Under the pieces are notes generated by a model. That model made no database searches. It was not told where the DNA came from and saw only the letters and a list, made by a program, of their open reading frames with translations. A DNA stretch of 64,000 bases from Pseudooceanicola endophyticus (GTDB taxonomy: Bacteria > Pseudomonadota > Alphaproteobacteria > Rhodobacterales > Rhodobacteraceae). Every line of letters starts with the position of its first letter. Position 1 is the stretch's first letter. Below, in pieces: positions 1-64,000 of this stretch. A program made the translations under genes and the position numbers. The stretch covers positions 434,001 to 498,000 of the forward strand of contig NZ_JAHIAB010000002.1 in the NCBI RefSeq assembly GCF_018760365.1, given 5' to 3'.

Positions 1-2
1 AC

Positions 3-926
3 GCCATCCGCCGGCTGCATTTCTATTCGCTGCTGCTGCACGCCACCACCGATGCGGCCTATGCGACGTCTGAGCCGACCGTGCGGATCACCGGCTGGGT
101 CAACCTGCTGACCTTCTCGGGGTTGATGATGAATTCCTTTGCGGCGGATCAGACGGCGGTGGAAGTCAACGCCCGCACCATGAGCATCTATGACGGCACG
201 ACCTACACCGACAGGCTGATCGCACCGGATGGTCTGAGCTTTGATTGCGATGTCTCTGCCGGGGACGGCAAGACCTTCGTCTTCAACGGTGTCGGTGCAG
301 TCGATCTGAAGATGCGCGAGGTCGCGGCCATCGGCACCGACCTGACGGTGGGGGCGGCAGTGACCGGCCCCATCGTGGTGGCCGCGCCGCAGGACACCAC
401 GATGGATATCGCGACCGAGGCTGCCAACAAGGTCTTCTGCTACAACAACAAGCTGGCCGGCCTGAACATGGTGACCACCGGGCTGACGGTCGGTGTATAC
501 GAGGACAGCCCCCGCATCCTTTCCGGCAGCGGTTCGCCGGTGGGGGCGGTGAGCGCCCCGGCTGGGTCGCTCTACATGAGAAAGGATCAGGCGCCGGGGG
601 AAAAGGACAGTGACCAGCTTTGGGCGAAATACGCCGGAAGCGAGTCCAATGGCTGGTTTCCGCTTCAGTTGGCGGCGTATTTCAACGATGCCAGCTATCC
701 TTCCGCGCTGACGCCGGGGGCCAGCTATGTGGTGGACGATCTGCGCCGCATCGGGGCCGCCACCTCCGACGGGGAGGCCATTCAGGCCGCCATGTGGCGG
801 GACACCCCGCCCACCTCTGCCACCGATGACGGTCAGCCCTCCGAAATGGCGAGCGACGGGGCGTATCTCTATCTTTGCGTTGCCGCGAATACCTGGGTCC
901 GGGCGGGGCTTTCGACCTGGACCTGA
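3..926 (+). CDS. Phage tail/fibre-type structural protein, 5′ end outside window
   Basis: The reading frame is open from the first base, so the gene begins upstream; about 307 residues are visible. A GTG at 81 is an internal codon and not the likely start. The visible part has no motif I can name. It is rich in small residues and Thr/Val, as in beta-rich virion proteins, and contains Asp/Ser/Thr-rich stretches near the C-terminus. Its place directly before the sheath gene matches the P2 order, where fibre and fibre-related genes precede FI. A fibre, baseplate-associated or receptor-binding role is an inference from position only. Confidence 0.5.
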   Translation, partial: AIRRLHFYSLLLHATTDAAYATSEPTVRITGWVNLLTFSGLMMNSFAADQTAVEVNARTMSIYDGTTYTDRLIAPDGLSFDCDVSAGDGKTFVFNGVGAVDLKMREVAAIGTDLTVGAAVTGPIVVAAPQDTTMDIATEAANKVFCYNNKLAGLNMVTTGLTVGVYEDSPRILSGSGSPVGAVSAPAGSLYMRKDQAPGEKDSDQLWAKYAGSESNGWFPLQLAAYFNDASYPSALTPGASYVVDDLRRIGAATSDGEAIQAAMWRDTPPTSATDDGQPSEMASDGAYLYLCVAANTWVRAGLSTWT

Positions 927-1040
927 TCGCTGATCCCGTCCTGATCCCGACCTGGTGGATCGGGGCGGGGTTCCTTCCCTTCTGCAATCCCCCTTTGACC
1001 CGGCCCATGCGCCGGGCCGGTCAACCTTCTGAGGTACTTC

Positions 1041-2219
1041 ATGGCTTTCACGTCCTTTCACCACGGCACCCGGCTGCAGGAAACGAGCGAAACGCCCGTC
1101 CTGGTGCAGGTGTCGCAATCCGCGGTCGTGGGTCTTCTGGGCACCGCGCCCGATGCTGACGCGGACACGTTCCCGCTGAACACCCCCGTTTTGCTGGCGG
1201 GCGATGCCACGCTGGCGGCCAGCCTCGGGGACACCGGCACGCTGAAAGCTGCCGTGGATGATGTCTTTGATCAGGTCGCGCCCTATACCATCGTCATCCG
1301 GGTGGAAGAGGGGGCGGACGACGCCGAAACCCTGTCGAACCTGGTGGGCGATGCCACGGCCCGCACCGGCGTCCATGCGCTGCTGAAGTCGCTGCCCGTG
1401 CTGGGCATGAAGCCCCGGCTGATCGCCTTCCCGGGCTATTCCGCGCCCTCCGATCCCGCCACGCTGAACCCCGTGGTGGCGGAACTGGTGGGCGTGCTGG
1501 AAGAGCTGGGGGCGGTCGCCTTCGTGGATGGCCCCGACACCACCGACGCCGAGGCGGTGACCTATCAGGCGCTGATCGGCTCCGAACGGGTCTACCTTGT
1601 CGACCCACAGGTGAAGGTCTGGGACACCGCGACCAGCGCTTATGTGGCCCGGCCCGCATCGGCCCGCTTCGCCGGGGTGCAGGCACGCGTCGATACCGAA
1701 CTGGGCTTCTGGCATTCGCTGTCCAACAAGGCCATCAACGGCATCGGCGGCGTGACCCGTGAAATCACCTACGGCACGCAATCCGACTACCTGAACGAAA
1801 ACTGCGTCGGCACGATCATCAACCTGGGCTCCGGTTACATCACCTGGGGCAACCGGGGCTGCGGGTCCGAAAGCCTCTGGGCGTTCCTTGCGGTGCGCCG
1901 CACCGCCGACTTCATCAACGAGGCGATGCAAAAGGCGTACCTCGCCTTCGTGGACAAGCCCTTCAGCAAGGCCAACCTGAAGTTCATGCTGGAAAGCGGC
2001 AACGCCGCCATGCGCACCTTCAAGGCGCAGGGCGCGATCATCGGCGGCAAGGTCTGGATCGACACCACGCTGAACGAGGCATCCGACATGGCCGCCGGCA
2101 AGATCACCCTGTCGATGGAATTCGAACCGCCCGCGCCGATGGAAGACATCCGGTTCATGGCCTACCGCAATATCGACTACTACCTGGACCTGACGAAGGA
2201 CGCCCTGGCCGCCGCATGA
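1041..2219 (+). CDS. Phage tail sheath protein (P2 gpFI-like)
   Basis: The 392-residue product is the contractile sheath subunit of a myovirus tail; it polymerises around the tube and shortens on infection. The N-terminus (FHHGTRLQETSETP) and the later segment around residues 120–135 (PVLGMKPRLIAFPGYS) are typical of P2 FI-type sheaths, and the length is that of the family (about 390 residues). The start follows a GAGGTACTTC stretch. It precedes the tube gene, as in P2. A terminator-like hairpin separates the two. Confidence 0.93.
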   Translation: MAFTSFHHGTRLQETSETPVLVQVSQSAVVGLLGTAPDADADTFPLNTPVLLAGDATLAASLGDTGTLKAAVDDVFDQVAPYTIVIRVEEGADDAETLSNLVGDATARTGVHALLKSLPVLGMKPRLIAFPGYSAPSDPATLNPVVAELVGVLEELGAVAFVDGPDTTDAEAVTYQALIGSERVYLVDPQVKVWDTATSAYVARPASARFAGVQARVDTELGFWHSLSNKAINGIGGVTREITYGTQSDYLNENCVGTIINLGSGYITWGNRGCGSESLWAFLAVRRTADFINEAMQKAYLAFVDKPFSKANLKFMLESGNAAMRTFKAQGAIIGGKVWIDTTLNEASDMAAGKITLSMEFEPPAPMEDIRFMAYRNIDYYLDLTKDALAAA

Positions 2220-2252
2220 CGGCCTTCGGGCCGGTGCAGATGACGAACACGG

Positions 2253-2278
2253 GGGGCCGCAGCACGCGGCCCCTTTTT
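2253..2278 (+). terminator. Intrinsic-terminator-like hairpin between sheath and tube genes
   Basis: GGGGCCGC (2253–2260) pairs perfectly with GCGGCCCC (2266–2273) across a 5-base loop, and TTTTT (2274–2278) follows. It lies in the 77-bp gap between sheath and tube. The tail operon continues on the same strand, so it may be a partial attenuator or an mRNA 3′-end stabiliser rather than the end of the operon. Confidence 0.6.
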
Positions 2279-2296
2279 GCATCAGGAGACTGAGAC

Positions 2297-2803
2297 ATGA
2301 AATCGACCCCCGCATATATCCTGCGGAACTGCGCCCTCTGGGCGGATGAAGACATCAAGGTGGGGCAATTCTCTTCGGTCAGCATCCAGCTGCCCAAGGC
2401 CACCACCGAGAAATTCCGCAACGGCGGCATGATCAAGGAACGCCAGGTGGTGATGGGCTATGAGGTCGGGGACATGACCTTCAAGCTCACGGCCTTCGAT
2501 CCGGCCACGCTGAAGCTGCTGACCGGCAAGGCGGGCACCGAACACGCCTTCATGGTGACGGGTGCCCATGTGGACGAAGACGGCACCACCCATTCGGCGG
2601 TCTATTACGTGCGCGGCCAGCTGATCGCGCCGGATGCGGGCGACTGGCAGCCGGGGCAGAAGGCCGAAACCGACTGCACCGTGGCGGTGAACTACGCCAA
2701 GCTGGAAATCGACGGCGCGGACATTTTCGAAATCGACGATTTCGATTATTCCGTGGGCGGGGTCAGCCAGACCGGCGACATCGCTAACGCACTGCTGATC
2801 TGA
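2297..2803 (+). CDS. Phage major tail tube protein (P2 gpFII-like)
   Basis: The 168-residue product forms the inner tube that the sheath surrounds. The opening (ILRNCALWADE, residues 6–16) and the central segment (MGYEVGDMTFKLTAFDP) are characteristic of the FII family, as is the length. The ATG has an AGGAGAC ribosome site 5 bases upstream. It lies between the sheath and chaperone genes, the standard P2 order. Confidence 0.92.
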   Translation: MKSTPAYILRNCALWADEDIKVGQFSSVSIQLPKATTEKFRNGGMIKERQVVMGYEVGDMTFKLTAFDPATLKLLTGKAGTEHAFMVTGAHVDEDGTTHSAVYYVRGQLIAPDAGDWQPGQKAETDCTVAVNYAKLEIDGADIFEIDDFDYSVGGVSQTGDIANALLI

Positions 2804-2816
2804 GGGAGGGCAGGAC

Positions 2817-3128
2817 ATGAAATTCCCTGTGCGCGTCCCCCTGAAGACGCCGATCAAGGACGCCGACACCGACGCCGAAATCACCGCCCTGGTGTTCGAG
2901 GAACCCGACATCGGCCTGAGCATCGAAGTCGAGGACGCCGAAACGCCCCGCGACCAGATGTTCATCCTGCTGGCGGGCATGGCCGGGATCGGTATCCCGA
3001 CCTTCAAGCGGCTGAAGGAAAGCGATTACCGGGCCGTCATCAAGCAGGTGCTGGACCCCTATAACGCCCTGCAGGTGGCGCGTGCCGCAGAGGACGGGGT
3101 GGGAAACGCGGGGGAGGCGGCGACCTAG
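2817..3128 (+). CDS. Phage tail assembly chaperone, short form (P2 gpE-like)
   Basis: The 103-residue product corresponds to the upstream, zero-frame member of the E/E+E′ (lambda G/GT) chaperone pair, which loads the tape measure and recruits tube subunits without entering the virion. It begins MKFPVRVPLKTPI and is acidic overall. Its position between tube and tape-measure genes is diagnostic even though sequence conservation in this family is low. The last eleven codons contain a −1 slippery heptamer, so a fraction of ribosomes should extend into the downstream frame. Confidence 0.8.
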   Translation: MKFPVRVPLKTPIKDADTDAEITALVFEEPDIGLSIEVEDAETPRDQMFILLAGMAGIGIPTFKRLKESDYRAVIKQVLDPYNALQVARAAEDGVGNAGEAAT

Positions 3129-3151
3129 CGCAGGATCTGCGCTTCGCCGCC
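3101..3151 (+). promoter_or_regulatory. Programmed −1 ribosomal frameshift signal
   Basis: G GGA AAC occupies 3101–3107 in the correct zero-frame phase (codons GTG GGA AAC), which is the X XXY YYZ pattern. Eight bases later GGCGGCG (3116–3122) can pair with CGCCGCC (3145–3151), giving a 7-bp all-G:C stem in the expected place for a stimulatory structure. Slippage moves the ribosome into the frame that stays open to the stop at 3272–3274. Slippery site, spacing, structure and gene context all agree. Confidence 0.85.
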
Positions 3152-3274
3152 GCCTTCGTGGCCCGCGCCACCTGCACCCCGCTGCCCGAGATCCTGCGCA
3201 TGAAGGTTCCGGCCTTCCTGCGCTGGCAGGAGGCGGCGCAAGAGGTCTGGAAGCTGGATCACCCGCAGGGCTGA
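3107..3274 (+). CDS. Tail assembly chaperone, frameshift extension (E′/T-like)
   Basis: This frame has no start codon of its own at the expected place and is reached by −1 slippage at 3101–3107. It adds about 55 residues, including DLRFAAAFVARAT and EILRMKVPAFLRWQEA, a segment typical of short tail-assembly partners preceding the tape measure. The fusion would be about 152 residues. The extension, by analogy with lambda T and P2 E′, should contact the tube subunit. Expression level and ratio are not visible from sequence. Confidence 0.75.
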   Translation, partial: RGGGGDLAQDLRFAAAFVARATCTPLPEILRMKVPAFLRWQEAAQEVWKLDHPQG

Positions 3275-3490
3275 TCAGTCATCCGACAGGGGGTGCTGAA
3301 AGGCGTTCAGGCGGTCGCGCTTCAAGGGGCGCGGCTGCCCGCTGTCGCGGGTCGCCAGCCGGTAGACCCCGAACAGCATCAGGGCAAAGACCAGCCCGCC
3401 AAGCCAGCCCGACACGAACCAGACCAGAGCGACCGCGCCGCAGGCGAGAGCGATCATGATCACGGCAAAGACCATCGCGAAAATCTCCAT
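3275..3490 (-). CDS. Small two-helix membrane protein, antisense inside the tail operon
   Basis: The chosen start (MEIFAMVFAV) gives 71 residues: two hydrophobic helices at about residues 3–25 and 26–43, then a basic, cytoplasmic-looking tail ending RDRLNAFQHPLSDD. A longer frame starts at 3577, but that would overlap the tape-measure start. The gene exactly fills the space between the chaperone extension (stop 3274) and the tape measure (start 3540), and its stop codon abuts the chaperone stop. Opposite orientation inside a late operon suggests a lysogenic-conversion or superinfection-exclusion gene, but no family is recognised. Confidence 0.55.
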   Translation of the reverse strand: MEIFAMVFAVIMIALACGAVALVWFVSGWLGGLVFALMLFGVYRLATRDSGQPRPLKRDRLNAFQHPLSDD

Positions 3491-3539
3491 GCCTTCGACA
3501 TGGGGCCTGCGCGAGTCCCTGACAAGATGAGGCCCGGAA

Positions 3540-6116
3540 ATGGTGTCCAAGCGGATCGAAACGCAGCTGACCATCAAGGCGGTGGACCGCTACAGCGGCG
3601 CGCTGAAACAGATGGCCACGGTCACCGGGCGCTTTGCCGAGGACGTGCGCAGCGAAATGGGCCGCCTGCAGCAGATGCGCGGGCCATTGCGGCTGATCGA
3701 GGATTTCCGCAAGCAGCAGGCCGTGACCCGCGAAAGCGCGGCCTCCCTGGACCGTGCCCGGGAACGGGTGCGCCAGCTGAAGCTGGAAATCACCACCACC
3801 GCGAACCCCACGCAGGCCCTGCGCCGGGAATTCGACAGCGCGCGCCGCGCCGCCGACCGGCTGGAACAGAAACACGGCCAGAACCGCGCCACCCTGCGCG
3901 GGCTGCAGTCGCAGCTGGAACAGGCAGGCGTCAAGACCCGCGACCTGGCCGGGGAACAGGCGCGGCTGTCGGCAGCGCTGGATCAGGGCACCACCGCCTT
4001 CGGGCGCCAGATGCAGAAGATGGAACGCCTGGCGCAGGCACAGGAGAAGATCGCGGCGGGCCGTCAGCGGATGGAACGCACGCTGGCAACCTCTGCCAAC
4101 CTGTCGTTCACCGGCATGGCCTCGCTTGGCACCGGGCGGCGCATTGCCACGTCGCTGTCCAATCCGATCAAGCAGGCCGTGGACTTCGAAAGCGCCATGG
4201 CGGACGTGAAGAAGGTGGTGAACTTCGACGCGCCGGATGGGCTTGCGAAGATGTCCGACGACATCCTGAAGATGTCGGGCCGCATCCCGATGGCGGCAGA
4301 GGGCATCGCGGCCATCGTCGCGGCGGGCGGGCAGTCCGGCCTGAAGACCGAGGAACTGACGAAGTTCGCGGAAATGGCCGCCAAGGTGGGCGTGGCCTTC
4401 GACATCAGCGCCGAGAAATCCGGCGATGCCATGGCCAGCATCAAGACCGCCCTGGGGCTGTCGCTGGACGATACCGGCAAGGTCTTCGACGCGATCAACC
4501 ACCTGTCGAACAACATGGCGTCCACTGCGCCGAAGGTGCTGGACTTCATGACCCGCGCCGGATCGGCGGGGCAGCAGGCCGGGTTTTCGGCGGACGAAAC
4601 CCTGGCCATCGGGTCGGCCATGATCGCCGCCGGCGCGGAAGCGGATGTGGCGGCCACGTCCTTCCTGAACATGGGCCGGGCGCTGACCAAGGGCAATTCC
4701 GCCACCGACCGCCAGTCTGCCGCCATGCAGAAGCTGGGTCTGAACACGGTGACGGTCGCCAAGCGGATGCAGAAGGATGCCACCGGCACGCTGGAAGACG
4801 TGCTGATGCGCATCAACAAGATGCCCGACTACATGCGCACCAGCATCATCAGCGACATCTTCGGGGATGAGGCGCGGGCGCTTGGCCCCCTGGTCGGCAA
4901 CGTCGATCTGCTGCGGCAGGCCCTCGGGCTGGTGGCCAAGGAAAGCAATTTCGCGGGCAGCGCATCGCAGGAATATGCCGTCCGGGCTGAGACGACCGCC
5001 AACAACCTGCAGCTGATGCACAACAAGGTCGACCGCCTCGGGATCACCCTGGGCGAAGTGCTGATCCCGCCCATGAACGACCTGCTGGATCGGATTGCGC
5101 CGATCATCGACGGGCTGACGGAATGGACCAAGGTACATCCCGGCCTGACCCGCTACATCATGGCCGGCGCGGCAGCGACTGCCGGGCTTGCGATCACGGG
5201 CGGGCTCCTGATGAGCGCTGCCGCCGGGCTGATCGGCACCCTGGCGGTGCTGCGCTTTGGCCTGGTGGGGCTGGGGGCGCGGTCGGCCCTGGTCGCGGGC
5301 GAGGTCGGCGGCGTCGGGCGCGCCTTCGGACTGCTGCTGAAGCTGCCGAAGTTCGCCCTGTCCAGCCTGATCACGCCGCTTCGCTGGGGCACGGCGCTGT
5401 TGCCGAACTTTGCCCCCGGGCTGGCCCGGTTTGCCGGGTTCCGCCGCGATGCCACCGACCAGATGACCCGCCTGGAACGGTCCGTGGCGAGCAAGTCCAA
5501 GGCCATGCAGGCCAGCCTGAATTCCATCAAGTGGGGGGCGTTCAGTGCCGGTGCCATGGCCTTCCTGGCGATGAGGAACCTGCCCGAGGGGGCCGAGGCG
5601 CAGGCCGAATTCCGGCAGCAGAACCGCGAGAAGATGGACAACACCTTCCGCAACATGCCGGTGCTGGGCTGGGCGATGGGCAAATACGAGGACGCGGTAA
5701 CCGCGGTGCATGGTGCGCCGCCGGGGGACGGGGTGGCGGGTGACAGCGCGGGCGCCCTGCAGCAGCGGGCGCGCGGTGGCCCCTTCGGCCCGAGGCCCCT
5801 GCTGGTGGGGGAGCGGGGGCCGGAACTGTACTTCCCGAACCGCTCTGGCTTCATCGCCACGAATCGCCAGCTGCAGGGCCTGCAGGCGGCGGTACAGGGC
5901 ATCCGCATGGCGGGCGCGGCGGCGGTTGCCGCCTCGGTCGCAGCCGCCCCAGTGGCCGCTGCCACGCGGCCCTCGGATGGTCTTCGGATCGAAATCAACA
6001 GGGTCAACATCACGGTGCCGTCGGGGATCAGCGATCCCGAAGCCATCGTGGACCTGATGGAAACCCGGCTGGGCGACCGCCTGGCGGCCACGCTGCAGGC
6101 CAGCTTTGCAGACTGA
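3540..6116 (+). CDS. Phage tail tape measure protein (TP901 type)
   Basis: The 858-residue product sets tail length and passes DNA and itself into the cell. It has a long charged coiled-coil N-terminal third (about residues 15–190), then the TP901-1-type core with FESAMADVKKVV near residue 220, then a hydrophobic helix-rich stretch at about 535–585, and a Gly/Ala-rich C-terminus with a conserved-looking VGERGPELYFP segment near 765. It is the largest gene of the tail block, directly after the chaperone pair. Confidence 0.92.
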   Translation: MVSKRIETQLTIKAVDRYSGALKQMATVTGRFAEDVRSEMGRLQQMRGPLRLIEDFRKQQAVTRESAASLDRARERVRQLKLEITTTANPTQALRREFDSARRAADRLEQKHGQNRATLRGLQSQLEQAGVKTRDLAGEQARLSAALDQGTTAFGRQMQKMERLAQAQEKIAAGRQRMERTLATSANLSFTGMASLGTGRRIATSLSNPIKQAVDFESAMADVKKVVNFDAPDGLAKMSDDILKMSGRIPMAAEGIAAIVAAGGQSGLKTEELTKFAEMAAKVGVAFDISAEKSGDAMASIKTALGLSLDDTGKVFDAINHLSNNMASTAPKVLDFMTRAGSAGQQAGFSADETLAIGSAMIAAGAEADVAATSFLNMGRALTKGNSATDRQSAAMQKLGLNTVTVAKRMQKDATGTLEDVLMRINKMPDYMRTSIISDIFGDEARALGPLVGNVDLLRQALGLVAKESNFAGSASQEYAVRAETTANNLQLMHNKVDRLGITLGEVLIPPMNDLLDRIAPIIDGLTEWTKVHPGLTRYIMAGAAATAGLAITGGLLMSAAAGLIGTLAVLRFGLVGLGARSALVAGEVGGVGRAFGLLLKLPKFALSSLITPLRWGTALLPNFAPGLARFAGFRRDATDQMTRLERSVASKSKAMQASLNSIKWGAFSAGAMAFLAMRNLPEGAEAQAEFRQQNREKMDNTFRNMPVLGWAMGKYEDAVTAVHGAPPGDGVAGDSAGALQQRARGGPFGPRPLLVGERGPELYFPNRSGFIATNRQLQGLQAAVQGIRMAGAAAVAASVAAAPVAAATRPSDGLRIEINRVNITVPSGISDPEAIVDLMETRLGDRLAATLQASFAD

Positions 6117-6185
6117 GGGGACAGCATGTCGAAGAGCAACACGAACCCCGGCGGGCCGTTCTGCCCGCCGGACAGGGGGTAGGCC

Positions 6186-6611
6186 ATGGCCGGACCTGTC
6201 GTCATGGCCCTGGGGCCGTTTCCGTTTCAGGCGCATGGCTTCGGCTTCACCGGGCTGCAGCGGTCGCTGGATACCAGCTGGGCCGAACTGGAAACCGTGG
6301 GGCGGCTGAACGCCCTGCAATGGACCGGGCCGAAATCCGAGGTGGTGACCATTTCGGGCGTCCTCTTCCCGCGCGAATTCGGCGGCCAGACCACGCTGGA
6401 CGGCATCCGGCTGGCCGCGCAGAACGGCCTGCCGCTGATGCTGGTGTCCCTTGGGGGGCGCATCTTCGGGCGGCACGCGGTGCAGCGGGTGGACGAAGAT
6501 CGCAGTTTCCATGACCGCAACGGCACGGCGGGGCGCAATGCCTATTCGCTGTCGCTGCGGCGCTTGTCCGGCACGCTGTCGTTGTCGGCGCTGACGGGGG
6601 TATCCGTCTGA
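6186..6611 (+). CDS. Phage tail protein gpU-like (tail terminator/completion)
   Basis: The 141-residue product resembles P2 gpU, which caps the head-proximal end of the tail. Visible features include an N-terminal hydrophobic start, the WTGPKSEVVTISGVLFPREF segment at about residues 46–65, and a C-terminal beta-rich stretch (YSLSLRRL). Its stop codon overlaps the ATG of gpX by one base (TGATG), indicating translational coupling. The U–X–D order is as in P2. Confidence 0.9.
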   Translation: MAGPVVMALGPFPFQAHGFGFTGLQRSLDTSWAELETVGRLNALQWTGPKSEVVTISGVLFPREFGGQTTLDGIRLAAQNGLPLMLVSLGGRIFGRHAVQRVDEDRSFHDRNGTAGRNAYSLSLRRLSGTLSLSALTGVSV

Positions 6612-6820
6612 TGGCTGTGATCTACACCACCGCCGAGGGCGATCAGCTGGACCTGATCTGTTACCGCCAGTACGGCCAGCAGGCCGGGGCCGTGGAACAG
6701 GTGCTGGACGCAAACCCTGCCATCGCCCTGACGGCCCATTGGTTGCCGGCGGGCATCACGCTGACGCTGCCCGACCTGACGGCGGATGACACCACCGGCA
6801 CGGCGAGGCTCTGGGACTGA
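6611..6820 (+). CDS. Phage tail protein gpX-like, LysM-type
   Basis: The 69-residue product matches P2 gpX: a short LysM-like module with YTTAEGDQLDLICYRQYG at residues 5–22 and a proline-containing end. It is thought to act in tail assembly or peptidoglycan contact. It overlaps both neighbours by single bases (TGATG at each end), so U, X and D are translated as a coupled unit. Confidence 0.9.
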   Translation: MAVIYTTAEGDQLDLICYRQYGQQAGAVEQVLDANPAIALTAHWLPAGITLTLPDLTADDTTGTARLWD

Positions 6821-7815
6821 TGGCGCTGCATCCAAGCGTTCGCGTCAGCGTGGACGGCACGCCGGTGTCCGGCCTGTTCTTCGAACGGCTGATGTCGCTG
6901 ACCATCACCGACCGCGAGGGCATCCGCTCGGATTCCCTGGACCTGGTGTTCAGCGACGGCGCGCCGCACCTGGACCCGCCGCGTCGGGGCGCGGTGGTGG
7001 CGGTCAGCATCGACACCGGGGCAGGGGTGGGTTTTGCCGGTTCCTATATCGTGGACCGGGTGGAAATGACCTGTTTCCCCTTCACCCTGTCGGTGCGCGG
7101 CCATTCCGCCGACTACCGATCCGACATGAAGACCAACAAGACCCGCCATTGGGACGGGGCCAGCGTGCGCCAGATTGTCGAGGACATCGCCGCCGATTAC
7201 GGCCTGACCACCAAGATTGCCGATGCGGTGTCGGATCACGTCTATGACTGGATCGGCCAGCAGGACGAAACCGATCTGGCCTTCCTGGAACGGCTGGCCG
7301 AACGGCACGGCGCGCTCTTCACCATCAAGGCGGGCAAGCTCCTGTGGCTGCGGCGCGGCGCGGGCGAGACGGCGGACGGCACCGGCATGACGGCGGTGCA
7401 GATCCTGCCCGGGGTGATCCTGCAGGGCAGCTGCCGGGTGTCGATCGAGGACGGCGACCGCTTCGCCACGGTGAAAGCCTATTGGCAGGACCGCAGCGGC
7501 GCGCGGCGGCAGTCGGTGGTGGTCGAGGCCGACCCCGAGGCCAGCGGCGAACATGTTCTGCGATCCCCCTTCGGGACCGAAGCCGAAGCACGCCGCGCGG
7601 CAGAGGCGGCCGCGCGCGAAATGGTCCGGGGCCTGGTGCAGATGTCCTGCGTGATCGAGGGAAATCCCGCGCTGATGGCCGGGCAGCCGGTGGTCTTCGC
7701 GGGCGTGCGCTCCTGGATCGACGGGCAGGAATTCATCCTAGAGACGGTGCAGCATTCCTTCGGCAAGTCCGGCGGGCTGCGCACGTCTCTGTCGGGAAAG
7801 CTACGGGCGGAATGA
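6820..7815 (+). CDS. Phage late control/baseplate hub protein gpD-like
   Basis: The 331-residue product matches the P2 gpD family, related to the T4 gp27 hub and VgrG N-terminal fold. The N-terminal segment PSVRVSVDGTPV, the DRVEMTCFPFTLSVRGHSAD stretch and QQDETDLAFLERLAERHGA (about residues 145–163) are typical. Despite the historical name it is a structural hub protein at the tail tip. It completes the U–X–D tail unit before the lysis module. Confidence 0.92.
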   Translation: MALHPSVRVSVDGTPVSGLFFERLMSLTITDREGIRSDSLDLVFSDGAPHLDPPRRGAVVAVSIDTGAGVGFAGSYIVDRVEMTCFPFTLSVRGHSADYRSDMKTNKTRHWDGASVRQIVEDIAADYGLTTKIADAVSDHVYDWIGQQDETDLAFLERLAERHGALFTIKAGKLLWLRRGAGETADGTGMTAVQILPGVILQGSCRVSIEDGDRFATVKAYWQDRSGARRQSVVVEADPEASGEHVLRSPFGTEAEARRAAEAAAREMVRGLVQMSCVIEGNPALMAGQPVVFAGVRSWIDGQEFILETVQHSFGKSGGLRTSLSGKLRAE

Positions 7816-7830
7816 CCGGAAGGGGGCACG

Positions 7831-8124
7831 GTGTTCGGAAAGAGCGCGGAATTCTGGACTGTGGTCTGCGGGATGGTCCTGTGGGCGATGGTCAGGGCGG
7901 AAAGCGAACCGCTGCACAGGCGATTGGTCAAGACGGCGGCCAGCGCCTTTCTGGCCTACGGGCTGTCCCCCACCATCGCGCCCTGGACGCGCGGGTCCGA
8001 GGTGCTGGCGGCCCTCGGTATCATGGCGGTGGGGCTCATTGTCCTGGATACCGCCACCGGGCTGATTTCGGACCGGGAATTCATCAAGGAACTGATCCGG
8101 CGTCGGATCGGCGGGAAGGGGTGA
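7831..8124 (+). CDS. Holin-like phage membrane protein
   Basis: The 97-residue product starts with GTG behind GGAAGGGGGCAC. It has three hydrophobic segments (about residues 8–21, 33–50 and 60–79) and a basic C-terminus (RRRIGGKG), the usual holin layout. It is the first gene after the tail block and precedes the endolysin, which supports a holin role. No specific holin family is recognised, and the second small membrane protein at 9975 is a rival candidate. Confidence 0.55.
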   Translation: MFGKSAEFWTVVCGMVLWAMVRAESEPLHRRLVKTAASAFLAYGLSPTIAPWTRGSEVLAALGIMAVGLIVLDTATGLISDREFIKELIRRRIGGKG

Positions 8125-8127
8125 TCC

Positions 8128-8622
8128 ATGTTTGACGTCCTGCAGAACACGCGCGCCGCGATCCGCGCCAATGCTGGCATGTTCGCGGTGCTGGTGGCGG
8201 TGGTGGCCGTCAGCGGCAGCGCCGAAGCCTGGGAACAGCTGTCCCGGTATCGGGTCTTCCGCGACATCACCCTGCAGACGCCCTTCCGGGCTGTCACGGT
8301 GGAACAGGAGAGCGTCCCCGAGGGGCTGGCGGTGCGCGGCAGCATGATCAAGACCCGCTGCGTCTACGGCGGCCTGACGGCCTATGCGCTGATGCCGGAC
8401 GGGCTGCGCCGACCCGTGCGCCTGGACCTGTCGCCCGAAACCGACATCTGGGGCGGCGGGTCGCGTGCCCCCTCGGGGCAGGCCGAAGCCTGGGGGCCGT
8501 GGATCCTGTCCACGCCGCTGCAGGGCACCCCGCAAGCCTGGGAAATCTGGGCCTTCCACCTGTGCCCCGAGGGGCGACAGGCCAACCGCTTCGCGTCCGG
8601 TCCCTGGACGGCGAAGCCCTGA
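8128..8622 (+). CDS. Membrane-anchored or secreted phage protein of unknown function
   Basis: The 164-residue product has one hydrophobic helix at about residues 18–32 (MFAVLVAVVAVSGSAEAW), readable as either an anchor or a signal peptide with an AEA-type cleavage site. The rest is periplasmic-looking and beta-rich, with two cysteines (CVYGG near 74; HLCPEG near 150) that could form a disulfide. It sits in the lysis module, 3 bp after the holin-like gene. No function is assigned. Confidence 0.55.
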   Translation: MFDVLQNTRAAIRANAGMFAVLVAVVAVSGSAEAWEQLSRYRVFRDITLQTPFRAVTVEQESVPEGLAVRGSMIKTRCVYGGLTAYALMPDGLRRPVRLDLSPETDIWGGGSRAPSGQAEAWGPWILSTPLQGTPQAWEIWAFHLCPEGRQANRFASGPWTAKP

Positions 8623-8649
8623 TCCATTCCAACCAAGGAGGTAACGGCC

Positions 8650-9045
8650 ATGGCCGTTGATGCTGTTCAGCAGGCGCTGAACGGGCGCTTCACCTATCGC
8701 GCCGACAAAGGCGAATACTGGCAAATCCTGGGCGGGTCCGGCCCGGTCTACGGCGATTGCGAGGACTATTCGCTGACCCTGATCTGGCTTTGGGAAGGCC
8801 AGTCGCTCTGGCGCTTCTGGTGGGCGCTGATCACCCTGAAATATGTGCTCTGGTATTGCCTTGCCCCGAATGGCGAAGGTCATTGCGTGACCTGGGTGCG
8901 GGGCCGGGGCTGGACCGACAACATCCAGCGCAAGATCGTCACGGACCTGCCCGAGGGATACCGGCTGAAGCTGCCGATGCTGGCCCCGCTGGTGCTGCTG
9001 AAGTTCCTCTATCGGCGGCTGATCGGTCGCCCCGGAACCGCCTGA
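8650..9045 (+). CDS. Transglutaminase-like cysteine protease (BTLCP-type) in the lysis module
   Basis: The 131-residue product carries YGDCEDYSLTL (about residues 34–44), then GEGHCVTWV (about 78–86), then TDN (about 93–95). This order, a Cys in a GDCEDY motif followed by His and Asp/Asn, is the catalytic pattern of bacterial transglutaminase-like cysteine proteases. A hydrophobic stretch (RFWWALITLKYVLWYCL) lies between the catalytic residues. An AAGGAGG ribosome site precedes the ATG. It is shorter than chromosomal BTLCPs and has no obvious signal peptide. A role in lysis or envelope modification is inferred from position. Confidence 0.6.
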   Translation: MAVDAVQQALNGRFTYRADKGEYWQILGGSGPVYGDCEDYSLTLIWLWEGQSLWRFWWALITLKYVLWYCLAPNGEGHCVTWVRGRGWTDNIQRKIVTDLPEGYRLKLPMLAPLVLLKFLYRRLIGRPGTA

Positions 9046-9075
9046 ACCAACATCTGAAAACGAAAGGAAGCGGAC

Positions 9076-9891
9076 ATGAATGTGTCTGACATCCAGCAGC
9101 TGCTTGCGGCTGCGGGCTGGTACTCTGGTGCCATTGACGGGGATGCGGGGGCGAAGACCCTGCAGACGGTGGCGCAGGCCGAAACCGCACAGGCCGGGGC
9201 CTATGTCGAGCCTCCCTCGGGCTGGCCGCAGGCGCGCCGGCTGATCGGCGCGGGGCAGGCGGTGCTGTTCCAGCTGGGTTTCGAGCCCGGCGCGGTGGAC
9301 GGCTACGCCGGTCACAACACTGTCGAGGCCCTGACCGCCTGGCAGAGCGAGCGCGCAGGCACCACGTCCACGCTGTCGCGGTCGGCCATCGTGGGCGCGA
9401 AGAGCGATCCCGCACAACTGGCCTATCCCCGCCAGAAGGACATGCCGGCCTTCTATGGCGAAGCGGGCGGGGCACAATGCACCGCTGGCAAGGTGCAACT
9501 GGCCTATCCGATGAAGATCGCCTGGAACAAGGCGCAGACGGTCACCCGGTTTTCCTGCCATGAAAAGCTGTCCGAGCCGCTGACCGGGATTTTCCGGGAC
9601 GCACTGGCCCATTACGGGCAGGCCGACATCGAACGCCTGGAACTGGACGTGTTCGGCGGCTGCTACAACCTGCGCAAGATGCGCGGCGGGGCGGCGCTGT
9701 CGGTCCATGCCTACGGCGCGGCGGTCGATCTGAACCCCGAGAAAAATCAACTGCGGTGGGGCGCGGATCGCGCGCAGTTCGCTGCCGAGGATTACGCTGC
9801 CTTCTGGCGGATCGTCATGGCCCACGGCGGCACCCCGGCGGGCTATGCCTGGGGCGCGGACTGGATGCATTTCCAGTTCGCCCGGCTGTGA
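9076..9891 (+). CDS. Endolysin: peptidoglycan-binding plus M15-type peptidase
   Basis: The 271-residue product begins with a peptidoglycan-binding-like segment (about residues 1–40), has a second at about 55–90 (FEPGAVDGYAGHNTVEALTAW), and ends with an M15/VanY-type metallopeptidase. Zinc ligands fit SVHAYGAAVDLNP (His and Asp, about 210–222) and the terminal WMHFQF (His). The predicted activity is cleavage of the stem peptide. There is no signal peptide, so export would depend on a holin. An AAAGGAAG ribosome site precedes the start. Confidence 0.85.
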   Translation: MNVSDIQQLLAAAGWYSGAIDGDAGAKTLQTVAQAETAQAGAYVEPPSGWPQARRLIGAGQAVLFQLGFEPGAVDGYAGHNTVEALTAWQSERAGTTSTLSRSAIVGAKSDPAQLAYPRQKDMPAFYGEAGGAQCTAGKVQLAYPMKIAWNKAQTVTRFSCHEKLSEPLTGIFRDALAHYGQADIERLELDVFGGCYNLRKMRGGAALSVHAYGAAVDLNPEKNQLRWGADRAQFAAEDYAAFWRIVMAHGGTPAGYAWGADWMHFQFARL

Positions 9892-9907
9892 TCGAGGGCA
9901 GCACCAG

Positions 9908-9936
9908 AGGGCGCGGGCACCAGCCTGCGCCCTTTT
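9908..9936 (+). terminator. Putative intrinsic terminator after the endolysin gene
   Basis: AGGGCGC (9908–9914) pairs with GCGCCCT (9927–9933) around a 12-base loop, followed by TTTT (9933–9936). It lies 16 bases after the endolysin stop. The downstream spanin genes continue on the same strand, so some read-through or a separate promoter is likely. Confidence 0.5.
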
Positions 9937-9974
9937 GCATTGGGACCACCTGACACGGGGAAAGGGGAAGCGGG

Positions 9975-10235
9975 ATGCTTCGATTGTTCATGAAATGGGT
10001 GCTGGGCGGGCAGTCCAACAAGCGTGAGGCCACGCTGTTTGCCTTCCTGATTTCGGTGGGCTGGGACAGTTACATCTTCTGGAAAGTGGGTGAGGGCGTG
10101 GACATGTCGCCGGTGATCGGCCTGGCTTCCACGGTCACGGTGATCACCTTCACCGGCCTTCTGGGGGCGACCACGCTGGATCACCTGGGCGGACGCGGCG
10201 CGATGGACAAGCGCGGCCCTGGCGGTGCGCCATGA
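9975..10235 (+). CDS. Small two-helix phage membrane protein, holin/antiholin candidate
   Basis: The 86-residue product has a basic N-terminus and two hydrophobic helices (about residues 21–39, and 47–68), separated by a short acidic turn (GEGVDMS), then a charged Gly-rich end. It lies between the endolysin and Rz, and overlaps the Rz start by 4 bases (ATGATGG junction). Two-helix topology and position are compatible with a class II holin or an antiholin paired with the protein at 7831. Confidence 0.55.
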   Translation: MLRLFMKWVLGGQSNKREATLFAFLISVGWDSYIFWKVGEGVDMSPVIGLASTVTVITFTGLLGATTLDHLGGRGAMDKRGPGGAP

Positions 10236-10594
10236 TGGCGTTGCTGGCCGGGACAGGGTGGCGCCTGCTGACCAGCCGCATCGGGCTGGCGGTGATGCTC
10301 TGCGGCGGGCTGTGGGTCTGGCACCTGCAGGACCGCCGCGCGGCGGTCGAGACCGCACGCCAAGGCTATGTCCGTCAGATGCAGCTGGACGCCGCCGAAG
10401 CCGAACTGACGGAAATCAAGCGCCGCGCTGCCGCCAGCGATGCGGCAAGTCGCGTCCTGCAGGAACGTCTGCAGGCATCGGAAGGGGACGCGCAGCGCTT
10501 CGCTGCCGAATTGGAGGCTTACGGGAATGAAACGACGGTCAACGCTGATTGCTCTGTTGATGCTGACCTTCTGCGCCTCTTGCGGGGTCGGTGA
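10232..10594 (+). CDS. Rz-like inner-membrane spanin subunit
   Basis: The 120-residue product has an N-terminal anchor (about residues 10–30, TSRIGLAVMLCGGLWVW) followed by a long charged coiled-coil helix, which is the i-spanin design. Spanins disrupt the outer membrane in the last lysis step. A second reading frame with a lipoprotein signal begins inside its 3′ end, the classic embedded Rz/Rz1 arrangement, which is the strongest support for the call. Confidence 0.75.
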   Translation: MMALLAGTGWRLLTSRIGLAVMLCGGLWVWHLQDRRAAVETARQGYVRQMQLDAAEAELTEIKRRAAASDAASRVLQERLQASEGDAQRFAAELEAYGNETTVNADCSVDADLLRLLRGR

Positions 10595-10826
10595 TCCGCT
10601 GCAGGACGCCGCGCGCCGAAAGGCGCAGGCCGCGCCGCTGCAGCTGCCGGACCTGCCGTCCGCGTGCCGCGAGAAGATCGGAAGCGGCGTCCAGCTGGGG
10701 GACCGGCTGGACGTTGCGCTGCGGAAGACGGATCACGCCCTGGTGCGCCAGTGGGCAAGAGTCGATGACTGCGCTGCGTGGTTTGAGAAGCTTCAAAGCT
10801 CGGCGGCCTTCGGTGCCCAAAAATAA
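10527..10826 (+). CDS. Rz1-like outer-membrane spanin lipoprotein, overlapping Rz
   Basis: The 99-residue product starts at an ATG inside the Rz gene and reads in a different frame; the two share 68 bases. It has a basic start (MKRRS), a hydrophobic core (LIALLMLTFCASC) and then a cysteine that could be lipidated; the lipobox is not fully canonical (Cys-Ala-Ser-Cys). The mature part is Pro-containing (PLQLPDLP), then has a pair of Cys-containing segments. Position and architecture point to the o-spanin. Confidence 0.7.
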   Translation: MKRRSTLIALLMLTFCASCGVGDPLQDAARRKAQAAPLQLPDLPSACREKIGSGVQLGDRLDVALRKTDHALVRQWARVDDCAAWFEKLQSSAAFGAQK

Positions 10827-10937
10827 AGAACAGTACACGTACTTTAGTAGCCGGTTTGGATAGATTTCCTGAGCACTATCCCTTTTTCTTGCCTCTTTTG
10901 ATCTAGCCGAAATTCTATAGAGATGCCGTCAGGGAGA

Positions 10938-11366
10938 CTACTTTCCCGCTTGGCGCTTCGATATCGCCATTTCCAGCATTGGACGAATTTTCGGGGTCAC
11001 TACGTTCTTCATGAAATTGATCGAAAATGTGCCACGATATTGCATCTCTGAAAATACTGGTGAGTTATGAATGGTTTCGCTGTACTCACAGACGGTTAGG
11101 TAAGACGTGACACGAGGGTCGAGCCCGTTAATGAGAGCTATCTCTTCTGGCGGTATTACAATGCGATCTGCTCTATCAAAGTAGTCCTTGGTGCTGATCG
11201 AAAGAAGATACACATCAACCCCATCAATAAGAACGGGAAGACGTATAGCTACACAGCAAGGACGGTACTTCTCAGCGACGGCATCTTCTCCGTCCTCTTT
11301 GATCTGCCGTTGCCAAATGTAGGGGTAATAATAAACGTCACCGATCTGAGGATCAGAGTTCGGCAA
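10938..11366 (-). CDS. MazF/PemK-like protein, putative toxin of a two-gene cassette
   Basis: I place the start at a TTG (11366) that overlaps the upstream gene's stop, giving 142 residues; an ATG at 11441 would add 25 residues inside the neighbour. The segment GDVYYYPYIW, then a charged loop, then RPCCVAIRLP and VYLLSIST, is reminiscent of the PemK/MazF fold (Gly-Asp strand, Arg-Pro strand, serine-containing strand). It is AT-richer than the phage genes, lies on the opposite strand, and sits between the spanins and the attachment site. Family assignment is tentative. Confidence 0.5.
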   Translation of the reverse strand: MPNSDPQIGDVYYYPYIWQRQIKEDGEDAVAEKYRPCCVAIRLPVLIDGVDVYLLSISTKDYFDRADRIVIPPEEIALINGLDPRVTSYLTVCEYSETIHNSPVFSEMQYRGTFSINFMKNVVTPKIRPMLEMAISKRQAGK

Positions 11367-11562
11367 ACGCTTTCTCCATCGCGTCAAGCAAAGCGGCAGC
11401 CTTTTCAGGTTGCATTTGATCAAAGCGCCCAGTTCGCGCATGAGGATCGCGCTTCAAGCCATCGTTCGCAGGCGCCGGCAGGCGCTGAATGATCCGAAAA
11501 TGCAGCGGAGTGCGTTGGGGGGTGTCACCGACCCAGTCGCCATCTACACAGATCATGTTCAT
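11353..11562 (-). CDS. Small protein upstream of and overlapping the MazF/PemK-like gene, putative antitoxin
   Basis: The 69-residue product starts at an ATG with AGGAG seven bases upstream; a GTG one codon earlier is also possible. It ends in a short amphipathic helix (PEKAAALLDAMEKAFAEL) and has a charged centre. Its 3′ end overlaps the following toxin-like frame by about 14 bases, an arrangement common in type II toxin–antitoxin pairs. No DNA-binding motif is obvious, so the role is inferred from gene order alone. Confidence 0.4.
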   Translation of the reverse strand: MNMICVDGDWVGDTPQRTPLHFRIIQRLPAPANDGLKRDPHARTGRFDQMQPEKAAALLDAMEKAFAEL

Positions 11563-12182
11563 CACTTCTCTCCTACGTCGACGTCGTGTACGTCTTCGAT
11601 GTCGGACTACTTCTTAAACCACGGAACTTATCCATACAACGTTAAAGTGGTGCGCGTCTCGAACGTGTACGTTGTTACAACGCGTTCATCGTCGCAAAGG
11701 TTGCAGAAAAATCGGCGTCACTGCATCCATGGCTGCGCGTTGTGGCCGTTTCACGTACTCGGTCGTGTACGTGAAACGGTTGGCAGAGCATAGCTCTATG
11801 TTTGCGTCGAAAAGTTGGGAGTCGTAGTCGGCTTGTGGTGACGGAACTTGTAGGTAGCGAAAGCGTTGGATGCCGGGAAGTGGCCGCGTCGGTGAAGGCT
11901 GTCTTGTCTGATACGCTCAAACGCATCGTGTGCGGCGTCTCGTGTCGAAGCAATGGCCACTCGTGGCCTCATTCGGGTACGGTTACAGTCGACTAACCAT
12001 GTCGAAGGGATGACGGACGCAGCATGGACGCCATCAGCGGTGCTGTCGTGGCTTCGGCGAGAAATGTTGCGAAAATTCTTCCCGGTTCGCTTTTGGTCCG
12101 GTTATCACTCTCCAGTGAGTTGGAGGGCAGGGCTATTTGGTGAACATAACGGGGTTATTCCGAGTATATTTGGAAGGCTCTA
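11563..12182. other. 620-bp non-coding end of the prophage
   Basis: No convincing gene is seen on either strand; short open frames have no recognisable content. The stretch is AT-richer than the flanks and rich in ACGT-containing repeats (for example GTACGTC and GTACGTG). It holds one perfect 13-bp inverted repeat, described separately. It probably contains the promoter for the minus-strand two-gene cassette and the phage attachment-arm region. Confidence 0.5.
11746..11779. repeat. Perfect 13-bp inverted repeat
   Basis: CCGTTTCACGTAC (11746–11758) and GTACGTGAAACGG (11767–11779) are exact reverse complements separated by 8 bases. There is no T-run on either side, so this is not an ordinary terminator. 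It could be a protein-binding site for a phage repressor or recombination accessory factor, or a stable RNA hairpin. Confidence 0.7.
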
Positions 12183-12230
12183 GCCCTCCGAAGGCAGAGG
12201 CCACAGGTTCGAATCCTGTCGGGTGCACCA
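12183..12230 (+). other. Prophage attachment site: 3′ part of a tRNA-Arg(CCG) gene
   Basis: The stretch contains an anticodon loop CTCCGAA (anticodon CCG), the T-arm ACAGG-TTCGAAT-CCTGT, an acceptor 3′ strand CGGGTGC, a discriminator A and an encoded CCA ending at 12230. The anticodon-stem 5′ strand is already imperfect and no D-arm or 5′ acceptor strand exists upstream, so this is a gene fragment. Such duplicated tRNA 3′ ends mark the far side of a tRNA-integrated element; the intact tRNA-Arg should lie at the other prophage end, outside the window. Confidence 0.8.
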
Positions 12231-13202
12231 TGCAGATCAGACACTTGCGCTTTTCTCTTCAGGCTTGCTTTCAGTTATCCGTAGCAGTTTCAACGTTTTG
12301 ACACACAATCCGTGGCTTCGCGCTTGATGTTTCCGAGGTGTGCACCCGGTATGTGACCGAGCGTTTGCGACCATGTCCTGCCAGCGGCGCAGGGGTGCTG
12401 GTCACTTGCGCGGGATGGGGGACGGCCCGGGTCGTTTCCGTTGATGTGCCCATACTTCATAGATGCGGGCCTCCAGATCGCGCTATCCGTCAACGGGGAT
12501 CGGCTCTAACCCTGTGCGGAATACATCTTTCCTGGCGCCCGTTTAGGGTCCGGTCCGGAGAAACCGCGGGACGGGCTTTGCTTGTTGCCAACGGCAGGCG
12601 ACCCAGATTGGCGGCATGGCTTCCTCCCGCCATGGCACTGGCGCCGGCAGATCCCTCCATTCACGTGGGTCCGTTTCTGCGCGGACCAGAACGGCGGCGG
12701 CGCCTCGATGTGATCGGCGCGCGCGTCCTGCTCGGCGTCCTGGCGAACGTCAAATGGTCTCTTGGCGATTGCAGGCATTCGCGCCGACCGGACCTGAGAA
12801 GAGTTTGAAAACAATGGCATGGTCGCTTCCCCCTCCGGTCGGACACACCGGAAGAAGCCCGTCCAATGCGTCGGGCGCCGTTGCAGGTGGTGCAACCGGA
12901 TCGGGATCATGTTCGGCAGGCTCAAGGACTGGCGTCGTGTCGCGGCCCACCATGGCCGATGCGCATAGGTGGCTCCATCAGCCATCGCTTGCGCGGCTGT
13001 CATCCTCCAGCGGGTGCGCCCCCTGGCCGTCCTGGATCCCGGATCTGGTGGCATGGTCCCGTTACGCGTCCCGGCCAGGACCCGCGACGTCTGACCCTTG
13101 TGGCACGGCCACGCATCCTGGCAGGTCGGCACGGTCTCTTCTTCCTTGTCTCGACCCGTTGCCAGCGGCCCTTGCGGGGCCGCGCATCAGAAGGAGGACA
13201 GC
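12231..13202. other. Degenerate region with no recognisable gene
   Basis: Almost 1 kb between the attachment site and the IS110 remnant. Open frames exist on both strands but none shows a recognisable domain, a plausible ribosome site and coding-like composition together. The stretch probably represents decayed accessory DNA between the prophage and an old insertion sequence. Confidence 0.5.
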
Positions 13203-14186
13203 ATGGAGACGGTAACACATGGTCGGATCAAGCCCTGCCCGGCAGGTGATGGCGCACCGATCGGCCGAGAAGGGGGGATGGAGGTGAGCCGAGACTGGCG
13301 CGACATGCAGGGCCTTTCGGGCGGTCAACGCCATCGCATCCGCCATACCGATGATGCTCATGTCGCGATGTCCGATCTCGCGCACAAGCAGGAGGTCGTC
13401 GTCTGTTTCGCAGTGATAGGCGGGCAGGAATGGCGCCTCTGGTCCCATCTGAGGGCGCGGGGCCGAGGCCCGGCAAAGGGTGCCAGCGCAGGTCTGGGCC
13501 CTTGCGGGCAGCTTGCGGAGGCGTGCCGGGGCCGACAGGATGGATGCCGAACTCATTGCCCGTTTCCCGGTCTTTAGACCCAAGGCTGGACGGGTGGTTC
13601 CGGCTGAGTATCATTGGCATCTCAGCGTCTTGACCGCCAGGCGGGCACGGATGGTCGAGATGCGAAAGCGGCACTCGGGCGAAGTCCGGGCGCATCGGAA
13701 ATCGGGCACTGCGGAGCCGTTCGACGTTTCGATCACGAGAGGACGCTCTGCTTGGACAGGGCATCACCGCACAGGAAAGCCGCATGTATCGTCTTTTCGA
13801 AGGTGACAGCCGGCTCGGGGACAGGGCTCGCATCTGCCGTTCCATGCCCGGTATCGGCCCGGTGGCGCGCGCAACGCTGATCGTCGGGCTTCCTGAAATC
13901 GGCACCCTCACGGCAGAGGCCGCTGCGGCATTGACCGCTCTGGCCCCCGATTGCGCAAGACAGCGGAACGCTGCGCGGCAAGCCCGCGATTGCCGGGGAT
14001 CGATGCGCCCTGAGACATGTCTTGTTCGCCTCGCAGCAGGATCCGACGCTCAAGGCCTGCGCCAATCACCTTCGTAAAGACGGGAAATCACGCAAGGTCA
14101 TCGTGACGGCGGTGGCGCGCAAGCTTGCCATCATCACCAATGGGCTCTGCAAAAGACGGGAGGAATGGGCGCCCAGACACCCTTGA
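13203..14186 (+). pseudogene. IS110-family transposase, broken by frameshifts
   Basis: A near full-length transposase is spread over three frames. From an ATG with AGGAGG upstream: EVSRDWRDMQGLSGGQRHRI and later GGQEWRLW (frame 1), then AGADRMDAELIARFPVFRPK and MVEMRKRH (frame 2, after about 13,470), then SMPGIGPVARATLIVGLPEI with ALTALAP (frame 3, after about 13,780), and finally ALRHVLFASQQDPTLK to VARKLAIITNG with a stop at 14186. These are the DEDD and transposase_20 (helix-hairpin-helix) parts of IS110 transposases. At least three frameshifts make it non-functional. Confidence 0.85.
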
Positions 14187-14197
14187 AGATACAGGTG

Positions 14198-14587
14198 CTA
14201 GGGTGGCAGCCCGGCCTCCTCGTGTCGGGGGAACTCGGGCAGGCCGGCGGCGATCCAGCCTTCGATCAGTGCGATCTCGGCATCGGGCAGGGGGCGGCCC
14301 AGAAAGGGCATCCGGGGCTGGTGGGTGCCGCGCAGGCGCAGCATCAGCTCGCTTCGGGCGGGGGCGCCGGGGATCAGGACGGCACCACGTTCGCCCCCGG
14401 CCAGTGCTGCCGCGTAATCGTCAAGCCGCAGCCCCTTCGAGGCCCCTGCCAGCTCTGAATGGCACATCACACAGCGGGCGGTGAAGATGGCGCTGACCTC
14501 GGCCCAGCCAGCAGGAGCGGCCTCCTCTGCCGCAAGAGCCCCGGTGCTCAGCGCTGCCAGGGCAGGCGCCAGCAGTGCGGGCCTCAT
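14198..14587 (-). CDS. Secreted mono-haem cytochrome c-like protein
   Basis: The start at MRPALLAPALAALS gives a clear Sec signal peptide and 129 residues; longer starts upstream would bury it. One haem motif, CVMCH, lies at about residues 37–41, and RMPFLGRPL provides a possible methionine ligand. The overall pattern (AIFTARCVMCHSE, then GLRLDDY, then PDAEIALIEGWIAAG) resembles the small cytochrome domain found at the start of planctomycete-type cytochromes. It is divergent from the secreted protein at 14744, which suggests a shared periplasmic electron-transfer function. Confidence 0.8.
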   Translation of the reverse strand: MRPALLAPALAALSTGALAAEEAAPAGWAEVSAIFTARCVMCHSELAGASKGLRLDDYAAALAGGERGAVLIPGAPARSELMLRLRGTHQPRMPFLGRPLPDAEIALIEGWIAAGLPEFPRHEEAGLPP

Positions 14588-14743
14588 CCTGTGCCTCCCA
14601 TGTGGCAAATCCCTCTCCCTTGATGCGGCGATACCGGCGTTGCCGCGACGCCCAGCATACCGCATCGGATCCGGGTTTTGTGGTAAAATGGGGCGGCCAT
14701 CGCGGCGGTTTGGCCTGCGACGGCGCATCTAGGGAGGAGAACA

Positions 14744-15322
14744 ATGAAAAGAATGGCATGGATGGCCGTTGTCGCGGCCTGCGCACCCCTGTCCCTTTCG
14801 GCAGCCGAGGTGGATCTGGACGCCCTGCGTGCAAGCGTCGAGAAATACAAGGATATCAACGTGGCTCTGGCGGATGGATACATTCCGCCCGACAATCACT
14901 GCGTTTCGGCCAAGGGAGAGGGGCTGCCGCCGGAGCTGGGGGCGATGGGCATCCACTACATCCATCCGGCTCTGCTGAAGATCACCGCGACGGAGCCCCG
15001 GGTGGACGGCGAGTCGACTTATACGAACTGGTCGCAACCCTCGATCCTGATCTACGAGCCGCAGGCCGACGGGTCCCTGGAGCTTGTCGCGGTCGAGAAT
15101 CTGGTCTTCGAAGCCGCCTGGGAGGCCGCGGCCACCGGCGAGGACCTCTCGATCAACGGTCGGGCCTGGGATCACATGGCGGATGATGCGAACACGCCCG
15201 GCGATGAGGCGCATGGTTTCATGCCCCATTACGACCAGCATGTCTGGCTGTTCCGGGACAATCCGATGGGCGTGCTGATGCCGTTCAACCCGAGCGTCAC
15301 CTGCGACCACGCCAGCCACTGA
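14744..15322 (+). CDS. Secreted protein of unknown function next to the cytochrome
   Basis: The 192-residue product has a Sec signal peptide (residues 1–20, cleavage after LSA). The mature part contains MGIHYIHPALL and the PSILIYEPQADGSLELVAVE stretch, a pattern I recall from many proteobacterial hypothetical proteins near cytochromes, then a His-rich end (GFMPHYDQHVWLF, CDHASH) that could bind metal. AGGGAGGA precedes the ATG. No enzymatic role is established. Confidence 0.7.
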   Translation: MKRMAWMAVVAACAPLSLSAAEVDLDALRASVEKYKDINVALADGYIPPDNHCVSAKGEGLPPELGAMGIHYIHPALLKITATEPRVDGESTYTNWSQPSILIYEPQADGSLELVAVENLVFEAAWEAAATGEDLSINGRAWDHMADDANTPGDEAHGFMPHYDQHVWLFRDNPMGVLMPFNPSVTCDHASH

Positions 15323-15328
15323 GCGCGG

Positions 15329-15360
15329 GCACCCGGCCCCTCGCTTGGGGCCGGGTGTGC
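15329..15360. terminator. Strong hairpin between convergent genes
   Basis: GCACCCGGCCCC pairs with GGGGCCGGGTGTGC around a 6-base loop. There is no T-run, so it is only a possible factor-dependent or bidirectional transcription barrier between the plus-strand secreted protein and the minus-strand operon end. Confidence 0.4.
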
Positions 15361-15415
15361 AGCGCAGGTCGGGGGCGCACATCGGAAGGACCGGCAAGGG
15401 TCGGGGGCAGGTCCT

Positions 15416-16186
15416 TCAGGGTCGCAGCCGGCCGCGGATCTCGGCCAGCGGGCCGCAGGGGCCGTGCAGCACGAGGGTTTCGTCCGGGCCGCTGACGACG
15501 ATTTCCTCGCCGGGATCAAGGTTGCCGGCATAGATCACCTCGCGCAGGCGCAGCGCGCCGGCAGAGGGCGCGGCCTGTTCCGCAATGCGCGAAAAGGTCG
15601 GGAAATACAGCAGGCCCACCGCATTGAAATCCAGCGCCGGCAAAGGCGTCAGTCTCAGGCGTTCCGGTCCCGGGCTGCCCTGGCGCAGGCGTCGTGCGGT
15701 GTCGCGGGCCCGGGCATGGAGCGCCATCAGCGGGCCATCGGCCACGGGCAGCGGCGGCAGGCCGGGCAGGCGGCTGCGCAGCAGCCGGCGGTTCGATCCG
15801 CTCTCGTCATGGCTCAGGAAACACGAGATCATCTCAAGCCGCGCCAGCAGGCCCTCGGGGCCCGTGACCTCGTGGATCGATCCCAGCCGATGCGGGCTGA
15901 CCTGCGCCAGTCGCGCGGCGATCCCGACCGTGCCGCCCAGCCGCGCGACCCGGTCCGAAAGTTGCAACCGGGTGGCGCAGAAGGCCGCGTAGACCGGCCG
16001 CCCGGTCGCATCGCGGAAGGCGGTGTCGGGCCGTCCTGCGGCCCTTGCGATCAGCGACCAGTGCAGATCCCCCAGGTGGCGCAGCAGCCATTGCTCTGAC
16101 AGGCCGTAGGGCGACAGCTGCATCATGCCGAGGCGCAGCTGCTCGCGCAGGGCGGGGGCGGCGGTTGGCGCGGGCAGGGCGCTCAT
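15416..16186 (-). CDS. LnmK-like hot-dog acyltransferase/decarboxylase family protein, last gene of the nit operon
   Basis: The 256-residue product contains LSPYGLSEQWLLRHLGDLHW at about residues 24–43, the signature of LnmK-related biosynthetic proteins (acyltransferase/decarboxylase of the hot-dog superfamily). LnmK itself handles a methylmalonyl thioester in leinamycin biosynthesis; the substrate here is unknown. Its start overlaps the NitH-like stop by 4 bases (ATGA), so it is co-translated with the Nit1C genes. This is an addition to the seven-gene Nit1C core and suggests an acylated product. Confidence 0.6.
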   Translation of the reverse strand: MSALPAPTAAPALREQLRLGMMQLSPYGLSEQWLLRHLGDLHWSLIARAAGRPDTAFRDATGRPVYAAFCATRLQLSDRVARLGGTVGIAARLAQVSPHRLGSIHEVTGPEGLLARLEMISCFLSHDESGSNRRLLRSRLPGLPPLPVADGPLMALHARARDTARRLRQGSPGPERLRLTPLPALDFNAVGLLYFPTFSRIAEQAAPSAGALRLREVIYAGNLDPGEEIVVSGPDETLVLHGPCGPLAEIRGRLRP

Positions 16187-17457
16187 CCGGAGATGGCCCC
16201 GGCGGCGATCTGCGCGGCAATCCGGTTGGCCAGGTAGCGGCTGTCCTCCTCGATCCCCAGGAACCGGCCCGACCCCCAGGTGTTCAGCCAGCCCAGGCCG
16301 ATGAAATGCAGCCCCGGCTGGTCGGTCACGCCGCGATGGAAACGGGGCTTGCCGCGGGCATCGAAGACATCGGCCTCGATCCAGCGGTAGTCGGGCCGGA
16401 AGCCGATCGCCCAGAGGACCGAGGTGATTCCGGCCTCGGCCAGGTCCAGCTCCGTGCGTTCGGTTTCGGGGGCCCAGACCTTGGTGAAGGGCGCCTCTTC
16501 GGGGGCATCGATGCCGGCGCGGGCGATATGGGCGTCGATCTGGGTGCGGATGCCGACATAGGAGCGGTCCGCATCATCAAGGTTCTTGCCCAGATCGGGC
16601 AGGAAGGCCGCCCGCGTCCCCGACATGTCCGCGAGCGAGCCGTAAAGCTCTACCCCGTGGTCCAGGTGCCAGCGGCGCAGGTCGATCTCCTTGCCGCCAT
16701 CGCGGCCCGACATGTAGTGGTTGGTCTGGGTGATGGCCTTCACCGGATCGGGGTGGGTGTCGATGGTGATGGCGTAATGGCCGGCATCGTACAGCCAGTC
16801 GGTCGCGTCGCGTCCGCGGTAGCGGCGCGGGCTGCGCGGCGCGGGGCCGACGGCCAGGTGCACATCGCGGCCCGCGCGGGTGAAATCCTCCATCAGCTGC
16901 ACGCCGGACTGGCCGGTGCCGACGATCAGCACGCCGCCCTCGGGGAACTGGTCCACGTTGCGGTAATCGACCGAATGCATCTGCAGGATCGCCGGGTCGA
17001 GGGCCTTGGCATAGCCCGGCTCGATCGGGGTGTCGTAGCCGCCGGTCGCGATCACCACCTGATCGCAGGTCCACTCGCCGATGGAGGTCTCGACCCGGAA
17101 GCCGCCCTCGGGACGGGGGGTGACGCGGCGCACCTCGACATGTTCGCGCAGGTCGGGGGCGAAGGTTTCGGCGAAGGCATCAAGATAATTGGTGATCTCG
17201 TCCTTCAGCATGAAGCCGTCGGGATCGCTGCCGCCGTATTCCTTGTCGTAGTGGAAGCCCGGCAGGCGGCACTGCCAGTTCGGCGTCACCAGGCAGAAGC
17301 TGTCCCAGCGGTTCTTGCGCCAGGAATGAAACTTGCCGTGGCGCTCGAAGATGACCGAGGAAATGCCGGTTTCGGAAAGGCATTTCGCCACCGAGAAGCC
17401 GGCCTGTCCGCCGCCGACGATGATCACGGGGCTGTGGGGGGCTGCGTTGTCCTTCAT
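16183..17457 (-). CDS. nitH: Flavin-dependent oxidoreductase, MSMEG_0569/NitH family
   Basis: I choose the ATG at 17457 (MKDNAAPHSP) because AAGGA lies 7 bases upstream; the ATG two codons earlier has no spacing. The 424-residue product has an N-terminal FAD-binding IIVGGGQAGFS, a second Rossmann motif (VLIVGTGQSGVQL, near residue 165) and the ATGG motif of flavin monooxygenase-like proteins. It is the nitH member of Nit1C clusters. It follows nitG by 11 bases. Confidence 0.8.
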   Translation of the reverse strand: MKDNAAPHSPVIIVGGGQAGFSVAKCLSETGISSVIFERHGKFHSWRKNRWDSFCLVTPNWQCRLPGFHYDKEYGGSDPDGFMLKDEITNYLDAFAETFAPDLREHVEVRRVTPRPEGGFRVETSIGEWTCDQVVIATGGYDTPIEPGYAKALDPAILQMHSVDYRNVDQFPEGGVLIVGTGQSGVQLMEDFTRAGRDVHLAVGPAPRSPRRYRGRDATDWLYDAGHYAITIDTHPDPVKAITQTNHYMSGRDGGKEIDLRRWHLDHGVELYGSLADMSGTRAAFLPDLGKNLDDADRSYVGIRTQIDAHIARAGIDAPEEAPFTKVWAPETERTELDLAEAGITSVLWAIGFRPDYRWIEADVFDARGKPRFHRGVTDQPGLHFIGLGWLNTWGSGRFLGIEEDSRYLANRIAAQIAAGAISG

Positions 17458-17467
17458 GGCCATATCC

Positions 17468-17755
17468 TTAGTCAGAGATCCCGAGGAGGGTGACTTCGGC
17501 GCCCTCCTGTCCGTTGAAATCGGTGCTTCGCGCCTCGATCCGGTCGAGCTGGTCAAGCGCCGCCGAACAGGCCAGCCCGTACTTGGCCGCCACCCGGTTC
17601 GAGGCGCGCTCCAGCCCGATGCGGGCGCGGTGCAGAAAATCGGGCAGCGGGTAGCTGGTGCCGGGCTCGAACAGCTCCTTGATCACGGTGGAGGGGGAAT
17701 AGAGGCGTTCCTCCTGGCCATCGGGCCAGCGGACAGTCCAGTAGGTCTCAGGCAT
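17468..17755 (-). CDS. nitG: Small MSMEG_0570/NitG-family protein
   Basis: The start (MPETYWTVRWPDG) gives 95 residues, the usual size of this family, whose name 'nitrogen starvation response protein' comes from mycobacterial work. The WPDGQEERLYSPSTVI segment and the central LPDFLHRARIGLERASNRV helix are typical. No catalytic residues are evident. It overlaps the AIR-synthase-like stop and sits in the conserved F–G–H order. Confidence 0.8.
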   Translation of the reverse strand: MPETYWTVRWPDGQEERLYSPSTVIKELFEPGTSYPLPDFLHRARIGLERASNRVAAKYGLACSAALDQLDRIEARSTDFNGQEGAEVTLLGISD

Positions 17756-18734
17756 GGGAACCTCCAAGGCCGAGATAGGGGGTGGTGGCATGGTCCCAGA
17801 ACAGCGCCTGTTGCGGACCATGGCGGAAGGTGAGGGCACTTCCGGAGGTGACGCGGCCGATGGCGCGGGCCTCCAGGGAACGGGCGGCGAAGCGGGCGCA
17901 GACGGCGTTCGCGGCCTCGGGGGCGACCGAAAGCAGGAAGCCGTAGCTGGGGAAGCTGCGCATCCAGCGGGCCAGCGACACGCCCGGGGGCGGTGCGATC
18001 GCGGCCAGGTCGATGTCGATCCCGACGCCGGAACATTCCGCCAGCATCAGCGCGGTGCCCGCGATGCCGCCCTGGCTGATGTCCTTGCCGGCGCGCACCA
18101 GACCGGCTTCGGCCAGGGTGGGCAGGATCTCAAGGTCGGCGCGCAGGCGTTCGGGCGGGGCCTCCAGCGCAGCGCAGAAATTGTCGAAGTTGCGATAGGC
18201 ACCGCGGGGATCGATGGCGGCGATCAGCAGCTCGCCCGGGCGGGCGTCGAAGCTGGTGATCAGTTTGCGCGCCTTTCCGAAGACCGAGGCCGCAAGCCCC
18301 CGGGCGGGGGCGGCAAAGTTGGTATGCCCGCCGACCAGCGGCACGCCGTAGGCGGCGCTGGCATCGGCCAGCCCCTTCAGCAGGGGCGCCGCGGCTTCCG
18401 CATCGGGGGCCCAGACCTGATCGACCAGGGCGCTGGCCCGTCCGCCCATGGCGGCAATGTCGGACAGGTTCACCATCACCGCGCACCAGCCGGCGAACCA
18501 GGGGTCGTCCTCGACGAAGGCGGGGATGAAACCCTCGCCCGCGATCAGGTCGTAGCCTTCGGCGGTGGGCAGGGCGGCGGCGTCATCCCCGGGGCGTCCC
18601 GCAGAGGCGGCGCTGAGGCCCAGCCCCCGGGTGGCCCCGGCGATCGCCAGCTTGGAGCGGATCGCGGGATGGCCGCGCATCTCGGCTGCAAGCTGTTCCG
18701 GAAGGCAGGCAAGGGCATGGGTCATGGCACTCAT
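17748..18734 (-). CDS. nitF: AIR-synthase-like protein, sll0787/NitF family
   Basis: The 328-residue product has the PurM-like fold: GDDAAAL near residue 48, an ANLSD-type segment (MVNLSDIAAMGGRA, about 86–99) and DISQGGIAGTALMLAE near 217. Purine-type PurM makes aminoimidazole ribotide; the Nit1C paralog's substrate is not settled. It overlaps the GNAT gene by 4 bases. Confidence 0.85.
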   Translation of the reverse strand: MSAMTHALACLPEQLAAEMRGHPAIRSKLAIAGATRGLGLSAASAGRPGDDAAALPTAEGYDLIAGEGFIPAFVEDDPWFAGWCAVMVNLSDIAAMGGRASALVDQVWAPDAEAAAPLLKGLADASAAYGVPLVGGHTNFAAPARGLAASVFGKARKLITSFDARPGELLIAAIDPRGAYRNFDNFCAALEAPPERLRADLEILPTLAEAGLVRAGKDISQGGIAGTALMLAECSGVGIDIDLAAIAPPPGVSLARWMRSFPSYGFLLSVAPEAANAVCARFAARSLEARAIGRVTSGSALTFRHGPQQALFWDHATTPYLGLGGSHA

Positions 18735-19282
18735 GACCGCGCCTTGCGCAAGGCCGGGCGATGGTACCAGCCGGTGACCGGATCGACGCAGGGGGGGTAG
18801 TGATCAAGGCTGGCCTGCATCTTCATGTGGGCGCTGCCGTGGATCGATACCTCTTTCAGCGGCTGCCAGCGCAGGCGGCGGAACAGCAGCACGTTCTGCA
18901 TCTGCACATGGGCCAGGAAGCGGGTGCAGCCGCGCGCATTGGCGGTGCGCACGGCCAGGCGGATCAGCTCTCCGCCCAATCGTCCGACATGGCGAAAGTC
19001 ACGGTCCACCGCCAGGCGGGATCCCCACCAGAGGCCCGGGGATTCCTCGTGGATACGCACGGTGCCCACCACCTGATCGGCCTCGTGCGCGCAGGTCGAG
19101 AGCGCGACAAGGTGGGTGGCGATCAGGTCGATCTCGTCGCGGTCATGTTCGGGGAAGATCCGCTGTTCCCCGACGAAGACGCGCTGGCGCAGGGCGGCGG
19201 CCCCGGCGGCCTCGAAGGGGCGGGAGGCGGCGCGGATGTAGTAGCCGGGGCAGTGAAAATGGCGGGGTTCAAGCGCGATCAT
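18731..19282 (-). CDS. nitE: GNAT-family N-acyltransferase, MSMEG_0567/NitE family
   Basis: The start [16 protein letters not shown] overlaps the radical SAM stop (ATGA) and gives 183 residues; longer starts would run into that gene. The fold is GNAT-like, with QRVFVGEQRIF near the start, GTVRIHEESPGLWWGSRLAV in the middle and AVRTANARGCTRFLAHVQ for the CoA-binding part. In the Nit1C context it is the conserved acetyltransferase. Confidence 0.82.
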   Translation of the reverse strand: MIALEPRHFHCPGYYIRAASRPFEAAGAAALRQRVFVGEQRIFPEHDRDEIDLIATHLVALSTCAHEADQVVGTVRIHEESPGLWWGSRLAVDRDFRHVGRLGGELIRLAVRTANARGCTRFLAHVQMQNVLLFRRLRWQPLKEVSIHGSAHMKMQASLDHYPPCVDPVTGWYHRPALRKARS

Positions 19283-20406
19283 GCCGGAACCCCCGTGCCC
19301 GGCAGCTTCAGCGTCTCGTAGGTCGAGAGCGCCGAGCAGGCGCCGCACTTGCCGCAGCCTGCCTTCATGTCGGCGGACCGGATACCGGCGCGGGCGATCA
19401 TCTGGCCCAGCGGTTGCAGGATTGCGGCCATGAATTCGGCCGAAGGGGCCGGGTGGCTTTCCAGCGGCGTCCCCGAGATCGGCACGAAGGGCACGACGAA
19501 GGGATAGACCCCCATGGCGCACAGCTTTTCGCCCATCGCCAGGATCACCTCGGGGGTGTCGCCCAGCCCGGCGAGGATATAGGTCGAGACCTGCCCGCGT
19601 CCGAAGACCTTCACCGCCGCCTCGAAGCTGGAGAAGTATTTCTCCAGCGGGACCGAGGCCTTGCCCGGCATGATGCGCTGGCGCACCTCCGGCGTGACGG
19701 CCTCAAGGTGCATGCCGAGGGTGTCGATCCCGGCGTCGAACATGCGCTGGTGCCAGGCGTCGTCCTCGGGCGGTTCGCACTGGCCCTGAAGCGGCAGGTC
19801 CACGGCGGCCTTGATGGCGGCGGCGCTTTCGGCCAGCACCTTCGCGCCCCGGTCCTTGCCGGCGGGGGTGCCGGTGGTCAGGATCATGTGGGTCACGCCG
19901 TCCAGCTCCACGGCGGCCTTCGCCACCTCGGCAAGCTGCGCGGGGCTCTTGTGGGCGATGGTCCGCCCGGCGGCAAGGCTTTGCCCGATCGAGCAGAACT
20001 GGCAGGTTTTCTTGCGGCTTTCGTAGCGGATGCAGGTCTGAAGGACGGTGGTGGCCAGCACGTCCTTCGAATGCAGCGTGGCGATATGGCTGTAGGGAAT
20101 GCCGTCGGCCGTCTTCAACTGGTAGAACCTGGCGCGGGTCGGGAAGCGGATCGTGCCGACCTCGGCTCCGTCACGGGTCAGTCGCGCGGCGCCGGTCGCA
20201 TCGGGGGCCTCGGCCAGGAAGGGGCTGTCGAAGCTGGGTGCGGTGTGAACCGGGACCATGACCGTGGTGCCCTCGATGGTCACCGCCTTGTGGTCCGAGG
20301 GGCCGGCGCCGCCCCGGCGGCTTTCCTGTCCGGCGCGGGGATCGACAAGGCGCATGCCGTGGGTCTGGAGCGCGTTTATCAGGTCGGAATGGGACATCTC
20401 AGACAT
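19279..20406 (-). CDS. nitD: Radical SAM protein, MSMEG_0568/NitD family
   Basis: The 375-residue product has a cluster-binding segment [17 protein letters not shown] (about residues 123–139); the final two cysteines and the first form the radical SAM triad with the widened spacing seen in this family. A C-terminal [13 protein letters not shown] motif supplies additional cysteines. It resembles biotin-synthase-type TIM barrels. It overlaps the nitrilase start by 8 bases. Confidence 0.88.
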
Positions 20407-21379
20407 CTTGCGGGACCTCCGCCTGGGCAGGTTCGGACAGCGGCGCGGCCTCGAAGACGTGGCGTGTCACCGCCGGGCGCGTGTCATGCACGAGGCTGAG
20501 GAACTCGGGACGGGCGTAGTGGCCCACGCTGTCCATCATCCGCTTGCGCTTGGCGATCAGGCGCATGTCCAGATCGGCGATCAGGATGCCTTCGCGATCG
20601 GTCAGCGGCTCGGCCAGGTGACGGCCTTCGGGGCTGATGATGCAGGTCATGCAACCGTCGCGCAGTCCCTTTTGCAACTTCGGATCGGGATGGATCGAGG
20701 CGATCTGTTCCTCGCTCAGCCAGCCGGTCGCGTTGACCACGAAGCAGCCCGCCTCCAGCGCGTGATGGCGCATCGTGACCTCGATTTGCTCGCCGAAGAT
20801 CGGGCCGACGAGGGAGCCGGGGAAATGCGCGGCATGGATTTCCTCGTGCTGGGTCATCAGCGCGTAGCGGGCGAGCGGGTTGTAATGTTCCCAGCAGGCC
20901 AGCGCGCCGACGCGTCCGACCCTGGTGTTCACCACCTTCAGCCCGGCGCCGTCGCCCTGACCCCAGACCATGCGTTCATGGTAGGTGGGCGTGATCTTGC
21001 GCCGCTTCAGCGCCAGCGTGCCGTCGGCATCGAAGATCAGCTGGGTGTTGTAGAGCGATCCGTGATCGCGCTCGTTGACCCCCAGCACCACGACCACGCC
21101 GCGCCTGGCCGCGGCATCGGCCACCGCCTGGGTTTCGGGCGAGGGGACGACCACGGCCTCCTTCATCAGCTCCAGGTGCGGCGCGCCCTGCTGCACGGGC
21201 GGCAGCACGAAGGAGAAATAGGGGTAGTAGGGCACGAAGGTCTCGGGGAAGACGATGAACTGCGCCCCCTTGTCGGCGGCCTCGGCGATGGCATTCAGCA
21301 CGCGCTCGATGGTGCCGGCGCGGCCCGAAAGGTCGGGGGCGATCTGCACGGCGGCCGCGCGGATGATGTCCGTTCTCAT
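20399..21379 (-). CDS. nitC: Nitrilase, Nit6803/NitC family
   Basis: The 326-residue product is a carbon–nitrogen hydrolase that converts a nitrile to a carboxylate and ammonia. The catalytic triad is visible as Glu in [14 protein letters not shown], Lys in [13 protein letters not shown] and Cys in [15 protein letters not shown]. The last match is diagnostic of the Nit6803-type nitrilases found in Nit1C clusters, some of which are linked to cyanide assimilation. It is the second gene of the operon, separated by 87 bases from nitB. Confidence 0.93.
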
Positions 21380-21466
21380 GGGGATACCTGTGGCTGGGTT
21401 GGCGGAAGATGCGGGCCGACCGGGAGCTGGCCGGCCCGCCAGATGCCGGAAGGATCCGGCGGGGGA

Positions 21467-21949
21467 TCACACCGTCCAGGTGTCGAGGATCACCGCATCG
21501 GCCTTCTTGTGCAGCAGGATGCAGTCCAGCACGTCCTGTGGCGCGATCGGCACGATGCCGGGCAGCAGCGAGGGTTCGCCATGACCGTAAAGCGCCTGCA
21601 ACGCGAAGCGGCAGGCATAGACCTTGCCGCCCTCGGCCATGAACTTCTTCAGGTTCACGGCAAAGTTCTGGTGGCCGGGGAAGGCCTCGTCGCCCAGCGT
21701 CGGGAAGCCGCGCTGGATGCCCAGCGTCACGCCCGGGCCATAGAGCAGGATCGAGGTCTCGTATCCCTTGCGATTGAGGCGGATTGCATTGAGAATGTTG
21801 ACCAGACCGATGGAGCCTTCGAAGGCCACCGTATGGAAAGTGACGAGCGCCTTCTCGCCCGCATCGGCCTTCACGTCCTCGAAGACCTTTTCCTCGTAAT
21901 TGACGAAGAAATCCCCGTCCTTGTGCGCTTCCCGGGTTACCTCAGGCAT
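21467..21949 (-). CDS. nitB: MSMEG_0572/NitB-family protein, first gene of the nit operon
   Basis: The 160-residue product resembles the DsrE-like/NitB family: [20 protein letters not shown] at about residues 38–57, [16 protein letters not shown], and a cysteine in [10 protein letters not shown] (near residue 113). Function is unproven; members sit at the head of Nit1C clusters. A GGAGGG ribosome site precedes the ATG. It is preceded by the operator-rich gap that separates it from the divergent regulator. Confidence 0.82.
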
Positions 21950-22006
21950 CTTGGCCCTCCTTGTTCAGGTATGAGAGTCTGCGTGGAACCGGCATGGCAC
22001 GGCCAA

Positions 22007-22044
22007 ATTGTATGCATCAAATTGCAGTGCAATATGCATACAAT
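22007..22044. promoter_or_regulatory. Nested inverted repeats at the head of the nit operon (candidate operator)
   Basis: ATTGTATGCAT (22007–22017) and ATGCATACAAT (22034–22044) are exact reverse complements. Between them ATTGCA-G-TGCAAT (22021–22033) is a second dyad. A further half-site, ATACAAT, occurs at 22173–22179 close to the regulator gene. The arrangement between nitB and the divergent MocR gene fits a binding region for that regulator. Confidence 0.6.
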
Positions 22045-22239
22045 AAAATCGGAAAACCTGTGCCGGAAACAGGGTATTTTGCGCAAAATTCGGGCATTCA
22101 GGGGTGAAATTCGGGGCTTTCTCGAAGGTCTGGGAACTGCGATGGCCCGACTCTGCCGTTGCGGAGAAATCCATACAATTTCGCTTCAATTTGGTCCGGC
22201 ATTCCTCTACACCGCCGGGGACCGACCGGAGGATGACGG

Positions 22240-23607
22240 ATGCAGGACTGGACCCCGCAGGAGCTCGACAGCGGCACGCCGCGCTACATTGCCATTGCCG
22301 ATGCCATCGCCCGGGACATCCGGGCGGGCCGGCTGACCAGCGGCGTGCGGCTGCCGCCGCAACGCAAGCTGGCGGCCCGGCTGGGAATCGACTTTACCAC
22401 CGTCTCGCGCGCCTATGGCGAGGCGCAGGCGCGCGGCCATGTCGAAAGCCATGTCGGGCGCGGCACGTTCGTGAAGGGCAGCGTGGTCAGCACCGCCCCC
22501 GATCCCGCCCGTGCCGGAGAGGGCGACCTGTCGATGAACATGCCCCCCGAGCCCACCGACCCGCAGTTGCTGGCACAGATGCAGGAGGGGCTGGGCTATG
22601 TCTCGGCCAATCTGGTGGGGCTGCTGCGCTACCAGTCCCCGATCGGCACGGAGCGCGACCGCATGGCGGCCTCCAGCTGGCTGTCGATGCGCGGCATGGT
22701 GCCCGCGCTGGACCGCGTGGCGGTGACCCCCGGCGCCCATGCGACCATGGCGGCGATCCTGTCGATCATCACCCGGCCCGGCGATGTCATGCTGTGCGAG
22801 GCGATCACCTATCCCGGGATCCGCAACATTGCCGCGCGGTTCGGCGTGACCCTGGTCGGGCTGGAGATGGATGCCGATGGCATCCTGCCCGGAGCGCTGT
22901 TGCGGGCCATTGCGGACCAGGGGCCGAAGGCGCTCTACCTGAACCCGACGCTGCAGAACCCGACGACGCTGACCATGCCGGAGGCCCGCCGACTCGAGGT
23001 GGCCGAGATCCTGCGCCGCCACGACCTGACGCTGATCGAGGATGACGCCTACGGGTTCATTCCCGCCCGCGCGCCGGCGCCCATCGCGCTGTCGGCGCCG
23101 GAGCAGACCTGGCATATCGGCGGGCTGGCGAAATGCATCGGCGCCGGGCTGCGGCTGGCCTACACGATTGCGCCCACGCCGCGCTGCGCCCATCACCTGG
23201 CGCAGGCGCTGCGGGCGCTGACGGTGATGCCCTCGCCGCTGGCCATGGCGCTGACCACCCAGTGGATCGAGGATGGCACCGCCGACAACATCCGCCGCTT
23301 CATCCGCGCCGAAAGCGCCGCGCGCCAGGGCATCGCGGCCGAGGTGCTGGGCGGCCATGCCTTCCGTGCGGCGGAGAATGCCTTCAATCTCTGGCTGACC
23401 CTGCCGCCGGGGGTGACGCGGGCCGACGTGCTGGCGCGCATGGCCCGCCAGCCCATCGGGGTGGTGCCCTCGGATGCCTTCACGGTGGCCGGCGCGCCGC
23501 CCGAAGCGCTGCGCATCGGCCTGGGCGGCGCAGTCAGCCGCGCGCGCCTGCGCGAAGGGTTGCAGCAGCTGGTCCATGCCACGATCCCCGACACCTACAT
23601 GGGGTGA
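22240..23607 (+). CDS. MocR-type regulator: GntR HTH fused to aminotransferase domain
   Basis: The 455-residue product has an N-terminal winged helix (RYIAIADAIARDIRAG, LPPQRKLAARLGIDFTTVSR, about residues 14–63) joined to a fold-type I aminotransferase domain. The PLP lysine lies in GLAKCIGAGLRLAY (about 294–307), and DDAYGFIP provides the usual Asp-x-Tyr. GGAGG is seven bases before the ATG. It is divergent from the nit operon across a 290-bp gap with inverted repeats, so it is the likely regulator; the effector is probably an amine or amino acid. Confidence 0.88.
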   Translation: MQDWTPQELDSGTPRYIAIADAIARDIRAGRLTSGVRLPPQRKLAARLGIDFTTVSRAYGEAQARGHVESHVGRGTFVKGSVVSTAPDPARAGEGDLSMNMPPEPTDPQLLAQMQEGLGYVSANLVGLLRYQSPIGTERDRMAASSWLSMRGMVPALDRVAVTPGAHATMAAILSIITRPGDVMLCEAITYPGIRNIAARFGVTLVGLEMDADGILPGALLRAIADQGPKALYLNPTLQNPTTLTMPEARRLEVAEILRRHDLTLIEDDAYGFIPARAPAPIALSAPEQTWHIGGLAKCIGAGLRLAYTIAPTPRCAHHLAQALRALTVMPSPLAMALTTQWIEDGTADNIRRFIRAESAARQGIAAEVLGGHAFRAAENAFNLWLTLPPGVTRADVLARMARQPIGVVPSDAFTVAGAPPEALRIGLGGAVSRARLREGLQQLVHATIPDTYMG

Positions 23608-23652
23608 AACCGGGGCGGAACGAAAGGCGCCGAACCGGTCCCGGTCGGCATG

Positions 23653-23689
23653 AAAAGACCCCCGGCACGGGCTGTGCCGGGGGTCTTTT
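23653..23689. terminator. Strong bidirectional intrinsic terminator
   Basis: AAAAGACCCCCGGCAC (23653–23668) pairs with GTGCCGGGGGTCTTTT (23674–23689), a perfect 16-bp stem with a GGGCT loop and T-runs in both directions. It separates the plus-strand MocR gene from the minus-strand DoxX gene. Confidence 0.92.
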
Positions 23690-23703
23690 GCTGCGGGTCG
23701 GGC

Positions 23704-24135
23704 TCAGGCGGTCAGGGCCAGGGCGCCGCCGCCCAGCAGGGCCTGGATCAGCAGGGTCACGGCCCAGAAGGCGGGATATTCCCAGCCGCCATTCGGGTTG
23801 TTGAACCAGAAGCCGTTCTTGCCATGGGCCAGGGTGGCGGCGCCCAGCAGGGTCGGGATCAGCAGCAGCGCGACCAGGCTGGTCTGGAAGCCCAGGATCA
23901 GGGCGATGCCGCCCAGGGTCTCGGCGGCGATGGTGAGGTAGGCGAACCAGCCCGGCACGCCGAGCGAGGCAAAGAAGCCAGCCGCGCCCTTCGGCGTGAA
24001 GACGAAATATTTCAGGTAGGCATGGGCCAGGAAGAGCCCGCCAAGGCTCAGCCTCAGCAGCAGGGCGGCCAGGGCGATGGCGGTTGCGGAACCGGCGCCG
24101 GCGGCGCCGAGGAGGTTGGAAGAAAGGTCGATCAT
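23704..24135 (-). CDS. DoxX-family membrane protein
   Basis: The 143-residue product has four hydrophobic segments (about residues 16–42, 57–83, 86–105 and 120–140). LRLSLGGLFLAHAYLKYFVF and the GWFAYLTIAAETLGGIALIL stretch are characteristic of DoxX. Members are poorly defined redox-related membrane proteins. It stands alone between a terminator and a 170-bp gap; a CATAC-N7-GTATG dyad (24211–24227) lies upstream. Confidence 0.85.
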   Translation of the reverse strand: MIDLSSNLLGAAGAGSATAIALAALLLRLSLGGLFLAHAYLKYFVFTPKGAAGFFASLGVPGWFAYLTIAAETLGGIALILGFQTSLVALLLIPTLLGAATLAHGKNGFWFNNPNGGWEYPAFWAVTLLIQALLGGGALALTA

Positions 24136-24305
24136 GGTCTTGTCCTCGTCAGGGCCGCGCGGGCGCGGCGTTGCGTTGAGGGCAGGGATAGACCTGTCTT
24201 ATTGCGCTTCATACGTTGAAGGTATGGAATGACTTACCGCAATTCGTTCCGAATTGGCCGGGAGGGCCGCCGGGCAGGGGCGGGCCTCCGGGCCCCGGGC
24301 CGCCT

Positions 24306-25487
24306 TCAGGCCGGCACCAGCGCTTCGGCGAAGGCGACCAGCCGGGTCAGGGCGGTGGCCAGCTGATCGTCTGGCAGCGTCAGCGCGATGCGCAGGTGCC
24401 CCGCCGCGGCGGCGCCGAAGCTTTCGCCGGGCATCACCGCGATGCGCTCCTCCTCGATCAGGCGGCGCGCGAAATCCTCTCCGGACAGGCCGGTGGCACG
24501 GATGTCCAGCATCACGTACATCGCCCCCGCCGCCGGCGCGGTCGAGACGCTGCGGCTGCCGGCCACGACCTGCTGCACCAGGGCGCGGCGGCGACGGAAC
24601 GGGGCGGCGATCTCCTCTTCGAAGGCGGCGCCCAGATCCAGCGCGGCCAGCGCACCCTTCTGGATGTAGGGCACCACGCCGTAGGTGGTGTTGGTGGCCA
24701 GGACGGTGGCGGCCTCGACCACCTCCTCCGGGGCCACCAGCCAGCCCAGCCGGGAGCCGGTCATGGCATGGCTTTTCGACATCGAGCCGATGACCACCGT
24801 GCGTTCGGCCATGCCGGGCAGGGCGCGGGGGCTCTGGTGATGCCCCTCCCAGACCTGGGTGTCGTAGACCTCGTCCGAGATCAGCCAAAGGTCGGCCTCT
24901 CGGCAGGCCCCGGCGATGCCGGCGACGGTTTCGGGGGCATAGACCACGCCGGTCGGGTTGTTGGGAGTGTTGATCAGCAGGCTGCGGGCCCCGGTCCGGG
25001 CCTGGGCGCGCAGGATCGCGGCGGCGGTGGGCTGGAAGCCGTCGGCGGCATGGGCGGCGACGGCTTCGGCCTGCGCCCCGGTGGCGAGGATCGTCGTCGG
25101 ATAGGTCGGGTAGTGCGGGGTCACGTAAAGGCCGGTGTCGCCCTTGGACAGCAGCACCATATGGGCGGCGAACAGGGCGGCCTGGCCGCCGGGGGTGACG
25201 ATGACGTTCTCGGGACGGGTGGCGACGCCGGTGCGGGCGGTGACGCGGGCGGCGATGGCGCGGCGCAGCTCGGGCAGGCCGGGGCCGAATGTATAGCCGG
25301 TCAGCCCGCCGAGGGCGGCCTGGTGCATGGCCTCCAGCACGCGCGGATCGGTGCTGCGGTCGGGTTCCCCGATGGTGAGGTTCAGCACCGTCTCTCCGGC
25401 AGCGACCAGGGCGCGGGCGCGATAGACGATCTCCCAGCCGTCAGTGCCGGCGGCGCGGATGCGGGGAATGCGGGAACCAATCTGCAT
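24306..25487 (-). CDS. PLP-dependent aminotransferase, class I/II
   Basis: The start MQIGSRIPRIRAAGTDGW gives 393 residues, the family norm. It has the N-terminal LNLTIGEPD, the NTPNNPTG motif, ISDEVYD and the PLP lysine in GSMSKSHAMTGSRLGW. The fold-type I pattern is close to aspartate/aromatic/valine-pyruvate aminotransferases, but the substrate cannot be read from sequence. It is divergent from the FAD oxidoreductase at 25684 and belongs to an amine-oxidation neighbourhood. Confidence 0.85.
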   Translation of the reverse strand: MQIGSRIPRIRAAGTDGWEIVYRARALVAAGETVLNLTIGEPDRSTDPRVLEAMHQAALGGLTGYTFGPGLPELRRAIAARVTARTGVATRPENVIVTPGGQAALFAAHMVLLSKGDTGLYVTPHYPTYPTTILATGAQAEAVAAHAADGFQPTAAAILRAQARTGARSLLINTPNNPTGVVYAPETVAGIAGACREADLWLISDEVYDTQVWEGHHQSPRALPGMAERTVVIGSMSKSHAMTGSRLGWLVAPEEVVEAATVLATNTTYGVVPYIQKGALAALDLGAAFEEEIAAPFRRRRALVQQVVAGSRSVSTAPAAGAMYVMLDIRATGLSGEDFARRLIEEERIAVMPGESFGAAAAGHLRIALTLPDDQLATALTRLVAFAEALVPA

Positions 25488-25683
25488 GGGACCTCCGAAA
25501 GCAGGGCGGATGCCGGGCAGGCCGGCCTTGGGCCGGGTGTGGCACATTTTTCCGGGCAGGAGAACGGCCTTGGCGGGCATCGCGGGCCAGGGACCCGGCG
25601 GATGCCCGATTGCCGCGCGCCGCCGCCCCCGCCATAGTCGCCCGCGATGGCCCCGGAGCGGGCGCAGAACGGCAGGACCCGCC

Positions 25684-26982
25684 ATGACCTCAGTCCCGCA
25701 GCCCAGCTTCTGGGATCTCGACGTGCCCGATTACCGGCCCCGCCCGGTGCCCGATCCGCGCCGCTGCGACGTGGCGGTGATCGGTGCGGGGTTCAGCGGG
25801 CTGGCAACGGCGCTGTTCCTGGCGCGCCTGGGGCGGCAGGTCACGGTGTTCGAGGCCGGGCGGATCGGCGGCGGCGCCTCCTCTCGCAATGGCGGCATGG
25901 TGGGGCCGAGCTTTCACAAGCTGGGGATGGCGGGGCTGACGCGGGCCTATGGCGCCGAGGCGGCGCAGGGGCTGATGGCAGCGGGGATGCAGGCGCTTGA
26001 CGGGTTCGAGGCGCTGGTGCGCGAGGAAGGGCTGGAGTGCGACCTGCGCCTGACGGGCCGGGTGCGCGGTGCCCGCAGTGCCGGGGATCTGCGGGCGATG
26101 CTGGCGGAATGTGCCCGGCTGAAGGCGCAGGTCGGACTGCCGTTCGAGGCGCTGTCGCAGGCCGAGATCCGCGATCATGTCGGTTCGGATGCCTATGTGG
26201 GCGGGGTGCTCTATCCGCGTGACGGCGGGGTGCATCCGAAGAAGCTGGTGCGGGCGCTGGCCGAGCGGGCCGAGGCGGCGGGGGCGATGCTGCTGGATGG
26301 CTGCCCGGTGACGCGGTTGCGTCCCGCGCCGCAGGGCCACCGGCTCGAGACCCCGCGCGGCCCGGTCCTGGCGCGCGAGGTGGTTATTGCCAGCAATGGC
26401 TACAGCGATGCCCGGCTGCCGACGATGAACGCGCGGGTCGTGCCGATCCGGGTCACGGTGGCGGCGACCCGGGCGCTGCCGCCCGCGCAGATCCGGGCCA
26501 TGTCGCCGGGGCTGCGGATGCACGGAGAGAGCGGACGGGTCTTCCTGTGGTCGCGCCCGACGCCGGACGGGCAGCGGTTCCTGTTCGGCGGACGGATGAG
26601 CAGCCCGGCGCGGTCTGCGGACAGGCAGCGCCGGGATGTCGCGGCCCGGGTGGGACGGCTGTTCCCGGCGCTGGGGCCGCAGGATTTCGAACATGTCTGG
26701 TACGGACAGATCGCCTATACCCGCGATCACGCGCCGCATCTGAACCGGATCGACGGGATCTGGCATGTCGGGGGCTACTGCGGCTCGGGCGTCACGCGCT
26801 CGATCCATTTCGCCGGCAAGCTGGCGCGCAAGATCGCAGGCGTGCCGGGGGGCGATCTGCCCTTCGACCGGCTGCCCTTCCCGAAAGTGCCGTTCCGGCC
26901 CCTGGCGCCGACCGTGGCGCGGCTGATGACCGGCTATTACGGCTGGCTGGATGAACGCGACCTGCGCCGCACCGGGCGCTGA
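25684..26982 (+). CDS. FAD-dependent oxidoreductase, DadA/PuuB-like
   Basis: The start MTSVPQPSFWDLDVPDYRPR gives 432 residues. VAVIGAGFSGLATALFLARL (about residues 30–49) is the FAD-binding fold, and ASSRNGGMVGPSFHKLG follows, as in gamma-glutamylputrescine oxidase and related amine oxidases. The C-terminal GGYCGSGVTRSIHFAGKLA closes the FAD site. The product would oxidise an amino group to an imine. Substrate unknown. Confidence 0.85.
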   Translation: MTSVPQPSFWDLDVPDYRPRPVPDPRRCDVAVIGAGFSGLATALFLARLGRQVTVFEAGRIGGGASSRNGGMVGPSFHKLGMAGLTRAYGAEAAQGLMAAGMQALDGFEALVREEGLECDLRLTGRVRGARSAGDLRAMLAECARLKAQVGLPFEALSQAEIRDHVGSDAYVGGVLYPRDGGVHPKKLVRALAERAEAAGAMLLDGCPVTRLRPAPQGHRLETPRGPVLAREVVIASNGYSDARLPTMNARVVPIRVTVAATRALPPAQIRAMSPGLRMHGESGRVFLWSRPTPDGQRFLFGGRMSSPARSADRQRRDVAARVGRLFPALGPQDFEHVWYGQIAYTRDHAPHLNRIDGIWHVGGYCGSGVTRSIHFAGKLARKIAGVPGGDLPFDRLPFPKVPFRPLAPTVARLMTGYYGWLDERDLRRTGR

Positions 26983-26991
26983 GCGCCGGGC

Positions 26992-28287
26992 TCAGAACCG
27001 GTCGGGGCGATAGGGCGCGGGATCGACCAGCGGCGTCGCGCCCGTCACCAGGTCGGCGGCCAGCTGCCCGGCGGCGGGTGCGGTGCCAAAGCCGTGGCCG
27101 GAGAAGCCGGTGGCCAGCGTCAGCCCCGGCAGGCCCGGTGCCGCGCCGATCACCGGGTTGGAATCCGGGGTGATGTCCATGGTGCCCGCCCAGGCTTCGA
27201 CGATGCGGGCCGCGCGGAAGGCGGGCCAGGCGCGCGAGAGGTTCTCAAGCGCCTCTGCGTTCAGCGCGGGCACGGTCGGCGGGTCCATCACCCGCACCGC
27301 CTCGAACGGAGAGCGCTTGCCGGGCCCCCAGCGGCGGGGCAGGCGCAGGTCGTTCAGGCTCTGGCGGTTCAGGGTGATGCGCAGCAGGCTGCGCTGGTCC
27401 TTCAGCAGATGCATGTAGCGGGTGCCGATCAGCAGGTGATCGAGGACCAGCGGGCAGGACAGCGCCCCCCGCTGGGTGATGATGAAACCGCCATCGACAT
27501 GCCTGCGGAAGGAGAAATCCGGGCCGCCCACGGCGGTTTCGGTCGGGCCCTCCATCGGCGCGGTACGGAAGACCGAACAGGTCAGCGGCAGCGTCGGCAG
27601 AGCGATGCCGTGGTTGCCCAGGAAGCGGCGGGACCACAGGCCGCCGGCCAGCAGCACCTGGGAACAGGCGATCTCTCCGGCTTCGGTGATCACGCCGCTG
27701 ACCCGCCCGGCGCTGGTTTGAAGGCCGCGCACCGCGCAGCCCTCAAGGATCGTGGCACCGGCGGCCAGCGCGGCCGTGGCGATGGCGCTCGAGGCCAGCG
27801 TGGGTTCCGCCCGGCCATCGGTTTCGGTCATCACCGCACCGGCCCACTGGCCCTGCCCGCCGGGGACGCGGGCGTCGATCTCGGCCGCGCTCAGCATCCG
27901 GGCACCCAGGTCCAGCCCCTGAACAGAAGTCAGCCAGGCCTCGTGCGCCGCAAGCTCTGCCGTGCTGCGCGACAGGAACATGATCCCGGCCTGCCGGTAG
28001 CCGACATCGCGGCCCGTGCGTTCCGGCATCCCCGCCCAGAGCCGGTCTGCCGCCTGCGCCAGCGGCACATCCGCCGCCGCACGCGAGGTCTTGCGCACCC
28101 AGCCGAGGTTGCGCGAACTCTGCTCTCCGGCCAGCCGGCCCTTTTCCAGCAGAACGACGGGCACGCCGCGTTCGGCCAGGGTCAGGGCGGCGGTCAGGCC
28201 GACGATGCCGCCGCCGATCACCACGATCTCGGTACGGTCGGGCATCCGGTCAGAGGTCTGGACGGGGGCGATGCGGGGGGCGGCCAT
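26992..28287 (-). CDS. FAD-dependent amine/amino-acid oxidoreductase
   Basis: The start is supported by AGGAGGATC before an ATG at 28287; 431 residues. EIVVIGGGIVGLTAALTLAE (about residues 20–39) is the FAD motif and EQSSRNLGWVRKTSR follows. The C-terminal ATGFSGHGFGTAPAAGQLAA is typical of DadA/glycine-oxidase-type enzymes. It is directly downstream of RidA in the same operon, which fits an enzyme releasing a reactive imine. Confidence 0.85.
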   Translation of the reverse strand: MAAPRIAPVQTSDRMPDRTEIVVIGGGIVGLTAALTLAERGVPVVLLEKGRLAGEQSSRNLGWVRKTSRAAADVPLAQAADRLWAGMPERTGRDVGYRQAGIMFLSRSTAELAAHEAWLTSVQGLDLGARMLSAAEIDARVPGGQGQWAGAVMTETDGRAEPTLASSAIATAALAAGATILEGCAVRGLQTSAGRVSGVITEAGEIACSQVLLAGGLWSRRFLGNHGIALPTLPLTCSVFRTAPMEGPTETAVGGPDFSFRRHVDGGFIITQRGALSCPLVLDHLLIGTRYMHLLKDQRSLLRITLNRQSLNDLRLPRRWGPGKRSPFEAVRVMDPPTVPALNAEALENLSRAWPAFRAARIVEAWAGTMDITPDSNPVIGAAPGLPGLTLATGFSGHGFGTAPAAGQLAADLVTGATPLVDPAPYRPDRF

Positions 28288-28304
28288 GGCAGATCCTCCT
28301 GGGG

Positions 28305-28727
28305 TCAGACGGAAACGGTGCGGTAGGTGATGTCGGCCCGGGCCGCGCCACGATAGGCGGTCACCTCGATCTCGACCTTGTAGACGGTCGAGCCGAGCGG
28401 CGGGCAGGTGACGGTGGTGGTCGGGTCGATGCCGCGGAATTTCTCTCCGATGGTGGTCATCACCGTCTCGGTGTCGGCGGGATCCTGGATGAAGACCCGG
28501 CTGGCGACCACATCGGCAAGGCTGCTGTCGACGGCGGCCAGCGCGCGTTCGATATTGGCGAAGACCTGAAGCGTCTGCTCGGTCACGTCGGCGGGGATCT
28601 CCTTGGTTTCGGGGTTCCGCCCGGCGGTGTTGGAGACGAAGATCCAGTTGTCGACCGCGACGATGCGGGAATAGCTGGCGTGGTCCTCGAACTTGGAGCC
28701 GGTCTTGATCTTGGTGATGGTCGTCAT
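28305..28727 (-). CDS. RidA-family enamine/imine deaminase
   Basis: The 140-residue product matches the RidA fold: YSRIVAVDNWIFVSNTAGRN at about residues 19–38, the Rid-type SRVFIQDPADTE stretch and a C-terminal PLGSTVYKVEIEVTAY segment. RidA proteins hydrolyse imines made by amino-acid and amine oxidation. The conserved arginine of active RidA sits near residue 97 in other members; here it is in the EKFRGIDP region, so activity should be checked rather than assumed. Confidence 0.85.
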   Translation of the reverse strand: MTTITKIKTGSKFEDHASYSRIVAVDNWIFVSNTAGRNPETKEIPADVTEQTLQVFANIERALAAVDSSLADVVASRVFIQDPADTETVMTTIGEKFRGIDPTTTVTCPPLGSTVYKVEIEVTAYRGAARADITYRTVSV

Positions 28728-28784
28728 GAATCTGTCCTGAAGAAAAGGGCCCCCGGCGCACCGGGGGCAGGTGGGGTGAACGGT

Positions 28785-29942
28785 TCAGCGCAGGACCGGT
28801 TCGTCCCAGAGGTTCAGCGCGGTGCCGATGCCCTCCTGAAGCGCGTTGCGGTACAGCACGGTGCCCCAGGCGACGTCCTCGACCGGCATGCCGCCGACGG
28901 ACATCATGATGATCTCCTCGTCGTTGGTGCGCCCCGGGGTGGCGCCCGCGACGATGGCGCCCAGGTCTTCCAGCTCGGCCTTGTCCATGGTGCCGGCGGC
29001 GATCATGTCCATGAACTTCACGCCGATCAGCGGGATGAACTCATGCGCGGGGTGGGGCACTTCCTCGTACCAGGCTTCGTAGAGGCCGGTATTGTCGACG
29101 ACCTTGCGGATCTCGGGGGCTTCCATGCCGGCGTCGAAATTGGTGGCGGCGGGCATCGCCAGGAAGGTGCCGGGGCTGACCCATTCCCGCTTGATCAGCG
29201 GATAGTCGTCGGGGTTGCCGACTTCGCCCGAGGCGCAGTAGGTCACCAGGTCGCTGCCGCGCACCACGGCCTCGATATCCTCAACGATCTTGATCGTGGT
29301 GATCTGCGGATAGGTGGCCTTCACCCAGTCGGTGAAGGCATCCAGGCTGCGCTGGCCGCGCCCCTTCACCTTCACGGTGTCGATGCCGGGGCAGGCGGCG
29401 ATGAAGGCGGCCAGGGTGGTGCGGGCCATGACGCCTGGGCCGAAGATGCCGACCACCTTCGAGTCCTTGCGCGCCAGGTGGCGGGCGCCGACGCCCGGCA
29501 CCGCGCCGGTGCGGTAGGCCGACAGCAGGTTTGCCGACATGTAGGCCAGCGGCGCGCCGGTATCGGCATCGTTGAGCGTGAACATCAGGATCGAGCGCGG
29601 CAGGCCCTTGTCCTTGTTGGCGATGTTGGAGCCGTACCATTTGACCCCGGCGGTGCAGAAGTTGCCGCCCAGGTAGGCGGGCATCGCCATGAAGCGACGG
29701 TCCGCCGTGGGTTTCGGCATGGTGGGGAAGGGCGAGTCCTCGGGGAAGGTCACCATGGCGCCGTGGCTGTCGCTGTTGGCACCGGCCATGCGGTAGTCGC
29801 CGTGGTGCAGCAGGGCGAACATCTCTTCCATGCAGTCGACGCAGGCGGGCATGTCGGTGACGCCGGCTTTGATCATGTCCTGCTCGGACAGGTAGAGGAA
29901 GTCGATCTTGGGCAGGTTGGGCAGGTTCGGGAGGTCTTTCAT
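28785..29942 (-). CDS. OCD/mu-crystallin-family protein, tyramine-oxidase-subunit-B-like
   Basis: The start at MKDLPNLPNLPK gives 385 residues. The core AMPAYLGGNFCTAGVKWYGSN, YMSANLLSAYRTGAVPGVGA and IFGPGVMARTTLAAF (NAD-binding loop) is that of ornithine cyclodeaminase/mu-crystallin proteins. The end SVGGMPVEDVAWGTVLYRNAL is close to proteins named 'tyramine oxidase subunit B', though that label rests on limited data. A role in imine reduction or oxidation is inferred from the operon with RidA and the FAD oxidoreductase. Confidence 0.75.
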   Translation of the reverse strand: MKDLPNLPNLPKIDFLYLSEQDMIKAGVTDMPACVDCMEEMFALLHHGDYRMAGANSDSHGAMVTFPEDSPFPTMPKPTADRRFMAMPAYLGGNFCTAGVKWYGSNIANKDKGLPRSILMFTLNDADTGAPLAYMSANLLSAYRTGAVPGVGARHLARKDSKVVGIFGPGVMARTTLAAFIAACPGIDTVKVKGRGQRSLDAFTDWVKATYPQITTIKIVEDIEAVVRGSDLVTYCASGEVGNPDDYPLIKREWVSPGTFLAMPAATNFDAGMEAPEIRKVVDNTGLYEAWYEEVPHPAHEFIPLIGVKFMDMIAAGTMDKAELEDLGAIVAGATPGRTNDEEIIMMSVGGMPVEDVAWGTVLYRNALQEGIGTALNLWDEPVLR

Positions 29943-29977
29943 CGGAAGGTCCTTTCGGTAATGGGGGGAGATGCGGA

Positions 29978-31408
29978 TCAGTCGAGGCTGCGGCCGAGGC
30001 CCGCGTAGAGCGCGGGGTTGCGGGCCTTCACGCCCAGGGCGATCAGCGCGCCGACCGCGCCCGTGGCGATGACCAGCACCGGGAAGGCCAGCACGATCAG
30101 GCTGTCGCTGCCCGTCAGCATCGAGATGTTGCTGCCGACCAGCAGGAAGGCGGCGGCCAGGCCCAGCGTGGCGAGGGCCGGGGCCACCAGCACCACCAGC
30201 GCGGAGCGGTTGTGGCTCTGCCTGCGGAAGAAGCGGATGACCGAGGCGGAGACGAGGATCTGCGTGGCGAGGATCGCCAGCACGGCCAGCCCGGCCATCC
30301 AGGAGAAGACCACGGTGTAGGGATCCGCCGCGCCCAGGGCGAAGGCGCCCAGGATCAGCGCCACCAGCACCGCCTGCACCGCGCCTGCCACATGCGGCGA
30401 GCCGTGTTCGGCATGCACATGGGCCATCTTGCGCCACAGCAGGCTTTCGCTGGCCAGGGTGTAGAAGTAGCGGTTCAGCGTGTTGTGGAAGGACAGCAGG
30501 CAGGCAAAGAGGCTGGTCAGCAGCAGCAGGTTCATCACCGTGACCGACCAGGGGCCCAGCAGGTCCGCCGCCGCGTCGAAGTAGAACCCTTCAAGCGAGG
30601 CCGTGGCGGCGTCGCGCACATGGCTCGGCCCGTAGTATTGCGAAATGGCCCAGGTCGAGAGCGCGTAGAAGATCGTGATCAGCAGCACCGCGACATAGGT
30701 GGCGCGGGGGATGGTGCGCTCGGGGCGGTGGGCCTCTTCGGCGAAGATCGCGGTGGCCTCGAAGCCGACATAGGCACCCAGCACGAAGACCATGGAGACG
30801 CCAAGACCGGGGGCGAAAACCTCGGAGGGGCGGAAGCCCGACAGGGTCAGCCCCTCGGGGCCGCCGCCATGCAGCAGGATCGCGCCGTCCAGCAGCAGCA
30901 GGATCACCATCTCGGCCACCATGCAGGCGCCCAGGATCCGGCCCGAAATCGCGATGTTGCGGCGTCCGAAGAAGACCACCACCGCAAGGACCGCGAGCGC
31001 CCAGACCCACCAGGGCAGGTCAAGGCCCAGCGGGGCCAGAGTCGAGGCCATGAAGACCGCGAAAAGCGCGTAGATGCCGATCTGGATCGCGAAATAGGCC
31101 AGCAGGGCCATCAGCGCGCCGCCGATGCCCGCCGCGCCGCCGAACCCCTTTGAGATGTAGCTGAAGAAGCCGCCGGCGCCCGAGATATAGGGGGTCATCG
31201 CCGTGTAGCCGACCGAGAAGAGCAGGTAGAGCACGCCCGCCAGCACGAAGGCGCCGGGCACCCCCGCACCGTTGCCGAAGGCGAAGGCCGGAGGCGTTGC
31301 CCCCACCACCGCGGTCATCGGCGCCGCGGCGGCCACCACGAAGAAAACGATATGGGCGAGACCTATGGAATTGCCCTGAAGTCGGCTTTCGCCTGTCAAG
31401 TCAGTCAT
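29978..31408 (-). CDS. APC-family amino acid/amine permease
   Basis: The 476-residue product has about twelve hydrophobic helices and the APC hallmark in the first helices (PMTAVVGATPPAFAFGNGAGV) and SGAGGFFSYISKGFGG. It likely imports the amine or amino acid used by the downstream enzymes. It is the first gene of the minus-strand operon permease–OCD–RidA–FAD oxidoreductase, and is divergent from an AraC-type regulator. Confidence 0.88.
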   Translation of the reverse strand: MTDLTGESRLQGNSIGLAHIVFFVVAAAAPMTAVVGATPPAFAFGNGAGVPGAFVLAGVLYLLFSVGYTAMTPYISGAGGFFSYISKGFGGAAGIGGALMALLAYFAIQIGIYALFAVFMASTLAPLGLDLPWWVWALAVLAVVVFFGRRNIAISGRILGACMVAEMVILLLLDGAILLHGGGPEGLTLSGFRPSEVFAPGLGVSMVFVLGAYVGFEATAIFAEEAHRPERTIPRATYVAVLLITIFYALSTWAISQYYGPSHVRDAATASLEGFYFDAAADLLGPWSVTVMNLLLLTSLFACLLSFHNTLNRYFYTLASESLLWRKMAHVHAEHGSPHVAGAVQAVLVALILGAFALGAADPYTVVFSWMAGLAVLAILATQILVSASVIRFFRRQSHNRSALVVLVAPALATLGLAAAFLLVGSNISMLTGSDSLIVLAFPVLVIATGAVGALIALGVKARNPALYAGLGRSLD

Positions 31409-31544
31409 GTTTTGCGTCCCTGTTGCACGTTTGTCGTGAATAGGACGCTGTTGCGCGCAGCCGGACCGGTGTCGCCATTGCAGGTTACGCCAGGAATCCG
31501 ATAGTCTGCGCCAAATGGCGTTTCAGGAGGGAGATCCGTGCAGA

Positions 31545-32594
31545 ATGTCGACCGGGACCGCACCCCTGCCGAATTTGCTGTCCGTCAGGGCCATAATTCT
31601 TAAGCCGATTTTCGACCTGTTTGCCAACGATTTAAGCGCTTTGAGAATTCTCCTGCACCGGCATGGCATTGATTCGCGGGTGCTGGAGGACAATTACGCC
31701 CCGGTTTCCCTGCGGGCCTATCTGGGCCTGTTCGAGGATGCCGCCCTGCATCTGGCGGAACCCGCGCTGGGCCTGCGGCTGGGGGCGCGGATGCGTCCGG
31801 GCGGCTTCGGCCCGATGGGCCTGCGCGCCACCCAGTGTGCCACCATCCGTCGCGGCCTCGACAGCATGGTGCGCTTTACCTCGGCGCTCCAGAGCGGCAC
31901 CCAGGTCACGCTGGAGGAGGACGGGCCGCACCTGCTGCTGCGCTACATGATCACGGCGCCGCAGGTCGGACCGTTCCGCCAGGACCAGGAATTCACCCTG
32001 TCGGGGATCTGCAGCCTGATCCGCAAGGGCTATAATCCGCGCTGGCGCCCGGTCGAGGTGCATTTCGCCCATCCCGCCCCCGAAGCCCCCGAGGAGGTCG
32101 AGCGCTGGTTCGAGGCGCCGGTGCTGTTTTCTCAGCCCGCCAACCTGCTGGTGATCGGGCGTCAGGAGGCGGAGCGCATCCACCGCGAGGAGGATGCCGA
32201 CATGCTGGAGCTGATCGACCGCCACCTGGCCGGGCTGGTCGAGGAGGCCAACCGCGACCATTCCATGAGCGACCAGGTGCGGGCGCTGATCGCGCTGAAC
32301 CTCGGGGCACGGGCGATCACGCTGGACACGCTCTCGGCGCTTTTGCAAATGTCGCGACGGTCTTTGCAAAGGCGTCTGGCCCAGGAAGGCACGACGCTGA
32401 GCGCGCTGTTGCAGGGCTATCGCCAGGAACGGGCAGAGGCGCTGCTGCGCGAAGGGGGCACATCGATCGAGGGGATTGCGGCGGCGCTGGGCTATGCGGA
32501 TGGCACCGCGTTCTGGCGGGCCTATCGCGGCTGGACCGGGCAGAGCCCCAGCCAGGGCCGCAGCCCCGAAGGCTCCAATCAGGAGGCGCGATGA
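31545..32594 (+). CDS. AraC-family transcriptional regulator
   Basis: I choose the ATG at 31545 (MSTGTAPLPN), since AGGAGGGAG lies upstream; an earlier ATG at 31515 has no ribosome site. The 349-residue product has the N-terminal arabinose-binding-like domain of the OruR type (LGLRLGARMRPGGFGPMG near 80) and a C-terminal HTH pair (LDTLSALLQMSRRSLQRRL; IEGIAAALGYADGTAFWRAY). Divergent to the permease operon, it is probably its activator. Ligand unknown. Confidence 0.85.
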   Translation: MSTGTAPLPNLLSVRAIILKPIFDLFANDLSALRILLHRHGIDSRVLEDNYAPVSLRAYLGLFEDAALHLAEPALGLRLGARMRPGGFGPMGLRATQCATIRRGLDSMVRFTSALQSGTQVTLEEDGPHLLLRYMITAPQVGPFRQDQEFTLSGICSLIRKGYNPRWRPVEVHFAHPAPEAPEEVERWFEAPVLFSQPANLLVIGRQEAERIHREEDADMLELIDRHLAGLVEEANRDHSMSDQVRALIALNLGARAITLDTLSALLQMSRRSLQRRLAQEGTTLSALLQGYRQERAEALLREGGTSIEGIAAALGYADGTAFWRAYRGWTGQSPSQGRSPEGSNQEAR

Positions 32595-33109
32595 AGCATC
32601 AGGTCCGCATAGAGCAGTCCGAGCAGCTTGTGCATTTCCGCCTCCGCCAGCTCGGGGGCCTCGGCGTGACGGCGCAGGATGGCGACTGCCAGGCAGTCCA
32701 GCAGAACCTCGTCGGCATTGGGCCCAAGCTGACGGCGCAGATAGGCTTTCAGGTCATCGGAGGTGGCGGGGATCGTCATTACGTTCTCCCATGGGTGCGG
32801 CATGGCGTGAGGCTGTGCGCTGCGGGCAGCTTGGTCAATGTGCCATGTGCCGGGACGGGCGGACTGGCCGCCGGGCGGTTGCGGTTTTGCACCAGCGCGG
32901 GGCCGGGGCGGAGGGGCCAGGCGCGCGGGCGGGTCACCGGCCAGGGCGGCCAGAAGCCGAAGCGCCTCCTGGTTGGCGGTTTCGGGGGCTGCGGCACGGC
33001 GGCGCTGGATGGCCTCGGCCAGGCAGTCGGCCAGGATCCTGGCGGCGGGCGGATCCAGGCGGCTGCGAAGATAGGTCCTGAGGTCCCCGGAGGGGCCGGG
33101 CAGCGTCAT
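32579..33109 (-). CDS. Internally duplicated small-domain protein of unknown function
   Basis: A continuous 176-residue frame holds two related 60-residue units: MTLPGPSGDLRTYLRSRL… (about 1–60) and MTIPATSDDLKAYLRRQL… (about 111–170), sharing the M-T-x-P-x-x-S-x-D-L-x-x-Y-L-R pattern and DCLA-x-AI-x-RR. They are joined by a Pro/Arg-rich linker. A GGGAG site stands 6 bases before the internal ATG at 32779, so the second unit may also be made alone (66 residues). No known domain is recognised. Its last bases overlap the AraC gene tail-to-tail. Confidence 0.55.
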   Translation of the reverse strand: MTLPGPSGDLRTYLRSRLDPPAARILADCLAEAIQRRRAAAPETANQEALRLLAALAGDPPARLAPPPRPRAGAKPQPPGGQSARPGTWHIDQAARSAQPHAMPHPWENVMTIPATSDDLKAYLRRQLGPNADEVLLDCLAVAILRRHAEAPELAEAEMHKLLGLLYADLMLHRAS

Positions 33110-33167
33110 GCGGGCCTCGCGTTCTGGAAATGTCCGACAGAAATTGGGATGCTACGCTCCGGGGTCA

Positions 33168-33179
33168 AGGATATATCCT
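33168..33179. promoter_or_regulatory. 12-bp perfect palindrome upstream of the duplicated-domain gene
   Basis: AGGATATATCCT is a perfect palindrome about 60 bases upstream of the minus-strand start at 33109. It could be an operator or part of an extended promoter; nothing else recognisable occurs in this 195-bp gap. Confidence 0.35.
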
Positions 33180-33304
33180 GAAACCGGAATGCGGCGAATG
33201 TCCTGTGACGATGGCCTGCGACGGAGCTGCGGGAAAGGCGCGCCGAAACGGGGCCAGCCATCGCCCTGCGATGTCATCCGAAATCGAATTTTGAAGGGGG
33301 GAAG

Positions 33305-33388
33305 TGGTGGGCGACCCTGGAATCGAACCAGGCATGGGTCTCCCCGGCGGAGTTACAGTCCGCTGCCGCACCTTGCAGCTCGTCGCCC
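33305..33388 (-). tRNA. tRNA-Tyr(GTA)
   Basis: An 84-nt tRNA with encoded CCA. Acceptor GGGCGAC pairs with GTCGCCC; D-stem GCTGC/GCGGC; anticodon stem GCGGA/TCCGC around CTGTAAC (anticodon GTA); a long variable arm with a GGG/CCC stem, as expected for bacterial tRNA-Tyr; T-arm CCTGG-TTCGATT-CCAGG. Only one mismatch-type wobble is seen, so it should be functional. Confidence 0.93.
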
Positions 33389-33641
33389 TGATCTGCATCG
33401 TCCCGAGGGGCGCCGCTGACCGTGAGCGGGTATCTACTGGCGCCTCCGCAGAGCGTCAACAGGAAAATCCGGGAAAGCGGAGAGGAAATTTCGCGCCCTG
33501 ACGTCAGTTGCTTCGGCGCGGCCCTTGCGCTGCGGGCGCGCCCCCGGCATAGCCGCAACTTCGGGGCGGCGCGGGCCCGAAAGCCGCGTTATGATGAGGC
33601 AAGATCTGCCGGGACAGGCCCGGGGGCACAGGACGGATGCG

Positions 33642-34418
33642 ATGAAAAAACCGAAGTGGGTGATCGAGAAGGAACAGGCCAAGCGGGCCTCGGCGGCAGA
33701 GACGGTCTGGCTGTTCGGCCTGCATGCCGTCCGCGACGCGCTGGAGAACCCCGCGCGCGAGAAGCTGCGCCTGGTGGTGACCAAGAACGCGCTCGACAAG
33801 CTGGCCGATGCGGTCGCCGCCTCGGGCATCGAGCCCGAGATCAGCGACCCGCGAAAATTCGCGGCGCCCATCGACCCGCAGTCGGTGCACCAGGGCGCGG
33901 CGCTGGAGGTGAAGGCGCTGGACTGGGGCCGCATTCCCGACGTCTGCCTGGGCGATGGCACGCGCCCGCCCCGCGTGGTGCTGCTGGACCGGGTGACCGA
34001 TCCGCATAACGTGGGGGCCATCCTGCGCTCGGCCGAGGTGTTCGGCGCCTGCGCGGTGATCGCCCCGCGCCACCATTCCGCCCCCGAGACCGGGGCGCTG
34101 GCCAAGACCGCCTCGGGCGCGCTGGAGCGTCAGCCCTATCTGCGGGTCAAGAACCTGTCGGATGCGATCCGGGAGCTGCAGGACATGGGTTATATCGTGC
34201 TGGGTCTGGCGGGCGAGGCCGAGCAGAGCATCGAGACCGCGCTGGAAGGACGGCGGGATCGTCCGGTGGCGCTGGTCCTGGGCGCCGAGGGGCCGGGGCT
34301 GCGCGAGAAGACGCGGGAATTCTGCGATGCGCTGGTGCGGATCGACTTTGCCGGTGCCTTCGGATCGCTGAACGTGTCGAACGCGGCGGCGGTGGCGCTT
34401 TACGCGTCGCGGGGCTGA
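33642..34418 (+). CDS. rlmB: 23S rRNA (guanosine-2251-2′-O)-methyltransferase RlmB (TrmH family)
   Basis: The start MKKPKWVIEKEQ gives 258 residues. SPOUT motifs are clear: VVLLDRVTDPHNVGAILRSA, then VLGAEGPGLR, then SLNVSNAAAVALY (the knot). The N-terminal part includes WLFGLHAVRDAL, typical of the RlmB L30e-like domain. It methylates the ribose of G2251 in 23S rRNA using SAM. It stands between tRNA-Tyr (opposite strand) and a possible small RNA. Confidence 0.85.
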   Translation: MKKPKWVIEKEQAKRASAAETVWLFGLHAVRDALENPAREKLRLVVTKNALDKLADAVAASGIEPEISDPRKFAAPIDPQSVHQGAALEVKALDWGRIPDVCLGDGTRPPRVVLLDRVTDPHNVGAILRSAEVFGACAVIAPRHHSAPETGALAKTASGALERQPYLRVKNLSDAIRELQDMGYIVLGLAGEAEQSIETALEGRRDRPVALVLGAEGPGLREKTREFCDALVRIDFAGAFGSLNVSNAAAVALYASRG

Positions 34419-34469
34419 GGGACGGTGAGCTGAAGGGGGCATTGCCCGTTTTCCGGGTAATGATTCGTT

Positions 34470-34608
34470 CACATTCTTATTACAGCCTCTTCAAGTCCGA
34501 TACGCGTACCCTAGCTATCGTACAGAGGCACCGGCCTGGAACGCCGATGTTTCCTTTCACTGTCCCTCGTTCCGCACTGGCGCCCAAGGTTTCCTTGGGC
34601 GCTTTTTT
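34470..34608 (+). ncRNA. Candidate small RNA or long leader ending in a strong terminator
   Basis: The 235-bp gap after rlmB is AT-richer than its surroundings. GCCTCT (34485–34490) can pair with AGAGGC (34524–34529), enclosing smaller repeats, and a perfect 10-bp terminator hairpin with six T's follows (34580–34608). The next gene starts 45 bases later with its own ribosome site. The 5′ end is a guess. It could instead be the 3′ UTR of rlmB. Confidence 0.4.
34580..34608 (+). terminator. Intrinsic terminator
   Basis: GCGCCCAAGG (34580–34589) and CCTTGGGCGC (34593–34602) form a perfect 10-bp stem with a TTT loop, followed by TTTTTT (34603–34608). It ends the rlmB transcript or the candidate small RNA. 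Confidence 0.92.
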
Positions 34609-34653
34609 ATGGCTTCGGAGGGTGGTTTGGGGAAAATATCAGGGAGCAAGCCC

Positions 34654-35100
34654 ATGGATGACGCGGGTCTGAGACGGATTTTCGAAGGCGTGAGCGGGAT
34701 CGCGGTGGTGGGTTGGTCGCCCAAGCCCGAGCGGCCCAGTCACCGGGTGGCCGAGGTGCTGCGGAACTGGGGCTATCTGGTGGTGCCGGTCAATCCCGGC
34801 GCGGCGGGGCAGCCCTTTCACGACCAGGCGGTCTGCGGCTCTCTGGCGGAGGTCGGGGCACGCTACGGCGCGCGGGTGCAGATGCTGGATGTCTTCCGCC
34901 GTGGCGAGGCGGTGCCCGCGGAGGTCGCGGCGGCGCTGAGCGCGCTGCCGGGGCTGGCGGTGGTCTGGATGCAGCTTGGCGTGGTGAGCCCGCAGGCCGC
35001 CGCGCAGGCGGAGGCGGCGGGGCTGGAGGTGGTGATGGACCGCTGCCCGGCCATCGAGCTGCCACGGCTTTATCCGGAAGGGGTGGTGTCTTCGTCTTGA
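34654..35100 (+). CDS. CoA-binding (YccU-type) protein
   Basis: The start MDDAGLRRIFEG is preceded by GGGAG and gives 148 residues. The Rossmann-like CoA-binding fold shows as IAVVGWSPKPERPSHRVAEV and GYLVVPVNPG near residues 17–50, then VVWMQLGVVSPQAAAQAEAA, and a conserved VMDRCPAIELPRLY near the end. Its physiological role is unknown. It begins just after the terminator, so it needs a promoter of its own in the last bases of the gap. Confidence 0.82.
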   Translation: MDDAGLRRIFEGVSGIAVVGWSPKPERPSHRVAEVLRNWGYLVVPVNPGAAGQPFHDQAVCGSLAEVGARYGARVQMLDVFRRGEAVPAEVAAALSALPGLAVVWMQLGVVSPQAAAQAEAAGLEVVMDRCPAIELPRLYPEGVVSSS

Positions 35101-35153
35101 GGCGCGGTTCCTGAGGCGCAGTTCCAGAGGCCGGGGGTTGTGGCGGGCCGGGC

Positions 35154-35212
35154 AGGGGGCGCTGCCCCCGTCTCCTGCGGAGACTCCCCCGAGGTATTTG
35201 GAACAAGAAAAT
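35154..35212. repeat. Intergenic palindromic repeat, copy A
   Basis: A GGGGGCGCTGCCCCC palindrome, then a GTCTCCTGCGGAGAC hairpin, then CCCCCGAGGTATTTGG. This is a divergent member of the repeat found at 47862, 47947 and 55291. It lies in the gap before argS. Confidence 0.6.
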
Positions 35213-35352
35213 CGGGGATGGGGTCGCCGGGTGGTCGGGGCCGGGGCTTGCGGGCGGCCGGGGACGGGGCGGAAGGCCGGGGCGGGAGCTCTGATGGATT
35301 GACCTTCGGGATGCGGGTGATAAACCCGCCCGGAAGCCGTCAGGAAAGCGTC

Positions 35353-37098
35353 ATGAACCTCTTTACCGATATCCGCAGCCTCGTTCTGGACAGCCTCTCC
35401 GCCCTTCAGGGGACCGGGGACCTGCCGGGCGACCTCTCCTTCGACAACGTTGCCGTGGAGCCGCCGCGCGATGCCGCCCATGGGGACATGGCGACCAATG
35501 CCGCGATGGTGCTGGCCAAGCCCGCGAAGCTGAAGCCGCGCGACATCGCCGACAAGCTGGCCGCGCTGCTGGTCGCCGATCCGCGCATCGCCAGCGCCGA
35601 AGTCGCCGGCCCGGGCTTCCTGAACCTGCGGCTGGAAACCGGGCTCTGGGGGTCGGTCGTGCTGGCGGCGCTGAACGAGGGCAGGGCCTACGGACGTTCG
35701 CAGCTGGGCGCGGGCATCAAGGTCAACGTGGAATATGTCTCGGCCAACCCGACGGGGCCGCTGCATGTCGGCCATACCCGGGGCGCGGTCTTCGGCGATG
35801 CCCTGGCCTCTCTGCTGGATTACGCGGGCTATGACGTCACCCGCGAATACTACATCAACGACGGCGGCGCCCAGGTCGACGTGCTGGCGCGTTCCGTCTA
35901 CCTGCGCTACCTGGAGCAGTTCGGCCGCGAAGTGGCCTTCGAGAACGGCACCTACCCGGGCGATTACCTGATCGAGGTCGGCGCGGCGCTGAAGGAGAAG
36001 GTGGGCGAGGCCTATGTCGACCAGCCCGAGGAAACCTGGCTGGACGAGGTGCGCCTGTTCGCCACCGATGCCATGATGGCGCTGATCCGCGAGGACCTGG
36101 CGACGCTGGGTGTCGAGATGGATGTCTTCTTCTCGGAAAAGAGCCTTTACGGCACCGGCAAGATCGAGGCGGCGATCGACAGCCTGCGCGCCAAGGGCCT
36201 GATCTACCGCGGCACGCTGGAGCCGCCCAAGGGCAAGCTGCCCGAGGACTGGGAGCCGCGCGAGCAGACGCTGTTCAAGTCCACCGAACATGGCGATGAC
36301 GTCGACCGCCCGATCATGAAGTCGGATGGGGCCTGGACCTATTTCGCCCCCGACATCGCCTATCACTACGACAAGGTGGAGCGCGGCTTTGACCAGCTGA
36401 TCGACGTCTTCGGCGCCGATCACGGCGGCTACGTGAAGCGGATGAAGGCGGCGGTGTCGGCGCTGTCGGATGGCCGCGTGCCGGTCGACATCAAGCTGTG
36501 CCAGCTGGTGAAGCTGTTCAAGAACGGCGAGCCGTTCAAGATGTCCAAGCGCGCCGGCACCTTCATCACCCTGCGCGACGTGGTCGAGCAGGTCGGCCCC
36601 GACGTGACCCGTTTCGTCATGCTGACCCGCAAGAACGACGCGCCGCTCGACTTCGATTTCGACAAGGTGCTGGAGCAGTCCAAGGACAACCCGGTCTTCT
36701 ACGTGCAATATGCCCATGCCCGTGTCTGCTCGGCGATCCGCCGCGCGACCGAGGCGGGGATTGCCTGCGATGACGCCGTGCTGGCGGCTGCGGACCTTTC
36801 GGAGATGACCCACGAGTCCGAGCTGAACGTCGCGCGGAAACTTGCCGAATGGCCGCGCCTGGTGGAAATCGCCGCGCGCACCAACGAACCGCACCGGATC
36901 GCCTTCTACCTCTATGAACTGGCCTCGGACCTGCATGCGCTTTACAATCGCGGCAACGAGGAGACCCAGCTGCGCTTCGTCCAGGAAGGCAATCCGGCGC
37001 TGAGTCAGGCCAAACTGGCACTGGCGCGCTCCGTGGCCGTTGTCATTTCCGCAGGTCTTGCTATCCTTGGGGTGAACCCGGCGGAAGAAATGCGCTGA
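35353..37098 (+). CDS. argS: Arginine–tRNA ligase
   Basis: The 581-residue product charges tRNA-Arg. Class I motifs: a HIGH-type motif in [18 protein letters not shown] (about residues 131–148) and the KMSK-type motif in [10 protein letters not shown] near 396. The C-terminal DALR domain ends with [13 protein letters not shown]. The start has an AGGAAA site. It heads the conserved group argS–SPOR–nagZ–scpA–scpB. Confidence 0.97.
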
Positions 37099-37177
37099 AA
37101 GCCACGCCGCCGGGGTCGGGCAGTTCAGGTATTGTGACAGCGAGACCGGGCACCCAAGCCCCGGCGGTTGAGGCGTT

Positions 37178-38110
37178 ATGGCAGATTATCACGCGGACGG
37201 GCAGTTCATGCCCGGCTATCACGAAGATCCGGAGCCGGCGGCAGCAGGCCCCGCGCGGACCATGCGCCTGGCCGGGACGGCCCTGTCGCTGGCCATCGTC
37301 GCCGGGATCGGCTTCTGGGGCTACCGCATGGTGATGCGCGATGTCTCGGGCGTGCCGGTCGTCAGGGCGATGACCGGAGAGACCCGGCGCGTGCCCGAGG
37401 ATTCCGGCGGCACCGAGACCGAATTCCAGGGCCTGTCCGTCAACCATGTGGCCGAAGGGGGCACCGCCGCCGCGCCGGCCAACAAGGTCACCCTGGCCCC
37501 CGGGCCGGTGGATCTGGGCGACGATGCCCTGACGCCGGCACAGCTGGGCGCCGGGCAGACCGCCCAGGGCACCCCCACGCAGCTGCCGAAGGGCGAGACG
37601 CTGGAAGACATCGCCTCGCGGATCGCGACGCTGTCGGATGCGGCGGCGGCCCCGGTGCCCGACAACCAGGACGACCAGGATGACGATGGCGCGGCCCAGC
37701 TGATCAGCGGCAAGGGCGTCGGAGAGGCCGTGCGGCCCAAGCAGCGCCCGACCGCGCTGGCAACCCGGCCCGCATCGGATCCGGCGACGGCTGCGGCGCC
37801 CGCAGGGGGCGCAGCCCCGGCTGCCGGCCCGATCGACGTGGCGCCCGCGGATGTGCCGCCCGGCACCTTCCTGGCCCAGGTCGGCGCCTTCGCAAGCGAA
37901 GCCATCGCCAAGAAGGAATGGGACCGCCTGTCGCAGGACTTCTCGATCTACCTGCAGGACCGCAAGCGCGTCATCGAGGTGGCCGAGACCGGGGGGCGCA
38001 CCTTCTACCGGCTGCGCGTCATGGGCTTCTCGGATCTCTCCGATGCCCGCCGCTTCTGCGCCACGCTGGTCGCCGGCCGTGTCGACTGCATTCCCGTCCT
38101 GACGAAGTAA
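37178..38110 (+). CDS. SPOR-domain cell-envelope protein
   Basis: The 310-residue product has a short cytoplasmic N-terminus, one transmembrane helix (about residues 30–50, LAGTALSLAIVAGIGFWGY), a long Pro/Ala/Asp-rich linker, and a C-terminal SPOR domain (FLAQVGAFASEAIAKKEWDR to FCATLVAGRVDCIPV). SPOR domains bind denuded glycan strands at the division septum. The neighbour nagZ also acts on peptidoglycan. Confidence 0.9.
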   Translation: MADYHADGQFMPGYHEDPEPAAAGPARTMRLAGTALSLAIVAGIGFWGYRMVMRDVSGVPVVRAMTGETRRVPEDSGGTETEFQGLSVNHVAEGGTAAAPANKVTLAPGPVDLGDDALTPAQLGAGQTAQGTPTQLPKGETLEDIASRIATLSDAAAAPVPDNQDDQDDDGAAQLISGKGVGEAVRPKQRPTALATRPASDPATAAAPAGGAAPAAGPIDVAPADVPPGTFLAQVGAFASEAIAKKEWDRLSQDFSIYLQDRKRVIEVAETGGRTFYRLRVMGFSDLSDARRFCATLVAGRVDCIPVLTK

Positions 38111-38119
38111 GATCCAGAC

Positions 38120-39115
38120 ATGCCTTTCGGTGCCACGATCCTCGACCCCACGGGGCCGGTCCTGACGTCTGAGGAGCGCGCGCTCTTCCGCACGGCCGAT
38201 CCCTTCGGCTTCATCCTGTTCGCCCGCCATATCGAGACCGCCGATCAGGTCCGCCGCCTTTGCGGCGACCTGCGCGAGGCGGTCGGGCGCGACGTGCCGA
38301 TCCTGCTGGACCAGGAGGGCGGGCGCGTGCAGCGCCTGCGCCCGCCGCTGGGCCGGCAATGGGACGAGCCGCTCGATTTCGCGGCCCGCGCCGGCGATCA
38401 CGCCGAGGAGGCGATGCGCCTGCGCTATGCGCTGATCGCGACGGAAATGCGCGCGCTTGGCATCGACGTCGATTGCGCGCCGCTGATCGACGTGGCCGAG
38501 GCGGACACCCATCCCTTCCTGAAAAGCCGCTGCTACGGCACCGATCCCGCCACCGTCGCGCGCCTTGGCCGTGCCGTGGCCGAGGGGCTGATGCAGGGCG
38601 GCGTGCTGCCGGTGGTCAAGCACATGCCGGGCCATGGCCGCGCCCGCGCCGACAGCCACAAGGAACTGCCGCGCGTCACCGCCGCGCTTGAAGAGCTTGA
38701 CCGGATCGACTTTGCCCCCTTCAAGGTGCTGAACCACCTGGCCATGGGCATGACCGCCCATATCGTCTTCGAGGCGCTGGACCCGGAGCTGCCGGCCACG
38801 CTGTCTCCGGTGGTCATGCAGGCGATCCGCAACCGGATCGGCTTCGACAACCTGATCATGACCGACGACATCTCGATGAAGGCGCTGAGCGGCGGGCTGG
38901 AGCGGATCACCACCGATGCGCTGGCCGCCGGCTGCGACGTGATCCTGCTGTGCAACGCCAGCTTCGAGGACCGTGCGACGGTGGTCGAGGCCGCGGGCCT
39001 GATGTCTCCGGCCGCGCAGGAGCGTGCGGAACGGGTGATGGACCTGCGCCGCGCCGCCCCCGTGCTTGACATACCCGCCATGGAAGGCAGGCTGAACGCC
39101 ATCCTGAACGGATAG
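38120..39115 (+). CDS. nagZ: Beta-N-acetylhexosaminidase NagZ
   Basis: The 331-residue product is a glycoside hydrolase family 3 enzyme in muropeptide recycling. LLDQEGGRVQRLRPP (about residues 62–76) and VKHMPGHGRARADSHKELP (about 166–184; the His/Asp general-acid dyad) are the family signature, and the nucleophile Asp lies in LIMTDDISMKAL near 247. It lacks a signal peptide, as expected for a cytoplasmic enzyme. Nine bases separate it from the SPOR gene. Confidence 0.95.
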   Translation: MPFGATILDPTGPVLTSEERALFRTADPFGFILFARHIETADQVRRLCGDLREAVGRDVPILLDQEGGRVQRLRPPLGRQWDEPLDFAARAGDHAEEAMRLRYALIATEMRALGIDVDCAPLIDVAEADTHPFLKSRCYGTDPATVARLGRAVAEGLMQGGVLPVVKHMPGHGRARADSHKELPRVTAALEELDRIDFAPFKVLNHLAMGMTAHIVFEALDPELPATLSPVVMQAIRNRIGFDNLIMTDDISMKALSGGLERITTDALAAGCDVILLCNASFEDRATVVEAAGLMSPAAQERAERVMDLRRAAPVLDIPAMEGRLNAILNG

Positions 39116-39130
39116 CGGAGCCGGGATCCC

Positions 39131-39958
39131 ATGTCCGAAGACGACCTGAATGCAGACCTCCCCGCGCCGGACGGTGACGGGGACCGGCCCATGTCCGTGG
39201 CCGAACGGCTGGCGGCCGAGGCGCTGATCGTCGACGTGGAAGGCTTCGAGGGGCCGCTCGACCTGCTGCTGACGCTGTCGCGGACCCAGAAGGTGGATCT
39301 GCGCAAGATTTCGGTCTTCCGGCTGGCCGAGCAGTACCTGGCCTTCGTCGAACGCGCCAAGACCCTGCGCATCGAGCTGGCGGCGGATTACCTGGTGATG
39401 GCGGCCTGGCTGGCCTTCCTGAAATCGCGCCTGCTGCTGCCCCCCGATCCCGAGGAGGAGGGCCCCTCGGGCGAGGAACTGGCGGCCCACCTGGCCTTCC
39501 AGCTGGAGCGTCTGCAGGCGATGCGCGATGCGGCTGCCCGGCTGATGGCCCGCGACCAGCGGGGGCGCGATTTCTTCGTGCGCGGCCATCCCGAAACCGT
39601 CACGCGGGTCCGACGCGTTGCCTATTCCGCGAACCTGCTGGACCTGATGCAGGCCTATGCGCGGCTGCGCACCCGGGACGAATTCCGCCCCTTCGTGATG
39701 GATCGCGACAATGTCTTCACCATGGAGCAGGCGCTGGACCACATGCGCGGCATGATCGGCTTTGCCGGGACCTGGACGGACCTCGCGTCCTACATGCCGC
39801 CGGGCTGGGCAGAGGATCCGATGCGCCGCCGCTCGGTCACCGCCGCCACTTTCGCCGCCTCGCTGGAACTGGCCAAGCAGGGCCAGGTCGAGATCCGGCA
39901 ATCCGACACCTTCGCGCCGATCCAGTTGCGCCGCAGAGAGGGCCGCAAGAATGGCTGA
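39131..39958 (+). CDS. scpA: Segregation and condensation protein A
   Basis: The 275-residue kleisin bridges SMC ATPases. The N-terminal VEGFEGPLDLLLTLSRTQKVDL (split at the Smc-neck binding helix) and ADYLVMAAWLAFLKSRLLLP are diagnostic. It overlaps scpB by 8 bases, so the two are coupled. Confidence 0.95.
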   Translation: MSEDDLNADLPAPDGDGDRPMSVAERLAAEALIVDVEGFEGPLDLLLTLSRTQKVDLRKISVFRLAEQYLAFVERAKTLRIELAADYLVMAAWLAFLKSRLLLPPDPEEEGPSGEELAAHLAFQLERLQAMRDAAARLMARDQRGRDFFVRGHPETVTRVRRVAYSANLLDLMQAYARLRTRDEFRPFVMDRDNVFTMEQALDHMRGMIGFAGTWTDLASYMPPGWAEDPMRRRSVTAATFAASLELAKQGQVEIRQSDTFAPIQLRRREGRKNG

Positions 39959-40616
39959 AGAGATCCCCGCCACCGAGGAGACCGCCGCACGCGAGACGCT
40001 GTTCGAGGCGCCGCCCCTGGCCGAGCAGGAGCGCATGGCCGAGGCGATCCTGTTCGCCAGCCCCGAGCCCGTCTCCATCGCCGAGCTGAACGCCCGTATG
40101 CCCCATGGTTGCGATGGCGCCCAGGCGGTGGCCTCGCTTCAGAAGCGCTACGAGGGGCGCGGCGTGCGTGTCGTGCGCGTCGGAGAGGCCTGGGCGATCC
40201 GCACGGCGCCCGACCTGGGCTACCTGATGCAGAAGGAAACGGTGGAACAGCGCAAGCTGTCGCGCGCCGCCATCGAGACCCTGGCGATCATCGCCTATCA
40301 CCAGCCCGTCACCCGCGCCGAGATCGAGGAGATCCGCGGCGTCACCGTATCGCGCGGCACGATCGACCAGCTGCTCGAGATGGAGTGGATCCGCTTCGGG
40401 CGCCGCCGCATGACCCCGGGCCGCCCGGTGACCTTCGTGGTGACGCCCTCGTTCCTGGATCACTTCGGACTGGAAAGCCCGCGTGACCTGCCGGGGCTGA
40501 AGGACCTGCGCGCGGCAGGTCTGCTGGACAACCGTCCCGTCCCGGGCCGCTCGGAAGAGCCGGAAGAGGACGAGGATGCGGACGAGACCACGGCGAACAT
40601 GTTCGAGGACGATTAA
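39951..40616 (+). CDS. scpB: Segregation and condensation protein B
   Basis: The start (MAEEIPATEETAARE) overlaps the scpA stop and gives 221 residues. The winged-helix pair appears in LSRAAIETLAIIAYHQPVTR and AEIEEIRGVTVSRGTIDQLL. The C-terminus is an acidic tail (EEPEEDEDADETTANMFEDD). ScpB dimers regulate the SMC–ScpA complex. Its stop codon lies inside a full CtrA box. Confidence 0.94.
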   Translation: MAEEIPATEETAARETLFEAPPLAEQERMAEAILFASPEPVSIAELNARMPHGCDGAQAVASLQKRYEGRGVRVVRVGEAWAIRTAPDLGYLMQKETVEQRKLSRAAIETLAIIAYHQPVTRAEIEEIRGVTVSRGTIDQLLEMEWIRFGRRRMTPGRPVTFVVTPSFLDHFGLESPRDLPGLKDLRAAGLLDNRPVPGRSEEPEEDEDADETTANMFEDD

Positions 40617-40627
40617 CGGTCCTTTAA
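40613..40627 (+). promoter_or_regulatory. CtrA box at the scpB end
   Basis: TTAA (40613–40616), seven bases, TTAA (40624–40627) followed by C: the full TTAA-N7-TTAAC consensus. The first half overlaps the scpB stop codon, and the small gene at 40665 starts 37 bases later. This suggests that gene may be cell-cycle controlled. Confidence 0.6.
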
Positions 40628-40664
40628 CCGCCCTGCGGTCTATCTGGGGCCGGGAGGGCCTTTG

Positions 40665-40841
40665 ATGGAACGTCTGATCCGAATGCTGCTGAACCGGCTG
40701 CTGCGCCGGGGCCTCGATCGCGGCATCGACCACCTGGCCGGGGACAGCCCCGAAGGGCGCAGGCGTGCCCGGCAGGGCCGTCAGATGGCGCGCCGCGCCC
40801 GGCAGGCGCAGCGCCTCATGAAGAACCTGCGCCGGTTCTGA
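40665..40841 (+). CDS. Small basic protein, 58 residues
   Basis: The frame MERLIRMLLNRLLRRGLDRG to the stop at 40839–40841 has a GGGAGG site 7 bases before its ATG. The product is very basic (more than 15 Arg/Lys), with an amphipathic helical N-terminus and a repeated R-x-A-R-Q pattern. It follows scpB by 48 bases on the same strand. In related genomes this slot may hold tat genes. A membrane- or nucleic-acid-binding role is possible but unproven. Confidence 0.6.
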   Translation: MERLIRMLLNRLLRRGLDRGIDHLAGDSPEGRRRARQGRQMARRARQAQRLMKNLRRF

Positions 40842-40842
40842 C

Positions 40843-41919
40843 CTAGCTGCGGAAATGCTTGGCCAGTTTCAGCCCCTGGCCCTGGTAGTTCGATGCGATG
40901 CCGGCGCCATAAAGCGTCTCGGGGCGTTCGGCCATGTGTTCGTAGACCAGCCGGCCCACCACCTGCCCGTGCTCGAGCACGAAGGGCGCCTCGTGGCAGC
41001 GCACCTCCAGCACCCCGCGCGATCCCTGTCCACCGGCCTCGGCATGGCCGAAGCCCGGATCGAAGAAGCCGGCGTAATGGACGCGGAATTCCCCCACCAT
41101 GGCCAGGTAGGGGGCCATTTCGGCGGCGTAATCGGGGGGGATGGTCACGGCCTCGCGGCTGACCAGGATGTAGAAAGCGCCGGGATCGAGGATGATGCTG
41201 CGGCGCTCGTCGGTGCGCACCGGCTCCCAGAATTCGCGCGCGTCATAGGCGCCGATCCGGTCCAGATCGATGACCCCGGTATGCGGCTTGGCGCGGTAGC
41301 CGACCAGCCCGTCCTTGCCGGGGTTCAGGTCCACCGAAAAGCCCAGGCCCTGCTCGATCACCGCCTCGCCGTCGACCAGCGGGCTTTGCGCGTGCAGCGC
41401 GCGCAGCGCCTCGTCCGTCAGCCGGGCCTCTCCGGCGCGGAAGCGGATCTGGTTCAGCCGCATGCCCGGACGCACCAGCACCGAGAAGCTGCGCGGGCAG
41501 ATCTCGGCATAAAGCGGGCCGGTGTAGCCGGCGGGAATGCGGTCGAACTCGCTGCCGCCATCGGTGATCAGCCGGGTCAGCAAATCCAGCCGCCCGGTGG
41601 AGCTTTTGGCATTGGCCATCGCCGAGATGTCCTGGGGCAGGGCCAGGCTTTCCATCAGCGGCACGACGTAGACGCAGCCCTTCTCCAGCACCGCGCCATT
41701 GCTCAGGTCGACCTGGTGCATCTCGAATTCCTCGAGGCGCTCGGCGACGCTGCGGCCCTGGCCGGCCAGGAAGGAGGCGCGCACACGCCAGGCCCGGGTG
41801 CCCAGCCGCAGGTCGAGGCTGGCGGGCTGGATCTGTGCCTCGGTGACGGCGGGCGTGGCGGAAATCTCGCCGCGCGTGATCATCTGCGTCAGGGTCTGGC
41901 TCGGCAGGATACCCGTCAT
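40843..41919 (-). CDS. dcd: dCTP deaminase, two-domain form
   Basis: The start MTGILPSQTLTQMITRG gives 358 residues, about twice the usual 190-residue enzyme, from two trimeric-dUTPase-like units. The first unit contains NAKSSTGRLDLLTRLI and GYTGPLYAEICPRSFSVLV; the second starts near IDLDRIGAYDAREFWEPV. The catalytic-type Ser-Ser-x-Gly-Arg motif is visible in the first unit only. The enzyme deaminates dCTP for dTMP synthesis. A long form of this kind is familiar in alphaproteobacteria. Confidence 0.88.
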   Translation of the reverse strand: MTGILPSQTLTQMITRGEISATPAVTEAQIQPASLDLRLGTRAWRVRASFLAGQGRSVAERLEEFEMHQVDLSNGAVLEKGCVYVVPLMESLALPQDISAMANAKSSTGRLDLLTRLITDGGSEFDRIPAGYTGPLYAEICPRSFSVLVRPGMRLNQIRFRAGEARLTDEALRALHAQSPLVDGEAVIEQGLGFSVDLNPGKDGLVGYRAKPHTGVIDLDRIGAYDAREFWEPVRTDERRSIILDPGAFYILVSREAVTIPPDYAAEMAPYLAMVGEFRVHYAGFFDPGFGHAEAGGQGSRGVLEVRCHEAPFVLEHGQVVGRLVYEHMAERPETLYGAGIASNYQGQGLKLAKHFRS

Positions 41920-41958
41920 GTGGCCTCCGGAATTGCGGTGCGACAGCTTTAAAATACG

Positions 41959-41991
41959 AAAGGCCGCGGGGGAAGAACCCACGCGGCCTTT
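41959..41991. terminator. Intrinsic-terminator-like hairpin between dcd and tRNA-Pro
   Basis: AAAGGCCGCG (41959–41968) pairs with CGCGGCCTTT (41982–41991) over a 13-base loop, with A/T runs on both sides. On the minus strand it would end the tRNA-Pro transcript. Confidence 0.65.
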
Positions 41992-42024
41992 TGTGTCTTT
42001 CCATCCGATCAAGCCGGAGAGATT

Positions 42025-42101
42025 TGGTCGGGCTAGCAGGACTCGAACCTGCGACCTTCCGTCCCCCAGACGGACGCGCTACCAGGCTGCGCTATAGCCC
42101 G
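42025..42101 (-). tRNA. tRNA-Pro(GGG)
   Basis: A 77-nt tRNA with encoded CCA. Acceptor CGGGCTA/TAGCCCG; anticodon stem TCCGT/ACGGA around CTGGGGG (anticodon GGG); T-arm GCAGG-TTCGAGT-CCTGC. The C1–G72 pair is the bacterial tRNA-Pro identity element. Confidence 0.94.
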
Positions 42102-42219
42102 ACTTGATGAAGCGGTTTCTACCTTATCTGGCCGCGCGTGCAAGGGCTTTTTTCATCTTTCTCATTCTCTTGCCGTTAGGGAATTTATTCAATGATGAGA
42201 AAGCCTTGGAAAACAGTGT

Positions 42220-42966
42220 TCAGGCGGACTCACTGAGCTTGCGCAGCAGGGTCATGGCCGCGATGGCCTCGTTGCGGGGCAGCGGTGTCTGGCGGGTCAG
42301 CAGCATCAGCAACAGACCCGAAGGCGCCGCAACGGCCGTGTTCTCGGGATCTGAGGGGATCGCCAGGAGGGCCTGGGCCAGCGGCATCCCGGCTGCGGCC
42401 TGCGGGCTGTCGGGGGCCGGCAGCTCCGAAGGCGCCGTCGTGGCGAGCATGGCAGAGCTCGAAGGCAGGGGGGCGGTGTCGGGCCGCGCCGTGGTTGTTG
42501 CGGGTCCGTCTTCCTCGTCGTCCTCCTCCAGCCCGGTGACCGGTCCGAAGGGGCTGCCCTCGTCCGAGGCCAGGCCCGGCAGGGTCGCATCGCCGGCGGT
42601 CGCGACCGGAGCGTCGAAAGAGACGGGATCGGGCAGGGGAGCGGCGGGGGCCTCGACCGGGCCCTCCGCCTCAAGCGGTACCGAAAGATCGCCCAGGGCG
42701 GGCGACATAGCGGCAACGTGACCAACACCCTTGTCGCGCAGAAGCTTCTGCACGCCCTTGATGGTCAGCCCTTCCTCATGCAGCAGGCGCTTGATCCCGC
42801 CCAGCAGTTCCATGTCGGCGGGGCGGTAGTACCGCCGGCCGCCGGCCCGTTTGACGGGGCGAATCTGGTTGAACTTGCTTTCCCAGAATCGCAGGACATG
42901 CGCGGGCGTATCGAGCCAGTCTGCAACTTCGCTGATGGTTCGGAAGGCGTCTGCGCTCTTGCTCAT
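42220..42966 (-). CDS. MerR-family transcriptional regulator
   Basis: The 248-residue product has an N-terminal MerR helix-turn-helix ([20 protein letters not shown] and [22 protein letters not shown]), then a Pro/Ala-rich, acidic C-terminal half without a metal-binding site. MerR genes of this type lie downstream of ihfA in Rhodobacterales. Only ten bases separate it from ihfA. Target genes are unknown. Confidence 0.9.
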
Positions 42967-42975
42967 GAGGGGGCC

Positions 42976-43281
42976 TTAGGGCTCTTTGTTACCCGCTGCC
43001 ACACGCTCTTTCATAAGGTGGGAGGGGCGGAAGGTCAGGACCCTCCGAGGGTTGATCGGCACCTCTTCCCCGGTCTTGGGATTGCGGCCGACACGCGCCG
43101 CCTTCTCCCGTACCGAGAAGGTACCGAAGGAAGAAATCTTTACCTGCTCGCCCCGGACCAGAGCGTCGGACATGTGATTCAGGACGGATTCGACCAATTG
43201 CGCCGAGTCATTCCTGGACAGTCCGACCTCGCGAAACACCGCTTCGCTGAGGTCCATCCGGGTCAAAGTCTTCTCACTCAT
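42976..43281 (-). CDS. ihfA: Integration host factor subunit alpha
   Basis: The 101-residue product has the HU/IHF fold: [20 protein letters not shown] and [20 protein letters not shown] include the DNA-intercalating beta arm with its proline. With IhfB it bends DNA sharply. The ATG has an AAGGGG site. The gene is part of the fabH–ihfA–merR arrangement. Confidence 0.95.
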
Positions 43282-43393
43282 GTGAAGTCCCCTTCTGGTT
43301 GTGTCCAGCTTAGGCGCGAGGAATTTTACAAGTCAATAACAACACCCTGCTGCATTTACGTAAACCAGCAAGAAGATGAATGACTGCGACAGT

Positions 43394-44368
43394 TTACCAG
43401 CGGATGACCACGGAACCCCAGGCCAGACCGCCCCCGATTGCCTCTGTTACGAGCAAATCGCCGGTCTTGATGCGGCCTTCGGACACACCGACCGACAGCG
43501 CGAGGGGAATCGAGGCGGCAGAGGTGTTGCCGTGGTCCTGGACGGTGACGATGACCTTGTCCATCGGCACGCCCATTTTCTTGGCGGTGCCCTGGATGAT
43601 CCGGATATTGGCCTGGTGCGGCACGATCCAGTCGACGTCCTCGGGCTTCAGCCGGGCCTTCGCCAGAGAGGTCTCGGCGGTTTCGCTCAGCTTGGAGACA
43701 GCCTGACGGAACAGCGGGTTGCCCTGCATCCGCAGCTTGCCTGCCTGACCCGAGGTCGAGACGCCGCCGTCGACATAGAGCATGTCGCGGTAATGGCCGT
43801 CCGAGTTCAGGTCGCAGGCCAGGATGCCGCGATCCTGGGGATTGCCGGAGCCGGTGCGGGCCTCCAGCACCAGGGCGCCGGCACCGTCACCGAAGAGCAC
43901 GCAGGTCGAACGGTCATTCCAGTCCATGATGCGCGAGAAGGTCTCGGCGCCGATGACCAGCACGCGGTTGGCCTGGCCGGACAGGATCAGGCCATTGGCA
44001 TTGGTCAGGGCATAGATGAAGCCCGCGCAGACCGCCTGGACGTCGAAGGCGAAGCCCTTGGTCATCCCCAGCCCCTCCTGCACCATGGTGCCGACGGAGG
44101 GGAAGGTCAGGTCCGGGGTGGAGGTCGCCACGACGATCGCGTCGATGTCGTCCGCAGTGATCCCGGCATGGGCCAGGGCGCGCTCGGCGGCGATGACGGC
44201 CATCTGCGAGGTTGTCTCGCTCTCGGCGGCGAAGTGGCGCCGCTCGATCCCCGTACGGGTCCGGATCCATTCATCCGATGTGTCGAGCGTCTTCTCGAAT
44301 TCGCTGTTCGGTACGATTCGTTCAGGCAGGTAATGCCCGATGCCGATGGCTACTGCGCGAAGTGTCAT
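43394..44368 (-). CDS. fabH: 3-oxoacyl-ACP synthase III
   Basis: The 324-residue product starts the type II fatty-acid cycle by condensing acetyl-CoA with malonyl-ACP. The catalytic triad is visible as Cys in VQAVCAGFIYALTNA, His in VDWIVPHQANIRI and Asn in VQDHGNTSAASIPLAL. The C-terminal GGGLAWGSVVIRW is conserved. Its start overlaps plsX by 4 bases, so lipid synthesis genes are coupled. Confidence 0.96.
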   Translation of the reverse strand: MTLRAVAIGIGHYLPERIVPNSEFEKTLDTSDEWIRTRTGIERRHFAAESETTSQMAVIAAERALAHAGITADDIDAIVVATSTPDLTFPSVGTMVQEGLGMTKGFAFDVQAVCAGFIYALTNANGLILSGQANRVLVIGAETFSRIMDWNDRSTCVLFGDGAGALVLEARTGSGNPQDRGILACDLNSDGHYRDMLYVDGGVSTSGQAGKLRMQGNPLFRQAVSKLSETAETSLAKARLKPEDVDWIVPHQANIRIIQGTAKKMGVPMDKVIVTVQDHGNTSAASIPLALSVGVSEGRIKTGDLLVTEAIGGGLAWGSVVIRW

Positions 44369-45498
44369 TCAGTTCCCGTCCCTCGTTCCGCGGCATCCTG
44401 TGCCAGCGAAACGGCGGTTGCAACCCGTGCGGCGATCTTGTCCTGGAAACCCGACTCTGCAAGCTGGTAGGCCAGCTTGATGGCGGCGGAAACCCCCGTC
44501 GCGTCGGCGGATCCATGCGACTTCACCACCGGGCCGTTTAGGCCCAGGAAGACGCCGCCATTGACCCGCCGCGGGTCGATGCGTTTCTTGAGCCGCCGCA
44601 GGGAGGTCAGCGCCAGCAGCGCGGCGACCCGCGACAGCGGCGAATACTGGAAGGCTTCCTTCAGCAGGTCGCCGATCAGGGAGGCGGTGCCCTCGCCGGT
44701 CTTGAGCGCGATATTGCCGGTGAAGCCGTCGGTGACGACGACATCGCAGACATCGCCGGGGATGTCCCCGCCCTCGACGAAGCCGACGAAATCGAAGCTT
44801 GCGGCTTCGGCGGCCTTGCCGATCAGCTCATGCGCCAGCTTCAGCTCGGCGCGGCCCTTGTGCTCCTCGGTGCCGACGTTCAGCAGCCCGACGCGGGGAC
44901 GCGCCAGGTGCAGGCCGTTGCGGGCATAGGAGGCACCCATCAGGGCATATTGCAGCAGGTCCTTCTCGTCGGCGCGGATATCGGCGCCGACATCGAGCAT
45001 GACGTTGAAGCCCTGCGGATTGCGCGACGGCCAGAGCACCGCGATGGCGGGGCGGTTGACGCCGGGCAGCTTCCTGAGCCGCAGCATCGACAGTGCCATC
45101 AGCGCGCCGGTGTTGCCGCAGGAGACGCAGATCTTCGCCTCGCCGCCCCGCACCGATTCGAGCGCCGACCACATGGAGGTCTGCTTGCCCTGACGGACCA
45201 CCTGGCTGGGCTTGTCATGCATGGTCACGACATCGCTTGCGTCGCGGATCGTGACCCTTTCGGCCAGGTTCCGCCGACGCGCCACAAGGCGCTCAAGCTC
45301 GTCCTGCGGACCATGCAGGATGAAATCGATGTCGGGGTTCTTGCGCGCAGAGCGCGCAAGGCCGGCAACGACGGTTGCCGGCCCGCGGTCGCCGCCCATG
45401 GCGTCGACGGAAATCACGATACGGCCGCTGGGCGCGGTGGTCGTGTTCGGTTTCGCGGTCTCGTCAGATTGCGCTGACGGATGTTGCGTCACGCTCAT
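44365..45498 (-). CDS. plsX: Phosphate acyltransferase PlsX
   Basis: The 377-residue product makes acyl-phosphate from acyl-ACP for phospholipid synthesis. The family opening RIVISVDAMGGDRGP (about residues 27–41) and the KLPGVNRPAIAVLWP and YVTDGFTGN-like (VVVTDGFTGNIALKTGEG) segments are diagnostic. A short Ser/Thr-rich N-terminal extension (about 25 residues) precedes the core. It lies 29 bases after rpmF. Confidence 0.95.
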   Translation of the reverse strand: MSVTQHPSAQSDETAKPNTTTAPSGRIVISVDAMGGDRGPATVVAGLARSARKNPDIDFILHGPQDELERLVARRRNLAERVTIRDASDVVTMHDKPSQVVRQGKQTSMWSALESVRGGEAKICVSCGNTGALMALSMLRLRKLPGVNRPAIAVLWPSRNPQGFNVMLDVGADIRADEKDLLQYALMGASYARNGLHLARPRVGLLNVGTEEHKGRAELKLAHELIGKAAEAASFDFVGFVEGGDIPGDVCDVVVTDGFTGNIALKTGEGTASLIGDLLKEAFQYSPLSRVAALLALTSLRRLKKRIDPRRVNGGVFLGLNGPVVKSHGSADATGVSAAIKLAYQLAESGFQDKIAARVATAVSLAQDAAERGTGTE

Positions 45499-45527
45499 CT
45501 CGTCCGACCGTCCTCCTGGCCTTCGGC

Positions 45528-45734
45528 TTATGCCGCGTCTTCGTCCAGATCGACCTCGTTGGCCACGGCAACGACTTCACGGTCGCCGTAATGGCCGCAG
45601 GAGGGGCAGACGTGGTGCGGACGCTTGAGTTCGCCGCAGTTGGAGCACTCGTTCGGGTTTGCAGCCGTCAGAGCGTCGTGTGCGCGGCGGTTGTTGCGGC
45701 GCGACTTGGAGACTTTGTTCTGTTGGACAGCCAT
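45528..45734 (-). CDS. rpmF: 50S ribosomal protein L32
   Basis: The start [20 protein letters not shown] is the standard L32 N-terminus and gives 68 residues. A CxxC pair is visible (CSNCGE, CPSCGHY), the zinc-binding type of L32. The DUF177–rpmF–plsX–fabH arrangement is widely conserved. Confidence 0.95.
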
Positions 45735-45908
45735 GTCACAACCTATCATTTCGGGGGCGGGGGTGCTGATCTCTCAGACACCCGGGCCCGGTTTCTCGTG
45801 GATGCGAGGCTCTTAGTCGGACAGGCCTATCGCATTCAACCCCAAATTCGGATGAAGGCGCGAAAATACTGCGAAATTGTGGTTCCGCAAGCGATTCTTC
45901 GCGCGACG

Positions 45909-46478
45909 TCACTCCGTGCCGTCTTCCGGCGTATCCTTGCCGCCCTTCAGGGCCATCAGCTTGCCCAGGCCCGCGAAGGGTTTCGCGTCCTCGTCGGTCA
46001 TCGCCTGCTGCCCGGGTTCGGTGAAATTCGCCTCGTCCAGGGCGGCGTCCTCGGCGCGCGGATAAAGCGGCAGCAGCAGCGCCAGCGCCTCGGCCATGAC
46101 CGCGCCCGGGTCGATGTGACTGCCCAGCTTCTCCAGCGTCTCGTCCTCGGGCATCTCGACTTCCTCCTCCTCGGAGAGCTCGTCGGGCAGCACCGGGGTG
46201 AAACGGCGGGTCACCGGTTCATCGAGTCGGGTCGTCACGGGTTTCAGCGTCACCGAGCAGGGCTGCACCACGGTGGCGCCCAGCGTCGCCTCCAGCAGCC
46301 AGTCCTTCTTGCCCACCGCGCGCAGCGTGCCGGTGAACGACAGCTTGCGCAGGTCAAGCAGCTCCAGCTCGCCGGCCAGCGCTTCCAGTTCCGGCTTCGC
46401 GGGCCGGATCTCGAAGGGGGTCGGGCGGGTTCGTGCCAATTCCGCAACGGCAAGTCTTAGGTCGGAAAAGCCTGTCAT
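45909..46478 (-). CDS. DUF177 (YceD) protein
   Basis: The start MTGFSDLRLAVAELARTRP gives 189 residues. The conserved core is LRAVGKKDWLLEATLGATVV with PCSVTLKPVTTRLDE, and an acidic tail follows (EEEEVEMPEDETLE). DUF177 proteins are linked to 23S rRNA and L32 biogenesis in other bacteria. It is 174 bases upstream of rpmF and transcribed in the same direction. The bamE gene is divergent. Confidence 0.88.
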   Translation of the reverse strand: MTGFSDLRLAVAELARTRPTPFEIRPAKPELEALAGELELLDLRKLSFTGTLRAVGKKDWLLEATLGATVVQPCSVTLKPVTTRLDEPVTRRFTPVLPDELSEEEEVEMPEDETLEKLGSHIDPGAVMAEALALLLPLYPRAEDAALDEANFTEPGQQAMTDEDAKPFAGLGKLMALKGGKDTPEDGTE

Positions 46479-46557
46479 GGCATCCTTTCTTGAACAGCCA
46501 GCGTTCCTTTTGTAAGCGAGGTAGAAGCCTGAGGCAGGAAACACAAGAGGGGCAGAC

Positions 46558-47019
46558 ATGGGTCGCAATCGGAACCGGGCGGGAACGCTCGTGGTGCTCG
46601 CCGCCGTGATGGGCCTTGGCGCCTGCACCCCGCAATACCGCAACCACGGTTTCGTGCCCGAGGAAGCGGCGCTGAGCCAGATCCAGGTGGGCGTGGATAC
46701 CCGCGACACCGTGGCCAGCAGCATCGGCACGCCGACCACCGCGGGGGTGCTGAACGACAGCGCCTACTACTACGTGCGCTCGCGGGTGCGCACCTTCGGG
46801 GCCAGCCGGCCCAAGGTCGTCAGCCGCGAGATCGTCGCGATCAGCTTCGACAAGAACGGCGTGGTCTCCAACATCGAGACCTTCGGCCTGAAGGATGGCG
46901 AAGTGGTGACGCTGAACCGTCGCGTGACCAACGTGACCGGCACCGACAACACCTTCCTGCGGCAGCTGATCACCAACCTCGGCAACTTCAACGCCGCCAG
47001 CGTTCTAGGATCCGAGTAA
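46558..47019 (+). CDS. bamE: Outer-membrane assembly lipoprotein BamE-like
   Basis: The 153-residue product has a lipoprotein signal peptide ending GLGAC (Cys at residue 23). The mature BamE/SmpA/OmlA fold appears as ALSQIQVGVDTRDTVASSIG and YYYVRSRVRTFGASRPKVVS. It probably stabilises the BAM complex. It is divergent from DUF177. Confidence 0.88.
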   Translation: MGRNRNRAGTLVVLAAVMGLGACTPQYRNHGFVPEEAALSQIQVGVDTRDTVASSIGTPTTAGVLNDSAYYYVRSRVRTFGASRPKVVSREIVAISFDKNGVVSNIETFGLKDGEVVTLNRRVTNVTGTDNTFLRQLITNLGNFNAASVLGSE

Positions 47020-47122
47020 GCGGATCCGGGGAAACGGGCGATGCGGGCCTTGCCCGCGTCACCTTCCGGTCACATCTGGGCTGTAGGGAAGGGCCGACCT
47101 TCCCGCAGCCCGGAGCCGCGCC

Positions 47123-47857
47123 ATGATCCCGTCCCGCACGCCGCGCTACAACGCCCGCCTGGCTGAAACCGAAGCGGATCTGGCGGCAGCCCAGCGGCTG
47201 CGCGCCCGTGCCTTTCTGGGGCAGGCCGAGGGGCGCGATGCCGATGCCTTTGATGCGCTCTGCGCCCATGTCCTGGTCGAGGACCGCCGCGACGGGAGGC
47301 TGGTCTGCTGTTTCCGCATGTTGCCCCTTGCCGCCGGTCGGGAGATCGGGCGCAGCTATTCTGCCCAGTATTACGAGCTTTCGGGACTGGAAGCCTTCGA
47401 GGGCCCGATGGTCGAGATGGGGCGGTTCTGCATCGACCCGCAGGCCCGCGATCCCGACATCCTGCGGGTGGCCTGGGGGGCGATGACCGATTACGTCGAC
47501 CGCAACGGGGTGGAATTGCTGTTCGGCTGCTCCTCCTTCAAGGGCACCGACGCCGAGCTTTACCTGGATGCCTTTGCCATGCTGCGGGCCCGCCATCTGG
47601 CGCCGCGGCGCTGGCTTCCCCGGGTCAAGGCGCCCAGGGTCTTCCGTTTCGCCCGCCTGCTGAGACGCCCGCCGGATGCGCAGCGTGCCCTGCGCGCCAT
47701 GCCACCGCTGCTGCGCACCTATCTGGCGATGGGGGGCTGGGTCAGCGATCACGCGGTGGTCGATCCCCAGATGAACACGCTGCATGTCTTCACCGGCGTC
47801 GAAATCGCCGCCATCCCGCCGGCCCGCAAGCGGCTGCTGCGCGCCGCCCTGGGCTAG
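47123..47857 (+). CDS. olsB: Ornithine-lipid acyltransferase OlsB-like (GNAT)
   Basis: The 244-residue product resembles OlsB, which transfers an acyl group from ACP to ornithine to start ornithine-lipid synthesis. Typical segments are AAAQRLRARAFLG, FRMLPLAAGREIGRSYSAQY and VEMGRFCIDPQARDPDILRV, with GCSSFKGTD later. No olsA is visible next to it. An upstream GGAG gives the start. Confidence 0.85.
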   Translation: MIPSRTPRYNARLAETEADLAAAQRLRARAFLGQAEGRDADAFDALCAHVLVEDRRDGRLVCCFRMLPLAAGREIGRSYSAQYYELSGLEAFEGPMVEMGRFCIDPQARDPDILRVAWGAMTDYVDRNGVELLFGCSSFKGTDAELYLDAFAMLRARHLAPRRWLPRVKAPRVFRFARLLRRPPDAQRALRAMPPLLRTYLAMGGWVSDHAVVDPQMNTLHVFTGVEIAAIPPARKRLLRAALG

Positions 47858-47861
47858 GGGA

Positions 47862-47928
47862 AGGGGGGCTCTGCCCCCTCTGGGGCCTCCGGCCCCATTC
47901 ACCCCCGCCATATTTATGGAAAGATGAA
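47862..47928. repeat. Intergenic palindromic repeat, copy B
   Basis: GGGGGGCTCTGCCCCC, a GGGGCCTCCGGCCCC hairpin, then CCCCCGCCATATTT-ATGGAAAGATGAA. This is a member of the repeat family also found at 35154, 47947 and 55291. It lies between olsB and the ABC-F gene. Confidence 0.7.
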
Positions 47929-47946
47929 TTCAAGGGCCGGGCCTCC

Positions 47947-48015
47947 CTGTCATCTGGCCGAAAATATCCCGGGGGAGGCGCGGCGCAGCCGTGGCGGGGG
48001 CAGAGCCCCCAACCC
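47947..48015. repeat. Intergenic palindromic repeat, copy C (inverted)
   Basis: In reverse orientation to copy B. On the minus strand it reads GGGGGCTCTGCCCCC, then GCGCCGCGCC, then GATATTTTCGGCCAGATGAC, identical in that last segment to copy D. Copies B and C thus face each other across the olsB–ABC-F gap. Confidence 0.75.
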
Positions 48016-48053
48016 CGCTTGACGCCGCCGCAACGCCTGATTAGCTGCGCGCC

Positions 48054-49865
48054 ATGGCACAGACACCGCTTCTCCAGCTTTCCGACATTTCGCTCACCTA
48101 TGGCGGGGATCCCGTCTTTGACGGGCTCTCACTGGCCGTGCAGCCCGGCGACCGCGTCGCCCTCGTGGGGCGCAACGGCTCGGGCAAATCGACCCTCATG
48201 AAGGTCATGGCCGGCCTCACGGAGGTCGACCGCGGCGATGTCGTCACCGCGCCCGGCACCACCGTGGGCTACATGGAGCAGGAGCCCGACATGACGGGCT
48301 TCGCGACGCTGGGCGATTTCGCCATGGCGCGGCTCGACCCGTCCGAGCAGTACAAGGTCGAGATCGCCGGCGAGGGGCTGAAGTTCGATCCCGCCCGTCC
48401 CGTCGAGACCGCCTCGGGCGGGGAGCGGCGGCGCGCGGCACTGGCCCGGCTGATGGCCGAGGCGCCCGAGCTCATGCTGCTCGACGAGCCGACCAACCAC
48501 CTTGATATCGAGGCCATCGCCTGGCTGGAAGGCGAGCTGTCGCAGACCCGCGCCGCCTTCGTGCTGATCTCCCACGACCGCGCCTTCCTGCGCAACCTGA
48601 CCCGCGCCACGCTCTGGATCGACCGCGGCCAGGTACGCCGTCAGGAGAAGGGCTTCGAGGATTTCGAAGCCTGGCGCGACAAGACCTGGGAAGAGGAGGA
48701 CATCGCCCGCCACAAGCTGGATCGCAAGATCAAATCCGAGGCCCGCTGGGCCGTGGAAGGCATCAGCGCGCGGCGCAAGCGCAACCAGGGTCGGGTACGC
48801 AACCTTGCCGCCCTGCGCGAGGAACGCTCGGGCCAGATTCGCCGCAAGGGCACGGCGGCCATGGCGCTGGAAAGCGGTCCGACCTCGGGCAAGAAGGTGA
48901 TCGAGATCACCGGGCTTGAGAAATCCTACGGTGGCAAGCGCATCGTGTCGGATTTCAATCTGCTGGTGAACCGGGGCGACCGGATCGCCTTCGTGGGGCC
49001 CAACGGCGTCGGCAAGACCACCCTGATCAAGATGATGATGGGCGAGGAACAGCCCGATGCCGGCGAGGTGAAGCTGGGCACCAACCTTCTGCCCGCTGTC
49101 TTCGACCAGTCGCGCGCCCAGCTCGACCCCGAGATGACGCTCTGGGAAAGCCTGACCGGCGACAAGGAGATGCGGGTGTCCGGTGCTGCCGACCAGGTGA
49201 TGGTGCGCGGCACGCCCAAGCACGTCGTGGGCTATCTGAAGGAATTCCTGTTCGACGACGCGCAGGCGCGGGCGCAGGTCAAGTCGCTTTCGGGCGGAGA
49301 GAAGGCGCGGCTGCTGCTGGCCAAGATCATGGCACGGGAATCGAACCTGCTGGTCCTCGACGAACCGACCAACGACCTGGATGTCGAGACGCTGGACCTG
49401 CTCCAGGAGATCCTGGACGATTACGACGGCACCGTGCTGCTGGTCAGCCACGACCGGGACTTTCTGGACCGCGTCGCCTCGACCACCATCGCGATGGAAG
49501 GGGACGGCCGTGCCACGGTCTATGCCGGGGGCTGGTCGGACTACCAGGCGCAGCGGCTGGAAGAGCAACCGAAGGTCGCCCCCAAGGCCGCCCCCAAGGC
49601 CGCTGCCGCCCCGCAGGCCGCACCGAAGGCGAAGAAATCGGGCCTGTCCTTCACCGAGAAGCACCGCCTGGAAGAGCTGCCCTCGGTCATGGAACGGCTG
49701 GAGGCCGAGATCGCCAAGCTTCAGCAGCTGCTGGCGCAGCCGGACCTTTACCAGAAGGAGCCGGTGAAATTCGCCAAGGGCACCGAGATGCTGGCGCAGC
49801 GCCAGCAGGCGCTCTCGGAGGCCGAGGAGGAATGGCTGGAGCTGGAAGAGAAGGCGGGGGGCTGA
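48054..49865 (+). CDS. ABC-F ATPase, Uup-like
   Basis: The 603-residue product has two ATPase domains without membrane segments. Walker A motifs GRNGSGKST and GPNGVGKTT, signatures SGGERRRAALARLM and SGGEKARLLLAKIM, and Walker B LMLLDEPTN and LLVLDEPTN are all present. An Ala/Pro-rich linker (about 510–535) leads to a C-terminal coiled coil (LSFTEKHRLEELPSVMERLE), as in Uup. These proteins act on ribosomes or DNA. It ends nine bases before the AbrB-like stop. Confidence 0.92.
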   Translation: MAQTPLLQLSDISLTYGGDPVFDGLSLAVQPGDRVALVGRNGSGKSTLMKVMAGLTEVDRGDVVTAPGTTVGYMEQEPDMTGFATLGDFAMARLDPSEQYKVEIAGEGLKFDPARPVETASGGERRRAALARLMAEAPELMLLDEPTNHLDIEAIAWLEGELSQTRAAFVLISHDRAFLRNLTRATLWIDRGQVRRQEKGFEDFEAWRDKTWEEEDIARHKLDRKIKSEARWAVEGISARRKRNQGRVRNLAALREERSGQIRRKGTAAMALESGPTSGKKVIEITGLEKSYGGKRIVSDFNLLVNRGDRIAFVGPNGVGKTTLIKMMMGEEQPDAGEVKLGTNLLPAVFDQSRAQLDPEMTLWESLTGDKEMRVSGAADQVMVRGTPKHVVGYLKEFLFDDAQARAQVKSLSGGEKARLLLAKIMARESNLLVLDEPTNDLDVETLDLLQEILDDYDGTVLLVSHDRDFLDRVASTTIAMEGDGRATVYAGGWSDYQAQRLEEQPKVAPKAAPKAAAAPQAAPKAKKSGLSFTEKHRLEELPSVMERLEAEIAKLQQLLAQPDLYQKEPVKFAKGTEMLAQRQQALSEAEEEWLELEEKAGG

Positions 49866-49874
49866 CGGCCCCCC

Positions 49875-50975
49875 TCAGTCGTGGCGCGGCGGGGCGTTGA
49901 ACCAGCCGCGCTTGCGCACGAAGACCAGCGAACTGGTCGTCAGGAGGATCCGGTAGAGGTGGTGCAGCGTCACCACCGCCGGGTTGGCGTTCAGCGAGAG
50001 CGCGATCAGCGCCATCTCCGTCACGCCGCCCGGCGAGAAGGAGATCAGCAGCACGTCGACATGCTGCCCGTGCATCAGCGGCGCGAGGCCAAGCGCCATG
50101 GCGACGCCGATTGCCAGCATCATCACCGTCGAGAGCACCGCCAGCCCCGCCGCGCGCACCAGCATGGCGGGGCGGATGCCGGCGAAGCGGCAGCCAAGGC
50201 CCGCGCCCACCACCACCTGGCAAAGGTTGATCAGCCAGCCCGGGGCCTCGATCGTGACGATGCCGGTGAGGTTCAGCAGGCCCGCCAGCAACATAGGCCC
50301 GATCAGCTGCGAAGCCGGGATGTGCAGCCGCTGGAACAGTGCGATGCCGGCCAGCGCCACCACGAAGACCAGCGGCACGGCCAGCGGCCCGGGCGCCGAG
50401 GCGTTCAGCGTGACACCCGCCGCGGATCCCACCGGGTGGCCGTACCAGATCGACAGGCCCACCGGCAGCAGCGTCACCACCATGATCACCCGCAGGAACT
50501 GCTGGATCGCGAGGATCCGGATGTCGCCGCCGGCTTCCTCTCCCTGGATCAGGGAATCGATCATGCCGCCCGGGGCCCCGGCGAAATAGGCGGTGGGACG
50601 GTCGTAGCCGCCGACAATCCGGAACAGCTTGTAGTTCAGCAGCTGCACGAGGGGCACGAAGACGGTCAGCGCCAGCAGCGAATAGAGGTACTGTGGCATC
50701 TGGCCCAGCACCTCCAGGGTCAGCCGGGCGCCAATGGCGGCCCCGATCATGCCGATGAAGGGGCGGCGCAGTGTCTCGGGGAAGGCATAGGAGGCGGGCA
50801 GAAGCTGCGGCCGCAGGATCGTCACGATGGCCACCAGGAACAGCGAGCCCAGCATCCAGGGCAGGGGCGTGTGCAGGCGATGGGCGATGTAGCCGCCGAT
50901 TCCGCCCAGCAGGCACAGACCGAGGGCGATGGGGAGGGCGCGGAGGAGGGCTTTCAAGTCAATCTCTTCGGTCAT
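49875..50975 (-). CDS. AbrB-family membrane protein
   Basis: The start MTEEIDLKALLRALPIALG gives 366 residues and ten or so hydrophobic helices. The two halves carry related sequence (GGIGGYIAHRLHTPLPWMLGS early; ALFQRLHIPASQLIGPMLLAG later), the internal duplication typical of AbrB (PF05145). FAGAPGGMIDSL and FSPGGVTEMALIALSL are the paired motifs. The family is linked to ammonia-monooxygenase-like annotations, but its role is not established. Confidence 0.87.
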   Translation of the reverse strand: MTEEIDLKALLRALPIALGLCLLGGIGGYIAHRLHTPLPWMLGSLFLVAIVTILRPQLLPASYAFPETLRRPFIGMIGAAIGARLTLEVLGQMPQYLYSLLALTVFVPLVQLLNYKLFRIVGGYDRPTAYFAGAPGGMIDSLIQGEEAGGDIRILAIQQFLRVIMVVTLLPVGLSIWYGHPVGSAAGVTLNASAPGPLAVPLVFVVALAGIALFQRLHIPASQLIGPMLLAGLLNLTGIVTIEAPGWLINLCQVVVGAGLGCRFAGIRPAMLVRAAGLAVLSTVMMLAIGVAMALGLAPLMHGQHVDVLLISFSPGGVTEMALIALSLNANPAVVTLHHLYRILLTTSSLVFVRKRGWFNAPPRHD

Positions 50976-51081
50976 CACATGGCGCAGCGCCAGGAAGCAG
51001 AGACCGGGAGAAAGAAGAGGATCCTGCAAGCGGCAGCCCGTTGCCGGGCTGCGCCTTGAAATTTCCGGCAAGGTCGGAAAG

Positions 51082-51155
51082 TGGAGCGGGTAGCGGGAAT
51101 CGAACCCGCGCGTTCAGCTTGGGAAGCTGACAGGCTACCATTACATCATACCCGC
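51082..51155 (-). tRNA. tRNA-Gly(CCC)
   Basis: A 74-nt tRNA with encoded CCA. Acceptor GCGGGTA/TACCCGC; anticodon loop TTCCCAA (anticodon CCC) on stem TCAGC/GCTGA; T-arm GCGGG-TTCGATT-CCCGC; discriminator T. Confidence 0.93.
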
Positions 51156-51260
51156 CGCGCTGATACCTCAGCTATTCGACGCCGCGCGGGCCGTCAAGAT
51201 GAAACCTGTGCCGTCCGTAGGGGAAGGTGCAAGTCTTGCGGTGACCTCGCTTTTCGGGGG

Positions 51261-53309
51261 TCAGCCGCGGCGGCGCCGGCGTCCGCCTCTGCCACCGCCA
51301 TCGCCGCCGCCGGTGTTGTAGCTGACCGCCGGAAGGGGCGCCACGGCGCGCAGGTTGGGGAAGGGATCGGTGGCGTGGGGGATCGCGTTGGCATTGACGA
51401 AATGCGTCTGGAAGGCGGGCGCAAGGGCGGTCTCGATCTTGGTGATCCGGCGCACGTTCTCCTCGATCTCGTGGCGGGCCTGGATGTTGCAAAGGGCAAT
51501 CCGCGCGCCCGTGCCGGCGGCATTGCCCGCCGAAGTCACCTTGTCCAGCGGCACATCGGGGATCATCCCCAGCACCATCGCGTGCTTGGCCGAGATATGC
51601 GCCCCGAAGGCCCCGGCCAGCACCACGCGGTCGACATGATCGACACCCATTTCATCCATCAGCAGGCGCCCCCCGGCATAAAGCGCGGATTTCGCCAGCT
51701 GGATGGCGCGGATGTCGCCCTGGGTGACGCTGATCAGCGGGCCGCCGTCAGCGGTGCCGTCATGCAGCACGTAGGCATGGGTGCGCCCCTCGTCGATGCA
51801 GCGCGGCGTGCCCACCTGTTCGGCCGACCCGATCAGGCCCGAGGGATCAAGGATGCCGGCCATGCGCATCTCGGCCACCGCCTCGATGATGCCGGAGCCG
51901 CAGATGCCGGTGATGCTGCCCGCGCCGACGGCCTGGGCAAAGCCCGCGTCGCTCGACCACAGGTCGCAGCCGATCACCTTGAAGCTTGGCTCCTTCGTTT
52001 CAGGGTCGATCTCGACCCGTTCGATGGCGCCGGGGGCGGCGCGCTGGCCGGAACTGATCTGCGCGCCCTCGAAGGCGGGCCCGGTGGGCGAGGAACAGGC
52101 AAGGACGCGGCTGGTGTTGCCCAGCAGAATTTCGGCATTGGTGCCGACGTCGATCACCAGCACCAGGTCCTCGGATTTCTCGGGGGCTTCCGACAGCGCC
52201 ACGGCGGCGGCATCGGCCCCCACATGGCCTGCGATGCAGGGCAGAATGTAGACCCGGGCGCGCGGGTTGATCCCGGTGAAATCCAGATCCGAGGCGGGCA
52301 GGGAGAGCGAGGAGGAGGTCGCCAGGGCGAAGGGGGCCTGGCCCAGTTCCACCGGGTCGATGCCCAGCATCAGGTGGTGCATCACCGGGTTGCAGACCAG
52401 CACGGCCTCGACGATCAGCTCGGGCGCGATCCCGGCCTCTTGCGCCAGCGCCTTCGCGAGGTCCGAGAGCGCCTCGCGCACCGCGCGGGTCATCTCCACG
52501 TCGCCGCCGGGGTTCATCATCACGTAGGAGACGCGGCTCATCAGGTCTTCGCCAAAGCGGATCTGCGGGTTCATCAGGCCGGAGGAGGCCGTCACCGCGC
52601 CGCTGCGCAGGTCCGTCAGGTGGGCGGCGATGGTGGTCGAGCCAAGGTCGATGGCAAGGCCGTAAAGGCCATCCTCGTGAAGGCCGGGCCAGATCTCGAT
52701 CGCGCGGGGGGCGGCGGTGGTGTGATCCTTGTGGACGGCCAGGGTGACCTTCCATCCGCCCTTGCGCAGCGCGGGCTGCAGCTTTGACAGAAAGCTGAGG
52801 CCGGCGGTCAGCCCCTCGACGCCCCATTGCGCAGAAAGCGCCTTGGACAGGCGTTCGAAATCGCCCGAGGGTTCATGCATGTCGGGTTTCTCGACCTCCA
52901 GGAACAGCAGGCGCGTGGCCGGGTCCAGGGTGATGGCGCGCGTATCGGCCCGTTTGCGGATCACCTGCTTGTGGACCTGGCTTTCGGGCGGCACGTCGAT
53001 CACCACGTCGCCCATCACCTGCGCCTGGCAGCCCAGACGGCGCCCCGGTTTCAGCCCGCGCTTGTCATCGTAGCGCTGTTCGACCGCGTTCCAGGCCGAC
53101 AGCGCGCCCTCGGCCACGTGGACGCCGTGCTTGGGGAAATCGCCGTAGCTGGGCGTGATCTGGCATTTCGAGCAGATGCCGCGCCCGCCGCAGACGGAAT
53201 CGAGATCGACGCCGAGGCTGCGCGCCGCCTGAAGCACCGGGGTGCCCTTCGCAAAACGACCGCGCTTGCCGGAGGGGGTGAAGATGACCAACGGGTCCTG
53301 TTCGCGCAT
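51261..53309 (-). CDS. RACo-like iron–sulfur ASKHA ATPase (corrinoid-protein activator family)
   Basis: The start MREQDPLVIFTPSGKRG gives 682 residues. An N-terminal [2Fe-2S] ferredoxin domain shows CGGRGICSKC (CX5CX2C) and the fourth Cys in RLGCQAQ near residue 97. A linker is followed by an actin-like ATPase with YGLAIDLGSTTIAAHLTDL (about 222–240) and VLVIDVGTNAEILLGN. RACo-type proteins re-reduce inactive Co(II) corrinoid proteins for methyltransferases. An unusual Gly/Arg-rich C-terminus (GGGDGGGRGGRRRRRG) follows. No partner corrinoid gene lies nearby in this window. Confidence 0.9.
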   Translation of the reverse strand: MREQDPLVIFTPSGKRGRFAKGTPVLQAARSLGVDLDSVCGGRGICSKCQITPSYGDFPKHGVHVAEGALSAWNAVEQRYDDKRGLKPGRRLGCQAQVMGDVVIDVPPESQVHKQVIRKRADTRAITLDPATRLLFLEVEKPDMHEPSGDFERLSKALSAQWGVEGLTAGLSFLSKLQPALRKGGWKVTLAVHKDHTTAAPRAIEIWPGLHEDGLYGLAIDLGSTTIAAHLTDLRSGAVTASSGLMNPQIRFGEDLMSRVSYVMMNPGGDVEMTRAVREALSDLAKALAQEAGIAPELIVEAVLVCNPVMHHLMLGIDPVELGQAPFALATSSSLSLPASDLDFTGINPRARVYILPCIAGHVGADAAAVALSEAPEKSEDLVLVIDVGTNAEILLGNTSRVLACSSPTGPAFEGAQISSGQRAAPGAIERVEIDPETKEPSFKVIGCDLWSSDAGFAQAVGAGSITGICGSGIIEAVAEMRMAGILDPSGLIGSAEQVGTPRCIDEGRTHAYVLHDGTADGGPLISVTQGDIRAIQLAKSALYAGGRLLMDEMGVDHVDRVVLAGAFGAHISAKHAMVLGMIPDVPLDKVTSAGNAAGTGARIALCNIQARHEIEENVRRITKIETALAPAFQTHFVNANAIPHATDPFPNLRAVAPLPAVSYNTGGGDGGGRGGRRRRRG

Positions 53310-53495
53310 GGCAGTCGTCTTTCCTGGCGGTCCGTGATGGCGGGCAGGGTAATGAACGCTCGGGAGAAGGGAAAGGGCGCAGCGCTTGGGGGCGGGGGCG
53401 GGAAAAATGACCCGGCGGTGAAACCTTTGATGCGGTGTTTTCGTGGGTTCGTTCAGGCGGGGACGGATCCCTGCCGCAACAGAGAGGAGACGACC

Positions 53496-53909
53496 ATGAA
53501 GACCCTGACACTTGCCCTTGCGGGCCTGGCCCTGGCTGCGGGCGCGGCCCAGGCCGATGGCCACATGACCCCGATGGTGATGGCGATGGACCAGTCCGTG
53601 GCGAATGGGGTGGTCTCTGCCTCGGAGGTGATGGCCCCCGAGAACGGCTGGCTGGTCGTCCACCGCACCGATGCCGAGATGAAGCCGGGGCCGGTGGTGG
53701 GCTATGCGCCGCTGCGGGCCGGCAAGACCAGCGATGTCGCGGCCCTGCTGAGCGAACCCGTCGCCCCCGGCGACATGCTGATGCTGATGATCCATTCCGA
53801 AGCCGGCGGCATGAGCGCCGGTCAGTTCGAATACACGCTTGGCGCCACCGAGGACGGGCCGATCAAGCCCGGCGGCAAGCTGGTGATGGCGGTGGTCACC
53901 GCCCGCTAG
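53496..53909 (+). CDS. Secreted DUF7282-like protein
   Basis: The start MKTLTLALAGLALAAG has AGAGGAG upstream and a Sec signal peptide cleaved after AQA. The 137-residue product is beta-rich, with PENGWLVVHRTDAEMKPGPV and APGDMLMLMIHSEAGG, as in the DUF7282 family. It is 112 bases upstream of an ECF sigma gene on the same strand, which suggests it belongs to the same stress or envelope regulon. Confidence 0.75.
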   Translation: MKTLTLALAGLALAAGAAQADGHMTPMVMAMDQSVANGVVSASEVMAPENGWLVVHRTDAEMKPGPVVGYAPLRAGKTSDVAALLSEPVAPGDMLMLMIHSEAGGMSAGQFEYTLGATEDGPIKPGGKLVMAVVTAR

Positions 53910-54021
53910 GGGCAGGCCGCCGCCGGGCGTGCCGGCCGCCGCCTTTCCCGGCACGCCCCCCTTGGTCTTGACGCCTTCCCGATCCCTTGCGAGGGTCCCT
54001 TAAAGGGGTGGGGAGACCTTC

Positions 54022-54585
54022 ATGACACTGGCCAGCCAGCGCGATCCGGCCGAGATCGAGGCGCTGATCGCCCGCGTGGCCCTGCGCGACAGGGCTGCCT
54101 TCGCGGCGCTTTACGATGCCACCAGCGGCAAGCTGTTTGCCGTTTGCCTGCGGGTGCTGCGCAATCGCGCCGAGGCCGAGGAGGCGTTGCAGGAGGTCTT
54201 CCTGCGGGTCTGGCACAAGGCGGATCTTTATGCGCCCACCGGCCATTCGCCGATGACCTGGCTGATCACCGTGGCGCGCAACCTGGCCATCGACCGGCTG
54301 CGGGCACGCCAGAGCGCGGGAGAGGTGCGCGACCTGGACGAGATGCCGGAGCTGTCCGACGCCCGCCCCGGACCCGAGGCCCAGGTGATCGCGCGTTCGG
54401 AGGCGGTGCGGATCACCGCCTGCATGGACGAGCTGGAGGCTGATCGCGCCCGGGCGGTGCGCGGCGCCTACCTGCAGGGGCTGAGCTACGCGCAGCTTGC
54501 GGCGCGCCACGAGGTGCCGCTGAACACGATGCGGACCTGGCTGCGGCGCAGCCTGCTGAAGCTGAAGGAGTGCATGAGCCGATGA
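54022..54585 (+). CDS. ECF RNA polymerase sigma factor
   Basis: The 187-residue product has region 2 (FAALYDATSGKLFAVCLRVL and NRAEAEEALQEVFLRVW) and region 4 (YAQLAARHEVPLNTMRTWLR). The linker between the two is standard length. It resembles SigK/RpoE-type group IV factors. ATGA overlap with the next gene means the sigma and anti-sigma factors are made together. Confidence 0.92.
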   Translation: MTLASQRDPAEIEALIARVALRDRAAFAALYDATSGKLFAVCLRVLRNRAEAEEALQEVFLRVWHKADLYAPTGHSPMTWLITVARNLAIDRLRARQSAGEVRDLDEMPELSDARPGPEAQVIARSEAVRITACMDELEADRARAVRGAYLQGLSYAQLAARHEVPLNTMRTWLRRSLLKLKECMSR

Positions 54586-55274
54586 GCACGCGCGACGAGA
54601 TGGCGGACCTGCCGGAGGAGGACATCCTGCTGGCGGGGGAATACGCCCTGCACCTGCTGGCGCCCGAGGCCCGGGCGGGCTTTGAGGGGCGCCTGGCGCA
54701 GGAGCCCGCGCTGCGCCGTGCCGTCCATGCCTGGGAGGCGCGGCTGGTGCAGATCGAGGCCGAGGCCCCCGGCGAGCTGCCGCCGCCCGCCCACCTGCGG
54801 GCAGAGCTGCTGCGCCGGATCGGCGGGACCCGGGCAAGGCGCGGGCGGATGTGGCGCCTGGCCTGGCCATCGGGGGCGCTGCTGGCCGGGGTCGTGGCGC
54901 TGGGGCTGCTCTCTCCGGTGCTGAACCGGCCGGTCTTCGTGCCCGATCTTCATGCCGACCTGCGCGCCGCAGGCACGCTGGTCCTCCAGGCGGGCTACGA
55001 CGAGGATATCCATCGGCTGCGCATCCTGCACGAGGCGCTGCGCATCCCGCCGGGCCGGGCGCGCGAGCTGTGGCTGCTGCCGGCGGATGGTTCTGCCCCG
55101 GTGTCGCTGGGGCTGGTGCCCGCGGCGCGGGACAGTTACGTCACGCTGCCTGCGGCGCTTGGCGCGCGGCTGGCCGGGGGCACGCTGGCGGTGTCCGACG
55201 AACCCGAGGGCGGATCGCCGACCGGGCAGCCGACGGGCGCGGTGCTGGCGAGCGGGCCGCTGTTCGGCGTGTAG
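54582..55274 (+). CDS. RskA-type anti-sigma factor
   Basis: The start overlaps the sigma stop and gives 230 residues; an in-frame ATG 12 bases earlier is possible. The N-terminal part (LAGEYALHLLAPEARAGFEG) binds the sigma factor, one membrane helix lies at about residues 90–110, and a periplasmic RskA-like domain follows. Release of the sigma factor probably requires periplasmic proteolysis. No zinc motif is visible. Confidence 0.85.
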   Translation: MSTRDEMADLPEEDILLAGEYALHLLAPEARAGFEGRLAQEPALRRAVHAWEARLVQIEAEAPGELPPPAHLRAELLRRIGGTRARRGRMWRLAWPSGALLAGVVALGLLSPVLNRPVFVPDLHADLRAAGTLVLQAGYDEDIHRLRILHEALRIPPGRARELWLLPADGSAPVSLGLVPAARDSYVTLPAALGARLAGGTLAVSDEPEGGSPTGQPTGAVLASGPLFGV

Positions 55275-55290
55275 GGCGCGAGGCGGATCA

Positions 55291-55366
55291 AGGCAGGGGG
55301 CGCTGCCCCCTCGCCGGGCCCGGGCCCGGCTCACCCCCGGGATATTTTCGGCCAGATGACAGGGAA
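55291..55366. repeat. Intergenic palindromic repeat, copy D
   Basis: A GGGGGCGCTGCCCCC palindrome, a GCCGGGCCCGGGCCCGGC hairpin, then CCCCCGG and GATATTTTCGGCCAGATGAC. The last segment is identical to that of copy C. It lies in the gap before guaB. Confidence 0.75.
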
Positions 55367-55545
55367 CAGGGCGCGCGCGGCAAGATCCCTGCGGCCAAAC
55401 AGGGTGCTTATCCGACGGATCGGCGGAATGGTCCAGTGCCCGGATCGCACAGGAAGATGTGTGGGCCGGGGCGCCGCTTTTCGACTTCCCCCCTGTCGCG
55501 AGACATGCAATAGGGGGGCGCCAAGTGAACTTGCCCATGGAGTGA

Positions 55546-56997
<1,452 letters not shown>

Positions 56998-57122
56998 ACG
57001 CCGGTAACGTACTAGACATTCCGGTTTTCAGCCGCAATCTTCGCAGCACTGGTCGGGCGCCCCTCGGGGCGCCCGTGCCATATGGGAGGGGCCTTCGGGC
57101 CGGAATGGAAGGGAGGGCCGTC

Positions 57123-58577
57123 ATGGCCAATGCACTCGGGCTGGATCTGGGAACTTCGGGGCTGCGTGCCCTGCTGATGGCTGAAGATGGCAGTGTCATC
57201 GCCTCGGCCGCGCAGAGCGCACGGGCGACCAACCCGCACCCCGGCTGGTCGGAGCAGGATCCCGGCGAATGGGTGACGGCGCTGGAGGCCGCCATGGCGG
57301 CGCTGGCAGCCAGCCATCCCGAGGCCATGGCGCAGGTCGCGGGGATCGCCGTGTCGGGGCATATGCACGGGGCGACGCTGCTGGATGGTGCCGGAGAGGT
57401 GCTGCGCCCCTGCATCCTGTGGAATGACACCCGCAGCCATGCGGAGGCGGCCGAGCTGGATGCGATGCCGGCATTCCGCGCGGTGTCGGGCAATATCGTC
57501 TTCCCGGGGTTTACCGCGCCCAAGTTGAAGTGGGTTGCGAAGAACGAACCGGAAATCTTTGAAAGGACGTCGAAGATCCTGCTGCCGGCGGCCTATCTGA
57601 ATTACTATATGACCGGCGAATTCGTCTCTGACATGTCGGATGCGGCGGGCACGGCCTGGCTGGATTGCGGCGGTCGCGACTGGTCCGACGCGCTGCTGGA
57701 GGCAACCGGTCTGAGCCGCGCGCAGATGCCCGCGCTGGTCGAAGGCTGTGCCGTGGCGGGCCGGCTGAAGCCGGAGCTGGCGGATCGCTGGGGCATTCCC
57801 CGCAGTGCCGTGGTGGCCGGGGGTGCGGCGGACAATGCCGCCTCCGCCTGCGGCACCGGATCGCTGAGCGAGGGTGAAGGCTTTGTGTCGCTTGGCACCT
57901 CCGGCGTGCTTCTGGCGGCGCGGGACGGCTACCATCCGGAGGCCGCAAGCGCCCTGCACACCTTCTGCCACGCGGTGCCGGGGCAATGGTACCAGATGGG
58001 GGTGATGCTGTCGGCGACCGACAGCCTGAACTGGCTGTCGCGGATCACCGGGCTGAAGCCCGCTGCCCTGACCGGAGAGTTGGGGGATCTGGCCGCGCCG
58101 GGGCGCGAACGTTTCCTGCCCTATCTGGCGGGGGAGCGGACGCCGCATAACGATGCCTTCATCCGGGGCGCCTTCACCGGGCTTGGCAGCGACACCGGGC
58201 GCGCCGACATGACCCGCGCGGTCCTGGAGGGGGTGGCCTACGGGCTGCGCGACAGTGCCGAAGCGCTGCGCGGGGCCGGGGCACAGCTGGGCCCGCTGCT
58301 GATCATTGGTGGCGGTTCGGCCTCGGCCCATTGGGTCGAGATGATCGCGACCGTGCTGGATCTGCCGATGATGCTTCCGAAAGCGGGGGAGTTCGGCGCG
58401 GCTCTTGGGGCGGCGCGGCTTGCGCTGGTGGCGGCGACGGGGGGCGATCCGGTGGCGCTGATGACCCGGCCCGAGATTGGTCGCGTGATCGAGCCGAACG
58501 ACAGGTTGCGCGATGCTTTCGAGGCGGCCTATCAGAAGCACCGGGCCAGCTACTCAGCTATTCGCAACATCCAGTGA
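57123..58577 (+). CDS. xylB: Xylulokinase
   Basis: The start MANALGLDLGTSGLRALLM gives 484 residues and the FGGY-kinase N-terminal phosphate loop. VSGHMHGATLLD and the WNDTRSHAEAAEL segment are xylulokinase-like, and SLGTSGVLLAA plus GGGSASAHWVEMIATVL in the C-terminal half complete the fold. It phosphorylates D-xylulose. It is convergent with a PfkB sugar kinase, a pairing often found in sugar-alcohol catabolic loci. Confidence 0.92.
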   Translation: MANALGLDLGTSGLRALLMAEDGSVIASAAQSARATNPHPGWSEQDPGEWVTALEAAMAALAASHPEAMAQVAGIAVSGHMHGATLLDGAGEVLRPCILWNDTRSHAEAAELDAMPAFRAVSGNIVFPGFTAPKLKWVAKNEPEIFERTSKILLPAAYLNYYMTGEFVSDMSDAAGTAWLDCGGRDWSDALLEATGLSRAQMPALVEGCAVAGRLKPELADRWGIPRSAVVAGGAADNAASACGTGSLSEGEGFVSLGTSGVLLAARDGYHPEAASALHTFCHAVPGQWYQMGVMLSATDSLNWLSRITGLKPAALTGELGDLAAPGRERFLPYLAGERTPHNDAFIRGAFTGLGSDTGRADMTRAVLEGVAYGLRDSAEALRGAGAQLGPLLIIGGGSASAHWVEMIATVLDLPMMLPKAGEFGAALGAARLALVAATGGDPVALMTRPEIGRVIEPNDRLRDAFEAAYQKHRASYSAIRNIQ

Positions 58578-58583
58578 AACATC

Positions 58584-58609
58584 AACGGGCCCCCGCAGGG
58601 GCCCGTTTT
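58584..58609. terminator. Bidirectional terminator between xylB and the PfkB gene
   Basis: CGGGCCCC (58586–58593) pairs with GGGGCCCG (58598–58605) around CGCA, followed by TTTT (58606–58609); the opposite strand reads AAC before the stem. It serves convergent genes. Confidence 0.8.
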
Positions 58610-58632
58610 CATTTGTGAAAGTGGGGTGCTGT

Positions 58633-59556
58633 TCAGGCAGGAAGTTCGTGGCGATAGGGCGGGTTCGCCCCGGCGCGGGACACCGTGACGGCGGCCACGC
58701 GGGCGCCGAAATCCAGCGCTTCTGCAAGGTCCTCGGCGCGGATGCCGCGCAGGGCCTCGCGGGTCAGCAGGCTCATTTCCTCAAGCCGGAACAGCAGGCC
58801 GGCGTTGAACGTGTCGCCGGCGCCGACGGTGTCGACAACCTGGGCCTTGCGGGCGGGCACTTCGATCTCGGTGCCGCCGAAAAGCGCCAGCACGCCATCG
58901 GCGCCGCGGGTGACCACGGTGATGGCCTGCGGGGCGATGCGCGCGGCCTTGGCGGCCAGCGGCATCGGATCGGGTTCCAGCCAGTCCAGGTCCTCGTCCG
59001 AGATCTTCACGATGTCGGCGCGGCTCAGCATGGTGGCGAGGCGGGCGCGGAAGGCGGCCTCGTCCCGGATGAAACCGGGGCGGATGTTGGGATCGACCAT
59101 GACCACCCGATCCTCGGGCGTGGCGCGGCACAGCGCGGCATAGGCCTCGGCGCCGGGCTCCACGGCCAGGGAAATGCCACCGAAATACAGTGCCTTGGCG
59201 GCATCGGGCACGGTGGGAAGATCGGCGGCGGTGATCATCCGCCCGGCGGAATTCTCATCGTAGAAATCATAGGTGGCCTTGCCGTCCACCAGGGTCACGA
59301 AGGCCAGGGTGGTGGGCAGGGGCTTGCGCACCAGCAGGTCGGTCGAAACGCCGGCCTCGGCCAGGGCCGCACTTAGCCGGTCGCCGAAAAGATCGGTGGA
59401 CAGGCCCGAGATCATCGCGCAGTCGGCCCCCAGGCGGCCAAGCGCGATGGCAGTATTGAAGATGGCGCCACCGACCAGCGGGCGGAAGGCGATGTCGCCT
59501 TCGGTGCTGGTTCCGGGGATCATGTCGATCAGGGCTTCGCCGCAGCAGATGATCAT
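58633..59556 (-). CDS. PfkB-family sugar kinase, fructokinase-like
   Basis: The start MIICCGEALIDMIPGTSTEG gives 307 residues. The ribokinase-type first signature is LVGGAIFNTAIALGRLGADC, and the second is VVDTVGAGDTFNAGLLFRL with the catalytic Asp. The N-terminal CGEALIDM and AYAALCRATPED region favours fructokinase. Longer frames upstream would start in the leader and are not supported. Confidence 0.87.
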   Translation of the reverse strand: MIICCGEALIDMIPGTSTEGDIAFRPLVGGAIFNTAIALGRLGADCAMISGLSTDLFGDRLSAALAEAGVSTDLLVRKPLPTTLAFVTLVDGKATYDFYDENSAGRMITAADLPTVPDAAKALYFGGISLAVEPGAEAYAALCRATPEDRVVMVDPNIRPGFIRDEAAFRARLATMLSRADIVKISDEDLDWLEPDPMPLAAKAARIAPQAITVVTRGADGVLALFGGTEIEVPARKAQVVDTVGAGDTFNAGLLFRLEEMSLLTREALRGIRAEDLAEALDFGARVAAVTVSRAGANPPYRHELPA

Positions 59557-59687
59557 GGGTCTGGGGCCTCCTGGGGCGTTGTTAGCGGTATCTGGTGGCA
59601 GGGGTAGAAGATTCCGCCGGGGCTGTCGAGATATCATGCCCGGGATGCGCTGATTGCATGAAGTCAGCATGTAATCCGGGGATGCGC

Positions 59688-59716
59688 TGTGGATAACTCT
59701 GTGGAGAGGGGTGAAT
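59688..59716. promoter_or_regulatory. DnaA box (perfect) with two variants
   Basis: TGTGGATAA (59688–59696) is the reverse complement of the consensus TTATCCACA. TGTGGAGAG follows directly after and GGTGAATAA a few bases later. This could be a DnaA-titrating or DnaA-regulated site; a single perfect nonamer is expected by chance about once per 100 kb. Confidence 0.4.
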
Positions 59717-59996
59717 AACCCCGGGAGAGGCTTGGGGCAAAAGGACTTGTCGCGCCCCGGTCGGCCTGAACCCGCCGAGGGGAAGGCCCGCCTGTATTGG
59801 AGACAGAAATCATAATTAAATACTTTATATCAATCGTTTGAGGTACATAGTTAATGTATCGACATAATATGTCCTGTGACGGTTCGGCGGAACACGTTTC
59901 AACACATGCATTTCGCGCGACAACCTCAGGTCGCAATGATATTTTCTGCAAAGCTTCCGGCAGACTGGGGATAGGCCGGAGCGCGCCTGGCGCATC

Positions 59997-60019
59997 CCGG
60001 AACCGGAGGCCGGTTCCGG
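59997..60019 (+). repeat. Perfect 10-bp hairpin in the leader of the next gene
   Basis: CCGGAACCGG and CCGGTTCCGG are exact reverse complements separated by AGG. It lies 97 bases before the ATG of the flavoprotein gene; there is no T-run. Confidence 0.55.
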
Positions 60020-60116
60020 CGCTTGCCTCGCTCTGGGGGGAAGAGTAGGAGTTCCGCGATCCGCGCTGCACAAATCGGCGGCGCAACAATATTACCCGAC
60101 CCGAAGGAGGCAGGCC

Positions 60117-61520
60117 ATGAACGCGATGGTGAAACCCGATCAGGCGGCGCTTGGCGCGGTACGCGCAGCGTTGCAGGACTTGCTCGGGGAGCGCCTGCAG
60201 ACCTCGGCCGCGCTGTGCGAACAGCATGCCAACACGGCGACCGGGCGTGGCACGCAGGCCCCCGACATGGTGGTCTTTCCGCTTGATACGGCCGAGGTCT
60301 CGGCCATTGCGAAGATCTGCTGGGATCACGCCGTGCCGCTCATTCCCTTCGGGGCGGGCTCTTCGCTGGAAGGTCAGCTGAACGCGCCCGTCGGCGGTGT
60401 CTCCATCGACATGAGCCGGATGGATGCGCTGAGGGAAGTGCACCCCGAGGACATGATCGCCGTGGTCCAGCCCGGCCTGACCCGCAAGCGGCTGAACCAG
60501 GAACTGCGCCATTCCGGCCTGACCTTCCCGATCGATCCGGGCGCCGATGCCTCGATCGGGGGGATGTGCGCCACCCGGGCTTCGGGCACCAATGCGGTGC
60601 GCTACGGCACCATGGCGGAAAACGTCCTGTCGCTGGAGGTGGTGATGGCCGATGGCCGCATCATCCGTACCGGCACCCGCGCCATCAAGAGCGCGGCGGG
60701 CTATGACCTGACCCGGCTGATGATCGGCTCGGAAGGGACGCTGGGCATCATCACCGAGGTGACGCTGCGCCTGCGCGGCATCCCCGAGGAAACCCTGGGC
60801 GGTGTTGCCGTTTTTCCCAGCCTTCAGGCGGCCTCCGAAGCGGTGATCACCATGGTGCAGATCGGCCTTGACGTGGGGCGGGTCGAACTTCTGGACGTCA
60901 ACCAGATCCGCGCCTGCAATGCCTATTCCAAGCTGGAGCTGGCCGAGCAGCCGACGCTGTTCTTCGAATGCGCCGGCACCGATGCCAGCGCCCGCGACAA
61001 TGCCCGCATCTTCGCCGAAATCTCGGAAGAGCATGGTGCGAGCGATATTCACTGGACCGCCGACCGCGATGCCCGCAACAAGCTGTGGCGTGCCCGGCAT
61101 GATGCCTTCTGGGCGGCGCTTGCTCTGCGTCCGGGCTGCAAGGGTCTGGTCAGCGACGCCTGCGTGCCGATCTCGAAACTGGCGGACAACATTCTTGAGG
61201 CCGCGAAGGACCTGGAGGCGCGCGGCCTGATCGGCACCATTCTGGGCCATGTCGGCGACGGCAACTTCCACGTCGTGCTGATGACCGATCCGGCGGATGC
61301 CGCCGAGCGCGCCGAGGTCGATGCCTTCCTGAAGGGGATCACCAAGCGGGCGCAGGCCTCGGGCGGGACCTGCACCGGGGAACATGGCATCGGTCAGGGC
61401 AAGATGGAGTCCCTTGCCGCCGAGGTCGGTCCGGCGCTTGAGGTGATGCGGGCGCTGAAGGCGGCGCTTGATCCCAAGGGCATCCTCAATCCCGGCAAGC
61501 TGTTCGGGGAGCTGGCATGA
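60117..61520 (+). CDS. FAD-linked D-2-hydroxyacid (D-lactate) dehydrogenase-like
   Basis: The 467-residue product has the VAO/PCMH fold: PFGAGSSLEGQLNAPVGGVS near residues 80–99, PGADASIGGMCATRASGTNA (about 141–160) and GYDLTRLMIGSEGTLGIITE. The C-terminal GHVGDGNFHVVLM and GTCTGEHGIGQGKMESLAAE are conserved in D-lactate dehydrogenase (cytochrome)/GlcD proteins. The substrate may be D-lactate or a related 2-hydroxyacid. It overlaps the methyltransferase by 4 bases. Confidence 0.87.
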   Translation: MNAMVKPDQAALGAVRAALQDLLGERLQTSAALCEQHANTATGRGTQAPDMVVFPLDTAEVSAIAKICWDHAVPLIPFGAGSSLEGQLNAPVGGVSIDMSRMDALREVHPEDMIAVVQPGLTRKRLNQELRHSGLTFPIDPGADASIGGMCATRASGTNAVRYGTMAENVLSLEVVMADGRIIRTGTRAIKSAAGYDLTRLMIGSEGTLGIITEVTLRLRGIPEETLGGVAVFPSLQAASEAVITMVQIGLDVGRVELLDVNQIRACNAYSKLELAEQPTLFFECAGTDASARDNARIFAEISEEHGASDIHWTADRDARNKLWRARHDAFWAALALRPGCKGLVSDACVPISKLADNILEAAKDLEARGLIGTILGHVGDGNFHVVLMTDPADAAERAEVDAFLKGITKRAQASGGTCTGEHGIGQGKMESLAAEVGPALEVMRALKAALDPKGILNPGKLFGELA

Positions 61521-62701
61521 CGCCGGCGGCCCGTTTGGCGGCGGCGGCAGAGATCCTCGATCAGGTGATCGAAGGGACCCCCGCCGAGAAGGCCCTGACC
61601 GGCTGGGCGCGACGCTCGCGCTTTGCCGGCTCGAAGGATCGTGCGGCGATCCGGGACCATGTCTTTGATGCGCTGCGCTGTCGGCGCAGCTTTGCAGCAC
61701 TTGGGCAGGGGGCGGCGCCGGAAAGCGGGCGCGGCCTGATGCTGGGTTTGCTGCGCGCCGCCGGTCAGGCACCCGAAGCGATGTTCACCGGCGAGGGCCA
61801 CGCGCCCAAACCGCTGAGCGAGGCCGAGCAGGGCCCCTTCGCGCTGCCCGAGGATGCGGCGCGTGATCTGGATCTGCCGGGCTGGGTCTGGCCGCTGATG
61901 CAGCAGACCCTCGGGGATCAGGCGAGGGCTGCTGCCGAGGCGCTGCGCCACCGTGCGCCGGTGCATATCCGGGTCAACACCGCCCGCACCTCGGTCGCCG
62001 CGCTTCAGGCGCTGCTGGAGGCCGAGGGGCTGAAGGTTGCGCCGGTCCCGCTGGTGGAGACCGCGCTGGAGGTGACCGGGGGCGCCCGGCGCCTGCAACA
62101 GCTGCAGGCCTTCGAGGACGGGCTGTTCGAGATGCAGGACGCCGCCAGCCAGGCGATCTGCGCGGCGATCCCGCTGGCGCCCGGTGCGCGGGTGCTGGAC
62201 TACTGCGCGGGCGGTGGCGGCAAGACCCTGGCGCTTGGCGCCCGGGGCGGGCTGGACCTGACCGCCCATGATGCCGCTCCGGCGCGGATGAAGGACCTGC
62301 CGGCGCGTGCCGCGCGGGCCGGGCTGTCGGTGCAGCTGGCCTCCACCTCCGAACTGTCGCGGCTGGGGCCCTTCGATCTGGTGCTTTGCGATGCGCCCTG
62401 TTCCGGCAGCGGTGCCTGGCGCCGTGCGCCCGAGGGCAAGTGGCTGCTGACCCCCGAACGCCTGGACGAGGTGCGTGCCATTCAGGCGCAGATCCTGGAT
62501 CAGGCGCGCGATCTTGTGGCGCCGGGCGGGCAGCTGGCCTATGCGACCTGCTCGCTTTTCGCGGCCGAGAATGGCGATCAGGCCGATGCCTTCCTGGCCC
62601 GTCATGGCGCCGACTGGAGCGAAGAGGCGCGGCTGTCGCTGACGCCTGCCGATGGTGGCGACGGCTTCTTCCTGGCCCGGTTCCGGCGCCGCGCGGCCTA
62701 G
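61517..62701 (+). CDS. RsmB/NOP2-type RNA m5C methyltransferase
   Basis: The 394-residue product has an N-terminal NusB-like part and a Rossmann SAM domain. VLDYCAGGGGKTLALG (motif I), LVLCDAPCSGSGAWRRAPEG (motif IV with the resolving Cys) and AYATCSLFAAENGDQAD (motif VI with the nucleophilic Cys) are clear. It likely methylates cytosine in 16S rRNA, but RsmB versus another paralog cannot be settled. It shares the ATGA overlap with the flavoprotein gene. Confidence 0.87.
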   Translation: MTPAARLAAAAEILDQVIEGTPAEKALTGWARRSRFAGSKDRAAIRDHVFDALRCRRSFAALGQGAAPESGRGLMLGLLRAAGQAPEAMFTGEGHAPKPLSEAEQGPFALPEDAARDLDLPGWVWPLMQQTLGDQARAAAEALRHRAPVHIRVNTARTSVAALQALLEAEGLKVAPVPLVETALEVTGGARRLQQLQAFEDGLFEMQDAASQAICAAIPLAPGARVLDYCAGGGGKTLALGARGGLDLTAHDAAPARMKDLPARAARAGLSVQLASTSELSRLGPFDLVLCDAPCSGSGAWRRAPEGKWLLTPERLDEVRAIQAQILDQARDLVAPGGQLAYATCSLFAAENGDQADAFLARHGADWSEEARLSLTPADGGDGFFLARFRRRAA

Positions 62702-62754
62702 GGCGCCTGTAACGCGGTTCAGCCCTAGGATTTGGTGAACCTCCCAAAGGTCTG

Positions 62755-62769
62755 TTAACCTCCGTTTAA
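62755..62769 (+). promoter_or_regulatory. CtrA box upstream of the CckA-like kinase
   Basis: TTAA (62755–62758), seven bases, TTAA (62766–62769): the full CtrA consensus with correct spacing. It lies 53 bases before the ATG of the kinase gene. In alphaproteobacteria CckA activates CtrA, so the site implies a feedback loop. Confidence 0.65.
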
Positions 62770-62821
62770 TCAGTTCTCGACACTGATATTAACGAGAGGT
62801 TGCAGGCCGGGAGGGGCGCCT

Positions 62822-64000
62822 ATGGTCGACATCGGGGCGGATCGCGACATCGCGGATCTTGCAGTGCGGAGGCTGACCGCCCGGCGGCATGGGCTGATGG
62901 CCTGTTCCGCGGCGTTCTTCCTGCTGGCGCTGGTGGTGCCCTCGGTCGAGGTTTCCCTGACTTTCGCGATGAGCGGGCTGGTGCTGGCCGGGGTCCTGCT
63001 GGGCCTGCGGCTGCGCGGGCGGGGCGCTGCGCGTCCGCTGCCCGGGGCAGAGGCGGCGCTGCGCAGCCTGGCCGATCACGATACCGCGGCGATTCTGGTG
63101 GCCGATGGCGACGGTGCGGTGCGCTTTGCCAATGCCGCCGCCGGGCGCGATCTGGGGGCCGAGCAGCTGCGCAGCGTCGATGCCGCCCTGTCGGAACGCA
63201 TCCACAGTGTCGGGCCGGTGATCGACCGCCTGCAGGAGGCCGCGCTTCAGGCCGGCTCCGCGCGCGAGGACGTGGTGACGCTGAGCGGCCATGCCCGGCT
63301 CAGCGTGCAGTCGCTGGATGATGGGCGCTTCTACTGGCGGCTGGAGGATTTCGGCCCCGGTCGCAGCGAGGCCGAGCTGGATGCCCGCCTGCCGATGGTG
63401 ACGCTGGGGCGGGGGGGCGCGGTGCTTTACATGAACGCCGCCGCACGGCGGCTGGCGGGGCGGCGTCCGCAGCAGCTTTCGGAACTTTTCCTGGGGCCCG
63501 TCCGGCCCGGTCACCCGGTCGAGGTGCGCACGCCCCAGGGCAGCGAACGCCGCCGCCTGGTCGAAATTCCGGGCGAGGGCGGGCGGCGCGACGCGCTGCT
63601 GCTGCCCCTGAGCGAGGAGGATACCCTGCCGGAAGGGCTCTCTCAGGCCGACCGCACGATCTGGGACCTGATCGACGGGCTGCCGGTGGCGATCCTGCGC
63701 CTGTCGCCGAGCGGCGAGATCGAGCTGGCCAATACCGCCGCCTGCGCGCTGCTGGACATCCCCCGGGGGCCCGAGATGAAGCTGGCCGACCTGATGGAGG
63801 GGCTGGGCCGCTCGATCCCCGGCTGGCTGCACGAGGTGGCGACCCACGAGGGTGATGCGCAGTACCGGCCGCGCTCGGAATTCCTGCGGCTGTCGCGTTC
63901 GGAGCGCGAGATCTTCGTGCAGGTGGTGATCAAGCCCGTCCGCCATGCCGGACGCCCGGCGCTGATCGCCGTTCTGAGCGACGCGACCGAGCTGAAGACC
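62822..64000 (+). CDS. cckA: CckA-like PAS sensor kinase, 3′ end outside window
   Basis: The frame is open to the window end; 393 residues are visible. Two hydrophobic segments (about residues 27–47 and 49–65) precede a region with two or three PAS-like modules (first near 85, ILVADGDGAVRFANAAAGRD; second near 185; third near 290, GLPVAILRLSPSGEIELANT). The visible part ends LSDATELKT, just before the expected histidine-kinase segment. CckA is the best guess from PAS layout, order and CtrA box; kinase residues are not in the window. Confidence 0.6.
   Translation, partial: MVDIGADRDIADLAVRRLTARRHGLMACSAAFFLLALVVPSVEVSLTFAMSGLVLAGVLLGLRLRGRGAARPLPGAEAALRSLADHDTAAILVADGDGAVRFANAAAGRDLGAEQLRSVDAALSERIHSVGPVIDRLQEAALQAGSAREDVVTLSGHARLSVQSLDDGRFYWRLEDFGPGRSEAELDARLPMVTLGRGGAVLYMNAAARRLAGRRPQQLSELFLGPVRPGHPVEVRTPQGSERRRLVEIPGEGGRRDALLLPLSEEDTLPEGLSQADRTIWDLIDGLPVAILRLSPSGEIELANTAACALLDIPRGPEMKLADLMEGLGRSIPGWLHEVATHEGDAQYRPRSEFLRLSRSEREIFVQVVIKPVRHAGRPALIAVLSDATELKT

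Follow-up and report, generated by a model that had tools for sequence, protein, structure and literature searches.

The 64,000-nt stretch of DNA analysed here (the window) begins inside a prophage tail operon with the gene order sheath-tube-E-E'-tape measure-U-X-D. The tail sheath gene (1041-2219) is followed by the tail tube gene of the P2 FII type (2297-2803, plus strand; Pfam PF04985 Phage_tube, E=4.4e-28), and the tape-measure gene (T) lies further downstream at 3540-6116 on the same strand (PF10145, E=6.4e-42; phrog_28, E=1.2e-118). Two overlapping reading frames are found between the tube and the tape-measure genes, as is characteristic of tail assembly chaperones. The first of them, E (2817-3128, plus strand), encodes a zero-frame product of 103 aa that matches PF10109 Phage_TAC_7 (E=0.0042) and the phrog_166 tail protein (E=0.0005). 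With 17.5 bits, the window E scores below the PF10109 cut-off of 25 bits, whereas a scan of 9 relatives gave 33.0-55.5 bits, above the cut-off in every case. The second frame, E' (3107-3274, plus strand), is a −1-frame extension that would contribute 55 aa after a slip.

The codons of E begin at positions divisible by 3, which places the heptamer G GGA AAC (3101-3107, plus strand; pattern X XXY YYZ) in phase, with GGA at 3102-3104 and AAC at 3105-3107, so that a slip by −1 changes the pairing from GGA AAC to GGG AAA. Direct reading of the codons therefore confirmed the phase given in the preliminary description, which had proposed a −1 programmed frameshift site in the tail assembly chaperone. 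On the plus strand of the window, GGGAAAC is found at two places, 3101 and 47029. Behind an upstream TAA at 3062-3064, the −1 frame stays open from position 3065 to the stop at 3272-3274, also as previously described, and the predicted E+E' fusion has 97 + 55 = 152 aa. The zero-frame stop of E (TAG, 3126-3128) is located within a predicted hairpin on the same strand. The 7-bp all-G:C stem reported 8 bases past the heptamer (3116-3122/3145-3151, GGCGGCG/CGCCGCC) is exact, and the minimum-energy fold lengthens it to 8 + 7 bp: it adds the pair A3123-U3144 to complete the lower stem (3116-3123/3144-3151), followed by a 3-nt bulge (3124-3126) and an upper stem (3127-3133/3137-3143) closed by a 3-nt loop. 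A further hairpin base could form between 3110-3114 and 3153-3157. The fold has an energy of −43.1 kcal/mol (z −3.4), and 2 of 200 shuffled sequences were equally low. Six nucleotides before the heptamer, the sequence AGAGGA (3089-3094, plus strand) is a weak candidate for a Shine-Dalgarno-like stimulator.

The AlphaFold model of E' consists of three helices (pLDDT 86.6). The window E' matched no Pfam or PHROG family at E 0.1. Within a set of 23 E' sequences, two matched the phrog_6416 tail protein (best E 0.0016) and one matched PF06528 Phage_P2_GpE at E 0.084; the window E' had no match to the latter. Alignment of E' with P2 E' by hhalign was weak (probability 66%, 27% identity over 30 columns). 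A structure search with the E' model gave no significant match (best E 0.56 for viral entries and 9.6 for the PDB). The third-ranked Foldseek match was a 48-aa protein of phage D108 (TM 0.77/0.90, rmsd 0.9 Å, E 0.6), whose UniProt entry, judging from phage and length, is probably that of 41.5. In D108, the 48-aa 41.5 is flanked by 41 and the tape measure, a position like that of E', and the description of PF10109 covers protein 41 of Mu-like phages.

A direct search with E found nothing in genome contigs and nothing in phages; IMG/VR returned the same phage, and the genomes of the family returned 2 of 394, one of them being its own genome. Since E proved too divergent as a query, the tube protein was taken as the anchor for relatives. 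The analysed set comprised 106 loci, namely 26 loci plus 80 kept out of 94, leaving aside 23 further places as well as 63 phage and 9 plasmid records, from which L003, Paracoccus phage Pyei1 and one Agrobacterium plasmid were viewed singly. L003, obtained from the search of family genomes with E, was the first relative with a conserved site (its E is 42% identical) and is by sequence the same phage as L045. A profile of E' built from 51 distinct −1-frame peptides, chosen as seeds because they had GGGAAAC, matched 102 of the 106 loci, which collapse to 87 distinct regions. The profile did not match L065, L066, L095 and L138, of which L065 nevertheless has GGGAAAG in phase.

A canonical X XXY YYZ heptamer was found in phase in 84 of the 87 distinct regions (83 by script, plus L109), a number that should not be read as a tally of independent events, since the regions are related. 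GGGAAAC is present in 68 regions; the counts given below for 67 regions refer to the scripted set, to which L109 adds one. The remaining in-phase heptamers are GGGAAAG, CCCAAAC, CCCAAAT, CCCTTTG, CCCTTTC, TTTTTTC and TTTTTTT, i.e. the phase is kept as the heptamer changes. A few of these other heptamers could be due to chance where the frame overlap is long. Across the 67 GGGAAAC regions, a heptamer falls in phase at 7 of the 7186 remaining codon positions of E and at 5 of 11072 positions of the tube gene. The glycine codon of GGGAAAC is by definition GGA, which makes up 44 of the 504 other Gly codons of E; the tube gene uses it for 34 of its 1106 glycines. Different codons precede the site (TTG, CTG, GCG, TCG, GTG, ATG and CCG), all ending in G because the heptamer requires it. 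The base following GGGAAAC (3108 in the window) is G in 65 of the 67 regions, and the first residue in the −1 frame is consequently Arg. The distance from the heptamer to the E stop is 3-36 nt, likewise in 65 of 67; the E stop about 20 bases past the site in the window, previously presented as an oddity, is therefore correctly placed but usual. Thus, the proposal of −1 programmed frameshifting in the tail assembly chaperone gained strong support from the relatives.

The hairpin has a narrower distribution. We compared a close group of 22 sequences, comprising eight named records (Phaeobacter, Ruegeria and Thioclava among them, which we take to be Rhodobacterales), the phage of the window itself, and viral contigs assigned to the group by their sequence. 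In a register of 12 pairs, standard pairs occupy 240 of 264 cells (90.9%), in comparison to 30-51% when the register is slid; the register was set by hand after the sequences had been seen, which favours it, and 8-pair and 12-pair versions were counted. The window keeps 10 of the 12 pairs, with its lower stem in register (six of its eight pairs belong to the 12) and its upper stem pairing better in another, whereas L045 breaks 5 of the 12. The mean folding energy of the close group, scanned at 26 offsets, is lowest at the site (−21.9 kcal/mol), and none of 200 synonymous-codon shuffles of the 22 sequences was as stable, a comparison that treats related sequences as independent. By these alignments, the lower part of the hairpin is common to the close relatives. 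Among 43 other GGGAAAC sequences, mostly of the rhizobial type, 29 of 200 such shuffles were as stable; this group of others (45 sequences in the energy scan, 43 in the shuffles) includes L087, which over 80 nt does not differ from one of the close-group sequences. The 55 nt downstream of the P2 site have no unusual fold (z about −1). We conclude that the hairpin, more stable than in shuffled sequences in the close group but not in the other GGGAAAC sequences or in P2, is a local addition rather than a defining part of the site. The preliminary description had regarded lack of conservation of heptamer and stem in relatives as evidence against the site: the heptamer is conserved, but the stem is conserved in the close group only.

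This distribution raises the question of whether the hairpin contributes to a genuine frameshift or is an idle by-product of the G+C-rich coding sequence. The latter reading is consistent with the finding that neither the 43 other sequences nor P2 fold with excess stability, and with covariation that is modest: both sides change in 2 of the 12 pairs, and letter shuffles attain the covariation score in 79 of 500 cases and the number of pair types in 498 of 500, so pair types are no more numerous than in shuffled sequences. Single-locus z values range from +0.4 to −2.2, and RNAalifold alone gave weak consensus structures. On the other hand, the energy minimum at the site, the shared register of the lower stem and the failure of all 200 synonymous shuffles to match the 22 close sequences argue for a function. 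We consider an idle hairpin unlikely, but deserving of real weight, and favour a hairpin that probably stimulates frameshifting in the close group. An upstream stimulator is only suggested: in the 22 close sequences the predicted duplex with the anti-Shine-Dalgarno sequence has a group mean of −5.39, versus −2.78 (sd 2.43) elsewhere in E, and 16% of the background positions reach the group mean, which is not decisive.

If E' were a separate gene, expressed by re-initiation or from its own start near the E stop, a start codon would be expected in its frame. In the window, the first ATG, GTG or TTG of the −1 frame is at 3158, inside the conserved E' peptide, in agreement with the earlier description of the downstream product as start-less; the frame also has an unusual CTG at 3137. 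In the stretch tested, which runs from the stop upstream as far as 30 nt inside the core, no ATG, GTG or TTG is present in 73 of the 87 regions and some start is found in 14. E' is thus a conserved second frame without an ordinary start, as in other tail assembly chaperones. Moreover, in 19 of the 67 GGGAAAC regions the −1 frame is closed at most 12 nt upstream of the heptamer, so that the change of frame must take place at or after that point. Differences between close E' sequences fall on codon positions 1/2/3 in the numbers 1670/1247/2942 (equal-length pairs, pooled and non-independent), a pattern that marks E' as selected as a protein. A separate E' gene would also leave the conservation of the heptamer unexplained, and the regions lacking starts refute it as the general case; we therefore regard it as very improbable, despite the 14 regions with a start and two exceptions that favour it. 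The first is Pyei1, whose record annotates E' as a separate 'hypothetical protein'. The second is L051/L088 (Tropicimonas; two records resembling one phage), which lack a heptamer and have a longer E (126 aa), whose stop shares bases with an E'-frame GTG (GTGA). This is the sole distinct region with neither a heptamer nor a G-run, and its sequence fits stop-start coupling in place of the slip, as a single case.

The ATG of the Pyei1 E' (L148, 3255-3443) overlaps the E stop, and upstream of it GGGAAAG is in phase at 3255-3261, so both routes to E' may exist in this phage. In a related record with an incomplete gene table, no gene is listed at E'. The other two of the three regions without a canonical heptamer, L134 and L058/L127, have ATG GGG GAG at the matching place and a conserved E'; the run of five G may serve as their slip site, and a motif named 'five' appears among those for backward phage frameshifts in the passages retrieved from PMC10885494.

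Two further explanations of the frame change can be set aside in favour of ribosomal slippage. Transcriptional slippage needs a long homopolymer, and although L142 has a run of seven T at the heptamer, the longest runs in the window heptamer are GGG and AAA, making it an extremely remote prospect. A decayed gene, with the two frames produced by a frameshift mutation or a sequencing error, is suggested by the facts that prophages decay and that adjacent frames are commonly read as a split gene, but is refuted by the relatives, in which the −1 relation and the in-phase heptamer recur in 84 of 87 regions of several genera and E' differences are biased to third codon positions, so that its probability is close to nil.

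In the window, the stop of E' abuts (TGATCA) that of a convergent small membrane-protein gene of about 71 aa on the minus strand (3275-3490, to 3577 with an upstream start). Of the 21 other members of the close group, tblastn detected this gene in 20 (E <= 1.1e-5, 38-57% identity) and missed it in L081, whose sequence ends soon after E'. The C-terminus of the protein resembles LNAFQRPLSDD, and differences at codon positions 1/2/3 number 2906/2173/4765 (153 ungapped pairs). No PHROG was matched at E 0.01, and Pfam matches were all below cut-off. In most rhizobial-type relatives, the start of the tape-measure frame is at most a few bases away from the E' stop. The counter-oriented membrane-protein gene, kept in a late tail operon, could represent a moron that the lysogen expresses.

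We also considered a second lysine tRNA (CUU) as the reason for AAC over AAG. This idea was dropped, since typing of 51 of the 53 host tRNA genes (matches of 81 and 87 nt fell outside) revealed a single tRNA-Lys(UUU) and none with CUU; with this tRNA set, slippage would be expected at an AAG-ending site as well. The host encodes tgt, the queuosine enzyme.

The mechanism is the same as in lambda G/GT, with by analogy a similar role, and the window heptamer is closer to the slippery site of lambda, which we take to be G GGA AAG, than to that of P2, although lambda is a siphophage, unlike the P2-order prophage studied here. Passages of PMC5009743 describe lambda gpG and gpGT as two products linked by a low-level −1 shift in a ratio of 30:1, G_GGA_AAG as highly shift-prone in Escherichia coli, and G_GGA_AAC as among the shiftiest sites with mammalian ribosomes and as a site in a haloarchaeal virus. 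The pre-tape-measure chaperone of Caulobacter phage Colossus has the same GGGAAAC in an alphaproteobacterial host (passages of PMC3556154); Colossus is a phiCbK-type siphophage. The −1 frameshift of P2 E/E+E' was reported by Christie et al. 2002, as cited in passages of PMC3931495 and PMC3091744. P2 shares with the prophage the gene order FI-FII-E-E'-T-U-D, the −1 relation and a short C-terminal E' extension ahead of the tape measure, and differs in lacking the tail X gene that lies here between U and D. Product sizes are 91/142 aa in P2, according to passages of PMC3091744, versus 103/152 aa here. The P2 record has T TTT TTG as the slippery site, whereas the window has G GGA AAC, and the same passages describe P2 as having no downstream hairpin and such structures as rare at phage sites of this kind, in contrast to the hairpin found here. 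Sites of the T7G and T7C types appear in passages of PMC3931495 for P2-like Stenotrophomonas and Xanthomonas phages. Given the published sites of lambda, Colossus and P2-like phages, the kind is well known; among the literature matches listed, including those in PMC8601537 and PMC10783043, none describes the site in P2-like phages of Rhodobacterales. The statement that all features agree with P2 and lambda thus holds for mechanism and gene order, but not for the P2 heptamer and hairpin. In mechanism the site belongs with P2 E/E+E' and lambda G/GT; its heptamer differs from that of P2, and it has an added hairpin.

Taken together, the site in the window is almost certainly the programmed −1 ribosomal frameshift site of the tail operon of a P2-order prophage. 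Most ribosomes would translate E as far as its TAG (3126-3128) and produce the 103-residue chaperone. A fraction, probably held by the hairpin 8 nt past the heptamer, would slip one base back with tRNA-Gly and tRNA-Asn on GGA and AAC, re-pair on GGG AAA and go on from CGC at 3107 to give the 152-residue E+E'. By analogy with lambda G/GT, many copies of E would bind the tape-measure protein, the rarer E+E' would recruit tube subunits, and the ratio of the two would matter for tail assembly. The sequences show the site and its phase, their conservation, an E' that lacks an ordinary start and is selected as a protein, and a hairpin common to close relatives; beyond this, we infer that slippage takes place at some rate, is stimulated by the hairpin and serves such a division of labour.

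For annotation, the consequence is that E' should be recorded as having no ordinary start of its own. A broader reading, which we put forward as speculative and rather doubtful, is that within one alphaproteobacterial P2-order lineage the signal is modular: the heptamer would follow an AAC-ending rule, the close group would have gained a hairpin enclosing the E stop, and at least one member (Tropicimonas) would have lost the slip site and made E' by stop-start coupling, so that E' would work there as a free protein. Were this reading true, it would offer directly testable cases in which nature has replaced the fixed E:E+E' ratio. The slip sequence, the hairpin and the stop distance vary among the 87 regions while the −1 frame is kept, which makes the set useful for studying what sets tail-chaperone frameshifting outside E. 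coli.
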